Source of the DNA: Amphibalanus amphitrite
Taxonomy: Eukaryota > Arthropoda > Thecostraca > Balanomorpha > Balanidae
Length of the DNA stretch: 64,000 bases
Direction: 5' to 3'
Assembly: GCF_019059575.1 (NCBI RefSeq)
Contig: NW_024881676.1
Location: 684,501-748,500 of the forward strand
This document shows positions 1-64,000 of this stretch, piece by piece; the stretch's first letter is position 1, and every line of letters begins with the position of its first letter. The notes under the pieces are model-generated. The model had not been told where the DNA came from. It ran no database searches and saw only the letters and a list, made by a program, of their open reading frames with translations. The position numbers and the translations under genes were made by a program.

Positions 1-1312
1 ACATCGGATTGGAAGTTGGAACGTCCTGCCTCGTCAACTGGTTCGAGCGCAGTCTGGTATGCGGCATGCGAGGCATACCTATGTTGACGCATGCGAGAGC
101 TTCAACCATGCTCGGTCCTGTGTTCTACTGCTGCGGGTATCTCTTTACGACGGCCCAATACGCAGCAAACAGGCAGATGACTTACTTGATGAGTGTCCAA
201 ACAAACGGGCTAGTTGTAAACTGTAATGCGTGCCAAGCTGAAGTGGCTCCTCTGTCAGGTTCTGGATCTAGTTAAAATATCGAAGATTATACTTTTCATA
301 ATCTTCATATAGTTTTCTTTGACACATCTTCGAGTGCATGTCCACTGTCCAGGTCTAATGGCTGACCTTTCAAAGGTCAAGAAGTTGAGCTGACGCCACA
401 AAACGAATCATGTAGATTCAAAGTTCTAAGCGTGGGTAGGTACTGGTTTTCAGATAACATTCATGGATAAATGGCCCGAAAAAAGCAAAGCCCTCGGATG
501 GCCAACAGCGTTGTCTGCAAGGTTAGGTACTGGGCAGTGGGACTGGGCACCAATGATTGCATTATTGTCATTAACAGCACATAACCGTTTCCATAGCCTT
601 ATGAGGCCCACCGGAGTCCATTCCTTCATACACCCCACCCTACCCCCTCCCTCTGCCGGCCGCCGCCACACTCCATATGAATCCAGGGCGGCGGTCGGCG
701 GTCTCAACTATCCATTAATGAGATGCTTTGAGCGGGCGCCGACCGGTCGGCGGGCCGGACAGCGCGGCGCGCCGCTCGCCATTAGAAGATATTGTCACCG
801 GTCGGCGGGCGGCCGCCGACATTCAGCCCTGCGCCACCGCCGCACCGCCGGCCGCCGTGTCTGTTGTCACTGCGTTGCCATGGCGACCCGGAGCGCCCGA
901 GGCGAACGAGGCCGCCCGCGCTGGGTCGGCGGCAAGACGAGCCCCCGCCCCCGCCCCCGCCTCCGGCCCGGACCGGCCCTGACCCGCCGCCTCCCTCTGC
1001 GTCACATCAGGGCGCATACGAGGCCGAATTTATGCCGGCTCAGACAGCTCAGCCTGGCTCCGCTGGTGCGACGAAGTCGAGGAGAGAAGACCTCCGCTGA
1101 ACTCAGCGCGCTTCTCCGGAGCCGGGCAAATCTGAAACATTACCGAAAATCCCTGTATACAAACCCTCCCACGACCCATAAGACAGACAGAGGAGAAGGC
1201 GCACCGCACGCACAGTCTCCCAGTCTCCACGCAGCTCAGTCCAGTGCAGCTTCTGCACTCGCCAGCTGGGTCGGCGGGTCAGACTGCAGCGCGGGTCAGA
1301 CGGCCCGGACGG

Positions 1313-1320
1313 TGACGTCA
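1313..1320. promoter_or_regulatory. TGACGTCA palindrome (CRE-like)
   Basis: A perfect 8-bp CREB/ATF-type palindrome sits at the edge of a GC-rich block, just before a run of GCGGCG repeats. It is a single site, so chance occurrence is possible. Confidence 0.2.
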
Positions 1321-3754
1321 GCCTAGCGACGACCAAACCGGCGCAGCGGCGGCGGCGGCGGCGGCTCGTCGGCGGCGACAAAGGCCTGTCGGTGCGCCAT
1401 TCAGCTGCACGGCGGACCGGCCGGCCGGTCGGCGCCGCTCGGCAGGAGCCATGCAGCGCCCACCCGCGCCCACCCGCGCCCACCGGCGGTCCTTTCACGC
1501 GATTGGGCCGCCATGGGAGCCGCACTTTGAGCCAGTGTCCCGGCCCGTGTGTGCATTGCACAGGTCGGCTGGCACGGCGGACAACAGGCAGGCTTTCAGT
1601 GGATGACCGTATGTTATCATGCTCCTTTGGGCGGCGCGTTGGGTCCGCTTTGCTGGGTGTTGGCCTGTGGGGCGCCGGGTCCGCCGGACGGCTGGAGGGT
1701 GGAGCGGGCGGTGGAGGCACGTTTCTGACCGCTGATGGTCGGCACAGTGCTGTCGGCACCGACGGCCGACATTTGGGTCGGCGGGGACACACTAATGATG
1801 GCCCGTCCGACGGCGCTTCCGTCACTCCAAAGTGTCCCCAGCACCCAGCCCCAGACAAAGGCCCTCGCCGCTGCAAAACGTGACCCAACCAACCCACCGC
1901 CAGCGCAGCTCCAGCGAGCACCGACTATGAAGAGACCATTTCGTCGGTTGTGCTGAATTTTACGCCGGGGACCTGCAGCGTAGACTCTGTGCTCCTGCGT
2001 TGTGAGGCGGGCCCTGGCCGACGGTGCAGCCCGCTGTGGCGTCGGCTGCGACTGCGGCGGCGGGGTCGGCCGGGGGCCGGGTGCGTGCGGGCGCAATGGC
2101 GGCCGGCAGTCGGCACGCGAGCCGCCCGGCTCCATGTTTATGCGCCGCGGCCGCAGAGCACAGCTTAGCCCTCAGCCGCTCGTCCCCACTAATTCCCTGT
2201 TGACGTCGGTTAAATGGGTTTCTGGCGGGGGCACCTATAACGGTCTCCTGTCCGCTTTTGAGCGATCAGCGATGACTTTCAGCGATGGCGCAGGCTATGC
2301 AGCACATTTAATCAGAGTATGTAAAAGTAAAAAAAGTAACAAACTTGATAAATTGAGAGAAATATCTCTCATTACGTTTTGTAAGCATTAAGGAGGTTCT
2401 TGTATTTTTATATCGCAGTTTCTCTAATACCGCAATCGAATCTGAGTAGATACGTTTCACATTGTCTTCCGTGAGGCAAGAGCTACCGTCTAATATCACA
2501 TTTATGATGATTTCATCTTTTTGACCAAATAATAAAGGCGCCAGATCCCTATTGCTGGTCGCCCTTCCAAAGATGGCGAATAAAGACACCCACCTCATTC
2601 TTCAGGAGCAATCCGTGGCCAATCTGATCCAATTTATCTGCTCTTTTGCCTGTAGTGTTCTGCTTCAAGGATGCTGAATGAAGGCACGTAATTACGAGCG
2701 CGCGCTGTCTCGAGTGAAGCCGCTCCCCAGGCGGAAGGCGGCATTTCAGTCGACCCCAGGCGCGGTCGCCGGCTCAGAGAGACGCTGACGAGCGGAACTC
2801 GACGGCAGGAACACGAGGCAGCTGCAAAATTGTACCGTAGAGCCAAGCGAGGGGCATCGGAGTATTCTTGTATTCTTTTTCAATATTCTTTTCAGGTAGA
2901 TAAGATAGATGCCTGTCATTTTTGTTTCATAGAAGGACGCATAAAGATATGCGATAGTGACGATGTGTTGGTGACGCACGTCTTATGTCTTACACCTGTA
3001 CGAATAAAATATTCAAATAGTTTCTATGTTAGCGGTGCGAACTGCGGGACCGATTTCCAAAAGCGCTGCTCCTGCCGCTGAGGGTCCAGTGTTCAGCAGC
3101 CCGTGCCCAATGGCCCCGATCGCCGACACATGACGCCTGGGCGGCTGTCTGAATGATGACGACGTCCTCGTACCTGATGTTGTTCAGCGAAATCGACGAT
3201 GGCATGACTGCTGATCCTGCCGAGCCGATGACCAGCTCAGAAGGCCAAATGAGCCTCAGACAGGAGCCGGGTAAGCCTCGCCGGCCGGCACGCGAGCGAA
3301 AATTCACCGACTTTTCGCCGGGGGATCTACCTACCGTGATTATTACCTGTTCGGTGTCCATACAATGTGAACATGAGAGACGGTGCCCTTAGCGCTTTAC
3401 TTGAATCTTCACAGATAAAAGCCTGATCTTTCATAGCTTATAAGTGCTTTATAAATGCTCATAAATGTTTTATTAGTCTTTGTTCTGCCAGACTTTTCTA
3501 GAGGAGAACGATTTTCGAAGAACCAAAAGTCGTTCTGGCCTGCGAGGCGAGGTCGGGGCGTTCAGCGCCGCTGCGGACCTCGCCGCGGTCCGAGTCAAAA
3601 GGTAAACACACCAGCTGTGTCAGCTGTCAGCTGTCACATTGGCAGGTGGGGCAAACACGCCGCGCACCGCCCGCGTCGAATTCGCCGCGACTGTCGCACC
3701 GACGGCCACGCCACGGCCACGCAGTCCCTGGCGCCGTGTCAAACGGACCGGCCG

Positions 3755-3781
3755 TGACGTCACACTGGCAGAGTGACGTCA
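3755..3781. promoter_or_regulatory. Paired TGACGTCA sites
   Basis: Two perfect TGACGTCA palindromes at 3,755-3,762 and 3,774-3,781, 19 bp start to start, each followed by CAC. The palindrome is the consensus CREB/ATF bZIP site. Two copies about two helical turns apart suggest a cis-regulatory element within the putative onecut intron. Function is inferred. Confidence 0.35.
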
Positions 3782-6109
3782 CACTTACAGAGCGATCAAA
3801 ACACCCGGTTAGCACAAAACACCCATCGTGTCCTCTCGTCAAGATAGTTTCATAGAAATCGTCGACTTCACTGCTTCAGGGCACCCGTTCGATTTTATTT
3901 TAATCACTTTTGTCTGCTGTGACCGGTACGCTTGTAGCGAGGAGAGTGAACTGGGCAGTGGGCATGATGCACTCCAATAGATACGGCTTTACTGAGCTAT
4001 GCCAGTAAGCTGCCAGCTTTGCCAATTGTCATTCAGTTCGGTGTGCAGATTCAGTATTATCTGAAAAACCAATGAAATAACCATGCATAACTGGGTACAC
4101 TAAACGTCAAGTGAAGTTCTGAATTTGATATGAGTTGCGCTCACAAAAACGGAACGTCTCCGTTTAGTGCACCCTTGCCATTTAGTTCCAGCTTGGGAAC
4201 CGGCTATAATTCCATCATAAGGTCATGGAACATTTAATAGAGACTAACAATTTGTGGATAGATATTTGATGTATAATTTGGACCCGCTATAACTCCCTGA
4301 TGATACGCTGGCTCACTTATGCATTGGCTCGGAGCTCGGTACTCTGAAGAAAATATGACTTCATTATGCATGGATACGGTTATGCACCGTCATAAGAAAG
4401 CAATCACCAAACCTGATACCCGAATAGCCACTGTATAGTGTATCTTACCCTGCGTCGTCACATGTACCTAATTAAGTTTTTGTCGTTTTTATTTCACCGC
4501 TAGCGATGCATTGATTGCTGAGTTACGTTCATGTTCGGCTGTGTCTGTGAGCCGATTTCTGACGATTTCGTTTGTCCGCAGGTGGCTCACGGCACGACGC
4601 CTGGCAGGGTGAGTAGCTGAACGGGGTGGGACACGGGAAACCGTCTGTGACCTGACCCGACCTTACCCCATCCGGCCACCTTTACCACAAAACTCGGAAT
4701 CCTGTTCCGCTGATAATCCAGCAGTCTCTGTGATAATACATCCAATGGACACCGACCTGCAGAGGGTTACATGTATGTCATGCTTTCCTCGAGCCTCCTT
4801 TCTTGTTTCCTATTCCCTCACCCCTAACTCATGTCCCCAGCCACGTCCCACTGTCCCCCCCCCCCTATTGTCGTGCCGGGACGTCCCGCACAGCGCTGCC
4901 GCCGGGGAGCTGACATTTGCTGCCGCCGTCCCGTCCGGTCCGATCGCCGCCGACATTGTCTATTCAGCTGTATGTCCATCCATTGCCCGAGCGGCGGTCA
5001 TTTACCAGTCATGTTTCCCAATCACTTCTCAGAATCGCTAACACACCGCGTCGCGGCCGTCCGATTGGCGCGGCGCAGAGAGCCGGCGCCGGTCCCCCGA
5101 TAGCCGGTCGATATTAAAGGCTCAAACGTCCACCGCACCTGTACGGTCTCATCATCATAAAGCGCCGGCTGAGCGCTGGAATGTTGCTGCAGACCGGCCG
5201 GACACTATGCATAATGTACAAGTCGGCCGTTCGCTCTTTAACACCCGTTCTTGTTAAGCTGTAACTGGTCCCTGTCGCCAAATTGTTTGTCACGAACTGT
5301 CGCCAACAACTTTCGAGTTCCCTTGACGAGCCGATTTGAGAAAATCCTCCGCACGCCGGTGAAACTAAAACTTGGTGTTCCCGGCCGGCCGAGCGGAGCG
5401 CGTTAGCGTTCTGTCCCGCTCCAGCTCTGTCCGGCTCTCCGCCCGGCTCGTCTGGGCCCTGTGACGCCACATGTCTGTTGTCGTGTTCTGAAGGCGCGGT
5501 GGGGCTCTCGGTTTTCAGAGAGCGGTCCGTACGCGCCGGCCGGCGGCGGCCAGCCCTGGTCGGTTCCAGTCACCAATGGTTAGTGGCGTCCGTTCGCCCC
5601 CTCCCCCGCGCACCGCCGCCGAGCCCCGCACCCCTCCGGGCAGACCCTGGGACGGGACGGCAGAGACTATAGTGCACCCTGGATGTGGCTCTGTTCCGTC
5701 AGAACCGAGCACCTGCTCTGGTACTGTCGCTCACTCAAAGTCGGAAGCACTGATCAGGCATGTCGCATTCGTGAGAAAACTGACGAGAGGTGTCACCAAG
5801 CGGGCGGCGCGGTTCTTCCGGGACTATCTTGAAATTTCCTTCTTCTTCTGTTTGGCTTTTGTCTTTCCATTAGTTCCACACGCACGAATGGGTGGAGAAT
5901 GCTGGTGAAGGACCGTGAGATCGTTAGGCAAAGTAGTTTCTCTTCCATAGTTCACATTCACAAATTTGTGTCTCTGATGCAACGGAATTGTTTGGTAACA
6001 GGTCACAGGAAAGCGAACTGTCTAAATGTAATTCTGGCTCATCCATCCTTCTACTTCTCTACCTCCTCCATCTTACCTCCCACGTCCCTCTACCCTCTCA
6101 TCCCTTCGT

Positions 6110-6176
6110 CCTCCTCCCGTCTGTCCCTCTGTCCCCGTCCCTCTGTCCCCGTCCCTCTGTCCTCGCCCCTCTGTAC
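6110..6176. repeat. CT/C-rich minisatellite
   Basis: Short imperfect tandem copies of a unit like CCCTCTGTCCCCGT, four to five copies, in a pyrimidine-rich stretch that starts near 6,050. Confidence 0.6.
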
Positions 6177-9100
6177 CCCACCGGTCCCACTACCGAATTA
6201 ATCCGTCCGACTGGAAGTCCGGACGTAGCCGGCGGAAGAGGGGAGCCCCCAGGGAGAGGGCAGGGGAGGGAGCCCCGGGAGGCCGCCGACCGGGGAGGGG
6301 GACCCCGCTCCCGGAGAATCCACACACCCCCATGTGGGTGCCTGACACCGGCGGCCAGCGCTCAATCATATTTCTAATCTCTGAACTCTGCGGCCGCCGG
6401 CGCCGGGCAGCCCCACAATGACGGGGACAGAGGGGAGGGGGAGGGGAGGGGTGCCGTGACGCATCACGGAGGACGCCAAATGTCAGCTGGTCTCCGACCG
6501 GTGTCAGCTGGCCAGCGGCCGCCACATCCACGCTGATGCATTGCCGTGACCTTTGGTAGAGACGGACAATTTTTAACCGCTGGGTATACGTGTGACGCAC
6601 CCTTCAATGTGGGTTTGGGAGGACACCCTATGTGTTGTAAGCGCTGAGCAATGGGTACTATTCATTGCTGCCATTAGTGGTATTATAATGTTGTAAGGAT
6701 GTTAGTGTCCTGGCTGTCAGACCACTTTGAAGTGAACAAGCAGAGGTAGCATCTTTGTAAGTTAGCTCAAAGGTTTCAGTCAGGCGTAAGGCATGTAGCC
6801 AAGTCAATCAATTATACTAAATAACTTCACTGATGATCATGAATCGTGATAGATATGATTCAATATTGGCATAATTCATGGCCCTTCTTTTTCTCGTCAC
6901 TCAAACACAATAAGAAAGCATCACGGCTCCACCAGTCTTCCTTGTCCGTTCTCTGAACCCTCTCCCTCCCCACCCTACCCCCGAGTAGCAGGCTACTGGT
7001 GGCTGTCGCCTGTCCCCTATCCCTGCCATGGTGCCTGCCACGCGACTGTGCAGAGTTCGCCGACCGCCAGAGCCGGGACCGGTCGGCAGCGGCCATAGCG
7101 CCGCCGGCCGCCGATGCAAAATGCATCGCGATGGCGGTGTGCCGATGATGCCGTGCCCCGCGGCCGGCGCAGGCCCTGCTGCGCGCACGTGACCGCTCGC
7201 GCTGCTCGCACATTACCGTACAGACGTAATGGAGGCTTGTCGCGGCGGCCGGCGCGGCCATACCTGGCGTACATTTTTATTAGAGGTCCCGATTGAAAAG
7301 TGGACGGCCGAGTGGTCAGCGGCGGCCGCACTGTGGCGTGCCCCCTAATAAAACCCTGGCGTGACGCCCTAATCCGCGGCAGCTCTGCCGTAATAAGGCG
7401 GTGGCGGCGGATACGGCGCGGTGAGACGACGAGCGGTGCACGGCCGCGCCGCTGCTCGCCGCCGCTAATCAGCGCCGGTCGGGACGCGCCTTGATGGAGG
7501 GCTCATGCCCGCGGCCGTATTAGCCACCCCTTTGTTTCTGGGTAGGTCTGTGGGTAGCCCTGGGGCACGAGTGGTGGGCGGACGATCCACCGAGCGGCTC
7601 TGACCAGTTCCAGGCACGTTTCGGTCAGTCTGACGTCGGAAATCAACTGACGACAAATCATCGCCACCATCTCGGCCAGTAAATCATGTAACTCTATCAG
7701 GGCGGCGGCCGAAAGAGGAACGAAGCGAAACGGCTGCGGCTAAGGGAATAGACTGTTGCCGATTGGCGATGTGAGGAAGAGTGGGAAGGGAAGTCAGGCA
7801 GCTCGCCTCCTTTCAATGATACATTACATGTCACAGGAATACTTAGAAGTTCATTCACCCGTAGAAATATTTCCTTTAGCCTTCTCTTCGCTCTATTTTT
7901 CCATTACCGCTATATACATGTATTGAGATTCGAGACGTTAAAAAGGTGCCAGGCTTACTTTTGTCTCGCGTTCACTTTTCTCGTTAAACGTTTAAAAGAA
8001 GTCTTTGGCCCAAGTCCTGGCACACAAACAAAAACAACATAAAAATGATTAAACAAAATCAGAAATTCCATTTAACCACATACTCTGATAATTTGATGAA
8101 TAAAATTAAACGGTTAAACATGCATTTTCAACCCCGCAAATGCGGTCGAAATCCCAATCTACCTGCTCACCAACTCACTTAATTGTTCAGCATTGTGCGG
8201 TTTTCCGCTAAGTTCTCCGAAGAGTTGCTGCGCCGAGCTTGCAACTTGGCTAAGTGCATATCCAGTCGTACCATGTCCGGTCGTTTTAGTGCAGAACGCA
8301 GCGGGGCTCCGCAGCAGCGGCCGCAGCTCTGTTGTGCGCGCCATCCGTCGGTTACTATGACAACGGCAGGTCAACAGCGGCCCGTTAGAGCCGCGTGAAA
8401 TTAATTACGGCGGCTCTAGAGAGTCCGCTGGCGAGTGGTCGGTCGCTAAGGAAAAGCAAATAAGATTTTTTCGTCCGGGCGTGGATATATTCTCAAAATT
8501 TTCCGAACGCAAGCTTTCCGCAGCATCGTGCTTGTGTTCTACTCCGCACAACAAGCATGTATGCTGATTTATTGTCACGCCGCACCCGTTTCACGCCGCA
8601 CTGTTTTGCCTGAGCGGCCCCCAAAGCATGTCCCCACTCACCAGTCACCAGACCAGCACCAACCGTCCCCTCGCAGGCCGCCCGGCGCACGACTATGCCC
8701 CGAGGATTCCCCTGCAGCGAGTCTGCGGTAGCACGTACCGAGGACTCCCCCAGCTGTGCCCACTGCTGCAGTTACCGAGGGGCGGCCGGCAGCCCCTGCC
8801 AGAGCGGCCCGCGGCCCCGGGCGCGCCGGCCGCCTATTTAGCGAGCCCCACATGGCAATACGCGAGGAAAACATCGCGCAACCTGATTGTCATTCCCAGG
8901 GGGGCCTACTACAAGATTGCCCTTGTTTGCGCACCTTGTTAGCCAGTCCTGCCGTTGAAAGTGGAATACATATTTATCTGGGAAGCTATGCGCGGAGCCG
9001 CGGTGCGACCGCCGCTCGCGCTGCTCCTGTCGCCATGCCCCCGGGCGTTCCTCCGCCGCCGAGCGCTCTGCCCCGGGGCGTTCTCCCGTCGGCGCTCGTC

Positions 9101-10599
9101 CGTCCACGGCAATAATACTTCTTCTTCTCCGGCGCGCCTCAAGTGTGTGCCGCTCCTGGTAATTACCGGGCGCGGGAGGCGAGGATTCTTCCGACGTCCC
9201 GCCTGATTACCGATCGGCCGATAAGATGAATGAAACAAAAGAAACGGCCATGTCCGCCGACGTCCGTTAAATGATTTCTCGCCGGCTGCATTAGTCATGA
9301 GCGCTGGCCGGCGGCGCGGCCAGAGAATACCGCTCGGCCGGCGCCCGTGCCGCCGCCGCAGGCAGCAGAACCGATGGCCGGGGTGGAGGGGCCGGGCCGC
9401 CGCCGCTTAGTCCCCGTGGGGATGCAGGCCGTTCCAACTCCGGGCACAGCCATAGTCGGAAAATATGGCACAACCGCTCAGCCGGCACGGCCCACGCCAA
9501 CACGGGACTGTCGCGCGCCACGCTAAAATCACCAGCCGAGCCGACCGGGAGTGCTAAAGAGGGCGGCACGGACGTGCTCAAAGCCGAGTCGAACGGCGAA
9601 TGAAAAAGGTTCACGCGTCTTTGGCCAAGCGGGCGTAGCGAATGGTGCGTCAGAAACGCTAATTCGCCGTTACCCGAGGCTGAGTAGTGTCGAAAGAAAG
9701 ACGGCAAGAAACATCAGGAGATCTTGTTGACCTATTGTGAGAAGTGGTTGAAACATATTAGAATCACCAACAGAGGAAAGGTTCCGTCAGAACAGAACAC
9801 CGCATACCGAGGACGGCGCAGCGGCGGCCATTGCGGTGCGCCGGCGTAGGACAATGACAGTGCGCCCCGCTCGCCGCTGGCGGCGTTAATGACGCGGCGA
9901 CGCGGCGTCGTCGTCCATTACTGGGCGCGTGCGGCGTTCCCACGCGGCCCAGGTGAGGTCGGAGGGCGTAACGAGCCAGCCTCCGGCCGCCAGCCAGCGC
10001 CGCCGACCCTAATTGAACACTTTTTGCGCCGCCCCGGGCGGAGGCGGGGCGGGGCGGGGGCGGGGGCGGGCGCGGCCGGAGAGGCAGACACATTGGCGCC
10101 GGGGAGGAGACGAGAGAAAGCGGTAAAAGCAATGCCTGATCCGATCTGGCACGCAGTGGTCGTCGGACGGAAAATAGAAGGCAGTGCCGTTGGCCGGAAC
10201 AGAACGCAAAGTGACGGGGCGGCGATCAGTCGGTGACTGCCAAGATAAGAATAGCCTCAGATAAGACCTGACGTCTTACTAGCGATATATCCCGTTCATT
10301 TAGCTCTGGATCCGTCTCCGTTACCGCTGAGGCTCCAACCACCGTCGCCGCCGACCTCTGCAGCGATTATTACGGCGCTGGAGCGGAGCGGCCGGTCCCT
10401 AGGCGACGGCGGTCGGCGCCGTCAAGCAGCCGTGGCGCCGGTGGATTCGTCTTGTTGCCCGTGACAGGTCATTACCGAGCAGAAATTAGCCGCCCGAGCA
10501 GCACCTGGGGTCGGCGGAGCGGCCACAGGACCGTCGACGGAGACGGATGGCGCGGCGACGCGACGCTGTCGATCGTAACCCGCGGTCCGACGACGGAGC

Positions 10600-10910
10600 G
10601 TTCTCTCCGGACCGTCCGACGGTCCACTATGCCGCCGTAAGGCTCCGTATACGGCTACTCCCCGGACCGGCCATCGGTCCACTCTGCCGCGCTGGTGCTC
10701 CGTATACGGCTACTGACCGACCGTCCACCGGTTCCCTCTGCCGCGCTGGTGCCTTATATTATATGGCTATTGGCTACTGACCGCCCGCGGTGGCCTGCTG
10801 ACCCTCCTAGTCCTGCTGACCATCCAGCAACGGTTCCCTCTGCCGTGCTGGTGCTCCGTATATGGCTAGTGGCTACTGGCCGTCCGCGGTGGCCTGCTGA
10901 CCCTCACGGA
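10600..10910. repeat. Degenerate tandem repeat
   Basis: Imperfect tandem copies built on CTCTGCCGCGCTGGTGCTCC, each followed by a TATACGGCTACTGACCG-like stretch. The repeat is clearest around 10,683, 10,735 and 10,838. Spacing is irregular, so the array is old or has partial units. There is no coding potential. Confidence 0.55.
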
Positions 10911-11170
10911 ACCCCTGACTGTGTCTGTAGGTTCAGAGGGCCGTCGACTCTTCATGCTTGTAGCGATGTAGCAGAGCTACAGTTAGGGGTGATATAGCAC
11001 GGAATGATAGTGTCAGATAGTGGGACGGATATAAATCGACACCAAACGGCAGAATAGATAACTCTGAACCAAATTATAAAGCTTACTTTATTTGAACACA
11101 AAATGACTGAGCATTTTCATACTGCATATCCTATTTTCAAAATATGTCTTTGTGAAAGGTAATGTTAGGT

Positions 11171-11400
11171 CCTCTCCGTGGCCGAGTGGATAAAAGCGCC
11201 GGAATTCGACGCTTAGCCGGAAGTGAGAGCCCGGTTCGAGCCCCGGTGCGGGCGGCCACATTTAGCTCCTACGTGTAATGGCGTGCGTGTCTGTGGCAGG
11301 GGCCGCACAGAAGCCAGGTAACGTGAGTGAGCGGAGGGGACCGTGTCCAGTCGTGAGGGCACGTTAAACGTTCGGACAAAATTGTGCCATACAACTGGAA
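11171..11400 (+). mobile_element. tRNA-derived SINE-like unit
   Basis: Perfect pol III internal promoter boxes are present: box A TGGCCGAGTGG at 11,179-11,189 and box B GGTTCGAGCCC at 11,233-11,243, spaced as in a tRNA with a long variable arm (Leu/Ser type). The predicted acceptor stem pairs poorly and the T-stem has a mismatch, so this is unlikely to be a working tRNA. A GAGGGCACGTTAAACG motif follows at about 11,357; ACGTTAAAC-type motifs are common in tRNA-derived SINEs. The 3' end and any target duplication were not resolved. The alternative is a tRNA pseudogene. Confidence 0.45.
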
Positions 11401-12274
11401 TTGCGCGATCGGGTGGTGGGGTCAGGGTCAGCACAACAAGCTATGCTTAGTGCGGGCTCTGATTCCTCAATTCCGCCCATTCAGCCATTCGGACTAAATT
11501 TATAAAAAAAAATGTTGCAAATATATACAGCATTCTCTATGATTTAAAATAATGTACAGATTGTAGTGGGGAAATTAAGGACAATATCGGCATATCATTG
11601 CTTCAGGAGTCATAACAACATACATCCACAACGTCCAAGCGTCACAAACAATGCACCTTTATGGGTGTATATCCGGCATCATTAGTGAGTGATGCACCGT
11701 TCGAGCCATTGTCCATTTCCATGAAAAATGGCTGCCTGCCGGCCGGCCTTGGAACTTATTGTTAATCACGAGGGCTGGGAAAATATAAACCAACCGTGTG
11801 AATAATCCGAAGAAAGTTTCTTCAAGATATTCTAAAACCTTTGATCTTTCAGATAGGCAGCCGATCTAATACACCGGCCTTGTGAAACGTTCAAATTTCC
11901 TTTCTTTTACGGACAAACAAAATTTTTAATCGAAGCGAAAGTCATGACATTTAATTGAAAGACGAGAGTGCCTGTAGCCAAAATCTGTGAGGCGTGGGAA
12001 GCAGACATTGGTCTGATAAGAGTACATGGGTGCGATTAGGCTAAATGCAATGGAATCGAAAACGAATGGATTACAATCAACTACACATAGCAAACCATAG
12101 TATAAATTCAACAAAATATTCAGGGGCGGTACGGCCTTCGATAAATGTGTGCTCCTATACTTGGCGTCTCCCTACATTACGTGGCGGCTCATCCCGCCCC
12201 CACCCAGCCCGTGCCCTGATCAGATACGGTCGGACCCCTCCGCGACATCGCCGCAGGCGGCACGCCGTGACCTG

Positions 12275-12302
12275 TGACGTCACTGACACGTCTGTGACGT
12301 CA
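12275..12302. promoter_or_regulatory. Paired TGACGTCA sites
   Basis: Two perfect TGACGTCA palindromes at 12,275-12,282 and 12,295-12,302, 20 bp start to start, both preceded by TG. They repeat the arrangement at 3,755-3,781. A likely bZIP-bound element by inference. A TGACTCA AP-1-like site follows at about 12,311. Confidence 0.35.
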
Positions 12303-12439
12303 TCGCTGGCTGACTCACATGGCATAGTGTCCGTGCTGCCCTGAGTCACGCAGCAGACATTAGACAGAGGGCCTCGACGGCATGCCGCAGGCGACGGGCG
12401 GCTGTGGTGGAGGAGAGGGGCGCTCTAGTGGTAGAGTTC

Positions 12440-12545
12440 GCAGGCGGTAGCGCCATATTTGGCAAGGGGCGGCAGCGGCAGAGTTTACTGGCAGTAGCGC
12501 CGTATTTGTCGAAAAGCGGTGGCAGCGGCGGCGGCTTTGCACACT
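12440..12545. repeat. Imperfect 50-bp direct duplication
   Basis: Two diverged copies of a unit containing AGCGCCATATTTGGCAA-like sequence followed by a GGCAGCGGC tract. The first copy contains CCATATTTGG at 12,453-12,462, which matches the SRF CArG box. It explains the repetitive reading of the opposite-strand open frame here. Confidence 0.4.
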
Positions 12546-15031
12546 CAGCCCGTCGCCACCGCCCGGCGCCGCTTGTTATTTTCTTCGGCTCGAATTGGTG
12601 GCCGTGTTGTTCATTAAAGCGGCGGCCGGCGGTCGGGGCGCCAGATAATAAGGACCGCCGGGAGCGTTCAGACTCTCCAGCGGCCACGGCGCGGCCGGTC
12701 GGCTCGTGATTTATCGGCCCGATCTGCATCCGCGCCGCGGCGGCCGGCACCGCTGCAGTTCCGCGATCGGAGCTGGGCATGAGCGGGCGCGCCGCGGCGC
12801 CGCCCGGCTCGACAGCCGGCCGCAGACACGCCTCGGACGGCTCCGGCTCTGAAGAGGCTCGCCGGAACGTGCTCGTCAGAAGCGCGCCTGAAGGGCTCCT
12901 CGCCAGGATTGTAATCGGAGTGAAGTGGAGAGCAGGTCGCCGGAGCTGTCTCAAATGGACGACCATGGGTGGCGCGGCCGGGTTCAGCGCAGGCCGCGGG
13001 ACTGGGCTGGCTGGTGGAGAGCGGGGCCTCCAGGACAGGAGATAGCGAAGGCAGTTATAAGGTTTTGTGCATACTAAAAGTAAAAATCAAGACAGAGGGT
13101 ATGTAGATGAAAAGCACAATTCCATTCAACAAAACATGTAGTTGTAGCCGGAACAAGAGTAAACATCCTTTTAAGGTAAAACCGTACCCCATGAATATGA
13201 ACACTACCTACGTGGATCTTAGCAAAATAGTGGACCTTTTTGCCATGCATATAATCTTACCAAACTATGGATACGTTGGCAGAATATGTCAAAGTATTTT
13301 GAAGGAGAAATCACCGTTGGCTGGGAACCAGTGACTCTCAAGATTAGTGACTTTGTGCCGTTCTTCGTGCACTGGACAGAGAGCTAAGCTCTGATGTAAG
13401 ATTGCTAGCGCGAGTGGCTTGCCTTTGTCGAGTTTCGAGAAGGCTTGCAGCGATTTCTCTGGCAGAGCCCATGTCGGTTTCTCCAGTCTGGCGTAGCTCA
13501 GCGGTGTCCGTTCGTACACGCGCCTGTAATCGTGCCACGGCTGCCCGCTGTAGCCGCCCGCCTCAAGGGGATAAGCGCTGCAGTGCAAACGTGAAATAAG
13601 GGGCTTTGCATACAGTATAAGGTCTGAGTACACGAGCCCGGTGTCTGAAGTGGGTTCCGCAGAACGGAGCCGGCGCCGTCGAGCCGAGGCTCTGTCCGCG
13701 TGGCGCCGACCGCTGCCGTTCCAGAAACAGTGCCTGGCCTGGTAGGCTGTGCCGCAACGCGTAAGTGTTCGGCGACACAGCATACCAGCACGGCGAACGG
13801 CGGGCTCTGAAGTCTGAAGCCGGGAAGGAAATGGCGTGTGGAAAAGAAACAAATGACTCGATAGCGATGCGAGTGACGATGTTGGGTGAATAATCAGACT
13901 CTGATTTTGTGGCACACATGATTGGCGCAAGACATGTTCGCAGGCTAGGACGACTGAATAAAAAGCCTGAAATAACATGGTTCTTTCTAGCCCATGAACA
14001 CTTGCTTTGTGCATTGGCACATCCAATGTCGAACCGTGCACCCATATTCACGGTGCTTCCTGGTCTTTGACACCCGTGATGACACTGACGACCAGTGACC
14101 TTTCGTGCGCCTCCCCTCCCTCCCCTGCCCACCTCAGTCTCCGCTGTCAGCCGGCCGATGTGCCGTGAAAGCCAACCTCCGACCCTCCGAGACGGAATTA
14201 GTCCATTCATTATCCTTATCTCCGTCAGCCAGCCTCCTGGCGCACCATATCATATTATCCGCCCTAATGAAATGAAACTTGTAAACAAATTAAATTAGCA
14301 ATAATTCTGCGTCGTGCGGCCCTGATTGGATCGTGGTCCGGCCGGCCGGTCGGGCAGCGCCCGTATTACCGGTCGGCGGTCCGTCGGCCGCCGGCTCAGG
14401 TCGGCCGCTTTATTATCCGTCGTCCTGTCGCAGGAGCTCCGTCATAAAGCACGGGACAATCAGGAAAAATTGGGCACCGCTCGTAATAAACGGCCACCCG
14501 TACGCGGCTGACCGGGTGGCCATAGAGGCGGGGTCCGGGGCGGGGGCGGGGGCGGGGGCGGCCACTGCGGCCGGTAACGTTGTCTGTCTCCGCCGGCGGA
14601 TGGATTGTTTACAGCGGCCATGTGTGCCTGCGAGGCCGGCTCATATGTATGGTAATGGGTGCCGGCCCCTGCTGGCGCCTCCGTCCTGGCGCGGATCCTC
14701 TCTGAGTGCGGCTGCGTCTCACGCACTTACGTGCACCGCTCCTCAGATCCGGGAGGCTGAGAAAGGCCACCCACTGCACTTCTTCAGCTACATGCAAAAC
14801 CCTAATCCTCTCAAGTCATAGAAGTCATGAACAAGTTTATTCGTGGGCGAGATATGTCTCGCCTCACCAGCCTTCAAATCACCCTTCAGATTTCGTGCGA
14901 ACAGAGCTCGCAAAGTTCTCCCACTTCATACATAAAGTCATACACCATGTAAAAGCGCCAGTGATTTGTTTCAGCAGTTCGTGCTCCCCTGAAAGCCGAG
15001 TCAGGCAGTCTTCACGGCGGTGTCGCACGGG

Positions 15032-15077
15032 TGACCTCTGAGTCGTGTGACCTCTGTGACCTCTGCGGCAGAGGTCA
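15032..15077. promoter_or_regulatory. Cluster of nuclear-receptor half-sites
   Basis: Three TGACCTCTG copies start at 15,032, 15,048 and 15,057, followed by an inverted AGGTCA at 15,072-15,077. AGGTCA/TGACCT is the nuclear-receptor half-site. Four in 46 bp, with the last two facing each other, is more than expected by chance. It may equally be a short tandem expansion of TGACCTCTG. Confidence 0.3.
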
Positions 15078-17640
15078 CGCGCCCCGGACAGGGCCGGGGC
15101 CGCGTGACACGAGCGCAATGGATGGGCGGGGGCCGGTGATGGACGCCGATGTCCGAACGGCGCCCTGTCGTCAGGAGCCGTGTCGGGGCGATCTCGGCGC
15201 CCCCAGGGGCCTCTCTGTAGTGGAACGATAGACTAGCGCGTGCCTGACCCAAGATGGATTGTGTACTATTGGAGGCCGGAGTAATCCAGCACACGATGTC
15301 CTAAAAGGGACGTTTCCAAACAGGGTCAATAAGAAACGTGGCACTGGCCAGACCAAAAAAGATATCAGGAAAACACTCCAGCATTGATAGGCGATGTAAG
15401 TGAGTAGCTTTGCAAAGTTATAATCAGACTTCTACTTGAGCTTGGATGGGCACTGGGCTGCGCACCAGCGTTAGCTGACGGCTGAACTCTTCCAGAAAGT
15501 CGGGTGCACCTTAACGCCCTCAGACGTAAATTGCGCTGCTCTCGGGACGGTGCCACCACGCTGCTGTCTCGTGCTGTCCGCGTGGGACGGCGGTCGGCCG
15601 AGCCTCCCTGACCTGTTCCCTTCCATTCCAGAGCGGCTCATACCGGGCGACGGCGCCGCGCTGGGCCGAGCTCAGGTCCACTGGCAGTGAGTCGACTCGG
15701 ACTCGGCTCCGGTCCCAGTCCGGGCCGGTCCGAACTAGTCGCTAGTTGGCACGAGGCGGCCGGCCGCGTCCCTCGCGAGTCGCGCATGAGAGCCGAGTGA
15801 TGAGCCACCCTGTATAGGCCGCATGAGCCGCGCCCGGACCCGCACGACCCTCGCCCGGCCACGGACTCAGTCTGTGCCGCATGGTAGGCGTCGGGCATGC
15901 GACAGCCAGAACGAGTCGCTAACCGGACTCACGGGCCCGAACTCCGAGCAATGGCGCTCGACAATGAGTCGGTAGTCGGACCTCTCTTATCAGCTAAGTT
16001 CAGTAAAAAAAGCAAAAAATTAAGGAATATATTTTGAAAAAAAGGTTTTCTGGGATAGCGTCTGTATAGGAAATACATGGGGATGCTCCAAAACGGACAT
16101 GGTGAAGGAAAAGGCCTGACATATTCATACATAACGCCGATATTTCAGTAGACATATGCCTCCTGTCCTCACAGCGGACTGCGACATTTGGGGCAGCTAT
16201 TTCCAGACCTCGCCGACTGCTGGACCGGGCTCTTACAGAGGAGGAGCGTGCTTTGACAACTTGTGCACGGCGCACCCTTGACGCCCTGAGGGTCCTCGAC
16301 CGCACAACAGCGTCAAGCCACAAAGGCACACGCCGAGGTTTTTTAGAAATTCGTCGCCTTTGTCGTTGACGGCAATGCGGGCGCCGGACGCGCCGGCGGG
16401 CGGTGGAGGGTGGCGGCGGCGGAGGGCGGAGGGCGGTGGTAGCGGAAGGCGACGGCGCCCCGCCCGTCTGAGCACGAGGCAGGTAGCGCCGGCACCGCCG
16501 TCGCGACCGGCGCCCCACCAGTCGGGTGATTTTATCAGTGACATGCGGGGAAATGAAGCTCCACGGGAGCGTCAGCGTCACGCTCACCGGCTATCGATTC
16601 GATCCCCGCCGCCGCCACCCGCACTGATTGATTATAATGAAAAGATGACGACCGTGAGCTATCTCTCGGACGAATTTCACCACCGCCGCGGCCGGGCGGA
16701 GAAGTTCGAGGGCAGCTCGGAAGTCAGAGATCACCCCAGGTAAATCCGGACCCGGCTGTCGGAGAGCACATCTCTGCGCGTCTCCGTCCGTGTCGCCGTG
16801 ACGCTCGGCGGCGAGTGAATTACGCTGATTGGATGACGGCTCCGGCGGCGGCATTTCCCGGCTGTCGCCGGCCGTCAGGTCCCGACACGTGTCGGACGGC
16901 GCCGATGAGGGATTAGGAGCCGCGGCGGCTCACACCGAGTCGCTCATAGGCGTCAGATAATGTCGCCGCCGACGGCACAGTCGCACCCACAGTGGCCGGA
17001 CCGGATCTCTGCACCGGTGGTTTGAGGCGATCCAACGTTAATCGCTCCCCAAGACTGGTCAGATTTGATCACAAGTCAAGCACACTTGATTAATTACATT
17101 GTTTCCTTATTTTGAAGGAAATCATGGAAAAGACGGACTCAAGCTTTACCTGTGTTTACAATTTAATACGCATTACATGCTTTTCTCAGCCACACATTAT
17201 GAAGTATGTTTACATTCATTACTTCGGCAGCACCCACAAAACAAGCCCCGTTTCCTCACATTCACCTTTCACCCTCCCCCGTCTCTGCATCCCCTTTCCT
17301 GGCGGCAACTGCCCCGGGCCCGCAGCCACCGCCCTCGCGGCAGCGCCCGGAGAGAGCAAAGTAAAAGGCATTTCTTGTCGGCCGGCGAATGGTGGTGTAA
17401 CATGAAAGTACTGGCGCGCGGCCGAGGGCGCTGTGAGAAAAAAGCCACCTGGCGCCGCCGGTAATAGACAGTCTCCCCGCGGCGGCTCGGCGGGGCAGCG
17501 CGGCCCGCCCTCGGCACAGCGGGGACAAATGAGCACATACACACGACAGGCCGCTGTCTGTGCCGCCCTCCGTCCGCAGCAGGCCGCCAGCCGGTGGCCG
17601 CCGCGGGGCACCGTCGCAGCAACGCAGCCCGCCCCGCGGC

Positions 17641-17720
17641 GCTCTGGGGTGGGGCTGGGGCTGGAGTTGGGCTGGGGCTGGGCTGGGGTCGGGCTGGGCT
17701 GGGCTGGGCTGGGCTGAGCT
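17641..17720. repeat. GGGCT minisatellite
   Basis: A run of GGGCT/GGGGCT pentamer-hexamer units, strongly G-rich on the + strand and so able to form G-quadruplexes. Looser copies extend to about 17,900. Confidence 0.7.
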
Positions 17721-19600
17721 AGGCGGGGCCTGGGTTGGCGAAGGGCGCCGGGTTGGGCTAGTCTAGTGGACTAGTTAGGTGACTAAGGTGGCGCAGGTGC
17801 TGAAACTGGGCTGAGCTGACGAAGGGTGGGGCTAGCTAGTGCGGCGCAAGGCTGGGTTGCGGCTGGCACCTGACTGAACTAACGCTGGGTTGGCCTGTCT
17901 GTGACGATTTAGGGTAGGCCGGAGTGAAGCTGGAGTCATAGTGACGAGGTGATTTGAACTCAATGCCAGTAATCCGGTGCGCTGGGCATTGGGATCTGCG
18001 GTGGGAGGTGGATCAGGACTGGGCGCAGCTTTGCCGGACGTTCTGTAAGGGTTGGACGGGCTCTGGTGAGGGTAGGGGAGGGGCGTGGGCCGTCGGTCTC
18101 CCGTGACCTTTCATGGGGTCGCAGTTAAGACTGATGCTATGCAAACGAGGCAGATGTATGGCCTGCGACAGAATGGCCCGCCTGTCTCTGAATGGCGACG
18201 GGCTGATGGTTTACTGTGACCATGGCGTTCAATCTCTCTGATTTCTTCAGAACAGTGTAATAACAGGGTGATTACATGCATTTGATGGAAAAAGGGCATT
18301 AGTGACACCCACTACAACTCTATTCCATTGCGCTGTTTGCTTTCAACTTTCTGTTGTAGGTTTTTCCATTATTTTTTCTGCCCAAACTACTGGTCAGTAA
18401 TTTACCCCAGTGCCACCAAAACAGGTTGTGGGCCTCACTTTGAACTCGTACTGGACTTGAACCACTGACCAGTCCGCTGCCACGGAGTGAGTCCGGCCGA
18501 GGTCCGCCCACCGTGCCGGGGCAGAGTCAACATTGGCTCCGGCGCGGGCCGTTATCACATTTCGCCGAGCAATTTGCCGGCCGCGGGCGGCGCTCTCTCG
18601 CCGCCACTCTGTTGAATGTCTATACAAAATTCAGCGGTAATTGTGGCACGGGCGTGCACAGAGCCGCCGCATGATTCGGCCGCCGGCGATGGCTTCACGC
18701 GAGACGGTCACGCGCGCGGCCGGCTGATTGAAAGGTGCACCGGCGGCGGAGCGGCGGCCGATCGCACCTCGCGCGCTGCCTCTTATCATTACCACTGGCG
18801 GTCGCACGAGTCGAGCGGAGCGCTCATTGATTTCGGAGCCGGTGCCAGCAAAACAGGGCGAAGTCAAAGTCGCAGAACTGCGGGGGAAGTGATAGCGGAA
18901 CCGAGCGGAGCAGTTGGAAGGCAGTGCCAAAATTTTTGCAAAGATCCATTTGCCAGTTCAAACCGGATAATCATGGCTGATTTAACAATACAAAGATAAA
19001 GCAATCAAGTTCTTTATATTTCCTTGCGTATGATCTGAAAGCCACTGTTATAGAAAAACTAGAGCCATACGCTACACTTTCAATAGCCAATCATCGTTCA
19101 GTGAAACTACGCTGATTGCTGGAGACTGCATCAATGCATCTGTTTCAGCTATAGGTCCTATTCTGCACGGTTATACCTCACTGTCCCCTGTCACCTCCAT
19201 CCTACACCGACCTAATGACGCCACACAGGGGACATACCGTGATCGGTGCATTACGCCCAGACACCCCAGGCTATAACGTGTAACGGCCACATCAGGACAG
19301 CCACCAGCAGCGGCGGTACAAGTCCTAACCCCACCGCATACCAAACGGGAACACAGACTGATGGACTTTGCACACATGGATAGGGCAGCTTAGTTCATGT
19401 TGGGACTGTATGGAGCAATGGCACCAGGGCTTTTCGATCAAATGCACGTGAATCAAAAGTATTGGTGAACATTTATATCGCGATGAAAATACAAAAAAAA
19501 AAAACGAGTAACTGGCAAACAAAAATTAGTGAGAAGCTACAATATCAGCAGCCTCCCTGCGCTATGCTGCCGGACGCGTGCACGGTTTATTTTTGACGGG

Positions 19601-19638
19601 CTCTCACCGGTCCTCCTAGAAACAGGACCGGTGGAGAG
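19601..19638. other. Inverted repeat (hairpin)
   Basis: CTCTCACCGGTCCT at 19,601-19,614 pairs with 19,624-19,638 through all 14 bases with one bulged G, leaving a 9-base loop. The stem is too short for a typical microRNA precursor. Confidence 0.35.
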
Positions 19639-22600
19639 AGGGGAGAGGGGAGAGAGGGGCACACCTGGCCGCCGCGAGACCGGGCCGCGCCGCTGTTTAT
19701 GCCCCGACTATGAATAGCTGGATAGTCGCCACTGCAAGGCCGAGAGTGTCGAGGAGCCGCAGCTGGGCGACGAACTGGGTCAGGGGAGATACTCTGGGGC
19801 ATGGGGAGGGGCGAGGGGTGTGAATGGGATGTCCGAAGGAGAAAAGCAGTCGGTCGCAGGGATCTATCAGTACTTTTGTATCGCAATCGTAACAAATTTT
19901 CCGTTACAATACCTCTGAAGGTGGATAAAATTATAGCATTTCGGTGTGCGATAATGTATATTTCGGTGTGCGCAGTGAATGGTGGGGTGCTAAACATAGA
20001 CCAATGTCGTTAAGTTGGCGAATGAAAGGAGCATGTAAGGTTTATGTACATATAGATATAGGACATAGGCATCTAGAATTCCTAAAAAAGAACAGCGCAT
20101 GGAGTGGGTGTATTTATAGTAATTAATTTACCCAACACTAATTTAGTGGAGGAATCAACACTAAACGTAAGGGAAACGATAAGTGTGTGGGTAACATCAA
20201 ACGTGTTGAATATCATAAAGCATCAGTCACAAACGGGTAGCTATGATAAAGTTACAGAGAAAACAGCGAAGCAGGTAGGTATAACATTACACGAGACCAG
20301 ACAAACGTCAAGTCGTTGGCAGAGGTAAGCAAATACATATGTCGCAGAGACAGCGTAGGTTCGCGACTAAAAGCAGCCCGCTGTGCACTCTTGACAGTGT
20401 GGGGGAGTACAGTCCACCGCTGAAACGAGCAGACAACGTCGTAACTAGAGAAAGCTGGGAAGTGCACGACCGGTGCCGATAAAAATAAATGGGCCTATTT
20501 GCCTGCTTGGGTCTGGTCGTTCTGCCAGTAAAGAATGGAACGGGGTCATTGCGGTACAGAGCCATCTCACGCCGCTTCCCGCAGGCATCCTGAAGCTGGG
20601 GAAGAGGAAAGCTCGATAAAAGTTACGAATAAACGAATAAACATTAACTTCCCTTCAAGCTTTTTTGCCGTTTTAAGTCGAGCTTCGTTTCTGAACCAGA
20701 ACAGCATGTACCTACCTAAATGTGTGAAGTCGAACATTACCGGTTATAAGGTACATACGTTACGTGATCTTTGTCAAGTTACACAAAACGTTATCAACTC
20801 CTCGTTGTTTTGGAGGCAGACATTGTGAAAAACTGACACCTCTTTATCGTCGGCCCGCTGGGGAGTTGAACGCCCTCGGCAGCCGGCGGCGATTCATGCA
20901 GTATTTACGCTGTGAGCCGGCCGGCCCCAGCTGGCCGCGCGGATAATACCGTCTTTGTACGTTTGGACCGGCACGCAGACTCAACCGGACCGCACTGCGC
21001 TGATGGATAGGGGGAGACAGCAGGGGAGGGGAGGGGCGCGGTACCCTCAGCTGACACCGGACAGCTCAACTACAGTCGCGACAAACCGCCGTGACCAGGG
21101 CGTCAATCAAAAGTTCGCGATTAGGTGCTGTGTTTTTACGCACTCACCAGCAACAAAAGCCCCTTTTTGTGCAATAGTTTTCAGTAAATGGGGCAGCAAA
21201 CTGGGGCATATTAGGTTATACCGAAAGTTGCGCTATATTTGACCACAAAAAGCGTTTTTTACGCGGTCGGTCGCGCAAACCGCTCGACCACCAGGTTCCA
21301 CTCGCTGACATTTCCATCAGCACCTCCCTCCGGCAGCGCGGTGACCCAACACCGTCCCACCCGGACACCCCGCACCCCTGGCGAAATGTCACTGAGGGGC
21401 CGGCGGCACCGGGGCGACGTCCCCTCCCCTGCCCTCCCCGGCGGGCGCCCGGCCAGTCGCCGAGCCGGGGACGGGGACGGAGGGGGAGGGGAGACAGCGG
21501 CGACGCGACGCCTGTCGTTCGTCCGCCGTACCGGGGAACGGGCGACGACCCCAGCGAGGGGTTTCGTCACAGGGACAATGCCGCGCCCCGACCGCGTGAC
21601 GACTGGGGAACCTTGCTGTGGGTTAGAGCACATGTGTGGTGCAGAGCACAGCACACCGACTACAGGTGTTAAAGGCGATGTTATCTCGTCTCTCAGCGAC
21701 TTGTTAAATAGGTCTGTGTCGGGCCGTGACCTGTCAAACGGAACTGTGACAGACTGGGACGCCTCACGCTGGTTTGGGTCACGTGACTGTCATGGTGTGG
21801 CAGCCACGTGTCGCGGTCCATGTCATGTGACCATGCCATGGCGCCTCGTTACACGGTGCTCAGCCAAAGCCAACCTCGCCTCGTCTTATGTGAGCCACAC
21901 ATCAGCGGGTCGGTTACCTGACTGGCAATGAGAAACACAATAATGAGTGAAATACACCAAGTGAAAAGGCAATAGTCGTCGAGAGGAAAGAAGAGTAGGA
22001 ATCAATATAGAAAAGATATAGAGGATCGAGATTGAGCCAAAGCTGAATCAGGCGTTCGGTGTTATCAAAATGAAAGGCACGTAACCACAGGTTTTCTGAT
22101 GCTTCCGTAATGTGCTGTGGCGTGCAGCGCTCATTTACAGGTTAAATGAACAGGACGTCTGTACTATGCCGTTCCGTAACAGTCATTACCGTGACACAAA
22201 CAGGCTGAGTGAGCTCTCCCGTCCCTCGGTAGACCCGGCGGAGGAGGCCGCGATGTTTCACGACGTTTCGTTAATCACCCCTGTCAGGTGGCCGATGTTT
22301 GGAACGATTTGACAGATGCTTAACGTCGGATCCCCGGGGCCGAGACTCGTTTCCAATCGAGCTGCCAGCCGCCCGTGTCGCAACCACGGAAAACACGTCA
22401 ATAAACGGTCCTGCTCGCCGCAGGCACGCGATGCAATTTGTACCGCTGTCCATCATGTGGTCGAGTGCCGGTGATTCATTGTCGGGTATGGTTCAAGCCC
22501 TTCCTACCCGCAGCACATGTGTGTCGTGACACAAGCTCCACATGTTTCGTGCACACCCTCAGTCGCGTCACTCCATCTCCCGTGTCGCCCGTTAAATGTC

Positions 22601-22684
22601 CGCCGATTGTCGCCTGGTTGTCTGAGCTCATATCCCCGGGGATTCACCGTCCGCTCGCCTCTGACCGAGTGTCGTCTGTTTCAG

Positions 22685-22794
22685 CGTGCAAAAGGAAAGA
22701 GGAGCAGCCGGCCGCCGAGCAGCCGCCTGCGCCCAAGAAGCCGCGCCTCGTGTTTACCGACCTACAGCGGCGAACACTGCAGGCTATTTTTAAG
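22685..22794 (+). CDS. onecut exon: linker and first half of homeodomain
   Basis: The exon encodes a basic linker (CKRKEEQP...) and the N-terminal part of a ONECUT-class homeodomain (KKPRLVFTDLQRRTLQAIFK). This is the expected junction just after a CUT domain. The acceptor is TGTTTCAG at 22,684 and the donor is AAG|GTGAGC at 22,794. The exon is 110 bases, starts with two bases completing a codon and ends in phase 0, so it joins the next exon in frame. ONECUT proteins are nuclear transcription factors acting in neural, retinal and endodermal development. The CUT domain and N-terminus are not in the window, so the gene is partial here. Confidence 0.93.
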
Positions 22795-24592
22795 GTGAGC
22801 CACGGCCCCAAACACACCTAATGACCCAGCTGTCTCCGCCTTTCCGCAATGCTGGGATATAGGTCTCTTTCAGTTATTTTATGTAGGGATTATGCTCGGT
22901 AAAGCCAGGAAAGAGAGAAAATATCGAAACTCAAAATCTCTCAGGAGCCCTCAGCGTCGTTCCTTTTTAACAAAAGCGCATTCTTCTTCGGTTTTCTGCG
23001 CTGGGGAAATTCATCTTTTGTCTGCTTAGCTTCAAAATTGGATAGCTTCGAATTTCAAATTATGAAAAACAACGATTTCTCTAAATACGCTCAAAGCCTA
23101 GCACTCGCCTCTTTATCTTCAGCGCTCTGTTCTAATCGCACCCGTCCCTGATCCCTCTACCCATTTACGAGGAGCAGTGACACTATCGGTGCAGTTCACT
23201 GCTTCCCCGATAGGTGACAGCACCGCCTGAAACGCCTTTCAGCCGACGCATGACTGAGGTACTGTACCGAGGCCGTTCGCCAGAGCCAGAGTCGGCACTC
23301 GGCAGATGGGGACAGAACTGATATAGGTAATAGGTATGCTCCGAAAATGGGTTTTTATGAGGCAAGGAATTGATCGAAATCTTCCAATCTATAAAAGTTA
23401 AATGGTTAAAAGTTAAATGCCATCTACATCTGGATCTGCCTCTTCGCCCTTTCCGCCGTATGGTGAAGCACAAGCTTTGTAAGCGATGCGGTACAGCATA
23501 GCTTCAGGCGTATGTACTGCTAGCGCCATCTGTCAGCAGATGTAAAAGTGGGGCTTAGAGTCCGGCCGCACAAAGACAGCAGCGTTGACGATCGGGGTTT
23601 TAGGGCGCTAAAAGCGTTGGATGCGCCTGCGTTTTACGACACAGTCTTTGTTTTCGCTCGGCGGTTACATGCGTGCCTGCAGTTGATGGCATTTGGGGGT
23701 GATCATCGTTGTGGCATTGCCGCTGGCTGAACTGAACACTCGCTGGCGGCTCGGGTAATGGCAGAATTTAATTAGCAATCTGCCATGATCCAGCCATTGT
23801 AGCAATCGCAGGCGACTCAGAAATAGAACAGAGGTCATGGCACTGTCAGACAACGGGGCTACGATTGCGAATCAAGGCCAAATGGCGGAGGAAACCACCA
23901 CTCAGTGCGGTTTATGCATCTCGGGCTAAGTGTAATATCCAAAACGATTGATGCCATGGCGCATGGAGCGGTCCTGTTAGCAGATGCGACTCGACTGAAA
24001 TCAGTCCGATGATAATGATCCCTAAAAAAGAGCTCCATATTCGCGATCAACAATATCTGTTGTGATGTGTTGTGTGTTGAATGTGATGGTGTGGTCGAAG
24101 AAATGCCCATGTTCAAAGAACGATCACAAGCAGGGGTGGAGCTTCCTATTCACTTGGTGGGGCGCCTGCCCCACCAACTTGCCATTTTTCCCCACCAATA
24201 AGCGTTTTGCCCCACCAACTTAAGCCGATTTGCAGGACTTTACTGCTTAGCAAACCTATGTTTTTCGCATTGAGGAGCTTTGAAATGTCTGTGTAATGCA
24301 AAATATTATCTCTGTAATGAAAAGAATTGATTCATTGTTGAATTTTATCCAACTTAACAATCGGACATTGTAGGTTTGACAACTTTTTGCCCCACCAACT
24401 TTCCTGGAAAAGCTCCACCCATGATCACAAGTACTTCCTTCTCAAACAAGAGACCAACCTTTTATTTGAAATAATGCCGAATTACTTTTACATTAATCTG
24501 CATACAAATAACTAAATACACAAAAGTACACCACCATTCTTGATGTCGGTTCTTCTCTGTTCTGACCATATGCGTTTCTTTTCGCCCCGCAG
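22795..24592 (+). other. Homeodomain-splitting intron of onecut
   Basis: A 1,798-base intron with GTGAGC donor and CCCCGCAG acceptor interrupts the homeodomain between IFK and ETK. It is AT-richer than the exons and contains one clear mobile element at 24,131-24,423. Nothing else in it is recognisable. Confidence 0.85.
24131..24423. mobile_element. hAT-type MITE, 293 bp
   Basis: Terminal inverted repeats CAGGGGTGGAGCTT (left) and CATGGGTGGAGCTT (right end, reverse complement) are flanked by a perfect 8-bp direct repeat ATCACAAG at 24,123-24,130 and 24,424-24,431. An 8-bp duplication with CAGGGG-type ends is diagnostic of the hAT superfamily. The inside carries four copies of a TTGCCCCACCAACTT-like subterminal motif (about 24,167, 24,184, 24,205, 24,388), which may be transposase-binding repeats. 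It has no coding capacity and is therefore non-autonomous. The perfect duplication suggests a fairly recent insertion. Confidence 0.88.
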
Positions 24593-24859
24593 GAGACGAA
24601 GCGTCCCTCGAAGGAGATGCAGGTGACGATCGCGCGCCAGCTCGGCCTCGAGCCCACCACCGTGGGAAACTTCTTCATGAACGCGCGCCGCCGATCGCAG
24701 GACAAGTGGAAGGAAGATGATAAGCCGGGCGGCGGCGGAGGCGGCGGCGGTGGCGGCGGCGGCGGCGGCGGCGGCCTGCTCCAGAACCAGGTGCTGACCA
24801 CAGCCGTCAGCACGGCGCCCCTGCAGCACGCGCTCGACTCCCTGACGGGCGACTTGTGA
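24593..24859 (+). CDS. onecut terminal exon: second half of homeodomain, poly-Gly tail
   Basis: After CCCCGCAG the exon continues the homeodomain with ETKRPSKEMQVTIARQLGLE and the recognition helix TTVGNFFMNARRRSQDKW. Phe48 and Met50 (NFFMNARRR in place of WFQNRR) are the hallmark of ONECUT homeodomains. A run of about 16 glycines follows, then a short tail rich in Leu, Thr and Ala, and a TGA stop at 24,857. The exon is 88 codons long and in frame with the exon at 22,685. The glycine tract is written mainly with GGC codons, so length variation is likely. Identification as ONECUT is secure; which paralogue is not determined. Confidence 0.95.
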   Translation, partial: ETKRPSKEMQVTIARQLGLEPTTVGNFFMNARRRSQDKWKEDDKPGGGGGGGGGGGGGGGGLLQNQVLTTAVSTAPLQHALDSLTGDL

Positions 24860-26330
24860 CATGAGGACTCGGAGGGCGCCGGCGGCGTCATACGCCTCTA
24901 CGTCGGCTCCGACGACAACTGAGCGACGCGTCCGGAGCGACGCGCGCGGCGGCCGACGGTTCCACGGCGGCCGGCCGCAGCCGCGCGGCGCCCGTCCGCC
25001 GCCGCCGACCGACACTTCTAGTCAGCCGGGCTCGGCCTCCTCACAGTGATGCTAGTCATGAACGCTAGGAGACAACCATGCTAGTCAGGCGCAGACGACA
25101 GGCCATAGTGATCCATAGCAATACGCGTGTTGGCGCGTCGCGGCGGTGGCCGCGCCGGCAGCGGCCGCCGGGCCGCCAGGCCTGCTCGTGCCGCCGCGCT
25201 CTCGGCCGACTCTGCGCGCCGGCGCCAACTGTGTGTGCGTGTTTCCATTCTGATCTCAACACATTCCGTAGGTATTTTTAGCAGGTTCGGCACCGAGACG
25301 AAAGATATTTCTATATAGATGCAAGGCGGCGCGCAACGCGGCCTGATCGAGTGTACATAGACACATTCATTTTATGCATGGATCGATCACCTGAGCACAC
25401 TGTACATACCCCAGGTTGTTGTCTTTGCATTGCCTTTGATTTGTTGTCGTCGCACCCGTAGAGCGTCGCGACCGAGCGCGCCGCGCCGCCGCCGCCGCCT
25501 CACCATTTGTATACTGTCCGTGGTTTTTTGTACACGACTGGCGGTCGGCAGGCGAGCGAACCGGGCCTCTGGCGCGGCGCCGACCCTCACGAGACGCCAC
25601 GGCCGCCGACGGCGCGCCCGCCTCTACTTACCGGCGCGCGGCGCGAGCGCGGACCGCGCCTGTCCGCGGCGCGCGCGACTATGTGGCCTGCTGTCGCCCC
25701 CCACCCCCTCCCCGCCCCCGACGTGCCGCGAGTGGGCCGGCCGATGGCGGACGGCGCCTAGGTATCTAGATGTTGGTGCAATAGCCGTCGCATGTCCCAC
25801 ATATCACCGAACCCCACCGCGTCGCGTGCGCGCACGGCGCGGCCGCCCGCCCGCCGGCCCCACCTGAGCTGACCTGACCCGCACGGGACGGGCGCCACGG
25901 CCAAGGCCAACAAATCGTCTAGTCACTCCAGCATTCCAGTAATCGCATTCCGGACGCCAGGTTGTTTTCTACGCTGGTTTTGTTGTGAGGTGCTCTGGTG
26001 CCACCATCGCGAGTCCTTCAAACTGCTAGTCAACCGTGCGTGGGCGCGGCCGCCTCGGCGTTTAGTCCTCTGAGTTGGTCTCGCCTCGCAGCCAGTCATT
26101 ATTTAATCTATTTATTATTGTCGGTAGAGCGTAGGATGTGAGCGGCACCGGAAAGGCAGAGCGCGAGAGCGAGCACAAAGTGAGAGGAGGCAGCGGCGCG
26201 CCGGGCCGGCCCCCTCCGGCCAGCCCGTCGCTACCTCCAGTCGGACCCCACCCAGCCCGTATGCAGTCGTTTTAGAGAATGTAAGACTCTCTGGTGTAAG
26301 TGAATAAATAGAGTAAGTGAACGGTGCGTT
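24860..26330 (+). other. Probable onecut 3'UTR
   Basis: GC-rich sequence follows the stop, then AT-richer sequence with an AATAAA at 26,303-26,308, the first good polyadenylation hexamer I noted downstream. The UTR extent is inferred. Short open frames on both strands here look like products of GC content. Confidence 0.4.
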
Positions 26331-29300
26331 TGGTACGATTCTGGATGGAACAAGGTGAGGATAATGCACGAGAAGACTGACGGGGCGGATATTTACAGGT
26401 ACGCAGTGGAAGATAAATGTCATTATCTATGCCTGCACGGGACAGAACAGTTCAACGTGCATAGCGCGGCATTCCCATCAAGTGCCTGGGTCTTCTCAAA
26501 CACAGCCCAGCATTTCCAGCAACCCACGGAGACCTGGCAACGGACATGACTGCAGCGCGCCAGCCTTCCGCCCGTTCATGACCATTGCAAATCCAGTTCA
26601 GCAGGCGCGTGCACGCCCAATGTACGCCAATGGCCGCGAGCACGAGCGGCCCATGGTCCTACAAACTTGTCCAGCGGCGCCCCCGTCGGCTGAACTATGC
26701 CGACGTTTATGCGTGTCGGATCGATGACTATGAAGAGCGACCCCTCGTCACGGGGAGGGGGTGGGGGAGGGTATAACGGTGGTGGATGGGGGGGGGGAGT
26801 CGCAGCTGCCGGGTCAAGTACTGCGTTCACTGAAAGGAGCGCGATACAGCCGCCTATTCATGCGTTCCGCTGCAGCAAGACAGCACGCTCTATAGCGCGG
26901 CCTGACCTCGTATATTATGGGTAAATCCACCACCCTTAGGCTACAGGCCACTAGATAATCGACCATAAGTTCATTTGCCTCACCAGGTCACCACAAGTTA
27001 TAAACATCACGGCATCTACGAACACCCGCACTCTAAGTTTAGTAAAATAGCCGCGAGATGGCAGCAGTATACACCGCCTGCCGAGTACACTGTACCGCAA
27101 GACAGACACCAGGCAGGAGGGACAAGATTCAGCAGACAGCCCCAGACTAACGGCGAAACGGAATGCTGACGGCGGATGACTGACTTGGAAAGAGACAGAT
27201 ATGAAAGTGGCAAACATGATGGCAAGCAGGTGTCTTGCGTCACGACCTTCAAGTGAAGGACCTCTTTCAATCGGTTACTTTGGGGAGGCCATGCCAAAGG
27301 CGTAGGTGTCCGCATCGTCCAGGACATCATCCTAGAAACCAGATCATAAAACCCCTTGGCGTAAGCAGGTGAAATATTCCGACACCTGCGAACTCAACCG
27401 AGACCTGCCAATTCCAGGAGCCACAACCAAGTTACAAGTTTTCCACCCTCCACAGCAAAAACCATATCAACTTGTGAATCGCATATTTTTGTTGTGCGAT
27501 ACAATCACCCTGACCTATGTATGCATAGTGCATACCCTCTGACGGAGCTCGGGGTACTCCCGTCTCGGCGAACGGAGCATTCAACGGGGCGGGCGGGCGG
27601 GCGGGCGGAGGGCTAATTAATCAGCCACCGGCACCGGAGCCTAACAACACGCTAAAACCGCTGATTTATCACCAGCAGATAACAAGGAGCGCCGTGAGGA
27701 TCCGGTAGCGTCGACCGGCCATAATGATCGCGCCGAACGGCACGGCGGGCGCCGGCAGGAACCCGTACCGGAGGCGCCGGGCGGCGGGAGGAACCAGGCG
27801 GCGGCAGGAACCCGTACCGGAGGCGCCGGACGGCGGGAGGGTCAGGCGCCGGCAGGAACCAGTACCGGAGGCGCCGGGCGGCGGGAGGACCGGGCCGCGG
27901 AAGGAGCGGGACAGGGGAGGAACCAGGCGGCGGCAGGAACCCGTGTGGGAGGGCCGGCCAGGTCAGATACGAGATGGAGAAGGGTTAAATCGATTCCATA
28001 TGAGAGGAAGCTCATTAAACGTTTACTGTCACATCAATGGCCAGGGCCTTTTACGCACTATTTTAATGATTTATTTAAATAGCAGTTTGGCAGGAAATGA
28101 GCCGACGAGCCAGTCAACTAGTTTGAATTCCCCGGCCTCATCATCCACGGGAATAGCATTACGACACCAGGCACGTTGCGCTGGTTAGATATGTATCTAC
28201 CAAGGACTTAAAGCCGCTTACTGCCCTTGCTGCTTAGTGGAAACTCAGTTTGTGCACTAACGAAACGAGCTGGCATCTACTTATCAAAGTATGCTACACT
28301 GTTTGGCACATCAGCTTCACAAAAAGACGTTACAGTTCCATGTGAATGTATTGAACACTGGATACGAGGATGGCAAACATGATGGATGGCGAGGGATGAA
28401 CATGCTACTCCGTATGCTGCCGCTGATGACGATGAGTATGACGAGAGGCCAGCATCACAGAGCGAGGGAGCGGCACACGGCATCACAGACGTTCGAACAG
28501 TGAGTTTCATGTGAGATTACATATTCACAGAGTAGCAAGCCGTCTCGACGTGGTCTCCCCAAATGGCAGTACTGATTACACACACGAGACTATACATACA
28601 CCTGTTTAACGTGGCCAAACACAATGAATTCGGCGCCGGTCAGCTTCCTCCATACAGACAGGCAGGCTGGAAGACTCCCACAGCGAAAACACACCGCCAA
28701 TCAAGGCAAGCCGCGGCTCAGTCGAGGCACATTTTATCACAGCGTTAGTCCAAGGAAAGGCTCACCTAACTACAACAGCTACGCGCTAGAAAGTCAACTC
28801 GCAACACAGTCCTCACAATTCGTTGATTCGTAGCAAAATGGATGACATGCAGTCGCAAAAATACAGATGAATACAAGTCTAAACATTAACGATCGTCACA
28901 ATCAAATCGGAGTATTTATCGGCAAATACGACGTAAACTACCCCACACATCAGCAAAAAGCTCACACGGCAGTAAGCTCGTCTGTCTCACACACGCTCCT
29001 ACCATCGAGACTGCTCTTACATTATCAGCGACAATCAATGAATGACATCGGCGTTATCGACATTTCATAGAGTATTAGGTGACGGATGCCTCGGAAAACC
29101 GTGCAGCATTAAAAAATAATGACAGCTTCCTGTGGTGTGATGCCAACAGCCGAGTGCCCATCGCACGATAATTAAAGACAACGACGCGTGTTGATGAGTG
29201 CAAAGTCCAGATAGGAATAATGCGAAGAATGAACCGAATATGCCTCATGGTACAATTGGCATAACGCGAAAGGCAATACAAAAGGTCACGATAAATAATT

Positions 29301-30093
29301 CCGAAAAATAAAACACAAAATCCAAATTTAAAGCAAAACGCAAAACACATAGCTCTCGAGTGACGCTACTGATGAGTATTCGGAGCGCTTACCACGCCGG
29401 AATCTAGGAGCAGCCATGTATGCAGGCGATGCACTGATGGATAATCGCGGTCCAGATGTAAAAAAGTAATGGCAGACCACCGTGTTTTGTGCTCTTTCAG
29501 ATGAAGGGCACTTGTGCATTTTTTACTGAAGGAGGTACACAATAATGTGAAAGTAAAGCCTCCTTCCATTATGATAACGTTAAAAGAGGCATAATCTCCA
29601 GCCGATGGTATGTAGCGATTAAGTACATAAAATAGCGTGTAAAAGAATGATGATTCTATCGGTTCCAGCTGAGTAAGGGGAGGGGGAGGACCAATACCGT
29701 TTGTGTATGGATCAGCCCGTCCCAGTCTCCCAGTAGCTCTGATTGGGAGGCAAGCCAAACACTTCCACCAGGCGAGTTCGGGTTACTGCCGCCCGAACCA
29801 GCCCCTCCCTTGTGGCAAGTACCTCCCCAGCTCGGGTACTCCTCCTATGAACGTACCGAGAGGAAAGGGCGTACCACTGAATCCCCGTCACAAGGCACGT
29901 CAGCATCAGCCAAAAAACTGCTGTTTGAGCGTCGTCTATCCCTCCACGGTATATCAAGGCATAAGCGATCACCCTGACGAAACAGGCCATCTCTAAAAGA
30001 CACCACGTCCCGCCCGGACCCCGGCTACCCCTCCCTCGCCGCCCGCCCGCCCGGCGCGAGGCCCTCGGTCGCCCACCTGACGCCGATAGATCG
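26331..30093. other. Intergenic region between convergent genes
   Basis: This lies between the 3' end of onecut (+) and the 3' end of the kinesin gene (-). Besides GC-rich tandem repeats at 27,570-27,950 no gene, RNA or transposon ends were recognised. The interval 28,000-29,650 is AT-rich and unremarkable. The kinesin 3'UTR should occupy the right part, but no polyadenylation signal is obvious close to its stop. Confidence 0.5.
27580..27960. repeat. GC-rich minisatellite
   Basis: A (GGGC)n run near 27,586-27,607 is followed, from about 27,750, by three to four copies of a roughly 54-bp unit containing GGCAGGAACCCGTACCGGAG and GCGCCGGGCGGCGGGAGG. Read on the + strand it gives repeats like RRQEPVPEAPGGGR, but there is no sign of a gene. 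Confidence 0.65.
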
Positions 30094-30260
30094 TCACCGC
30101 TTGGTGCGTTTCTCGGCCGACTGCGACGCCGACTGAATGATGATCCGATTTCGCTGTCGTGTGACGCGCGCGGCGGGCGCCGACGTCGCCGGCCGGCTGA
30201 GTCCCGACAGGAGCATCTGACGCAGCCGGTTCGGCGCAGACGTGGGCGCCAGTACCGGCT
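30094..30260 (-). CDS. Kinesin exon P: C-terminus
   Basis: It encodes PNRLRQMLLSGLSRPATSAP, then VTRQRNRIIIQSASQSAEKR and a TKR end before TGA. The acceptor is CACCCCACAG. Its phase matches exon O exactly, and the tail is strongly basic. Confidence 0.65.
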
Positions 30261-33200
30261 CTGTGGGGTGGAGGCGGAGGTGGGGTTATACACGGTAAAA
30301 AGCGTGCAGGTGTGATGCAAAGCGTTCAGAATGCACATGGACAAGCCGTGATGTGACAAACCTACATATGCACATGTAGGCACACCCACTACCTACGTAC
30401 GTAGACATGTATGCAGACATTATTAGCTTTCTCTCTGTAAAGTGTTGGTAGGGAGCCCAAGCGCAAATCACGATGAAAATGACGAAAGAAAATAGACATA
30501 TTTAGCGAAGGCATTGACACTAAAATGCCCCCACCACCTATCTCATTTTATTTTCCGCAATGTCCGTCCCCTGCCCCAAGAGACCGCACGACCGAATAGC
30601 CAGACCCGTGTCACGCGCCAAAGACACGGGCACCCCGTAGTTTCACTTTCCGTAAAGTGTATCGACGCAACTCGACACTTTAGGAGCCTTATTGGAAAGG
30701 CAGATCACAGACGGCCGGGCGGCCACCAAAACAACAGCGGACAGCCTCACAGGGACAGTCAAACTCAACTGATACACAACAGTGTTTGAAAGGAGCACAC
30801 AAACCTGTCGAGCGGCATGTAAATGGTGAGAATTCGACGCGAACGATTCTCGTTCAGACACTATCGAACACAAGTTATGCAATAAATCGCATCGAATGGT
30901 CGAAGGTAAGCCACAAACCGAAGACCACCCGTCCCGTTCTGGCCAGACCGTACCGTATCACTCGTCTCTGTCCCTCCCTCTGGCGTACCTGGCGCACTGC
31001 TGGCGTCGCTCGGCGCCCGGCTGTGAACCAGAGGAGCCGGCTGTACGGCCGCCGCCGCCGCCGCCGGGTCCAGCGCCATGCCGTGGGCGGCGGCCGCCGG
31101 CGGGGGCGGGGGCGGCGCGGCGGCCGCCAGCGGCGCGTGGCCCGAGCCGCGCGGCCCGTGCAGTCGGCGCCGCAGCTCGTCCCGCTGCCGCCGGTAGTGG
31201 CTGCGCTCGCGCATCAGGTCGTGGACCATCCGCTGGAGCCGCTTCAGGCCGCGCACCTGCTCCTCCGTCTGCGCCTGAAAACGTAATGGGACAATGTAAG
31301 ACGAGGGACAAAACTTCGACGGCAAAAAAGAAGCCCGATAAACGAATTAACCTCTCATTCACTGTTTCCCTGAGCCAGAGTAGGCTTACTTAAATCCAGC
31401 ATATTATGCAGCAGCAGTGCATCCAACCTTTCGCCCTGGCTTCCGCGTTGTTCACTCTGCCAAGTATCCAGTACTCCACCCGCCCTCTCAGCCCTCCCCT
31501 TCCCTCTGCCTCGATTATCCCCACTCACATCCAAATCAGCCACGGCCAGGTCCTTCTCCCTCCCATCGATACGCTGATCCACCAGTCTCTGAAAGGTCCT
31601 GCAGTAGAGGAGCCGCAGTTCGACGGCGGCCAGTCCCAGCAGGCGGGGCATCAGCTGCCGCTGGTTGAGCAGCAGCCGTCGGCCGTCCTCTGGCGCCGCG
31701 CCACCCGCCAGCCGACACGCCTTGTGCTCGAGCACCTCGTCCACGGCGTGCATGGCCTCGTCGAGCTCGAGCAGCCGCCGCGTCTCGGCCGCGTCCAGCT
31801 GACGACCCTGTGACCCGGGGGGAGGGAGGGAGGTCACTGTTATGTCTATATAGGAAAAGAAAATTGTTGTTCATGTTTGAGATGACATTCTACGTTCATG
31901 GAATGGAATATAAATTCCATACATTATACACATGAAACGAGAAACGGCCTTGTCAACTTACGACACTTACATACGAACAACATTGGGCCCATCTCGCTCT
32001 CCTTTTCGACATTCACCACTCATATTACAGCCATTGTTTCGTGGAGCTGACATATGTACCTTACCCGTCGCTTTATGCCCCACCCCACGAGCATTACGGC
32101 CTTTCCCACCCCTTCCCGTCCTAAACCCTCCCATCCTAGGCTATACCTGCTCCTCCTCCCCTTATCCCTCACCTGATGCAGTTTGGAGTTGATCCGCCGC
32201 CGCTGGTTGTGCAGCGACTCGCGGCAGTCCCTCAGCAGCTGGATCTCACGGCGAATGGACGCAGGGTCGTCCGGGGTGGGTCGGACCGGCTCCGAGTCAG
32301 CGTCCGGGTCGGGCGGCTCCACCGGCTGGGGAGGGGAGGCACAGCGGTCAGGTCAGAGGTCGGTCGGCTCTACAGACTGGGGACGGAGGTCACAAGGTTC
32401 AGGTCAGAGGTAGACAAGGGAGGGGTCACACAGGTGAGAGTCCAGTCAGAGGGAGGCGGGATACAGACAGGAGAGAGGCAAGAGACAGAATGATCATGTC
32501 AAGTCAGACATCTTAGTTTTGAAAAAGCTGGTCAGATCACACGTGGCACTACTCTGTTTACAAGACCAAAGTCAGGCATCCGTCAGAATCGAGTTACCAT
32601 TTACCCAGCGCCGCACGCCAGGACAGAAAGCAAATCATTGCACAAAACACTTCATCCATCGTTCACCCATCGCTTCCAGAACATGCTATATTTACTTTCA
32701 TATATCCGCAGTACAACCTACAATCCACAGCCCCCTCCCCCTCCCCTTGAGACGGTCAGCTCCAGCCCTGCCCACGGCGCCACCTACCGTGTCGGCGGCC
32801 GGCGTGGCTGCCGGCTCCGGAGGCTCCGGCGCCGCTCCCGCCTGTGGTGGAGCGGCGGTGTCCGTACCGCCTGTGACCTGCTCTCTGAGAGCCTCCAGGC
32901 CGTCCGAGTCGCGCAGAACTCTGTGCGTAGAGAAGGGAGGGTAAGTGGGTGAGAGAGCGAGTGAATGAGTGAGTGAGTGAGTGAGTGAGCGAGTGGAAGG
33001 GAAAAGACGAGCGAGATTAGGCGAAACATATCAAGAGAACACTGTGAGATAGCGATAAAAAACAACAACAAAGAACTACATGTAACATCTTAGTCATGAG
33101 AGATGCATTACGAGTGAACAATGAACATTGATACACAAAGACATCTCTACAGTTTGTACACTGAATTTACAGTTCAGTCTTTACGACTCGACATCTCATC

Positions 33201-36200
33201 CAGTTCTCTCCATCAGTCAGCCCACCACTCTGCACACCCGCCTACCTGAGGTCCTCCTCAGTGCAGGCCTGTCTCCGCCGCCGCTGGTAGGGGTCGGAGG
33301 ACGAGGAGGGTGAACGTGGCCGGGCGCCGCCACCACCCTGACAATCACACAGACACCGGTCAGAGTGGTACCGAGGTACACTACCGGGGTTCGACGGTAA
33401 AATGATTGAAACAGCGAGTGACCATCCAAGAAACGGGCCCGGGAAAATCTTAGATACGAACTTCTCAATAGTTTTTTCTTTCTCTGAACTACGCGCTTTT
33501 TCATATGTTGGTTGACATCACTTGATTCTCAATTATATTGTTGGGTAAAGGTTCTAACATATCTGTCTGACGTTTGTACTCTGTATGTAGGCAGAAACTA
33601 TCTTAAGAATTCGAAAAACCCACAGAGCCATCGCACCGGAGGCCACGTCCACTGGCCGTTCCATCTCCTCCCCAGTTTCGCGTGACGCCCCCCCCCCCCC
33701 CCCCCCGGCAGCCCGAGACGGCCTCACCTGGTGTCCCGCCGCTGTGGCTCCCGAGGACCTGCTGCGCTCGAGGGCCGCTCTCGGCTGCGTCTCCCTGTCA
33801 GCGGAGACGCCCGAGCGCCGCTGGTCCGCTCCCCGCTCCGGGAGATCGGTCGAGCCGGGGACGGTGGGACCGCCGTCCGCGGGGGGTCGGGGTGCAGGGG
33901 CCTCCTAGGGACGGAGCGGTGTAGTCAGACGGGGAGAGAGGTGTGAGAGACTGAGATACACCTGAAGACAGGAACGCATACAGAAAACAGGAGGATACCC
34001 GCTACACACAGAGAATGAAGACACTAGAAAAGAAAGATACAGGACAAGCCTCAGCCATGCGCTTTAAGAAGAAAGGGACTACTTACAAGTTACAGGCCTT
34101 GGCACATTGTAATTACTGATAATCACGCAAAAGTAAGAACAACATTAGGATACCAAATACCTATGCAGTGGAGATTACTGCTAAACTAAATGACTGACTG
34201 TCTGTCCTACCTTGCCCACCAGCGCTGCGTCCACCTGGTGTACCCGGCTCTGGGGCGGGTCGGCGGCGGTCCGGGCGGCAGAGGCTGCCTCGTGTGGTGT
34301 GGACGCATCGGCCGGCTCACCGATCACAGCTGCCGGGCACAGAGAGGGAGAGGGAAGTCGTCAGAAGGGAGAGGGAGAGAAGGGCCAGTGAAAACTGCTT
34401 GGCAGTGGTCAGGAGATATAGATCCAGTCAACAATGACAGGGCAAAGTCGGCCAACACAGCGCAGGAGCGGCGCAGAGGATGATAGGATGAGATGACTGA
34501 GTCGATTGAGACGGAGGATGGAAATGACAGGAAGTGGCATACCATGAGGAGGCGTTTAGAAGCTCTGATGCCAGGATCACAGCCAAGCGGTTCGAAATAT
34601 GTAGGACCACCTGTTTGTCTCCTTAACGCAAGATAATTGACTGGATACCGATAAATAGTCCGATACACTACCATCTAAACCGATAAGTCGGGACATGACA
34701 GACGCATGACACCGTATTATCTTGTCGGCTGTGAGACTGAGGACAAACTCACACAATATCGGCCAGGATAAGCCACACAAAGAACTGCGATAAGAACGAA
34801 CGGTTCCGTGAGCTTTGAATTAATAATAAAGAAACACGTACGGGCGTGCGACAGAGCGCATGATCCCACGGAGGCCGGAGCAAAGTAAGAAATGAGCACC
34901 GAATCATCTGACAGTGGTCAGGAGCGGGGGTCGACTGTGTCCGTCAGTGACAGCACACAGGACGCCGCCGAAGGAGCGGTGACATGGCCACGCCACCGCT
35001 CCGGCGCCAGCGTGGACAAAAGATCTCGCCAGCGACCCGTCCGTCCGGAAACACGTTACCGTGAGTTCGAGCACTAAACTTAGTGACAGTGGTCAAGCCA
35101 AGCCACGGTGGAGCTGGTCGGTAGACACATCGACACAAACCTGCTGCCCCTAGCCGCCCACCGGCCACCGGCGGCTCAAGTGGGCCGGCACGCGGCGGAA
35201 CATTTCCGAAAGGTCCACGGCGGGTCGCTGCGTCATGATAAGCGCGCGGAGCGGGCCGACCTGAGCTTGGCGCTGCGCTCAGTCGAGTGGCTGTGCCGCG
35301 TCTGACACTATACCCCTGCCGAGCGGCGTCCGGGAGAGCCGCGAGCATGAACGGCCAGCGTCGCCAAAATTCTGTGATAGTCCTGGAGCCGCGGCGTCAG
35401 GACGCTGCTGAGACAGTGGACAGTGGGCAAGCAGTCACAACTGATACAGTGGACAGTGGGCAAGCAGCCACAGCTGAGACAGCGAACTTCACGGCGTTCC
35501 GGGGCATGCAGCGCTCGCCGCGAGCTGGCGGTGGGGGCCGGGTGCGCTCTCGCAGCCGGCGGCGGGCCGAGCCGGTGCGGCGCACGCGCAGCTCGCCGCA
35601 GCAGCTGCACGACCAGCTGCAGCGGGCTGTGCTCGGTCAGGAGGCGGTGGACACGCTCAGTCTGCTGCAGCGAGGTGCCGACCCCAACCTGCGTGTCACC
35701 GCGCCGCACATCCGCACGCCCCGATCGCTACCCTCCTCGCGCAAAGAGAAAACAATAAAATTTCTAAATCCATCGAAGGGCCCGCGCTTCCGTCATGACA
35801 ACAGTTGGAGCATACGCGACCCGGAGGCTGGCGCCGACAACTACGCCTTCTGGCACACCGAGCACAGAGACAAGGGCGCGCGTATGGAGACGCTACTGCA
35901 CCGGGCGGCCCGAGACGGTAAGGCCGAGCTGGTGCGCGCCCTGCTCGACCACGGCGCCGACGCGTCCGAGCGCGACTGGGCGCAGCGCACGCCGCTGCAC
36001 GTGGCCGCCGCCGCCGACACGCCCGGCGAGGTGCTACAGCTGCTGCTGAGCGCGCCCGGCACGCTCATCGACGCGCAGGACGCGGCCGGCGACACGGCAC
36101 TGCACTGCGCGCTGCGGCAGAAGAACCGGCGCAACACCATCCTACTGCTGGAGGCCGGCGCGCGCGCCGACATACGCAACAAGGGTGGCCGCACGGCGCT

Positions 36201-39200
36201 CAAACACCTGCTCAAGGACTTTCCGCAGGCGCTGGAGACGGCGTTCGACCGGTCGCTGCGCCTGGTGCGGCCGCTCGGCTGGAGCGGACGCGCCATCCAG
36301 TTCGACTACTCGCTGTTCAACCCGTGCCTGCTGGACGACGACGAGAGCTCTTACGTAAGCTGCATGGAGACCCGTCTGCTCAACAGCATCGAAGTTGAGG
36401 CCACGCGCGACCAGCTATTTCTGCACCCACTCTGCCAGAGTTTTCTCAACCTCAAGTGGAAGATGATCTCGCCGTTGTACGTGATCGACATCATCATCTT
36501 CTTCGTGTTTGTCGTCAGCTTCAACGTGTTTCTGTTCGCCGTTGTGGACAAGCGGCGTGCCGAAAACATCACCGACAGCGCCCTAATCAGCAACGACATG
36601 GGGTTCTTCAACACGTCTGACGTCGTCCCGCCGGACCGCCGCGGCTCCGCGGGCATCGACTTCAACGTCACCTACTTCAACATGCCGCTGGAATCCATCA
36701 CATTCTTCATCGTGGCCTTCACCTGTGTGTACATCGACCTGCGCGAGACGATCAAGATGTGGGTGCTCGGCGTGATGCCGTACCTGCGCGGCCCGGAGAA
36801 CGTCATCACGTGGTTCTGCACCTCCACCGCCATCGCCTGTCTGTGCACGGACGTGCTGACGTTCGAGCAGCTGCGTCAGGTGGCCGCCGCCTGCCTGCTC
36901 GCCTCGTGGACCGAGCTGCTGTTCATGTTCGGCCGCGCAGAGTTCGCCTCCATGCACGTGATGCTGTTCGTGACGCTGATCCGCACCCTCTCCGTGTTCA
37001 TGATGGTCTACACGGCCATCACGTTCGCCTTCACCAGCAGCTTCTTCGTCCTGTTCTGCGACAAACCGGACGAGTTCGATGGCCGCTTCGACACCATGAC
37101 CAGCGCCTTCTTCACCACGGTGGTGATGTCGATCGGCGAGCTCAACTACGACCCGACGCAGCTGCACGGCAGCAAGGGCGGCTACGCCATCTACCTGCTC
37201 TTCATCTTCTTTATGCTCATCATCACCATGAACGCTATGGTCGGTATGGCCGTCAACGACACACGCGACATGGCCGCCAAGGCCGAGATCAAGCTGCACA
37301 AAAAGTACATCGAGTTCGCGCACCTGTTCGAGCGCCACCAGCGGTACCGGCGGCGCAGCTGTCTGTGGCGGATCCTGCCCTCTGTCAACATCACCCTGCT
37401 CGGCATGCTGCCCGAGGGCCGGCTGGCGGCCAGCTGGCACGTGCTGCCGGGACCGCAGCTCGGCTGGCGCCACCGCTGGCGGGTCATGTTCCCCGGCAAG
37501 GAGGGCGGGTACGCGGCGCAGCGCACCAAGGGCACTGAACAGCTGCGTCAATGGCTGGCCCAGTGGCCCGGCCTGCTGCGGCAGGCGGCGCGTATCGTCA
37601 TCATCAAACACCACGACAGCTGGGACCAGCCCGTCGAGCCGGGCAGTGAGGACTTCCAGGAGACGGAGACGGACGGACCGCGCCGAGCGGACAAAGACGC
37701 CGGGAAGGACAGCACAGACAGCGCCGAGAGCAGCGGCATATCCAGTGACAAGGACATCGCGCCAGCCGGCGCCAAACGAGCCTCCCTCCGACCGGAGGAT
37801 GCCGATCCTGAGAGCGGCGGCGAAGAAGGGGAGAAGGACGGGGGAGAGGGAGAGGATGAGGATGAGGGGGACGGCGGCGGGGCGCCCGACCAGCTGGTGG
37901 AGCTCCGGCACGCCGTGCTCGACCTCAAGTGTCAGCTGGGTAAGATGCAGGATCAGCTGGCGCACATAGGCCGAGCCGTCTCCAAGATCGCCTACACGCA
38001 ACAGTCGACGGTCATACACACGTGATCAGACGTCAGCAATGGTGTCAGAGCGTGATTAGACGTCATGAGACATCATAAGTGACGTCGTTGGCGTACGTTA
38101 TCGGTGCTTGACTGGTGAGTGGGACAGGCGGCAGCTGGAGTGATATGTGCTGCCCGGTGACGTGGTTAAGAACGTTAAGCCGGTAAATGATATCATATTC
38201 GTGGTGTTGTTACGATATTTCGTTGATAGAGCAAAGTACAGATACTTGTCAAGGAACTGCAAAGTACAGTTTCGCCCTTGTGTCGATAACCAATCTGATA
38301 GTGCCGGGAGATCAGATGGAGACTTTACACTGCCAGCTGCAGGGCAAGATTATGCATTCTGCGGCTCCTTCGGCAATCGGGGGCGTTGGGTCGTTTTTTA
38401 CCATTGAATACCATCATCACCAAATATCCAACCTGAATCGTGATGCTGAATGTTATGGGATGCGTGCAATTAGCAATCGAGCGAAGTTTGGTAATTTTAT
38501 GATTTATTTACATGAAGGCATGATGTAATGTTAAGCATGTTTAACGGTTTAAAAAAATGCATGAAATCGTCAACTTTCATCGAACGAAATGTAGCAGAGA
38601 CTGTACACAAAAGTTAAATGATAAGTGAAGTTTTCAGTGACTTGGCTTATGAAAAACGACGTAAAAATGTATTATTCGTATGTGGGAATAAGTGTTTGAA
38701 ATAAACACCTACTATGCATTTATCATTACTCATTTACAACCATAAGGCACTACTACGACGGTATAAAATGTTTTCAATCGAAAGTGAACAGCGCTCACCA
38801 AATCATAAACTGGATTCGTTAGATTCGATGACGAAGATTCGATAACGATGGCGAGAGATTCGACGAGATTCAGTTGGGTTAGGTGCCTGCATATTTGACG
38901 ATAACAGATTGAAAAAAACGTAACTTTGACAATCACTCTCATGGGGGCAATGTTGAGTCCGTGCGACAGAGAACAAAACAGGGAAACGTCTACATACACG
39001 ACAAAAATAAACTGTTTCACGTACCGAGGCATATGGCAGCTACATGCACGGAGTACGTAAGAATTGAGACGAAATGAATTACAAGCTTAGCGGGTATTGG
39101 AGATTATAATATTGATGGAGATTACAATATTGAATAATCGGATGTAATCGGAGGCTATCATTGAACACAGTTAAGTTACGCGTGGATGTCTACAACACCG

Positions 39201-42200
39201 TGCAGAACACCTCGGCTTTTCAGGGTGCAACGGCGACAACTTTTCAAATCAAGCAGAGCGTTCACTGCCATACGCCAGTACAAAGACTCGTCGTATCAAA
39301 TGTCGCCGTCCACCGTTAATTCTCATATCGCAAAGGAAAGCAGCTTTTACAGGCGCATAAACTGTCAGCTATCACAAGTCTCGAGGACCAGACGCGCAAA
39401 TCTCACCGCTATATCATCAGCCGAACATTATCGTCATGCGGCGCAGATGCTTGAGCCATGGGATAAAAACGGCGATTATAACGGCAGACTCATGAAGAAC
39501 AATGGCCCTCTGCTGTCCTAGCCCCACTGTGTACTTTGCACTGGCAAATGTAAACACAGGGAACGCACCTAAGACGACCGCGATATACGGGCATGTTGGA
39601 CGTTGGTCGTCATCGGCCACTGCCCCCCCCCTCTCTCTCGACAAGGCATTCAGTGATGAAGATAGTTGTCCTGCGTACTCTCCTCCCCCGCACACTCTCC
39701 CGAATACTCACCGGCGGGGGTGGTGTCCAGCGCTCCCGGCCTGTCTCCCAGTCGGAGACCGGTGCTCAGAGACTCACTGAGACCGTCCAGCTCGGAGGCC
39801 GGCAGACGGGACACGGCGCCGCCAGAGACTGCCGGTGGAGGGTCAGGGAGGTCAGCGGCGGGGTCACGGTGAGACTACATCTTATAAACGAGTTGCGATG
39901 TGGGCTACGGGCGGTAGGACATGCTGAGTTCGAGACCGTAGGTAGTTGAAATTCTTAGGAATATAATCAGCTGAGTTTGTTAAACCATTCAAAATGCGGA
40001 CTAGTGCTAACTCTGCGAGATGCAGTGCCAAGCTTCGATTATTTAAGCAGCCCTCTCTGATAAGGTTGGGTCGGCAGTCGTTCCCCGTTCACCCACCGTT
40101 GTTCGTGCCGGCGCCGTGCGCGGGCGCCCTCTGCGCCGCCGGCGCGTCAGTGTCGGTGTCGCTCTCGGTGCTGTCCGGGGGGCGCAGCTCGCTGCCCGCC
40201 TCCTGCTCCTGGCGCAGACACTCCTCGGTCTCCTGCTTCCTGCACATCCACTGCTGGATGAGTCCGTTGTGTTCGCCGTCGACGGCGCCGCGGCCGGCCA
40301 GCTGGCGGAGCAGCCTCTCGGCGCCGGCCACCAGACGGCGGTACTGGTCGGCGGCAAACTCCAGCCTGGCAGACGGCGGCAGAGGTCAGACGAACGGCGG
40401 GAATAGACGGCAGGGACGGTGCGGTCTACGGACAGTGACAGTGTGCGACATTCATGATAAACAAAAAGTTAGATCATTTATAACGGAAAACTGCGCACAA
40501 AACACTTTCATGTGTTTAATGTGTGAAAAAACAAACTAGCGTTACACGCGGCTGTAAGACAATGAAGTACTCCCAGTTTCTTTTGAGATGCACAATTAAG
40601 TGCTACAACACCACAAAGCCGGTCAGAAGAATGCATCGCCACGAAAGACATCGATGAAACGCATAATGCACGTATCAGCAATTCAGACAAGATTCCCTCT
40701 TCCCCACCGTCCCCCAATCTCTCCCGTTCACTCACTGGAAGAGCTGGTCGTCCTGTTTCTCTGGCTCGGGCTCGGAGCGTGTGTTCGGCGGCGGCGCCTG
40801 GGCCGCCAGCGCCGCCTGCTGCGCCGCCGCCAGCTGGTGCATCTCGAGCACATGCAGCCGCTGGTAGAGGTCAACCAGCGCGTTCTCGTGGAGCAGCGCG
40901 GCGCGCTGGCAGCTGAGCTCGGTCAGACTGGTGAGCGGCGGGCTGGCCGTGTAGCCGAGCCCGGCCAGCCGGCCGGCCGGCGACGCCTGGTGGTGGTACG
41001 GGTGCACCAGCGCCGACTGGTGGCTGTGGTGCCCGCCGCCGGCCGGCCGCGGCGGCTGGCTCACCGACAGATTCTGGTGGGAGCCGAACGACGGCACCGT
41101 CTGACTGAGCAGGTGGCCGGGGGTGGCGGCAGACAGCGGGTGGGCCAGGGCCGGGAACGATTGGCTGAGCGACGGGTTCAGCGACTGCTGCACCGCCAGA
41201 CTCTGACTGTGAGCGTGGCTCTGGTTCATCAGCGGCTGGTTCAGCGGAGACAGCGGCTGGTTCATCTGGTTCAGGTTCATCTGGTGGTTCTGGTTCATGG
41301 TTTGGTTCAGTCCCATCTGGTTCGGGCTGAGCAGCTGCTGATTTTGGTTTAGCATCATCTGCTCCTGCTGGCTGTGCGTCATCAGCGCCTGGTTCTGGTT
41401 CATGATCTGCTGGTTCGCGTTGATCAGCGCCGGGCTGTGGTTCACCACCGGCTGGTTCACAGCCATCATGTGCTGGCTTTGGTTCATGGCCGGCTGGGTG
41501 GGACTCATCAACTGCTGGGTCTGTCCACCCACCATCTGCTGAGCCGGGCTCATCACCGCTCCGTGGCCGCTGAGCCTCTGCTGCGCCGAGCTGAGCCGTC
41601 TCTGTCCGCCGAACCCCGGTCCGTACCCCGCTCCATACCCCGCCGGAGGAGCAGCGGTCGGGCCCCAGCCGACCGCCGGCGGCGCGTCCAGCTCCGGCCC
41701 GTACCCGGGCGCGGCACCGTACCCTCCCTGCGCCCAGCCGGCCGGCGGTGGTTTGCCGTCCGGCCGCGGGGAGGCCGCCTGCAGCGGGTGCCTCAGAGGG
41801 TGGACCGGGTGCACCTGGCGCGCCGGGCCCGCCTGCTCGGCCGGCGGCGGATCAGAGGACGGCGGCAGCGGCCGCTGCACGGCGCCACACGTCACCAGGT
41901 TGATGACGGCCGGCAGCAGACGCACGTACTGCAGCGAGTTCAGGGACTCGTCTGTGTCGGCCGGCGACAGACAGCAGAGCACCAGCGTGCGGCAGTTGCC
42001 GCCGATCACGTCCTGAGGCGCAGAGGTGCGGACGGAGATCGGTGAGTTTTGAGGATAAGCAGCAGGGTGTGTAAGTGGGCAGCCAAGCTGGTTGAGCCGG
42101 TTACTACTGGTATCGTGTCTACGAAGCGCATAGAGTCACCCATGGTTGTGACGTTTAACTGAGCGGACAATCAACTAAAAACGTGACTGAGCACACATTA

Positions 42201-44622
42201 AACCAGCCTACCTGTGCTTCCCCAACCGCAAAACGGAAATCATCCACCTGATTAACCGAATTTACACACTTGAACACAATCATAATTAACTCTCCACATT
42301 AAGGCCCCACCCCACTGCTTTCACGACTTGACCAACAGAACACCTAGCACAACCCATCAACCACCCAGGCCACTAATTCCTCTAACCCTTCCCCAACACA
42401 TCCCACGCACACTCCCTCCCGACCCCACCGTGCACCCATCTGACCTTGAGCAGCGCGGGCAGGGGAGCCAGGTGGTAGGGCACGGACGGCCGGCGGCGGG
42501 CCAGCGCCTCCACCACGTGACGCAGTGCCAGCAGGCCGGCATTAATGGTGAAATCGTCCGGGTCGTCGGGCGCCGGCTGTAGCTCCGAGCCGGACAGCTC
42601 CACAAAGTACATTGACGAAGAGGTCTCGTGCAGCAGCACACCTGTCAGGGCGGATGGAGGTGAGGGGGATACAATGAGCGGCAATCATGATGTACCATCT
42701 GTGAGTGTGTGATGTGTGATGTACAGAGGGGGCTTATAGGTAGGTATTTGTAAACAGCCGGAACTGACGTAGTTTGAATGGAACTCTATTTGAAAACCAC
42801 TTGTGTTGGCTTAGAGTTATATCTAACAGTTGATCAAAATCCACACACAGAGCCGCGTTTCTCACTTCAGCCGCATTCAGCAGTGACCGTTAACCACCCG
42901 CTCTCCTCTCCCTCCCCTCCCGCTGTGCGTGTCCCGGCCCTCTCACCGTCAGCCCACTCCTGCTGAACTTGCACCGTGAACACTGTGTGCGCCTGCTGGT
43001 CACTGGCCGCCGTAGAGCCCGCCTGTCGCATGGATGAGCCAGCCTCGAGGCAGTGCAGTACCTCGGAGACGGAGGAGCACTCCAACCGGGTGAGACCCGG
43101 CACCACCGGGGAGCCCTGGGGGAAACACAGCGCGGGGGTGGGGGTCAGTGGACAGCGCCAACCGGTCGGAACGGGAGGGGGCGGGAGAAACGGGAGGGGT
43201 GAGATGGGATGGGTCGAGATAAGAAGGGACGGTTTAGACACGTACATATCAATCAGAGCTGACTTCACAAAGCACCAAGGTGGTTTCTGCCAAAACATCT
43301 CCACTAGACGGATTTTATCTCAGGGACATTGTCTGCTAATGCTCCCACGTCTCTTCCGTCTCTTTTATGCTAACCAGTGAGTGATGACTCATGAGCAGCG
43401 GTAAGTCCCTCCACTCCCCGACAGGGCAGCGGCATCAGTAGCCTATCTCTTCACGGGGCTCACGCCTCACCTCCTCGTCGTACTGCACATCCAGGTGGTA
43501 GCTGACGGGCTCGTAGTTGAGCAGGTCGCGGATCTCCTCCTCACCCACCTCCAGGTAGCTGGCCCGCACCGTGAACGCGTGCTCGGCCACCTCGTGTGAA
43601 CTTTGCTGCACGGCGACAAACGAGACTTTCGTTAGCAGTCAGTGGGCATAAGGGAACTATGAAACGATCGTAGTTCGTAAATCGTAATGGAACGTGACGA
43701 ATCGAAGCTGGACCAGGTGCGGAATTGGCGTAATAAACTGACAAATATTAATATGAAGACAATTATCATAAGCCAATAAAACTCTGAATTCGTAATACAG
43801 CGTACCAATGTGACCGTACCTAATGCCTGGAGGCCCGGGAGCCCATAGCGCACGATGTGCGTTGAAACATACAAACGCGTAGCCCGCGCGTAGGGCAAGT
43901 GCCCTATGCATTAATAACACGTGGCACACGTACCTTCAGTGCCGCGAACACGTGGCGCACGGCTCTGGGCAGCACGCCAAACTCGGCCTCGCTCATGGCG
44001 AACGTGGCGTCCGGTCCGACCAGCGTGAACGTCTTCCCCGAGCCCGTCTGGCCGAACGTCACCACGGCTACATTGTAGCCTGGGGGTGGAGGGGGAAGGG
44101 TGGTGAGGGAAGGGTGGGGGGACACAGCAGTTATACGAGTTTAGAGGCTGTGGGTGATTAGTTAGCAGTTGGCAAGTGACGGTGTTTAATTGGTGTTGAA
44201 GCAAAATGTGTTACTCAGGAAGTATACCATCTGCCTGCACCATCGCTGGCTATATTCCGTGTTCCGAAAGAGACTAGTCGGAAAATAATAAGTGTCATGC
44301 AGATAAAGCCGGCGAGAATCTAAAACAGAAGTCGCAAATAGCACAGAATACAGCCACATAAGCAGAGAACAGCGCGCTCGTCCCGTCGGCCGTCACCCTC
44401 CGGACGAGACACGCCCCGGCCGGCGGCGCGGTCCGCCTCACCCTGGAGCAGCATCTCGACCTGCGGCTCGACGGCCGCCGCGTACAGCTCCTGCTGGCCC
44501 ACAGAGGCTGGCAGGCAGAACGTGGGCTCGAACAGGTGGCCCTCGACGGTGACCTGGCCGGTGGCCAGCAGCTCGACCCGCTCGTCCGACGGCGGGTCAT
44601 CCGTGTCCAGCACGGGCCGCAG
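30094..44622 (-). CDS. Kinesin-4-type protein, Costal-2/KIF7-like (5' exon missing)
   Basis: Sixteen exons were placed by hand with GT/AG borders, and every intron phase matches. They give 1,298 codons from 44,622 to the TGA at 30,096-30,094. The motor has P-loop GQTGSGKT after GYNVAVVTF, then SYLEVGEEEIRDLLN, ELSGSE and GGNCRTLVLCCLSP. A segment RLLELDEAMHAVDEVLEH further on recalls the E(A)LDAAIEYKNE motif of KIF4/KIF27/KIF7. In Hedgehog signalling, Costal-2/KIF7 scaffold Gli/Ci regulators on microtubules or cilia. Switch I reads DQQAH instead of SSRSH, switch II ELSGSE instead of DLAGSE, and the YRDSKLT motif reads YHLAPLP, so ATP-driven motility is doubtful. The exon with the first motor strand was not found; it should lie upstream, perhaps beyond the repeats. 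Intron 8 contains a TRPA gene on the other strand. Other introns hold only simple repeats. Confidence 0.85.
30989..31274 (-). CDS. Kinesin exon O
   Basis: It encodes EEQVRGLKRLQRMVHDLMRE and RSHYRRQRDELRRRL, a basic coiled coil, then Ala/Pro runs and PSDASSA. The acceptor is TTTTCAG and the donor CCAG|GTACGC. Reading on without splicing gives only about 43 more unlikely residues before a stop; splicing to 30,260 keeps the frame and is preferred. Confidence 0.75.
31529..31807 (-). CDS. Kinesin exon N: KIF4/7/27-type coiled coil
   Basis: It encodes ETRRLLELDEAMHAVDEVLE, matching the ELxEALEALDAAIEYKNE motif of KIF4, KIF27 and KIF7, then LRLLYCRTFQRLVDQRIDGR, which aligns with ALLCKYFDKVVDLRxEE of the same proteins. 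This exon is the best evidence for the subfamily. The acceptor is GGTCACAG and the donor GAT|GTGAGT. Confidence 0.85.
32173..32325 (-). CDS. Kinesin exon M: start of coiled-coil region
   Basis: It encodes PASIRREIQLLRDCRESLHN and QRRRINSKLHQ, a charged heptad-like helix typical of the kinesin stalk. The acceptor is CTCCCCAG and the donor CAG|GTGAGG. Phase 0 at both ends. Confidence 0.75.
32788..32920 (-). CDS. Kinesin exon L
   Basis: A 133-base exon encoding VLRDSDGLEALREQVTGGTD and then a Pro/Ala-rich stretch. The acceptor is ACGCACAG and the donor ACG|GTAGGT. Phase 2 in, 0 out. A (GAGT)n repeat lies in the upstream intron at 32,958-32,995. Confidence 0.68.
33246..33337 (-). CDS. Kinesin exon K
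   Basis: A 92-base exon encoding RSPSSSSDPYQRRRRQACTE, a basic Ser/Arg stretch. The acceptor is GATTGTCAG and the donor CAG|GTAGGC, ending in phase 2. Confidence 0.65.
33688..33706. repeat. Poly-C run (C19)
   Basis: An uninterrupted run of about 19 C in a kinesin intron, just downstream (minus sense) of exon J. Its length may be uncertain in the assembly. Confidence 0.8.
33728..33904 (-). CDS. Kinesin exon J
   Basis: A 177-base exon, disordered, Pro/Arg/Ser-rich (EAPAPRPPADGGPTVPGSTD). The acceptor is CGTCCCTAG and the donor CAG|GTGAGG. Phase 0 at both ends. Confidence 0.65.
34211..34329 (-). CDS. Kinesin exon I
   Basis: A 119-base exon, Ala/Pro-rich, encoding VIGEPADASTPHEAASAART and SRVHQVDAALVGK. 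The acceptor is TGCCCGGCAG and the donor AAG|GTAGGA. The phase matches exon H across the TRPA-containing intron, which is the main evidence that both belong to one gene. Confidence 0.68.
34892..35060 (+). CDS. Possible upstream coding exon of the TRPA gene
   Basis: An ATG-led frame encodes MSTESSDSGQERGSTVSVSD and a basic stretch ending RPETRY, then meets a consensus donor GTGAGT at 35,061. It ends in phase 1. An acceptor at 35,323 (CTGAC branch-like sequence, then TACCCCTGCCGAG) would join it in frame with the main exon, upstream of the ATG at 35,347. The DSGQ word also occurs in the main exon. If unspliced, it ends in TAA at 35,077 and is only an upstream ORF. Confidence 0.33.
35347..38025 (+). 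CDS. TRPA-family cation channel (pyrexia/painless type)
   Basis: 892 residues in one exon. The start is the ATG at 35,347 with A at -3; the frame is open back to 35,242 without another ATG. Residues about 180-295 are ankyrin repeats (LLHRAARDGKAELVRALLDH, TPLHVAAA, TALHCALRQKNRRNTILLLE). Six membrane segments follow at about 375-400, 449-466, 486-504, 512-529, 537-570 and 613-636. The pore helix and filter are at about 584-600 (AFFTTVVMSIGELNYDP). The cytoplasmic tail has an acidic Glu/Asp/Gly run and a C-terminal coiled coil (VELRHAVLDLKCQLGKMQDQ). The few ankyrin repeats, LHPLCQSFLNLKW before S1 and the GELNY filter fit arthropod TRPA channels such as pyrexia and painless, which sense heat and noxious stimuli at the plasma membrane. 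Which of the two is not settled. It is nested antisense in a kinesin intron. Confidence 0.93.
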   Translation: MNGQRRQNSVIVLEPRRQDAAETVDSGQAVTTDTVDSGQAATAETANFTAFRGMQRSPRAGGGGRVRSRSRRRAEPVRRTRSSPQQLHDQLQRAVLGQEAVDTLSLLQRGADPNLRVTAPHIRTPRSLPSSRKEKTIKFLNPSKGPRFRHDNSWSIRDPEAGADNYAFWHTEHRDKGARMETLLHRAARDGKAELVRALLDHGADASERDWAQRTPLHVAAAADTPGEVLQLLLSAPGTLIDAQDAAGDTALHCALRQKNRRNTILLLEAGARADIRNKGGRTALKHLLKDFPQALETAFDRSLRLVRPLGWSGRAIQFDYSLFNPCLLDDDESSYVSCMETRLLNSIEVEATRDQLFLHPLCQSFLNLKWKMISPLYVIDIIIFFVFVVSFNVFLFAVVDKRRAENITDSALISNDMGFFNTSDVVPPDRRGSAGIDFNVTYFNMPLESITFFIVAFTCVYIDLRETIKMWVLGVMPYLRGPENVITWFCTSTAIACLCTDVLTFEQLRQVAAACLLASWTELLFMFGRAEFASMHVMLFVTLIRTLSVFMMVYTAITFAFTSSFFVLFCDKPDEFDGRFDTMTSAFFTTVVMSIGELNYDPTQLHGSKGGYAIYLLFIFFMLIITMNAMVGMAVNDTRDMAAKAEIKLHKKYIEFAHLFERHQRYRRRSCLWRILPSVNITLLGMLPEGRLAASWHVLPGPQLGWRHRWRVMFPGKEGGYAAQRTKGTEQLRQWLAQWPGLLRQAARIVIIKHHDSWDQPVEPGSEDFQETETDGPRRADKDAGKDSTDSAESSGISSDKDIAPAGAKRASLRPEDADPESGGEEGEKDGGEGEDEDEGDGGGAPDQLVELRHAVLDLKCQLGKMQDQLAHIGRAVSKIAYTQQSTVIHT
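35413..35478 (+). repeat. 33-bp tandem duplication inside the TRPA N-terminus
   Basis: Two adjacent copies of ACAGTGGACAGTGGGCAAGC plus 13 more bases encode TVDSGQAVTTD and TVDSGQAATAE. The frame is kept, so copy number could vary without harm. Confidence 0.8.
38026..38715 (+). other. Probable TRPA 3'UTR
   Basis: AT-rich sequence ending in AATAAA at 38,700-38,705. Just after the stop are several GACGTCA-like words (about 38,030-38,085). The UTR end is inferred from the hexamer only. Confidence 0.5.
39712..39828 (-). CDS. Kinesin exon H
   Basis: A 117-base exon, Ser/Leu-rich, encoding RLPASELDGLSESLSTGLRL. The acceptor is CCACCGGCAG and the donor GCCG|GTGAGT. Phase 1 at both ends. It is followed by the 5.4-kb intron that houses the TRPA gene. 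Confidence 0.7.
40097..40365 (-). CDS. Kinesin exon G
   Basis: It encodes LEFAADQYRRLVAGAERLLR, then LIQQWMCRKQETEECLRQEQ and an acidic Asp/Thr stretch. The reading is helical and charged. The acceptor is TCTGCCAG and the donor ACG|GTGGGT; this donor rather than the next GT is chosen because it gives the phase 1 needed downstream. Confidence 0.78.
40736..42012 (-). CDS. Kinesin exon F: last motor strand, Q/N-rich region
   Basis: This is the largest exon, 1,277 bases. It opens with DVIGGNCRTLVLCCLSPADT and SLQYVRLLPAVINLV, closing the motor domain. After a Pro/Gly/Tyr-rich stretch, about residues 425-580 of the visible protein are dominated by Gln, Asn and Met, with repeated MNQ/LNQ words. 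A His/Pro/Ser-rich part and a short helix (LYQRLHVLEMHQLAAAQQAA) follow. The donor is CCA|GTGAGT in phase 2. The low-complexity segment is not a known part of KIF7. Confidence 0.88.
41100..41560 (-). repeat. Coding low-complexity repeat (Gln/Asn/Met)
   Basis: The + strand shows CTGGTTCA repeated at irregular short intervals, reading MNQ/LNQ words in kinesin exon F on the minus strand. It is an imperfect trinucleotide-scale expansion kept in frame. Confidence 0.8.
42445..42641 (-). CDS. Kinesin exon E: switch II and lost microtubule loop
   Basis: It encodes MYFVELSGSE in place of FVDLAGSE, then a shortened relay segment, NAGLLALRHVVEAL (kinesin NSSLLALGNVI.AL) and VPYHLAPLPALLK where other kinesins have IPYRDSKLTRLLK. 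The acceptor is CCTGACAG and the donor AAG|GTCAGA. Confidence 0.88.
42947..43115 (-). CDS. Kinesin exon D: degenerate switch I
   Basis: It encodes GSPVVPGLTRLECSSVSEVL, then GSTAASDQQAHTVFTVQVQQ, the site of switch I. Kinesins have NxxSSRSH before the TVF strand; here the serines and Asn are replaced and only His remains. The acceptor is TTTCCCCCAG and the donor GACG|GTGAGA. Confidence 0.88.
43471..43605 (-). CDS. Kinesin exon C: SYLE(V)..E.IRDLL
   Basis: It encodes the conserved motor strand SYLEVGEEEIRDLLN, matching SYLEVYKEEFRDLL of KIF7. The acceptor is CCGTGCAG and the donor GAG|GTGAGG. Phase 0 at both ends. Confidence 0.88.
43934..44079 (-). CDS. Kinesin exon B: P-loop
   Basis: It encodes GYNVAVVTFGQTGSGKTFTL with an intact Walker A, then a stretch ending FGVLPRAVRHVFAALK as in kinesin GIIPRA...IF. 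The acceptor is CACCCCCAG and the donor AAG|GTACGT. Phase 1 in, phase 0 out. Confidence 0.9.
44442..44622 (-). CDS. Kinesin exon A (first visible): motor N-lobe
   Basis: The acceptor is GCCCCCAG before CTGCGGCCCG and the donor follows CTCCAGG. It encodes LRPVLDTDDPPSDERVELLA and then FEPTFCLPASVGQQELYAAA, which aligns with the FxFDxVF...Q..VY region of kinesins. It starts in phase 0 in the middle of the RxRP motif, so a previous exon must supply the first beta strand and start codon. Confidence 0.8.
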
Positions 44623-44798
44623 CTGGGGGCAGCCCGTCATGTCAGGGGAGGGGTGTAAGGAGATACGACCATGGGTGTTAGACTCATATTGGGATAGAAA
44701 TGTTAGGCATGGATTAGAGGAAAACACAATGTGGGAAAGTTGGTACAGTATGGAAATAATATTACTACAGGCCTACAGCAACGCACTTTGTATGTGGA

Positions 44799-44866
44799 TC
44801 GCTCTTAAATATAAATACAAATGCAAATACAAACACAAAAACAAATACAGCAATAAGGAAACATTG
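44799..44866. repeat. A-rich simple repeat
   Basis: Imperfect repeats of AAATACAAA-type units. It may be the 3' tail of an old plus-strand retroposon, but no body was recognised. Confidence 0.5.
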
Positions 44867-44879
44867 AAGACTCCACTAA

Positions 44880-46440
44880 CATGTAAGAAATAACCAGCAA
44901 AGAAGACATTTTGGGGTCTGGTCTGCGTATAGACCTCACCTCTGTCTTCACTTATTAGCTATGAATGCATATTTTCAAGCTATTTGTGATGATCATTCTT
45001 TGTTAAGCAATTAAGATGAGGCTAAAATTAAATAAAATAACCACATCAAGGACATAACCAATGGTTGAAGAATGTATAGATGACATTAACACTTACCCTT
45101 ACACCAACTTGTATTGGTATTTCCAAATAACTTTGTTTCCTTTCAAAATCCATCTTCAGCTGATTCCAGTCACAACAGCGAGCCAAACAACAGAGAGCTC
45201 CTTGAACTAATCCACAATGTCACATTGATTTGACTCTTGAGATATCACAACTTATTCTCAGTCATGTTTGCCCTGGAATGTCAAAATATTTATAGAGTGA
45301 ATGCTTTCAATCTACAAAAATGAGAAGGAAGAGCAACACATGAATGCTGACACTAGTTGACTTTTCCCACATAGCTATTCAAAAAAGCAGTACATTTTTT
45401 AAACTGAAGAGTAAGCATAAAAAAAACTTTTAAATTTACTTGAACCATAGGCTTAGGCACAGATGAATCAAATTTAACTGCAGATCCAATGTCTCTCCAT
45501 GTTCCATATCAAGATATATGTTTAAAAAAGAAGAATGATTATTGCTTCTCAAAAACAACAGACCTCTCATTCTAACTCAGACTAACATGTGAGTTGTGAC
45601 AAACTGGATGCTTACTGAAACTTTCAACTGGAGCCATTAGTATCAATAGGTTACACACTCCACAAATGGTTAATCTATACCTTTGGCCTTAGCTTAAGTT
45701 AAACATTCTCAAACCTTCTAACCCACCCACTTTCTGCCGGTACCTGAGCCAGGCATTGTTGGAGCTTGCTTATTCTGCATGCGGCAAAACCACAGAGTGG
45801 GTAAACTAGCGATATTCATTAAAAAATGGCTTAAATCTGGTTTAATATATTTAGTAGCAATGTGCCACTGCAAATAGTGACAATTATACAAAAACATAGT
45901 ATTTTAACAATTAGAAATAAAGGACAACACTGAGTATTCTTCTATGAGTATTATTATTTAACTCAAGCTGATTTGGCACCTGCAGGCTGCAGCACCAATT
46001 TTCAAGCTGCACAGTGGAGAACTATGCTGCAGTAGGTGATGCCACACCTGCGATAATGCACCAGTGTGGGTGAGGCGAGGGGTATAAGTGTAGCAGCTCT
46101 CACCATGCATGCATCAGCACATTTTTGCAGCACTTCAAACATGACGCGTTAACATTGAAATGGCAGCGGTAGTGTAATTACGTTGTACAAAATACAGTTG
46201 GTACTTGGCATAGTTGTGATAAACCGAAAATTATTGTCCATTTCAGGGTTTTCATGATGGTTTCCACGTTATTTAGCATGGAGAAGTGGATTCTGAGTTC
46301 TGACTATAGAAAATGTGTGATTTGATAGGCAAAGGTCTTTAAGATCACCAATGTTTCACTTTTTCTTACAGTGATTGGTCAGTATTTTCATCACTCTAAA
46401 AAGAAATCACAACTCTCTCACAACTCTCAACAATTATATT
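44880..46440. other. AT-rich island, unidentified
   Basis: About 1.5 kb that is much AT-richer than either side, starting right after the A-rich repeat. No open frame, terminal repeats or RNA motif were recognised. It might be an unrecognised transposon or plain kinesin upstream or intron sequence. Confidence 0.35.
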
Positions 46441-46799
46441 GATTTCAAGGCCGTATAAGAGAGGTAGAATCATCCCGCGATTTCCAATGGACCGGTCGCT
46501 AAGCATTCGCGTGACGTCACTGGTGGAGACCGGGCGGCGCCCGGCTCCAAGCTGTACGTCGGGTACATTTGGCCCCGTATAGTTGTTATTACTGAACGTA
46601 ACGACAACTAAACTTTTTTACTCACCTAAAGATGATTTCCTTACCGGTACATTGCCGACCCGAGCCCCAGGGTTGACAATCATGGGATATGGGTCGGAAC
46701 TCGGATGGGCGACCTCGCGACGGGATAAGGAACGATTGCAATTGTTGTGTCCCGCACCGCCGATTGCATTCTCTATCTGCATCGGGGGGGGGGGGGAAG

Positions 46800-47760
46800 C
46801 AGGGGGCACGTGCCCCCCATCGGATCAGGGGGCCTCTCGGGCCCGAGGGGCCTTGCGACGCCAATTGGAGGCTGAGGGTCCACGCTGGCATCTTTCGACT
46901 CAGAAGGGCCCCGCAGGGCTCGGAAGGCCTTATGTGCTCCGAAGAGCCACACTTCTCTCCATAAGAGCCCCACACCGGCTTTTTAGTGTCCCTTGTCGGC
47001 CTTTGAGGGCCCCTTGCCGGCTTCTCAGGGCCTATTGACGACCTCTGAGGGCTACTTGCCGGCCTCTGAGGGCCCTTACCGGCCTATCAGGGACCAGCAG
47101 CTCTAAGGGTTCCACACACGCCTGCGATGACCCCCTAAACCAATGGTTGAAGGCCCCCACAACCGCGCCTGCGAGGGCCCTCACCGGCGGCTGTGAAGGC
47201 CCCACACCGGTGCCTAGCTGAGGGCCCCACACTGCCACCTCTGAGTGCAACCGGCACCCCTGAATGAGCTCCCGAAACCGTATATCGGCGGCTCTGGGGG
47301 CTCAACGCCGGAGCCTCTGACGGCCTCAGACGGGACCTGTGCATCGGACGGCCACTCACCGGTGACTTTTGAGGGCCCACACCGACGACTCTGAGGGCCA
47401 CACTGGCGTTTGAATGTATCTTGCTGGTCTCTAAGGACTCCACAGGGCTCCCGAAGGCACCGCAGACCTCTTGAGAGCCCCTTGTCGGTCTCTGAGAGCC
47501 CCTGTCAGCCTGTAAAGGGTTCGAGCCAGCAGCTCTAAGGGTCCCACACCCGACTGTGACAACCCCACACCGCAGTGTCTCTGACGGCCCACAACGGCAA
47601 CTGTGAGGACCCTCACCGGCGCCTCTGAGGGCCCACAGCGGCACCTCTGGGGACCCCGCACCAATGCCTCTGAGAGCCTCACACCGGTACCTGTGAGGGC
47701 CCACCTCCAAAGGCTTCATAACCGGCGGCCCCGAAGGCATCACACAATCTCTTAGTCTCG
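46800..47760. repeat. Degenerate GC-rich minisatellite
   Basis: Around thirty diverged copies of a unit of about 30 bp like CCTCTGAGGGCCCACACCGG. A higher-order period is visible: CAGCAGCTCTAAGGGT is found ending near 47,110 and again 432 bp later. G runs (about 46,785) and C runs (about 47,822) flank it. Open frames here are artefacts of the repeat. Confidence 0.7.
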
Positions 47761-48602
47761 CTGAGCTTCTATCCCAATCCCATACCGGCTTCTATCCCAA
47801 TTCCGGCTCAACTAATTAGCAGCCCCCCCCCCCCCTCCATGGGTCAGCAGCGCCGCGCCGGTGCCGGGGGCCAGCGCCATTGGGGCGGCAGTCGCCACGC
47901 GCACTCAATGGTTAGCGCTTAGCACCGACGGCTAGCGCACGCCCGGTGTGTCATCGGCCGTGAGCCGCTCCAAAACGGCTGCAGTAACTAGTCGATATAG
48001 GTAGTAAGGAGATGCAGAGATGCAGGTGGATTGATGACCGGCAAGCTTTTGTGTTTTACGAGGGTGAAGGGTCGAAGTCGGCTGCTAAGTGGTGAGCGGA
48101 TTTTATCAGATGCCGGTTCACCATGACCTTTGTCCGGGTCCTGGTACCCTGACGCACTCTTGGAGAGCAGGATCACAGCAAAAATCCATCCACGACTGTA
48201 TCTATACGGCTTACGCTGTTCTGAAAACGTCTGCGTTTGGCCTTCTACGGGCCCGGCCGCGAGTTACCTAAGTGTGGAACTACAAGTCGATTCTAGGGCT
48301 CTGATTGGTCACTTTGGTCGGGGGATGACGCTTATAGCATGACGTCACCCGCGTACTTGGCCGGACCAACGGCGCGGCGCAGGCGCGCCGAGCCAACCCA
48401 GAGGCTCTCAAACTCAATTGTACAGATCCTGCGCATTGAATGGCGAAACTTCGGCGAGTTCGCTTGAGTTTGGAAGCCCCTGCCAGAGAACTGGAGACGG
48501 CCGGATTATTTGCTGGACAGTGGGCAGCGCAGATGGCGATTGACGGTGCCAAAAAGATGATAGGGAAAAAGGGGTTGAGACTTGAGCAGTGAATGTGAGC
48601 CT
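47761..48602. other. Unassigned sequence left of the LINE
   Basis: Moderately GC-rich DNA with a TGACGTCA at about 48,340 and a mirror-like one at about 46,512. No exon or transposon end was recognised. It may be upstream or intronic sequence of the kinesin gene. Confidence 0.4.
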
Positions 48603-48815
48603 GTTGTATTGTATTGTATTACCTTCATGGACAATCCACGCGGGGCGTGGCGATTACAGTCCAGAGTCTGAGTCGGGCACAGACAAAAACATGCGGGGAC
48701 AAGAAACACAGGCATACAAATTCAATCGCTGGACATTCGCTCTCTCTATATACAAACGGACGATTCAAGACAGCACACCGCACACGGATGTCGCACCTCC
48801 TTCCCCTGACACGGG

Positions 48816-50412
48816 TCATCGTCGGGCGGTCGTCATCGCCGGACAGACTGCAGCCTTGGCCGCACGGGCGAATTGGGCGGGGCGCTGTTCGATGACACCG
48901 GGAGGCAGACTGTTGAGTAGCGCCGCGGCCCGGTAGGCGAACCGTCGCTTGCCAGTCTCGAGCCGCGAGCGTGGAAGGTGGAAGAGGTGGTCCTGTCGTG
49001 TGGATCTCTCTCGCGCGTCACTGTTATTCGTGAAGATGGCAGCTAGTGCTTCGGGCTCGCCGTTGCTTATTATTTTCTGCGCAGTTACCATGGTTTTAAC
49101 ATCGGCCATAGCTTTCGGAGGCATCCATCCGAGTGAATCGCGGAGGCCAGAGACGTGATCGAATTTCCGGCGGCCGAATATGACCCGTGCTGCAAAGTTT
49201 AGAATTTTTTGGAGTCGGTCGAAGTTTTTCTGGGAGCCGTTTCCATATACAGTGAGGCAGTACTGGACGCGCGAGATGACGAGTGCAGTCACGATCGTTT
49301 TGAGGATACCGTCTGGGAGGCAGTGTCGTGCGTGGGAGAGGCCGATCAGTACGCCCGTGCAGCGACGGCTCAGCTCGGCCACGTGTGCTTCCCAGGTGAG
49401 TGCGCCGTCGAATACAACACCTAGGTTTCCCACCTGCGCGCACGGCAGGAGCTCAGCGTCACGGAAAGAGATTTTGAAGCGAGGCAGGTTACGTAGGTTT
49501 TGTCGGCTACCGAATACCATCAGTTGAGTTTTAGAAGCGTTGACTTTCAGGGCGTGTGCGCAGAACCATGCGTTAAGTGACTCTAGCGATGCCTCCATGC
49601 GCGAGATGAGACTCCTGATGTCGTTGCGTGGGCCGCTCACCAATATCTGGGTGTCGTCTGCGTACTGATAAGCGGTGGCGTCTCCGGCAAATAGTGAGAG
49701 GTCGTTGGAGAATATAGTGAAGAGGAGGGGACCCAGAGCCGAACCCTGGAAAACTCCTACGGTGTTTGGGAGCGGTCGAGAGGTTATCTTACGGCCGGTT
49801 TTGTCTTTCAGGGATACACTCTGCGTGTGTCCCTGAAGATAAGCGGAAAACCAGGAGGTCTCAATACCGTAGATTTGGAGCTTTTTGACAAGGAGTTCAT
49901 GGTCAATGACGTCAAAACATTTGCTGAGGTCTATGAGGCATAGCATTGAGATCTCACCCCTATCGGTGGCGGCAAGGATGCTATCTGTGACTGACAGCAG
50001 CGCAGTCTCAGTGGAGTGTCGGGGGCGGAATCCGTGTTGGGTAGACGAAAGAAGGTGGTTATGGGTGAGATAGTGATAGAGCTGCTGATGGATTACACGC
50101 TCGATGATTTTCATGATTACGGGAACTAGGGAGATCGGTCTGAAATTGCTGGGGTCAGATGGGTTGCCAGACTTGAAGATCGGTTGAACGATAGAGTGTT
50201 TCCAGGGGTCAGGAATGTCGGAACGGGTTATTGAGACGTTGATGATGTGTAAAATGATGTCGCCAATAGTTTGGAAGCATACTTTTAACATGCGGATGCA
50301 TATACCGTCAGTGCCACGCGCGGCAGAGTTTCGCATGTTGAACACTGTGAGTCCGAGTTCCCCGAGAGTGATGGCCCTCGGCCTAAAGCTGCATGCGCCG
50401 ACACGGGGTAGA
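48816..50412 (-). CDS. LINE ORF2, reverse transcriptase part
   Basis: The frame is open from the LTR junction to the stop at 48,816. RT motifs in order: FRPISLVPVIMKIIERVIHQ, GFRPRHSTETALLSVTD, LIDLSKCFDVIDHELLVKKL, GVFQGSALGPLLF and the catalytic YADDTQI. The C-terminal region has LSHARHCLP...LVISRVQYCLTVYG and the FNSLPPGV-like end ALLNSLPPGV found in CR1/L2/Jockey polyproteins. The usual GVPQGS motif reads GVFQGS, an odd change next to the active site. The 193-base 3'UTR follows. An internal ATG lies at 50,345, but the real frame continues upstream. Confidence 0.9.
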
Positions 50413-50416
50413 CGTA
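50413..50416. repeat. Target-site duplication CGTA, left copy
   Basis: CGTA directly before the LTR element; the same four bases follow it at 63,304-63,307. Removing the element and one copy restores a continuous LINE frame, which confirms the boundary. Confidence 0.85.
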
Positions 50417-53400
50417 TGTAGCGGGGTTTCGCGGCGTTGCGGGGCTAACCGGGCAGTGTCTTTCGATAGTGATGGAGAGCAAGCTAACCGGACAGTGTCT
50501 TTCGTTATTGAGGGGTGAGAGCTCCGTCGGCGCGCTCCATGAAGCCCATCGCTTTATCCAGCCCCTCGCGAACCCGTTCCGACTCTGACTCTATCTTTCC
50601 GGGGCGATCAATCATCGGAAACACATAGGCCAGGGTTAGGGAATGGGAGATAATGATAAATGTTAATCAATTACCCTCGATCATATTGGTATAGAAAATC
50701 AACTCTATTTAACAAAAAGTCCCACTCTCAAACAACAGCGCCCTTCCTAGCTTGAGGGTCATCTCCCACCAGATATATGTATCAATCATTCGTCCATTTA
50801 TCCATCCCCTTACAACCATGTCATTCGTCCACTTATACCTCGTAATTTACCAGAGTTGACCATCTCCGGTCCCTCCCCTTTTTTCCTAACTTCCCCCGGT
50901 GGTGCTAGGGCGCGCGCAAAGTCGTTATCGAGTCATTGGCCTTAAATGTCATTTAACCGTTATCCCTTCATAACCACAATGTTCCGTACATCAGACAAAC
51001 GCTTCATAATGCTCACGCTACACAATTAGAGATACGACCCACCACATATTTCGGCACTCGACCTTCGCGTTACGTGACTTATTGCGGTCCGTCCCATCAC
51101 CATGTCGAACTACCTACACAAAAAAAACATAAATGTCTTCGGCCAGCGGCTCCGAGACTACGGCTCGCAGGGCACTGTGTAGTCCGGTTTCCGCGGGGGA
51201 CTTATTTGAAATTTGAGACCGGGGCTGGGTAACTAAGGTCCGTCCGGGCTGCCTGCGTCGTCTCCGTATAGCCGCGGTTTTCGGGCCAGCCCCCGGCGAC
51301 CGAAAGGGGTTAGTCGTTCGTCGGCTTTACACGAATCCATGACTACCAGTTTATGCCAAATTGCCTATAATAAAACGAAAACTAAGCGTACCACGGCCCG
51401 CAATGGGCTTATCTAAAATTTGAAACCGGGCTGGGTAACTAGGTCCGTCCGGGCTGCCTGCATCGTCTCCGTATAGCCACGGCTTTTGGAACAGCACCGG
51501 CGACCGAACGGGTAAGCCTCCGTTGGCTTCACACAATCCACGACTACCAGCGTTATAGGTGCCCGAAGCCCTATCTATCCGTTGCTGGTAGTTAAGCTGT
51601 CGTCACAGACCTAACCGAAATGACCGCTGCACGGCCGGAGTAAATCGACTGACAGCGGGGTGGCCAGTACCGACTTACCGCGATCACCCGACTCGCATGC
51701 TTTGGTATTTAATGTTCACCCCCGTCCTGCAGCATCACACGTTTCTTCGCGGGACATTACTTAACCGGCGGCATACGTCTCCTCGCTGGGACGCCTGGGG
51801 TCCTAACCATCTCCGAAACTACCTACGTCACTTATCGAATGTCATCCTGCGCTGATCACTCAATGGACCGATAGCGGACCTAACCTATCTTTTAAAACCG
51901 GGCGGGGTCACTAGGTCCCTCCGGGCTGCCTGCATCGTCTCCGTATAGCCACGGCTTTATGGGGCCCGCGCCGGCAACCGAACGGATTAGCCTTTGTCGG
52001 CTATGCACTCATCCTCAATAATCGATCCTCAACTCGCTCTCACCCTTTCTCTTCACTTCGCGACTTATTGCACGTATCCAGGGCTTACCCAAGCGAGGCC
52101 TACTATTTAAGTGGGGTCTATCCGAGCTGAGCTTCATTCAGGAAATCCGATTCCTCTACGTGTACAGTCTTCAATTCCATTTCACTCGCTTCTTATCTCC
52201 CTCCTAACCCATGGCCGCGTCGGTGGACTTTCCACGCACAGGGGCGTGACGTGCATCATCTATCTCCCCGGTTCCGTCCCTTGCAGTGTCCCCAGTGTCC
52301 ATGTGGGGTAAAGTTACAAATATTTCGTGTGCGGCAAGGTCTATGTGTGCTCCTTATATTTGGACCGCTGGATAGGGTAGAGCGCCAGGAAATCCGCTGG
52401 CGAGGGCACTTGGGAGTCAACCGGAGAAGCTCCAGTATCGGTTGGGCTAGGGAGGTCCCGTATGTGTTGTGTATAATCGCTATCATTTGGACCGTGGGAT
52501 AATTTGGGGAGGATGGAGTGCCAGGAAATCCACTGGCAAGGGCACTTAGGAGTCAACCGGAGAAGCTCCAGTATCGGTTAGGCCAGGGAGGTCCTGTATG
52601 TGTTGTGTGTAATCGCTATTGTTTGGACCGTGGGATAATTTGGGGAGGATGGAGTGCCAGGAAATCCACTGGCAAGGGCACTTAGGAGTCAACCGGAGAA
52701 GCTCCAGTATCGGTTAGGCTAGGGAGGTCCTGTGTGTATTGTGTGTAATCGCTATTGTTTGGACCGTGGGATAATTTGGGAAGGATGGAGTGCCAGGAAA
52801 TCCACTGGCAAGGGCACTTAGGAGTCAACCGGAGAAGCTCCAGTATCGGCTAGGCTAGGGAGGTCCTGTGTGTGTTGTGTATAATCGCTATTGTTGGACC
52901 GTGGGATAATTTGGGGAGGATGGAGTGCCAGGAAATCCACTGGCAAGGGCTTTTAGGAGTCAACCGGAGAAGCTCCAGTATCGGCTAGGCTAGGGAGGTC
53001 CTGTGGGTGTTGTGTGTAATCGCTATTGTTTGGACCGTGGGATAATTTGGGGAGGATGGAGTGCCAGGAAATCCACTGGCAAGGGCACTTAGGAGTCAAC
53101 CGGAGAAGCTCCAGTATCGGCTAGGCTAGGGAGGCCCTGCATGTGTTGTGTATAGTCGCTTTGTGCACTGTGTAAACTCAACAGATAAAGAGAACTGATC
53201 GTTGTAAATTACTCTGGCCGGACACCTTGGAAACGACCTCTTTCCTGACTGTGGGTTAGCATATGGCCTTTTATGCTCCATCCTCCGATCCCTGCCCCTT
53301 CAGCACTACTCACACTCGTATTTCAATATTTACAAGTCCCATTTATTTACATACTCCGACGCAACACCTTAAATTCCCTTACAAGTCAAATTTAAAGGAA

Positions 53401-54755
53401 ACATTCTGGGCCCAGGCCGCCCATCAACTGAGCCCCACAAGCCGCGCGGTGCGGTACACAGTCGCCCGTCCCTTTCCCGACTCCCCACGGTGCATAATCC
53501 CCTCCGTCCGCTTAAATCACAACGGGGCGCCAGACGACTGAAGAGGGCCCACGTCGGCACGCGTGTCGCACTACGCGCACAGTTACATAATTGATCGAAA
53601 TCGAATTGTGAAATTAAGCTACCTAGACTGAAAGTCCCAAGAATAAATTTAAATACCTAAGCTGAATGGCCTAAAATATTGCGGACGACACCTAAAAGGG
53701 GAATATAATGTGGCTCACATAGCAGTAACGAAAGGGGGGGGGGGTTACTTGGAGGATTTAGGGACTAGGTGCGCACCCGTGTTCACCGCGTGACCTTACT
53801 TGAGATGGAGTCGCTGACATGATGGTCGTGACCGTCCAGCGCCCGGCCAGGCGGCCGGAGCCGCCGCCGGCGCCGTGATGCCTGCCGCTGGTCTCTCGTG
53901 GGCTGTCCACGGTGTCAGATGTGAGCCGAGAGCGAAGAGCGGCGTGGGATCCGTCGTCCGAGAGAGAGCCAGAGAGCGTGGAATGCGTCGTCCGAGAGAG
54001 CTTTTCAGTTCCGTTTCATCAACTTATACTTCTGATGACGTCATACTTCAGAGGGCCGGGCAGCATCACCTTGTCCAATCTCCGTCCTCCATTCTCAGAA
54101 GCTGCACTCGGCTCCGCCCTCGAAAGTTCGTGATTTGCTGACAAAGTTCGGTTCCCCTCCGGCCATGGCAGTCGCACCCTTTCACGCAGCGATCGGGTGG
54201 AATTCGCCGCCGGCGCTCACGGCGCCTGAGGCGCCAGGTGGCGGGCCTGGCCCTCTGCTCCCCTTGTTTTGAAGTCAGGTCCGGCCAGATGTCCTATATT
54301 TTGTCGTTGGCGACCGAGTTCCATTTCATCCTGTTTTCGTACAACCCGGGTCGGTCTCCGCTCCCCTTTCTTGTTTTGGTTCAAATCAGGGCCGGTCTGC
54401 ACTCCCCTCTCCTTGTTCTCTGGCGGGGTGCCGAGCGTGGGACAGAGTCTTGTTTTCCAAAGGCTAAACTGATTAATGGCTCGAGGCTGGCAGAATGGCG
54501 CGTTTCGGTATGCTCTTTGTTGGCTTCAGATCCGAGTTCTCATGAAGTGGGGTGGTCATCTATAGAGGACCCCTGTTTGTCAGAGCCGACTTCGCCGTCT
54601 GCGTGGACGCCAGCTGGGACGGAGAGAGGGTATCACAGCCGATTTAGTCGGCTGACCGTGTCTGTGCGGCGCTCGCAGATGGCCGTGTTTCAGCTTGTGG
54701 CACAGCTTGCAGTTCAGCATGAAAGATGAAAAAAATGTAACGCATCTGCGTTACA
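50417..54755 (-). repeat. LTR, left copy (3' LTR in element sense), 4,339 bp
   Basis: It starts TGTAGCGGGG and ends GCGTTACA on the + strand. It contains a 39-bp tandem pair near the start, three related modules of about 150 bp (51,197-51,350, 51,408-51,550, 51,880-52,010), a 136-bp tandem array (52,356-53,161) and, at the far end, a 20-bp palindrome. No coding region is convincing. Confidence 0.85.
52356..53161. repeat. 136-bp tandem array in the left LTR
   Basis: Six copies of a 135-136-bp unit, marked by CCAGGAAATCC at 52,385, 52,521, 52,657, 52,793, 52,928 and 53,064. The first copy is the most diverged and the inner ones are close to identical. Confidence 0.92.
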
Positions 54756-57084
54756 TTTTCAGACCTCTTTTTATAGTCGCGCCCCGCGACTAAACGTTTG
54801 AGAGGCGGCTTCTGCCGTGCTATTTGGTGCCGTTTCGTCGTGTTTCTTGGTGACTTCTGTGACGAGAGTGGGTGGCCGTCTTCTAAAGGATCGGTAGTTA
54901 TTTTAACAGGAGTGTTCGGTTGGGGAGGATGGTAGGACGAGCTTGGATGATTAGGACATAAGGATTGCGGGTTTTTGTGTCATTGCACAGTATTTCGGGC
55001 CATTCTTACATTTCAGAAATAAAATATCACACAATATCTCGTTAAACTCCACCTACCTCGCCAGAAGTTCACGCAAAGCAATGGAAATTGTTGACGCGTC
55101 ACGATACAAAAAAAAACCTACACGCACACATAAATACAATGATAGATTTGGTTACTCCAATTCAGATCAGTTTAACAGATAACATACCAGTGCAGACTTT
55201 GGTGTGCCTGAGCCGAGCCTGGCACCTGACGGTGGCTCCACGAGCGAGCCACGATAACCCCGGTCCGGGAAGGCCTTTGTTGGCGAGCTGGCGGGCGTCC
55301 GCGATTCGGTCTCGAGCCGGCCGGCTGCTGCTGTAGTTGTGTCCAGTTCCGGATTTTCCCAGTCTCGTAGTTGTAGTCGTGGTTCTCGCCGACCATCGAT
55401 GTCGAACGCAGCCGCCCTGGCGAGCTGTCAGGGCTGACTACGGTCGGCCCAGAACTCGTCGTCTGTGGCTGAGCCTGGGTTGGACGTGGCTCCAGCGCAC
55501 TTCCGAGCTGTTTCTGCTGGTCTGGTGGCCGGCTGGGCTGCGCTCTGGTGTAGATTGCTGATGATGGTTTGGCTGTCACATCCAGCGGGAGACGTGGTCC
55601 CACTGCAGCCTGCTCCATGATTACTGGCTGCGATGTTGAGCACTTCGCTCTGACCAGCTGCGGATCTCGCGAGTCGGTCTCGAAGTCTGGAAAGTGGGAG
55701 CTGCCTGCAATTGATGAACGGCGGATCACCACCTGCCAGTGCGGCGGGCGGCCCAGAAATCGGCCCGCGGACTGGTCCGGTCCATTTCAGCTGTCTATGT
55801 TGGTCAAACAGGCAGCATTCAGGTGCCCCCTAATGGTCGTGTCTAATGATGCTCCAAAGGTGATAGTAGTCGTCACCATCACCCAAGTTGCTGTCTGATT
55901 TTGTTGTAATACCTGCAATGTTGATTGCTAACAACATTTTAGTTATTCGGTATATCCGTCCCTCCTTCTCCTTCTTCCGGTCTTTGTTGTTATTTATTTC
56001 CGGCGTTGCCTTCATTTTGAGTTCCATTGGGCACTGGCTGTCAGGCAGTCGCTGTTGATGACTACCTTTTTTCTGTTCTTCTGTCGGCGTCTCTTCTTCT
56101 CTGTGCTGCACGTTTGCTCTTCCAAATGGCTTCGTGATGTTACAGTTCTTCAATCATTTGCATTTTACTCTTCTCAGCTGTCGTTTCCTTTCTGTGATTG
56201 CATGTATCCATTGCCATTTAGTATCAACGTCGTTTCCATCGGTATACTACTTCAATGTCTTCTTTCTCGCCGTCACTCGGCTGTGTGTTGTCCTTCTTGT
56301 TCTTATCGCAATTCAGCTTTCCATACTGCTTCTAAAACGTGCCTCAATCATTTACAATCTGCGCTGTCACCTTCATTTCAGTATGCTGCGTCCTATTGGT
56401 GACTTTTGCCTTCTTCAATCCTGATTTTCATTTCAGCACATTCAATTTCTTCATAGCGTCGTGCTCAGTCGTATTTTTAGTACGTTCATTGGGTTCGGCA
56501 ACATACATGACTGCCTGTTCTGTAACGGGGGTTTCCGTCACGGAGAACGGCTCGTGGACGGTTGCCGGTCTCCTGTCAGTTCTCTCCAGAGGCGGGTAAG
56601 TCCACGGGTCACACATAGGTCACTGCACCTTTTTGGTATAGGATGGGTACAATCTCTTAAAAATTGGGTTAAAATGGCATCCTCGGTGTGATTACTCTAA
56701 CTTTGGATCACGGGATTTCACTCAAGGTTAGGGTTCGCTAGATGTGAGCCACATAATTTTAGTTAGCGATACCTGTAGCCGAAAAAAAATATACCAAGCC
56801 CGCTCGCCCGTCACTTAAAATTGATCCTCGATTTACCCTTATCGCTTCATGATATATACACCCTCCAGCAATCCACGCTTTCTGATTTCAATCAAATCAA
56901 TTTAACCCGAGTAACGCTGCACTGAGTGACCAGCTCCCACTGCATCTAGCTCAGACATAATATGTTTTCTCACTCACGCTCGCATTTCCTCTGAAATTTT
57001 AGCTTTGGGTTCGGCAATGCACGTCGGTCCACCGACTTCATGTTTCCTTTGATTGATCCTGCCCCACGTTGGGTGCGCCAAATC
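54756..57084 (-). other. Internal region of the LTR element
   Basis: 2,329 bp. The longest minus-strand frames, of about 186 and 107 codons (55,172-55,732 and 55,830-56,153), are Pro/Gln/Ser-rich or Lys/Glu-rich and match no retroviral domain I know. The rest is AT-rich and pyrimidine-rich. The part next to the right LTR carries the primer-binding-site-like sequence. Confidence 0.7.
57061..57080 (-). other. Primer-binding-site-like sequence
   Basis: On the minus strand TGGCGCACCCAACGTGGGGC follows the LTR end after GATT. It starts with TGG, the complement of the tRNA CCA end, and resembles TGGCGCCCAACGTGGGG-type sites seen in arthropod LTR elements. The primer tRNA is not assigned. It sets the element's orientation. 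Confidence 0.7.
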
Positions 57085-59023
57085 TGTAGCGGGGTTTCGC
57101 GGCGTTGCGGGGCTAACCGGGCAGTGTCTTTCGATAGTGATGGAGAGCAAGCTAACCGGACAGTGTCTTTCGTTATTGAGGGGTGAGAGCTCCGTCGGCG
57201 CGCTCCATGAAGCCCATCGCTTTATCCAGCCCCTCGCGAACCCGTTCCGACTCTGACTCTATCTTTCCGGGGCGATCAATCATCGGAAACACATAGGCCA
57301 GGGTTAGGGAATGGGAGATAATGATAAATGTTAATCAATTACCCTCGATCATATTGGTATAGAAAATCAACTCTATTTAACAAAAAGTCCCACTCTCAAA
57401 CAACAGCGCCCTTCCTAGCTTGAGGGTCATCTCCCACCAGATATATGTATCAATCATTCGTCCATTTATCCATCCCCTTACAACCATGTCATTCGTCCAC
57501 TTATACCTCGTAATTTACCAGAGTTGACCATCTCCGGTCCCTCCCCTTTTTTCCTAACTTCCCCCGGTGGTGCTAGGGCGCGCGCAAAGTCGTTATCGAG
57601 TCATTGGCCTTAAATGTCATTTAACCGTTATCCCTTCATAACCACAATGTTCCGTACATCAGACAAACGCTTCATAATGCTCACGCTACACAATTAGAGA
57701 TACGACCCACCACATATTTCGGCACTCGACCTTCGCGTTACGTGACTTATTGCGGTCCGTCCCATCACCATGTCGAACTACCTACACAAAAAAAAACATA
57801 AATGTCTTCGGCCAGCGGCTCCGAGACTACGGCTCGCAGGGCACTGTGTAGTCCGGTTTCCGCGGGGGACTTATTTGAAATTTGAGACCGGGGCTGGGTA
57901 ACTAAGGTCCGTCCGGGCTGCCTGCGTCGTCTCCGTATAGCCGCGGTTTCGGGCCAGCCCCCGGCGACCGAAAGGGGTTAGTCGTTCGTCGGCTTTACAC
58001 GAATCCATGACTACCAGTTTATGCCAAATTGCCTATAATAAAACGAAAACTAAGCGTACCACGGCCCGCAATGGGCTTATCTAAAATTTGAAACCGGGCT
58101 GGGTAACTAGGTCCGTCCGGGCTGCCTGCATCGTCTCCGTATAGCCACGGCTTTTGGAACATCACCGGCGACCGAACGGGTAAGCCTCCGTTGGCTTCAC
58201 ACAATCCACGACTACCAGCGTTATAGGTGCCCGAAGCCCTATCTATCCGTTGCTGGTAGTTAAGCTGTCGTCACAGACCTAACCGAAATGACCGCTGCAC
58301 GGCCGGAGTAAATCGACTGACAGCGGGGTGGCCAGTACCGACTTACCGCGATCACCCGACTCGCATGCTTTGGTATTTAATGTTCACCCCCGTCCTGCAG
58401 CATCACACGTTTCTTCGCGGGACATTACTTAACCGGCGGCATACGTCTCCTCGCTGGGACGCCTGGGGTCCTAACCATCTCCGAAACTACCTACGTCACT
58501 TATCGAATGTCATCCTGCGCTGATCACTCAATGGACCGATAGCGGACCTAACCTATCTTTTAAAACCGGGCGGGGTCACTAGGTCCCTCCGGGCTGCCTG
58601 CATCGTCTCCGTATAGCCACGGCTTTATGGGGCCCGCGCCGGCAACCGAACGGATTAGCCTTTGTCGGCTATGCACTCATCCTCAATAATCGATCCTCAA
58701 CTCGCTCTCACCCTTTCTCTTCACTTCGCGACTTATTGCACGTATCCAGGGCTTACCCAAGCGAGGCCTACTATTTAAGTGGGGTCTATCCGAGCTGAGC
58801 TTCATTCAGGAAATCCGATTCCTCTACGTGTACAGTCTTCAATTCCATTTCACTCGCTTCTTATCTCCCTCCTAACCCATGGCCGCGTCGGTGGACTTTC
58901 CACGCACAGGGGCGTGACGTGCATCATCTATCTCCCCGGTTCCGTCCCTTGCAGTGTCCCCAGTGTCCATGTGGGGTAAAGTTACAAATATTTCGTGTGC
59001 GGCAAGGTCTATGTGTGCTCCTT

Positions 59024-59829
59024 ATATTTGGACCGCTGGATAGGGTAGAGCGCCAGGAAATCCGCTGGCGAGGGCACTTGGGAGTCAACCGGAGAAGCTC
59101 CAGTATCGGTTGGGCTAGGGAGGTCCCGTATGTGTTGTGTATAATCGCTATCATTTGGACCGTGGGATAATTTGGGGAGGATGGAGTGCCAGGAAATCCA
59201 CTGGCAAGGGCACTTAGGAGTCAACCGGAGAAGCTCCAGTATCGGTTAGGCCAGGGAGGTCCTGTATGTGTTGTGTGTAATCGCTATTGTTTGGACCGTG
59301 GGATAATTTGGGGAGGATGGAGTGCCAGGAAATCCACTGGCAAGGGCACTTAGGAGTCAACCGGAGAAGCTCCAGTATCGGTTAGGCTAGGGAGGTCCTG
59401 TGTGTATTGTGTGTAATCGCTATTGTTTGGACCGTGGGATAATTTGGGAAGGATGGAGTGCCAGGAAATCCACTGGCAAGGGCACTTAGGAGTCAACCGG
59501 AGAAGCTCCAGTATCGGCTAAGCTAGGGAGGTCCTGTGTGTGTTGTGTATAATCGCTATTGTTGGACCGTGGGATAATTTGGGGAGGATGGAGTGCCAGG
59601 AAATCCACTGGCAAGGGCTTTTAGGAGTCAACCGGAGAAGCTCCAGTATCGGCTAGGCTAGGGAGGTCCTGTGGGTGTTGTGTGTAATCGCTATTGTTTG
59701 GACCGTGGGATAATTTGGGGAGGATGGAGTGCCAGGAAATCCACTGGCAAGGGCACTTAGGAGTCAACCGGAGAAGCTCCAGTATCGGCTAGGCTAGGGA
59801 GGCCCTGCATGTGTTGTGTATAGTCGCTT
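59024..59829. repeat. 136-bp tandem array in the right LTR
   Basis: The same six-copy array as at 52,356-53,161, in the same order with the same variant units. The array therefore predates the reverse transcription that produced both LTRs. Confidence 0.92.
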
Positions 59830-60498
59830 TGTGCACTGTGTAAACTCAACAGATAAAGAGAACTGATCGTTGTAAATTACTCTGGCCGGACACCTTGGAA
59901 ACGACCTCTTTCCTGACTGTGGGTTAGCATATGGCCTTTTATGCTCCATCCTCCGATCCCTGCCCCTTCAGCACTACTCACACTCGTATTTCAATATTTA
60001 CAAGTCCCATTTATTTACATACTCCGACGCAACACCTTAAATTCCCTTACAAGTCAAATTTAAAGGAAACATTCTGGGCCCAGGCCGCCCATCAACTGAG
60101 CCCCACAAGCCGCGCGGTGCGGTACACAGTCGCCCGTCCCTTTCCCGACTCCCCACGGTGCATAATCCCCTCCGTCCGCTTAAATCACAACGGGGCGCCA
60201 GACGACTGAAGAGGGCCCACGTCGGCACGCGTGTCGCACTACGCGCACAGTTACATAATTGATCGAAATCGAATTGTGAAATTAAGCTACCTAGACTGAA
60301 AGTCCCAAGAATAAATTTAAATACCTAAGCTGAATGGCCTAAAATATTGCGGACGACACCTAAAAGGGGAATATAATGTGGCTCACATAGCAGTAACGAA
60401 GGGGGGGGGGTTACTTGGAGGATTTAGGGACTAGGTGCGCACCCGTGTTCACCGCGTGACCTTACTTGAGATGGAGTCGCTGACATGATGGTCGTGAC

Positions 60499-62372
60499 CA
60501 TGGGCGGCGCCACCGGGGGGGACGGGGGGGACAGGTCCCCCGCTTTCGAAAGTTTGGGGGGTACAGTACCCCCCTATCGGCGAGGCCCGTTCAATAGTGG
60601 ATAATAATGCATTTTAGAGTTATCCGTCGCATTTAATGCATCGTTGGTTAATCAAGGCAGGTTCTGAATAAAGATTGCTGTTGGGATGTATCGCAGGGGG
60701 TCCTGGCCATCTGCAAAAGGTGTGGAGCTGTGATGCCTGTAGTTATAAGGTGATCGGCAGGGCCTCGGGGATCGTGCCCCCCCCCCCTTTATGGGGGCGC
60801 CAGGCAGGGTTATTACCTCCCCACCTCACTGCCAGACCCCATTGCCGACAAAACCAAGGTTACTGAAATTCCATAGATTTCCGTTACTATATGGATATTT
60901 TCCATTCCTAATTAGTCAAATTCAAGCATGGCAGTTCTACCACAGGAACCATTTGAAATCTATTGCCATTTAACCCCAGCGCTTGTGGGGAGAAGTGTTC
61001 GGATAGATCACAGGCAGGACCAAAAAAGCACGCAGTAGCCCAAGACCTTATAATTGGGTAGCATCGGCTCCCTCTCGTCAAGGGGCTCGATAGCACTCGT
61101 TTTTTTTTTTCTTCTGCTTACCGAAGAGATGCAAAACTAAGTTCGGTCGGCGGCCGAACGGCTGGGGGTCTAATCGAGCCCCACCTCCCCTTCTTACGTC
61201 AGCGGCTGTGAAAATGCCATTACCAGCTGTTGAAACATGGCAGTTGCTTTTGCATGAGTGCACGAAGGGTTTAAGGTACGTGATACGTGAAAGGTTCTAC
61301 ATGAAAATTGAGATACACCAGCTTATCAAATTGTGTTCACTGTGGTGCGCTCGGTTTTACCTTGACTAGTCTTTGAATTCTGGGGTGAAACAGACCAGTC
61401 AAGAAACCTGTTCCATAAGGAGAGCCACTAATGCAAAAGAGATGAGGGATGAGGTTTCCAGAGACCTTCATTACCTCCCAAAGGGGGTGCCCCGCCATTT
61501 GCCAATCCCTGCTGTAGTTGTTACGATTGGAGGGAGGGTGAATATGAGAACGACTGCAGGTCGTGCCAGCTCGATCATGACGAACACAATGGTGCCGACA
61601 TCACAGCTCTACTGCCATTTTTGACGAAGTTAATCAACAAGGACCGGAATCCTACCCTGGGGCATTTCACCTGCAGAGGTCGTCGGACCTGAGACCCTTT
61701 CACTCAATTTTTTTTTCAACGGTGCATGCGCTCGTTTTTCCCGCGAAGCTCTCGGTAAGTAACATCCATCAGAAAGTGTGATCAAATAACGGCTGGTGAC
61801 CTTCCATGACCTAGCATGACCTTTTGAGTGACCACGCACCGATGACATGACCACTGACGGCTAGCCAGTAGCTGCACCCTGCCCGTTGCATATGGAACAG
61901 GTGGTGATGTCATGATTCTGAAATTATATTGCAGTTTTGGCGCACTTGACAGAGCAGAAGACATTCCCACTTTTCCTCCATGACTATAGACGTATGATGG
62001 TGAAGCCATGAAGCTGACCAGACGTAAGATCGAAAATTTGAAAGTACGAAACGTAAGAATAGTTGGCACTGCTACTCATACCTAAGCAATTCGCAGCTTG
62101 TAGGAAACCAGCTTTGAGTTGGCAAGACTACAAATTTTGATTTAGAGGCAAGGATGCTTGAAAAGGTGATCGATCTTAGGTGTCCTAGGATAAGTTTGGA
62201 AACGGGATGCACCATTCGATGTGTTTTGGGCTTTGCGGGCTTTGCCAAGTTTCGCGGCGTTACGTGCCTCGTTTTTTTTTCATGCACGATCAGTATCTAC
62301 TCTTGGGATTTTCGGTCATGGCAAGCCCCCGTCCCCGTCCCCCCCTATCGAAAATCCGTGGCGCCGCCCCTG
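60499..62372. mobile_element. Non-autonomous hAT transposon, 1,874 bp
   Basis: The ends CATGGGCGGCGCCAC and (reverse complement of the right end) CAGGGGCGGCGCCAC form a 14/15 terminal inverted repeat. They are flanked by the perfect 8-bp duplication GTCGTGAC at 60,491-60,498 and 62,373-62,380. The other LTR shows the empty site with a single copy. Both subterminal regions have G-rich tracts (GGGGGACGGGG). No transposase (DDE, hATC, BED finger) was recognised, so it depends on a partner. It must be younger than the LTR element it interrupts. Confidence 0.9.
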
Positions 62373-63307
62373 GTCGTGACCGTCCAGCGCCCGGCCAGGC
62401 GGCCGGAGCCGCCGCCGGCGCCGTGATGCCTGCCGCTGGTCTCTCGTGGGCTGTCCACGGTGTCAGATGTGAGCCGAGAGCGAAGAGCGGCGTGGGATCC
62501 GTCGTCCGAGAGAGAGCCAGAGAGCGTGGAATGCGTCGTCCGAGAGAGCTTTTCAGTTCCGTTTCATCAACTTATACTTCTGATGACGTCATACTTCAGA
62601 GGGCCGGGCAGCATCACCTTGTCCAATCTCCGTCCTCCATTCTCAGAAGCTGCACTCGGCTCCGCCCTCGAAAGTTCGTGATTTGCTGACAAAGTTCGGT
62701 TCCCCTCCGGCCATGGCAGTCGCACCCTTTCACGCAGCGATCGGGTGGAATTCGCCGCCGGCGCTCACGGCGCCTGAGGCGCCAGGTGGCGGGCCTGGCC
62801 CTCTGCTCCCCTTGTTTTGAAGTCAGGTCCGGCCAGATGTCCTATATTTTGTCGTTGGCGACCGAGTTCCATTTCATCCTGTTTTCGTACAACCCGGGTC
62901 GGTCTCCGCTCCCCTTTCTTGTTTTGGTTCAAATCAGGGCCGGTCTGCACTCCCCTCTCCTTGTTCTCTGGCGGGGTGCCGAGCGTGGGACAGAGTCTTG
63001 TTTTCCAAAGGCTAAACTGATTAATGGCTCGAGGCTGGCAGAATGGCGCGTTTCGGTATGCTCTTTGTTGGCTTCAGATCCGAGTTCTCATGAAGTGGGG
63101 TGGTCATCTATAGAGGACCCCTGTTTGTCAGAGCCGACTTCGCCGTCTGCGTGGACGCCAGCTGGGACGGAGAGAGGGTATCACAGCCGATTTAGTCGGC
63201 TGACCGTGTCTGTGCGGCGCTCGCAGATGGCCGTGTTTCAGCTTGTGGCACAGCTTGCAGTTCAGCATGAAAGATGAAAAAAATGTAACGCATCTGCGTT
63301 ACACGTA

Positions 63308-64000
63308 CATTTAGATCAGTATCGTTGTTTTGGGTACTCAGTTCGGCGGCAATGCGGGGCCCGACAGAGACGAAGAAGGAGTTCAGATCGTCGGGAGATA
63401 GATCGGGCTGAATATTTGGACCATCTTTCTTTCCGGCGATCACTGATTTGATGCTTTGCCAGACTTTGTTTACCCCACGCTCGCTGATCTCGTTTTGGAG
63501 GACGTGACGGCGGTCTCGGCGTAAGGCGGCACGGACGGAGCGGTTAAGAGCCTTATACTCGGGAGACTCGCGGCCTAGCCGACGTAACGCGGAGCGACGT
63601 CTGGACATAATGTCGCGGGTGGCGGCAGATACAGGGGGCGCTGTAGGATTTCTTATCAGCACATTTTTGAGGGGGGCATGGTCGTCGAAGACAGGTAGAA
63701 AGTTGTCTAAAAAGACCTGCCACTTGTCAGCAACAGACGTCGAGTTATAAACTTCCTGCCAATCGACACTCAGCAGCTCTTGGTTGATAGAGTGAACGTC
63801 CGCTTGGTTAAGTGATCTAGATTGGATGACAGTTGGTTTTAGGCGCTGCTTAGGCACGTCGACGGTCACGTGGATGAGTTTGTGTGGGCTGAAATGGCAA
63901 TGGACTACGCTATAAGAACGCACAAATTTTCGGTTTTGTACAATGCACACGTCCAAGAGAGAACCGGTAGTGAATGTTGATGTTGTCACGAGTTGATCCA
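63308..64000 (-). CDS. LINE ORF2, endonuclease end and linker
   Basis: It encodes TTSTFTTGSLLDVCIVQN, the T-x-SLLD-I-T motif of the APE-type endonuclease, then HFSPHKLIHVTV where the catalytic SDH motif is expected (SPH here, so the Asp is not conserved). A basic linker follows (MSRRRSALRRLGRESPEYKA, RRDRRHVLQNEI, NKVWQSIKSVIAGKK, FFVSVG), typical of the region just before RT. The piece ends at the LTR insertion after DLNV. The 5' end is outside the window. Confidence 0.85.

Follow-up and report, generated by a model that had tools for sequence, protein, structure and literature searches.

We consider it probable that the element at positions 50413-63307 (target-site duplications, TSDs, included) of the window, a 64,000-nucleotide stretch of the Amphibalanus amphitrite genome, is a LARD-type LTR retrotransposon that is non-autonomous and mobilised in trans, most likely by an envelope-bearing Ty3/gypsy family with giant LTRs. 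BLAST of the window against itself aligned 50417-53833 with 57085-60499 (99.82% identity, with two mismatches and three gap openings); a second pair, 53823-54755 and 62371-63303, is identical at 933 of 933 positions. The LTR pair thus measures 4339 and 4337 bp and differs by 2 mismatches, the second length being that of the right LTR after removal of a separate 1871-bp insertion that breaks it. The outer termini are TGTA...TACA, with CGTA just beyond each. The sequence-only reading, which had described two near-identical direct repeats of about 4.34 kb with TG...CA ends, a 4-bp duplication and a PBS-like sequence, is borne out on each of these points, the last being a primer-binding site (PBS) of tRNA-Lys type. 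Since the PBS adjoins 57084 and the polypurine tract (PPT) lies at 54756, the minus strand is the sense strand of the element (Table 1). AATAAA and TATA-like motifs occur in the LTR as putative signals. ARAGORN returned zero tRNA genes in the window.

Table 1. Features of the LTR element, in window coordinates.
Feature	Position	Strand	Basis
TSD CGTA, left copy	50413-50416		read from sequence; one copy kept in empty-site query
TSD CGTA, right copy	63304-63307		read from sequence
3' LTR (sense), 4339 bp	50417-54755	-	self-BLAST; borders identical in other copies
5' LTR (sense), 4337 bp plus 1871-bp insert	57085-63303	-	self-BLAST
Core, 2329 bp, without conserved frame	54756-57084	-	11 copies; codon-position and indel analysis
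PBS, tRNA-Lys type, 2-nt insertion	57061-57080	-	comparison with host tRNA-Lys genes
PPT, purine-rich AAAAAGAGGTCTGAAAA, adjoining 3' LTR	54756-54772	-	92 such junctions genome-wide
Leader, about 80 nt, 91-93% identity to two coding-partner copies	57003-57084	-	nucleotide comparison
Final 186 nt of core, about 75% identity to two coding-partner copies	54756-54941	-	nucleotide comparison
LTR U5 end, 91-96% identity to two coding-partner copies	50417-50472	-	alignment
LTR U3 end, 79-80% identity to two coding-partner copies; first 15 nt identical	54693-54755	-	
LTR segment, 93% identity to LTR of partner copy C307	50483-52268	-	alignment
Tandem array, 136 bp, 5.8 units, 3' LTR	52380-53164	-	
Tandem array, 136 bp, 5.8 units, 5' LTR	59048-59832	-	
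Recombination breakpoint region, core subfamilies B (C607) / A (C1)	55961-56022		sense positions 1063 to 1124
Later 1871-bp insertion in 5' LTR, 11-bp duplication TGGTCGTGACC on both sides	60500-62370		

As in other LARDs, a kilobase-scale LTR pair with TG...CA ends and TSDs, a PBS (here with a 2-nt insertion) and a PPT are combined in a multi-copy family of uniform structure. Searches of the host assembly (807.55 Mb) found 85 junctions of LTR end and PBS. A PPT junction accompanies 78 of them, and the enclosed length is 2.2-2.8 kb in 71 of these 78 pairs; lengths from this pairing are 1 base short (2328 printed for the window element, 2329 true). Among 40 scored of 122 candidates, at least 32 are full-length core matches besides the window. 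Integrase-type 4-bp duplications are exact in five of seven complete copies, with differing sequences and constant borders, and absent from C1707 and C693; C293, C662, C320 and C48, among ten copies, show one outer end only and stand outside this count. All ten solo-LTR candidates tested have exact 4-bp TSDs, at seven distinct sites; the solo LTRs in C921 and C2298 and two in C2423 have one common flank and are thus copies of a single insertion. These ten were chosen since their match ended at the LTR end, two ends of each being read, and the test left out other such places, e.g. C200 and C945. The joined flanks of the window element match empty sites elsewhere: at least 32 of 41 rows align along the full 404 bases with no less than 97% identity, and at least seven of these are printed at 100% (40 of 143 candidates scored). 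LTR pairs match at 99.7% or more in eight of ten copies, at 98.15% in C1707 and not above the filter in C293, matches of up to 400 bp or up to 97% identity having been dropped; in a separate comparison BLAST rows below 100 bp were dropped. The outer LTR start of C823 is missing from the fetched stretch, and its last LTR-alignment columns are meaningless. The copies, solo LTRs and empty sites for which the sequence-only reading had proposed a search were all found, and the contrary signs it had named, different borders or a missing duplication in other copies, did not emerge; constant borders, TSDs and empty sites support its view of a LARD-like, non-autonomous, multi-copy element. TTAGG tracts in the assembly (9,894 overlapping 30-mers counted over the two strands, many of the listed ones inside contigs) are compatible with an arthropod.

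Four distinct frames of at least 150 codons lie inside the window element. Three were scanned against Pfam, giving no match, in keeping with the earlier remark that no gag-pol is recognisable; the fourth (62189-62686) crosses the insert edge and lay outside the scan. The core has no conserved coding frame and, like that of LARDs in general, is a non-coding internal domain of several kilobases, at 2329 bp below the 3.5 kb quoted for plants.

A coding relative sharing LTR ends and PBS, proposed earlier as a check, was found in the same genome as a Ty3/gypsy family with gag, PR-RT-RH-IN and a Baculo_F-type envelope, two loci of which (C307 and C332) were read for genes. Pfam matches in their frames comprise gag, PR, RT, RNase H, IN and Baculo_F, and the pol frame of C307 shows the PR-RT-RH-IN order expected of Ty3/gypsy; gag scores slightly below the Pfam cut-off (24.0 and 23.7 against 24.1), and the zinc knuckle is also below. 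The envelope gene, a feature of errantiviruses, matches PF12259 (Baculo_F) with an E value of 3.1e-27 in C332 and, in two pieces, 6.8e-13 and 9e-11 in C307, and one of the envelope frames, searched against PDB, has two weak matches to fusion proteins (E 8.8e-5). The RT piece of this family occurs at six loci with 90-100% identity, the next relatives reaching at most 72%, and four of the six carry end signals of the LARD type. C307 and C332 have LTR ends, leader and PPT side in common with the window copy, and the ends of C201 and C638 are of the same type. The partner LTRs measure 6.2-6.5 kb (worked out by hand, as were the PBS counts for distinct copies), and the sole partner copy tested for a TSD has GCTA.

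In 13 of 19 copies the PBS contains a 2-nt insertion relative to the host tRNA-Lys genes found; the partner PBS is canonical in C307 and C201 and has the insertion in C332. A variant tRNA behind the insertion is unsupported, an exact-pattern search having located three host tRNA-Lys ends, all of them canonical. The core of the window copy is a recombinant of two subfamilies, with 107 consecutive informative sites of one parent followed mainly by those of the other, and such a mosaic is naturally read as template switching. The mosaic fits one of the roles (promoter, packaging or template switching) that had been proposed for the long LTRs; long LTRs are, however, not peculiar to the gene-less form, given that those of the coding partner are longer.

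Taken together, these data suggest a division of labour in which the LARD RNA would carry cis signals only (LTR ends, Lys-type primer site and leader, polypurine tract) and no genes, while Gag, protease, RT/RNase H and integrase would come in trans from another element, most likely one of the envelope-bearing Ty3/gypsy family. The proteins of the C307/C332 family would then do the work on the LARD, and the two RNAs would be packaged together. The long LTR, with its promoter, terminator and homology for template switching, would have been inherited from the partner lineage and not have evolved for the gene-less form.

The common flank of four of the ten solo LTRs might point to a segmental duplication or an assembly artefact, an explanation left with next to no probability by the seven distinct solo sites, the five complete copies whose TSDs differ, and the empty site; chance is ruled out for the structure of the element because further copies combine its borders with other TSDs. 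Core lengths fall into tight size classes, and in six of 11 cores 199-207 codons in sense remain open at a similar position, which counts against our explanation and would suit a core encoding a functional RNA or a short protein, the element then being more than a passenger. The same stretch is broken in the other five cores and contains indels of 1, 2, 4 and 10 bases, not multiples of three, and core substitutions show no clear codon-position bias; a functional core has only a slight probability. The homology of LTR ends and core ends to the coding element would also be expected of decayed or internally deleted copies of it, in which case the gene-less form would not itself transpose. Against this, some 2 kb of the core finds no nucleotide-level counterpart in the partner pieces, the same core stands at many sites and most LTR pairs are near-identical, which makes mere decay very unlikely; the LARD may nevertheless have originated as a decayed or deleted coding element that was then amplified.

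The identity of the helper is a further matter. The genome contains 167 exact Lys-type PBS, so that other Lys-primed families exist, and LARD and partner agree at no more than 75-80% in the U3 end and on the PPT side; both facts count against a helper of the C307/C332 type and would suit a different Lys-primed gypsy family, with C307/C332 a mere cousin. This seems unlikely, given that LARD and C307 share a 1.8-kb LTR stretch at 93% identity, and that, among the 85 junction places, the four with cores longer than 7 kb are the gene carriers C307 and C332, C802, whose LARD core is interrupted by an insert, and C900, which has LARD core matches; C18, C1019 and most other places were unread. The one Lys-primed copy of another family that was read, the sister copy C110, has different LTR ends. 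Also against our overall explanation stand the absence of a TSD in two of seven complete copies and the 2-nt PBS insertion, which tRNA-primed copying is expected to erase. A possible, if rather doubtful, extension is that an envelope-bearing, retrovirus-like element has the LARD as its satellite and carries it in its particles. Exchange of LTR and core segments by template switching would keep the LARD in line with this helper, and the homology needed would come from the giant LTRs, which in two host families measure about 6 kb or more. If so, an element without genes could move from cell to cell or between individuals.

To our knowledge, LARD helpers have rarely been pinned down. Here one genome holds 71 gene-less cores and six RT loci of a coding family with common terminal signals, which opens to test the cis signals that a helper needs, the reason why LTRs reach 4-6.5 kb and the way in which copies without genes stay in step with their helper, a recombinant being visible here. 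The novelty lies in the LTR sizes and in the partner that was identified, not in a LARD-like element in an arthropod as such. The sequence-only reading, aware of no well-described arthropod family with LTRs longer than the internal part, had thought of a possible new non-autonomous one; LARDs were indeed reported from plants only as of 2012 in the part of PMC3532108 that treats them, but LARD-like elements are already named in insects in passages of PMC3286476, PMC4028053 and PMC9143410. A narrow literature search for giant animal LTRs found no paper and has little weight.

Among known systems, a section of PMC3286476 describes 38 non-coding LTR families with tandem repeats in Culex, for which no master copy was found; in four of its table rows the LTRs measure 208-315 bp, and the repeats lie between them. 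These too are gene-less arthropod LTR elements with tandem repeats, whereas in the window family the LTRs are 4.3 kb, the repeats lie within them and a candidate partner was found. PbTRIM of ants is likewise a gene-less animal LTR element, but TRIMs are below 1 kb, as stated in part of PMC3532108. Identity with Troyka was rejected: the passage of PMC12440569 that defines it requires CG...CG ends and a 3-bp TSD, against TG...CA and 4-bp TSDs here. Barley-type LARDs have LTRs of about 4.4 kb and a non-coding core of about 3.5 kb in the account that part of PMC3532108 gives, citing Kalendar et al. 2004. The window family resembles them in LTR size, non-coding core and lack of genes, and differs in having an arthropod host, a PBS of Lys type, a core that is exceeded in length by a single LTR, and an envelope-bearing partner in the same genome. 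Kalendar et al. 2004 reportedly dealt with LARDs of barley and its relatives, and the LTR of Woot measures 3.6 kb. The Osvaldo/Woot lineage of Culex has a tRNA-Lys PBS, LTRs of 997-2055 bp and mostly 4-bp TSDs, according to a portion of PMC3286476. Our partner family, likened to it by features and not by a tree, has the tRNA-Lys PBS, long LTRs and 4-bp TSD, but its LTRs reach 6.2-6.5 kb and it carries a Baculo_F-type envelope. Errantiviruses (gypsy and relatives) possess gag, pol, an F-like env and a 4-bp TSD, as does the partner (TSD in the copy tested); this likeness is again one of features and not of phylogeny, and gypsy LTRs are about 0.5 kb, far from the giant LTRs of the barnacle family.

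The gene-less element of the window (LARD) belongs to a family of LTR elements with integrase-type insertion. In a self-comparison its two LTRs align with 2 mismatches and 3 gap openings; each has a tandem array in which a 136-bp unit is repeated 5.8 times, and both outer ends are directly flanked by CGTA. On the minus strand, the LTR end CTACA is followed by GATT and the primer-binding site (PBS), and on the opposite core side AAAAAGAGGTCTGAAAA precedes TGTAACGC; because these sides lie thus, minus is the sense strand. The right (5') LTR is interrupted by an 1871-bp insert flanked by an 11-bp duplication, TGGTCGTGACC, which is a separate event, later than the LARD insertion. About 515 bases of this insert have a 95.7% match at another position in the LTR of copy C48 (L024 2513-3023). 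Elsewhere in the window, an open plus-strand frame of 927 codons (35242-38022), in which Pfam recognises ankyrin repeats as well as an ion-transport domain, is TRP-channel like.

Features of the window copy, the coding partner and the LTR-core arrays
Feature	Location	Strand	Length or content	Basis
Left LTR	window 50417-54755		4339 bp	self-comparison of window
Core	window 54756-57084		2329 bp	self-comparison of window
Right LTR	window 57085-63303		4337 bp without insert 60500-62370	self-comparison of window
PBS, tRNA-Lys type	window 57061-57080	minus	TGGCG[CA]CCCAACGTGGGGC	
Target repeat, retrotransposon-like	window 48819-50416 and 63308-63998	minus		RVT_1 in left flank
Partner C332, 5' LTR	112688-106176		6513 bp	
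Partner C332, 3' LTR	97018-90504		6515 bp	
Partner C307, 5' LTR	363490-369657		6168 bp	
LTR-core array	G000 C185:620780-652702		5 cores	PBS/PPT junctions
LTR-core array	G000 C76:429322-454608		4 cores	PBS/PPT junctions
LTR-core array	G000 C1547:103840-113356		2 cores	PBS/PPT junctions

Ten copies were fetched, and both outer ends were visible in six. Four of these have exact 4-bp target-site duplications (C1 CGAG, C607 CTTA, C1717 TCAG, C1028 GTTA) and two, C1707 and C693, have none at their outer ends, which makes five of seven with the window copy counted. All ten solo-LTR candidates tested show an exact 4-bp duplication; four share one flank, and the ten therefore represent seven insertions. 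The window flanks, put together around a single CGTA to give 404 bases, match other places full-length at ≥97% in 32 of 41 rows, seven of them printed as 100%, among the 40 of 143 candidates that were scored. Pfam finds RVT_1 in the left flank and nothing in the right-flank frame, and longer joined flanks hold one frame open over 369 codons. The LARD thus landed in a repeat that holds a reverse transcriptase frame; this repeat has many near-identical uninterrupted copies in the host genome, and we infer it to be LINE-like.

Most LARD copies have near-identical LTR pairs, solo LTRs are present and subfamilies have recombined. In the host assembly (807.55 Mb, 2644 contigs), the window core matches at least 46 stretches, at least 32 of them, besides the window, full length at 88-91% (40 of 122 candidates scored). 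The LTR end with PBS occurs 85 times and the polypurine tract (PPT) with LTR start 92 times; a script paired 78 of the 85 PBS junctions with a PPT junction, leaving 7 PBS and 14 PPT junctions unpaired. Of the 78 pairs, 71 enclose cores of about 2.2-2.8 kb that fall into several size classes, and seven enclose longer internal regions of 3.4 to 10.1 kb. With up to two mismatches allowed, the U3 end has 303 occurrences, so that solo LTRs and fragments can be roughly estimated at 100 (303 less 2 x 92), partner LTRs included. LTR pairs are ≥99.7% identical in eight of ten copies compared and 98.15% in C1707; no C293 match passed the filter.

Three frames of the window element (≥150 codons) scanned with Pfam gave no match. 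Of 11 cores compared, six preserve a sense-strand open stretch of 199-207 codons; in the other five it is broken. Counted by codon position, the substitutions within it between subfamilies number 19/21/30 or 18/23/29, a mild third-position excess, and indels measure 1, 2, 4 and 10 bases; judged from sequence, these substitutions and indels argue against a core protein.

Four junction pairs exceed 7 kb. C802 holds a LARD core that an insert has divided, C900 contains LARD core matches, and C307 (10.1 kb) and C332 (9.2 kb) belong to a Ty3/gypsy family, the coding partner. Their frames match aspartic protease, RVT_1, RNase H, Integrase_H2C2, rve and Baculo_F, as well as Retrotrans_gag and a zinc knuckle, both slightly under Pfam's cut-off; the envelope frame is interrupted in one copy. 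The window copy resembles the two at both LTR ends, at 91-96% for U5 and 79-80% for U3, whose first 15 nt are identical, and at both edges of the core, where the leader of about 80 nt is 91-93% and the final 186 nt about 75% alike. Between these edges, the middle 2 kb of the LARD core gives no match to them at the nucleotide level. The LARD U3 end (window 54736-54755, 63284-63303) is a near-perfect palindrome, TGTAACGCAGATGCGTTACA; both partner copies read TGTAACGCAGATGCGCCACA. C201 and C638 have ends of the partner type. An 801-base reverse transcriptase piece is found at 90-100% in six loci (C332, C201, C638, C80, C307 and C17, with C80 and C17 known from this match alone) and elsewhere at ≤72% (all 21 candidates scored); the 71 gene-less cores are thus more than ten times as numerous as these six loci.

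Partner LTRs are longer than those of the LARD. The C332 pair is 99.95% identical over 5831 aligned bases, in an element of about 22.2 kb with duplication GCTA; the C307 3' LTR is matched over 1706 bases only, within the fetched stretch. Their tandem arrays differ from the LARD's (160 bp x 8.9; units of 37-74 bp). A 1.8-kb LARD LTR stretch is 93% identical to C307, more than C307 is to C332 there (81-83%, save a 211-base piece at 91%), which suggests exchange between LARD and partner. A sister gypsy family (reverse transcriptase 71% alike) is represented by a single copy, C110 (1021600-1043500; L066, L067), with a canonical Lys PBS and different LTR ends. The first 2858 bases fetched for C110 are repeated at 100% in a second LTR, whose end lies beyond the fetched stretch; provided that no insertion interrupts the sequence as far as the PBS, the LTR is probably at least about 5.9 kb long. 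Giant LTRs may therefore characterise this group in this host. The long LARD LTR is best seen as inherited. Partner Gag would package both RNAs, partner reverse transcriptase would be primed at the Lys-type PBS, and partner integrase would recognise the common ends.

An exact-pattern search gave three tRNA-Lys gene ends of the host, GCCCCACGTTGGGCG, which are compatible with the canonical PBS TGGCGCCCAACGTGGGGC. Among 19 distinct copies (21 rows, two repeating one copy already counted), six are canonical; a 2-nt insertion, either CA or TA, is present in 13, namely the window copy and 12 of 18 others, including one coding-partner copy. C638, read apart from these, has TT. The insertion does not match the tRNA-Lys genes found and is at odds with tRNA-primed copying, which should erase it.

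The cores form two subfamilies, one of C1 and C662 and the other of eight further copies, which are 89% alike, and the window core is 92-93% identical to both. At 245 sites differing between C607 and C1, it is C607-like at position 11, C1-like at 24, and C607-like at 107 consecutive sites (59-1063). It is then C1-like at 1074, C607-like at three sites to 1089, and C1-like from 1124 to 1932 in runs of 52, 18, 12, 1 and 23 sites, interrupted by two sites of C607 type and two of a third type; further on the pattern is mixed. Compared in 22 blocks, the window LTR is 97.6-100% identical to C607 in all but the last two (94.4% and 96.8%), and in nine middle blocks its identity to C1 is only 54-89%. 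The mosaic is most simply explained by template switching between a pair of co-packaged RNAs, with gene conversion as the alternative.

Plant LARDs are quoted with LTRs of about 4.4 kb and cores of 3.5 kb, and as of 2012 LARDs had been described from plants alone, according to PMC3532108. In PMC3286476, Culex has 38 non-coding LTR families without a master copy, one LARD-like element found by others is mentioned, and the Osvaldo lineage, to which Woot is linked, is given LTRs of 997-2055 bp and a Lys PBS. LARDs are listed for honey bee (301 in a table) and for whitefly (6 lineages) in PMC4028053 and PMC9143410. Insects thus already have elements under this name; in the open-licence literature searched, we found no described arthropod LARD family with a coding partner. 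In the tandem LTR-core arrays, cores lie in one orientation with a single LTR length between them, and these arrays recall those of Cassandra in plants (PMC7215508).
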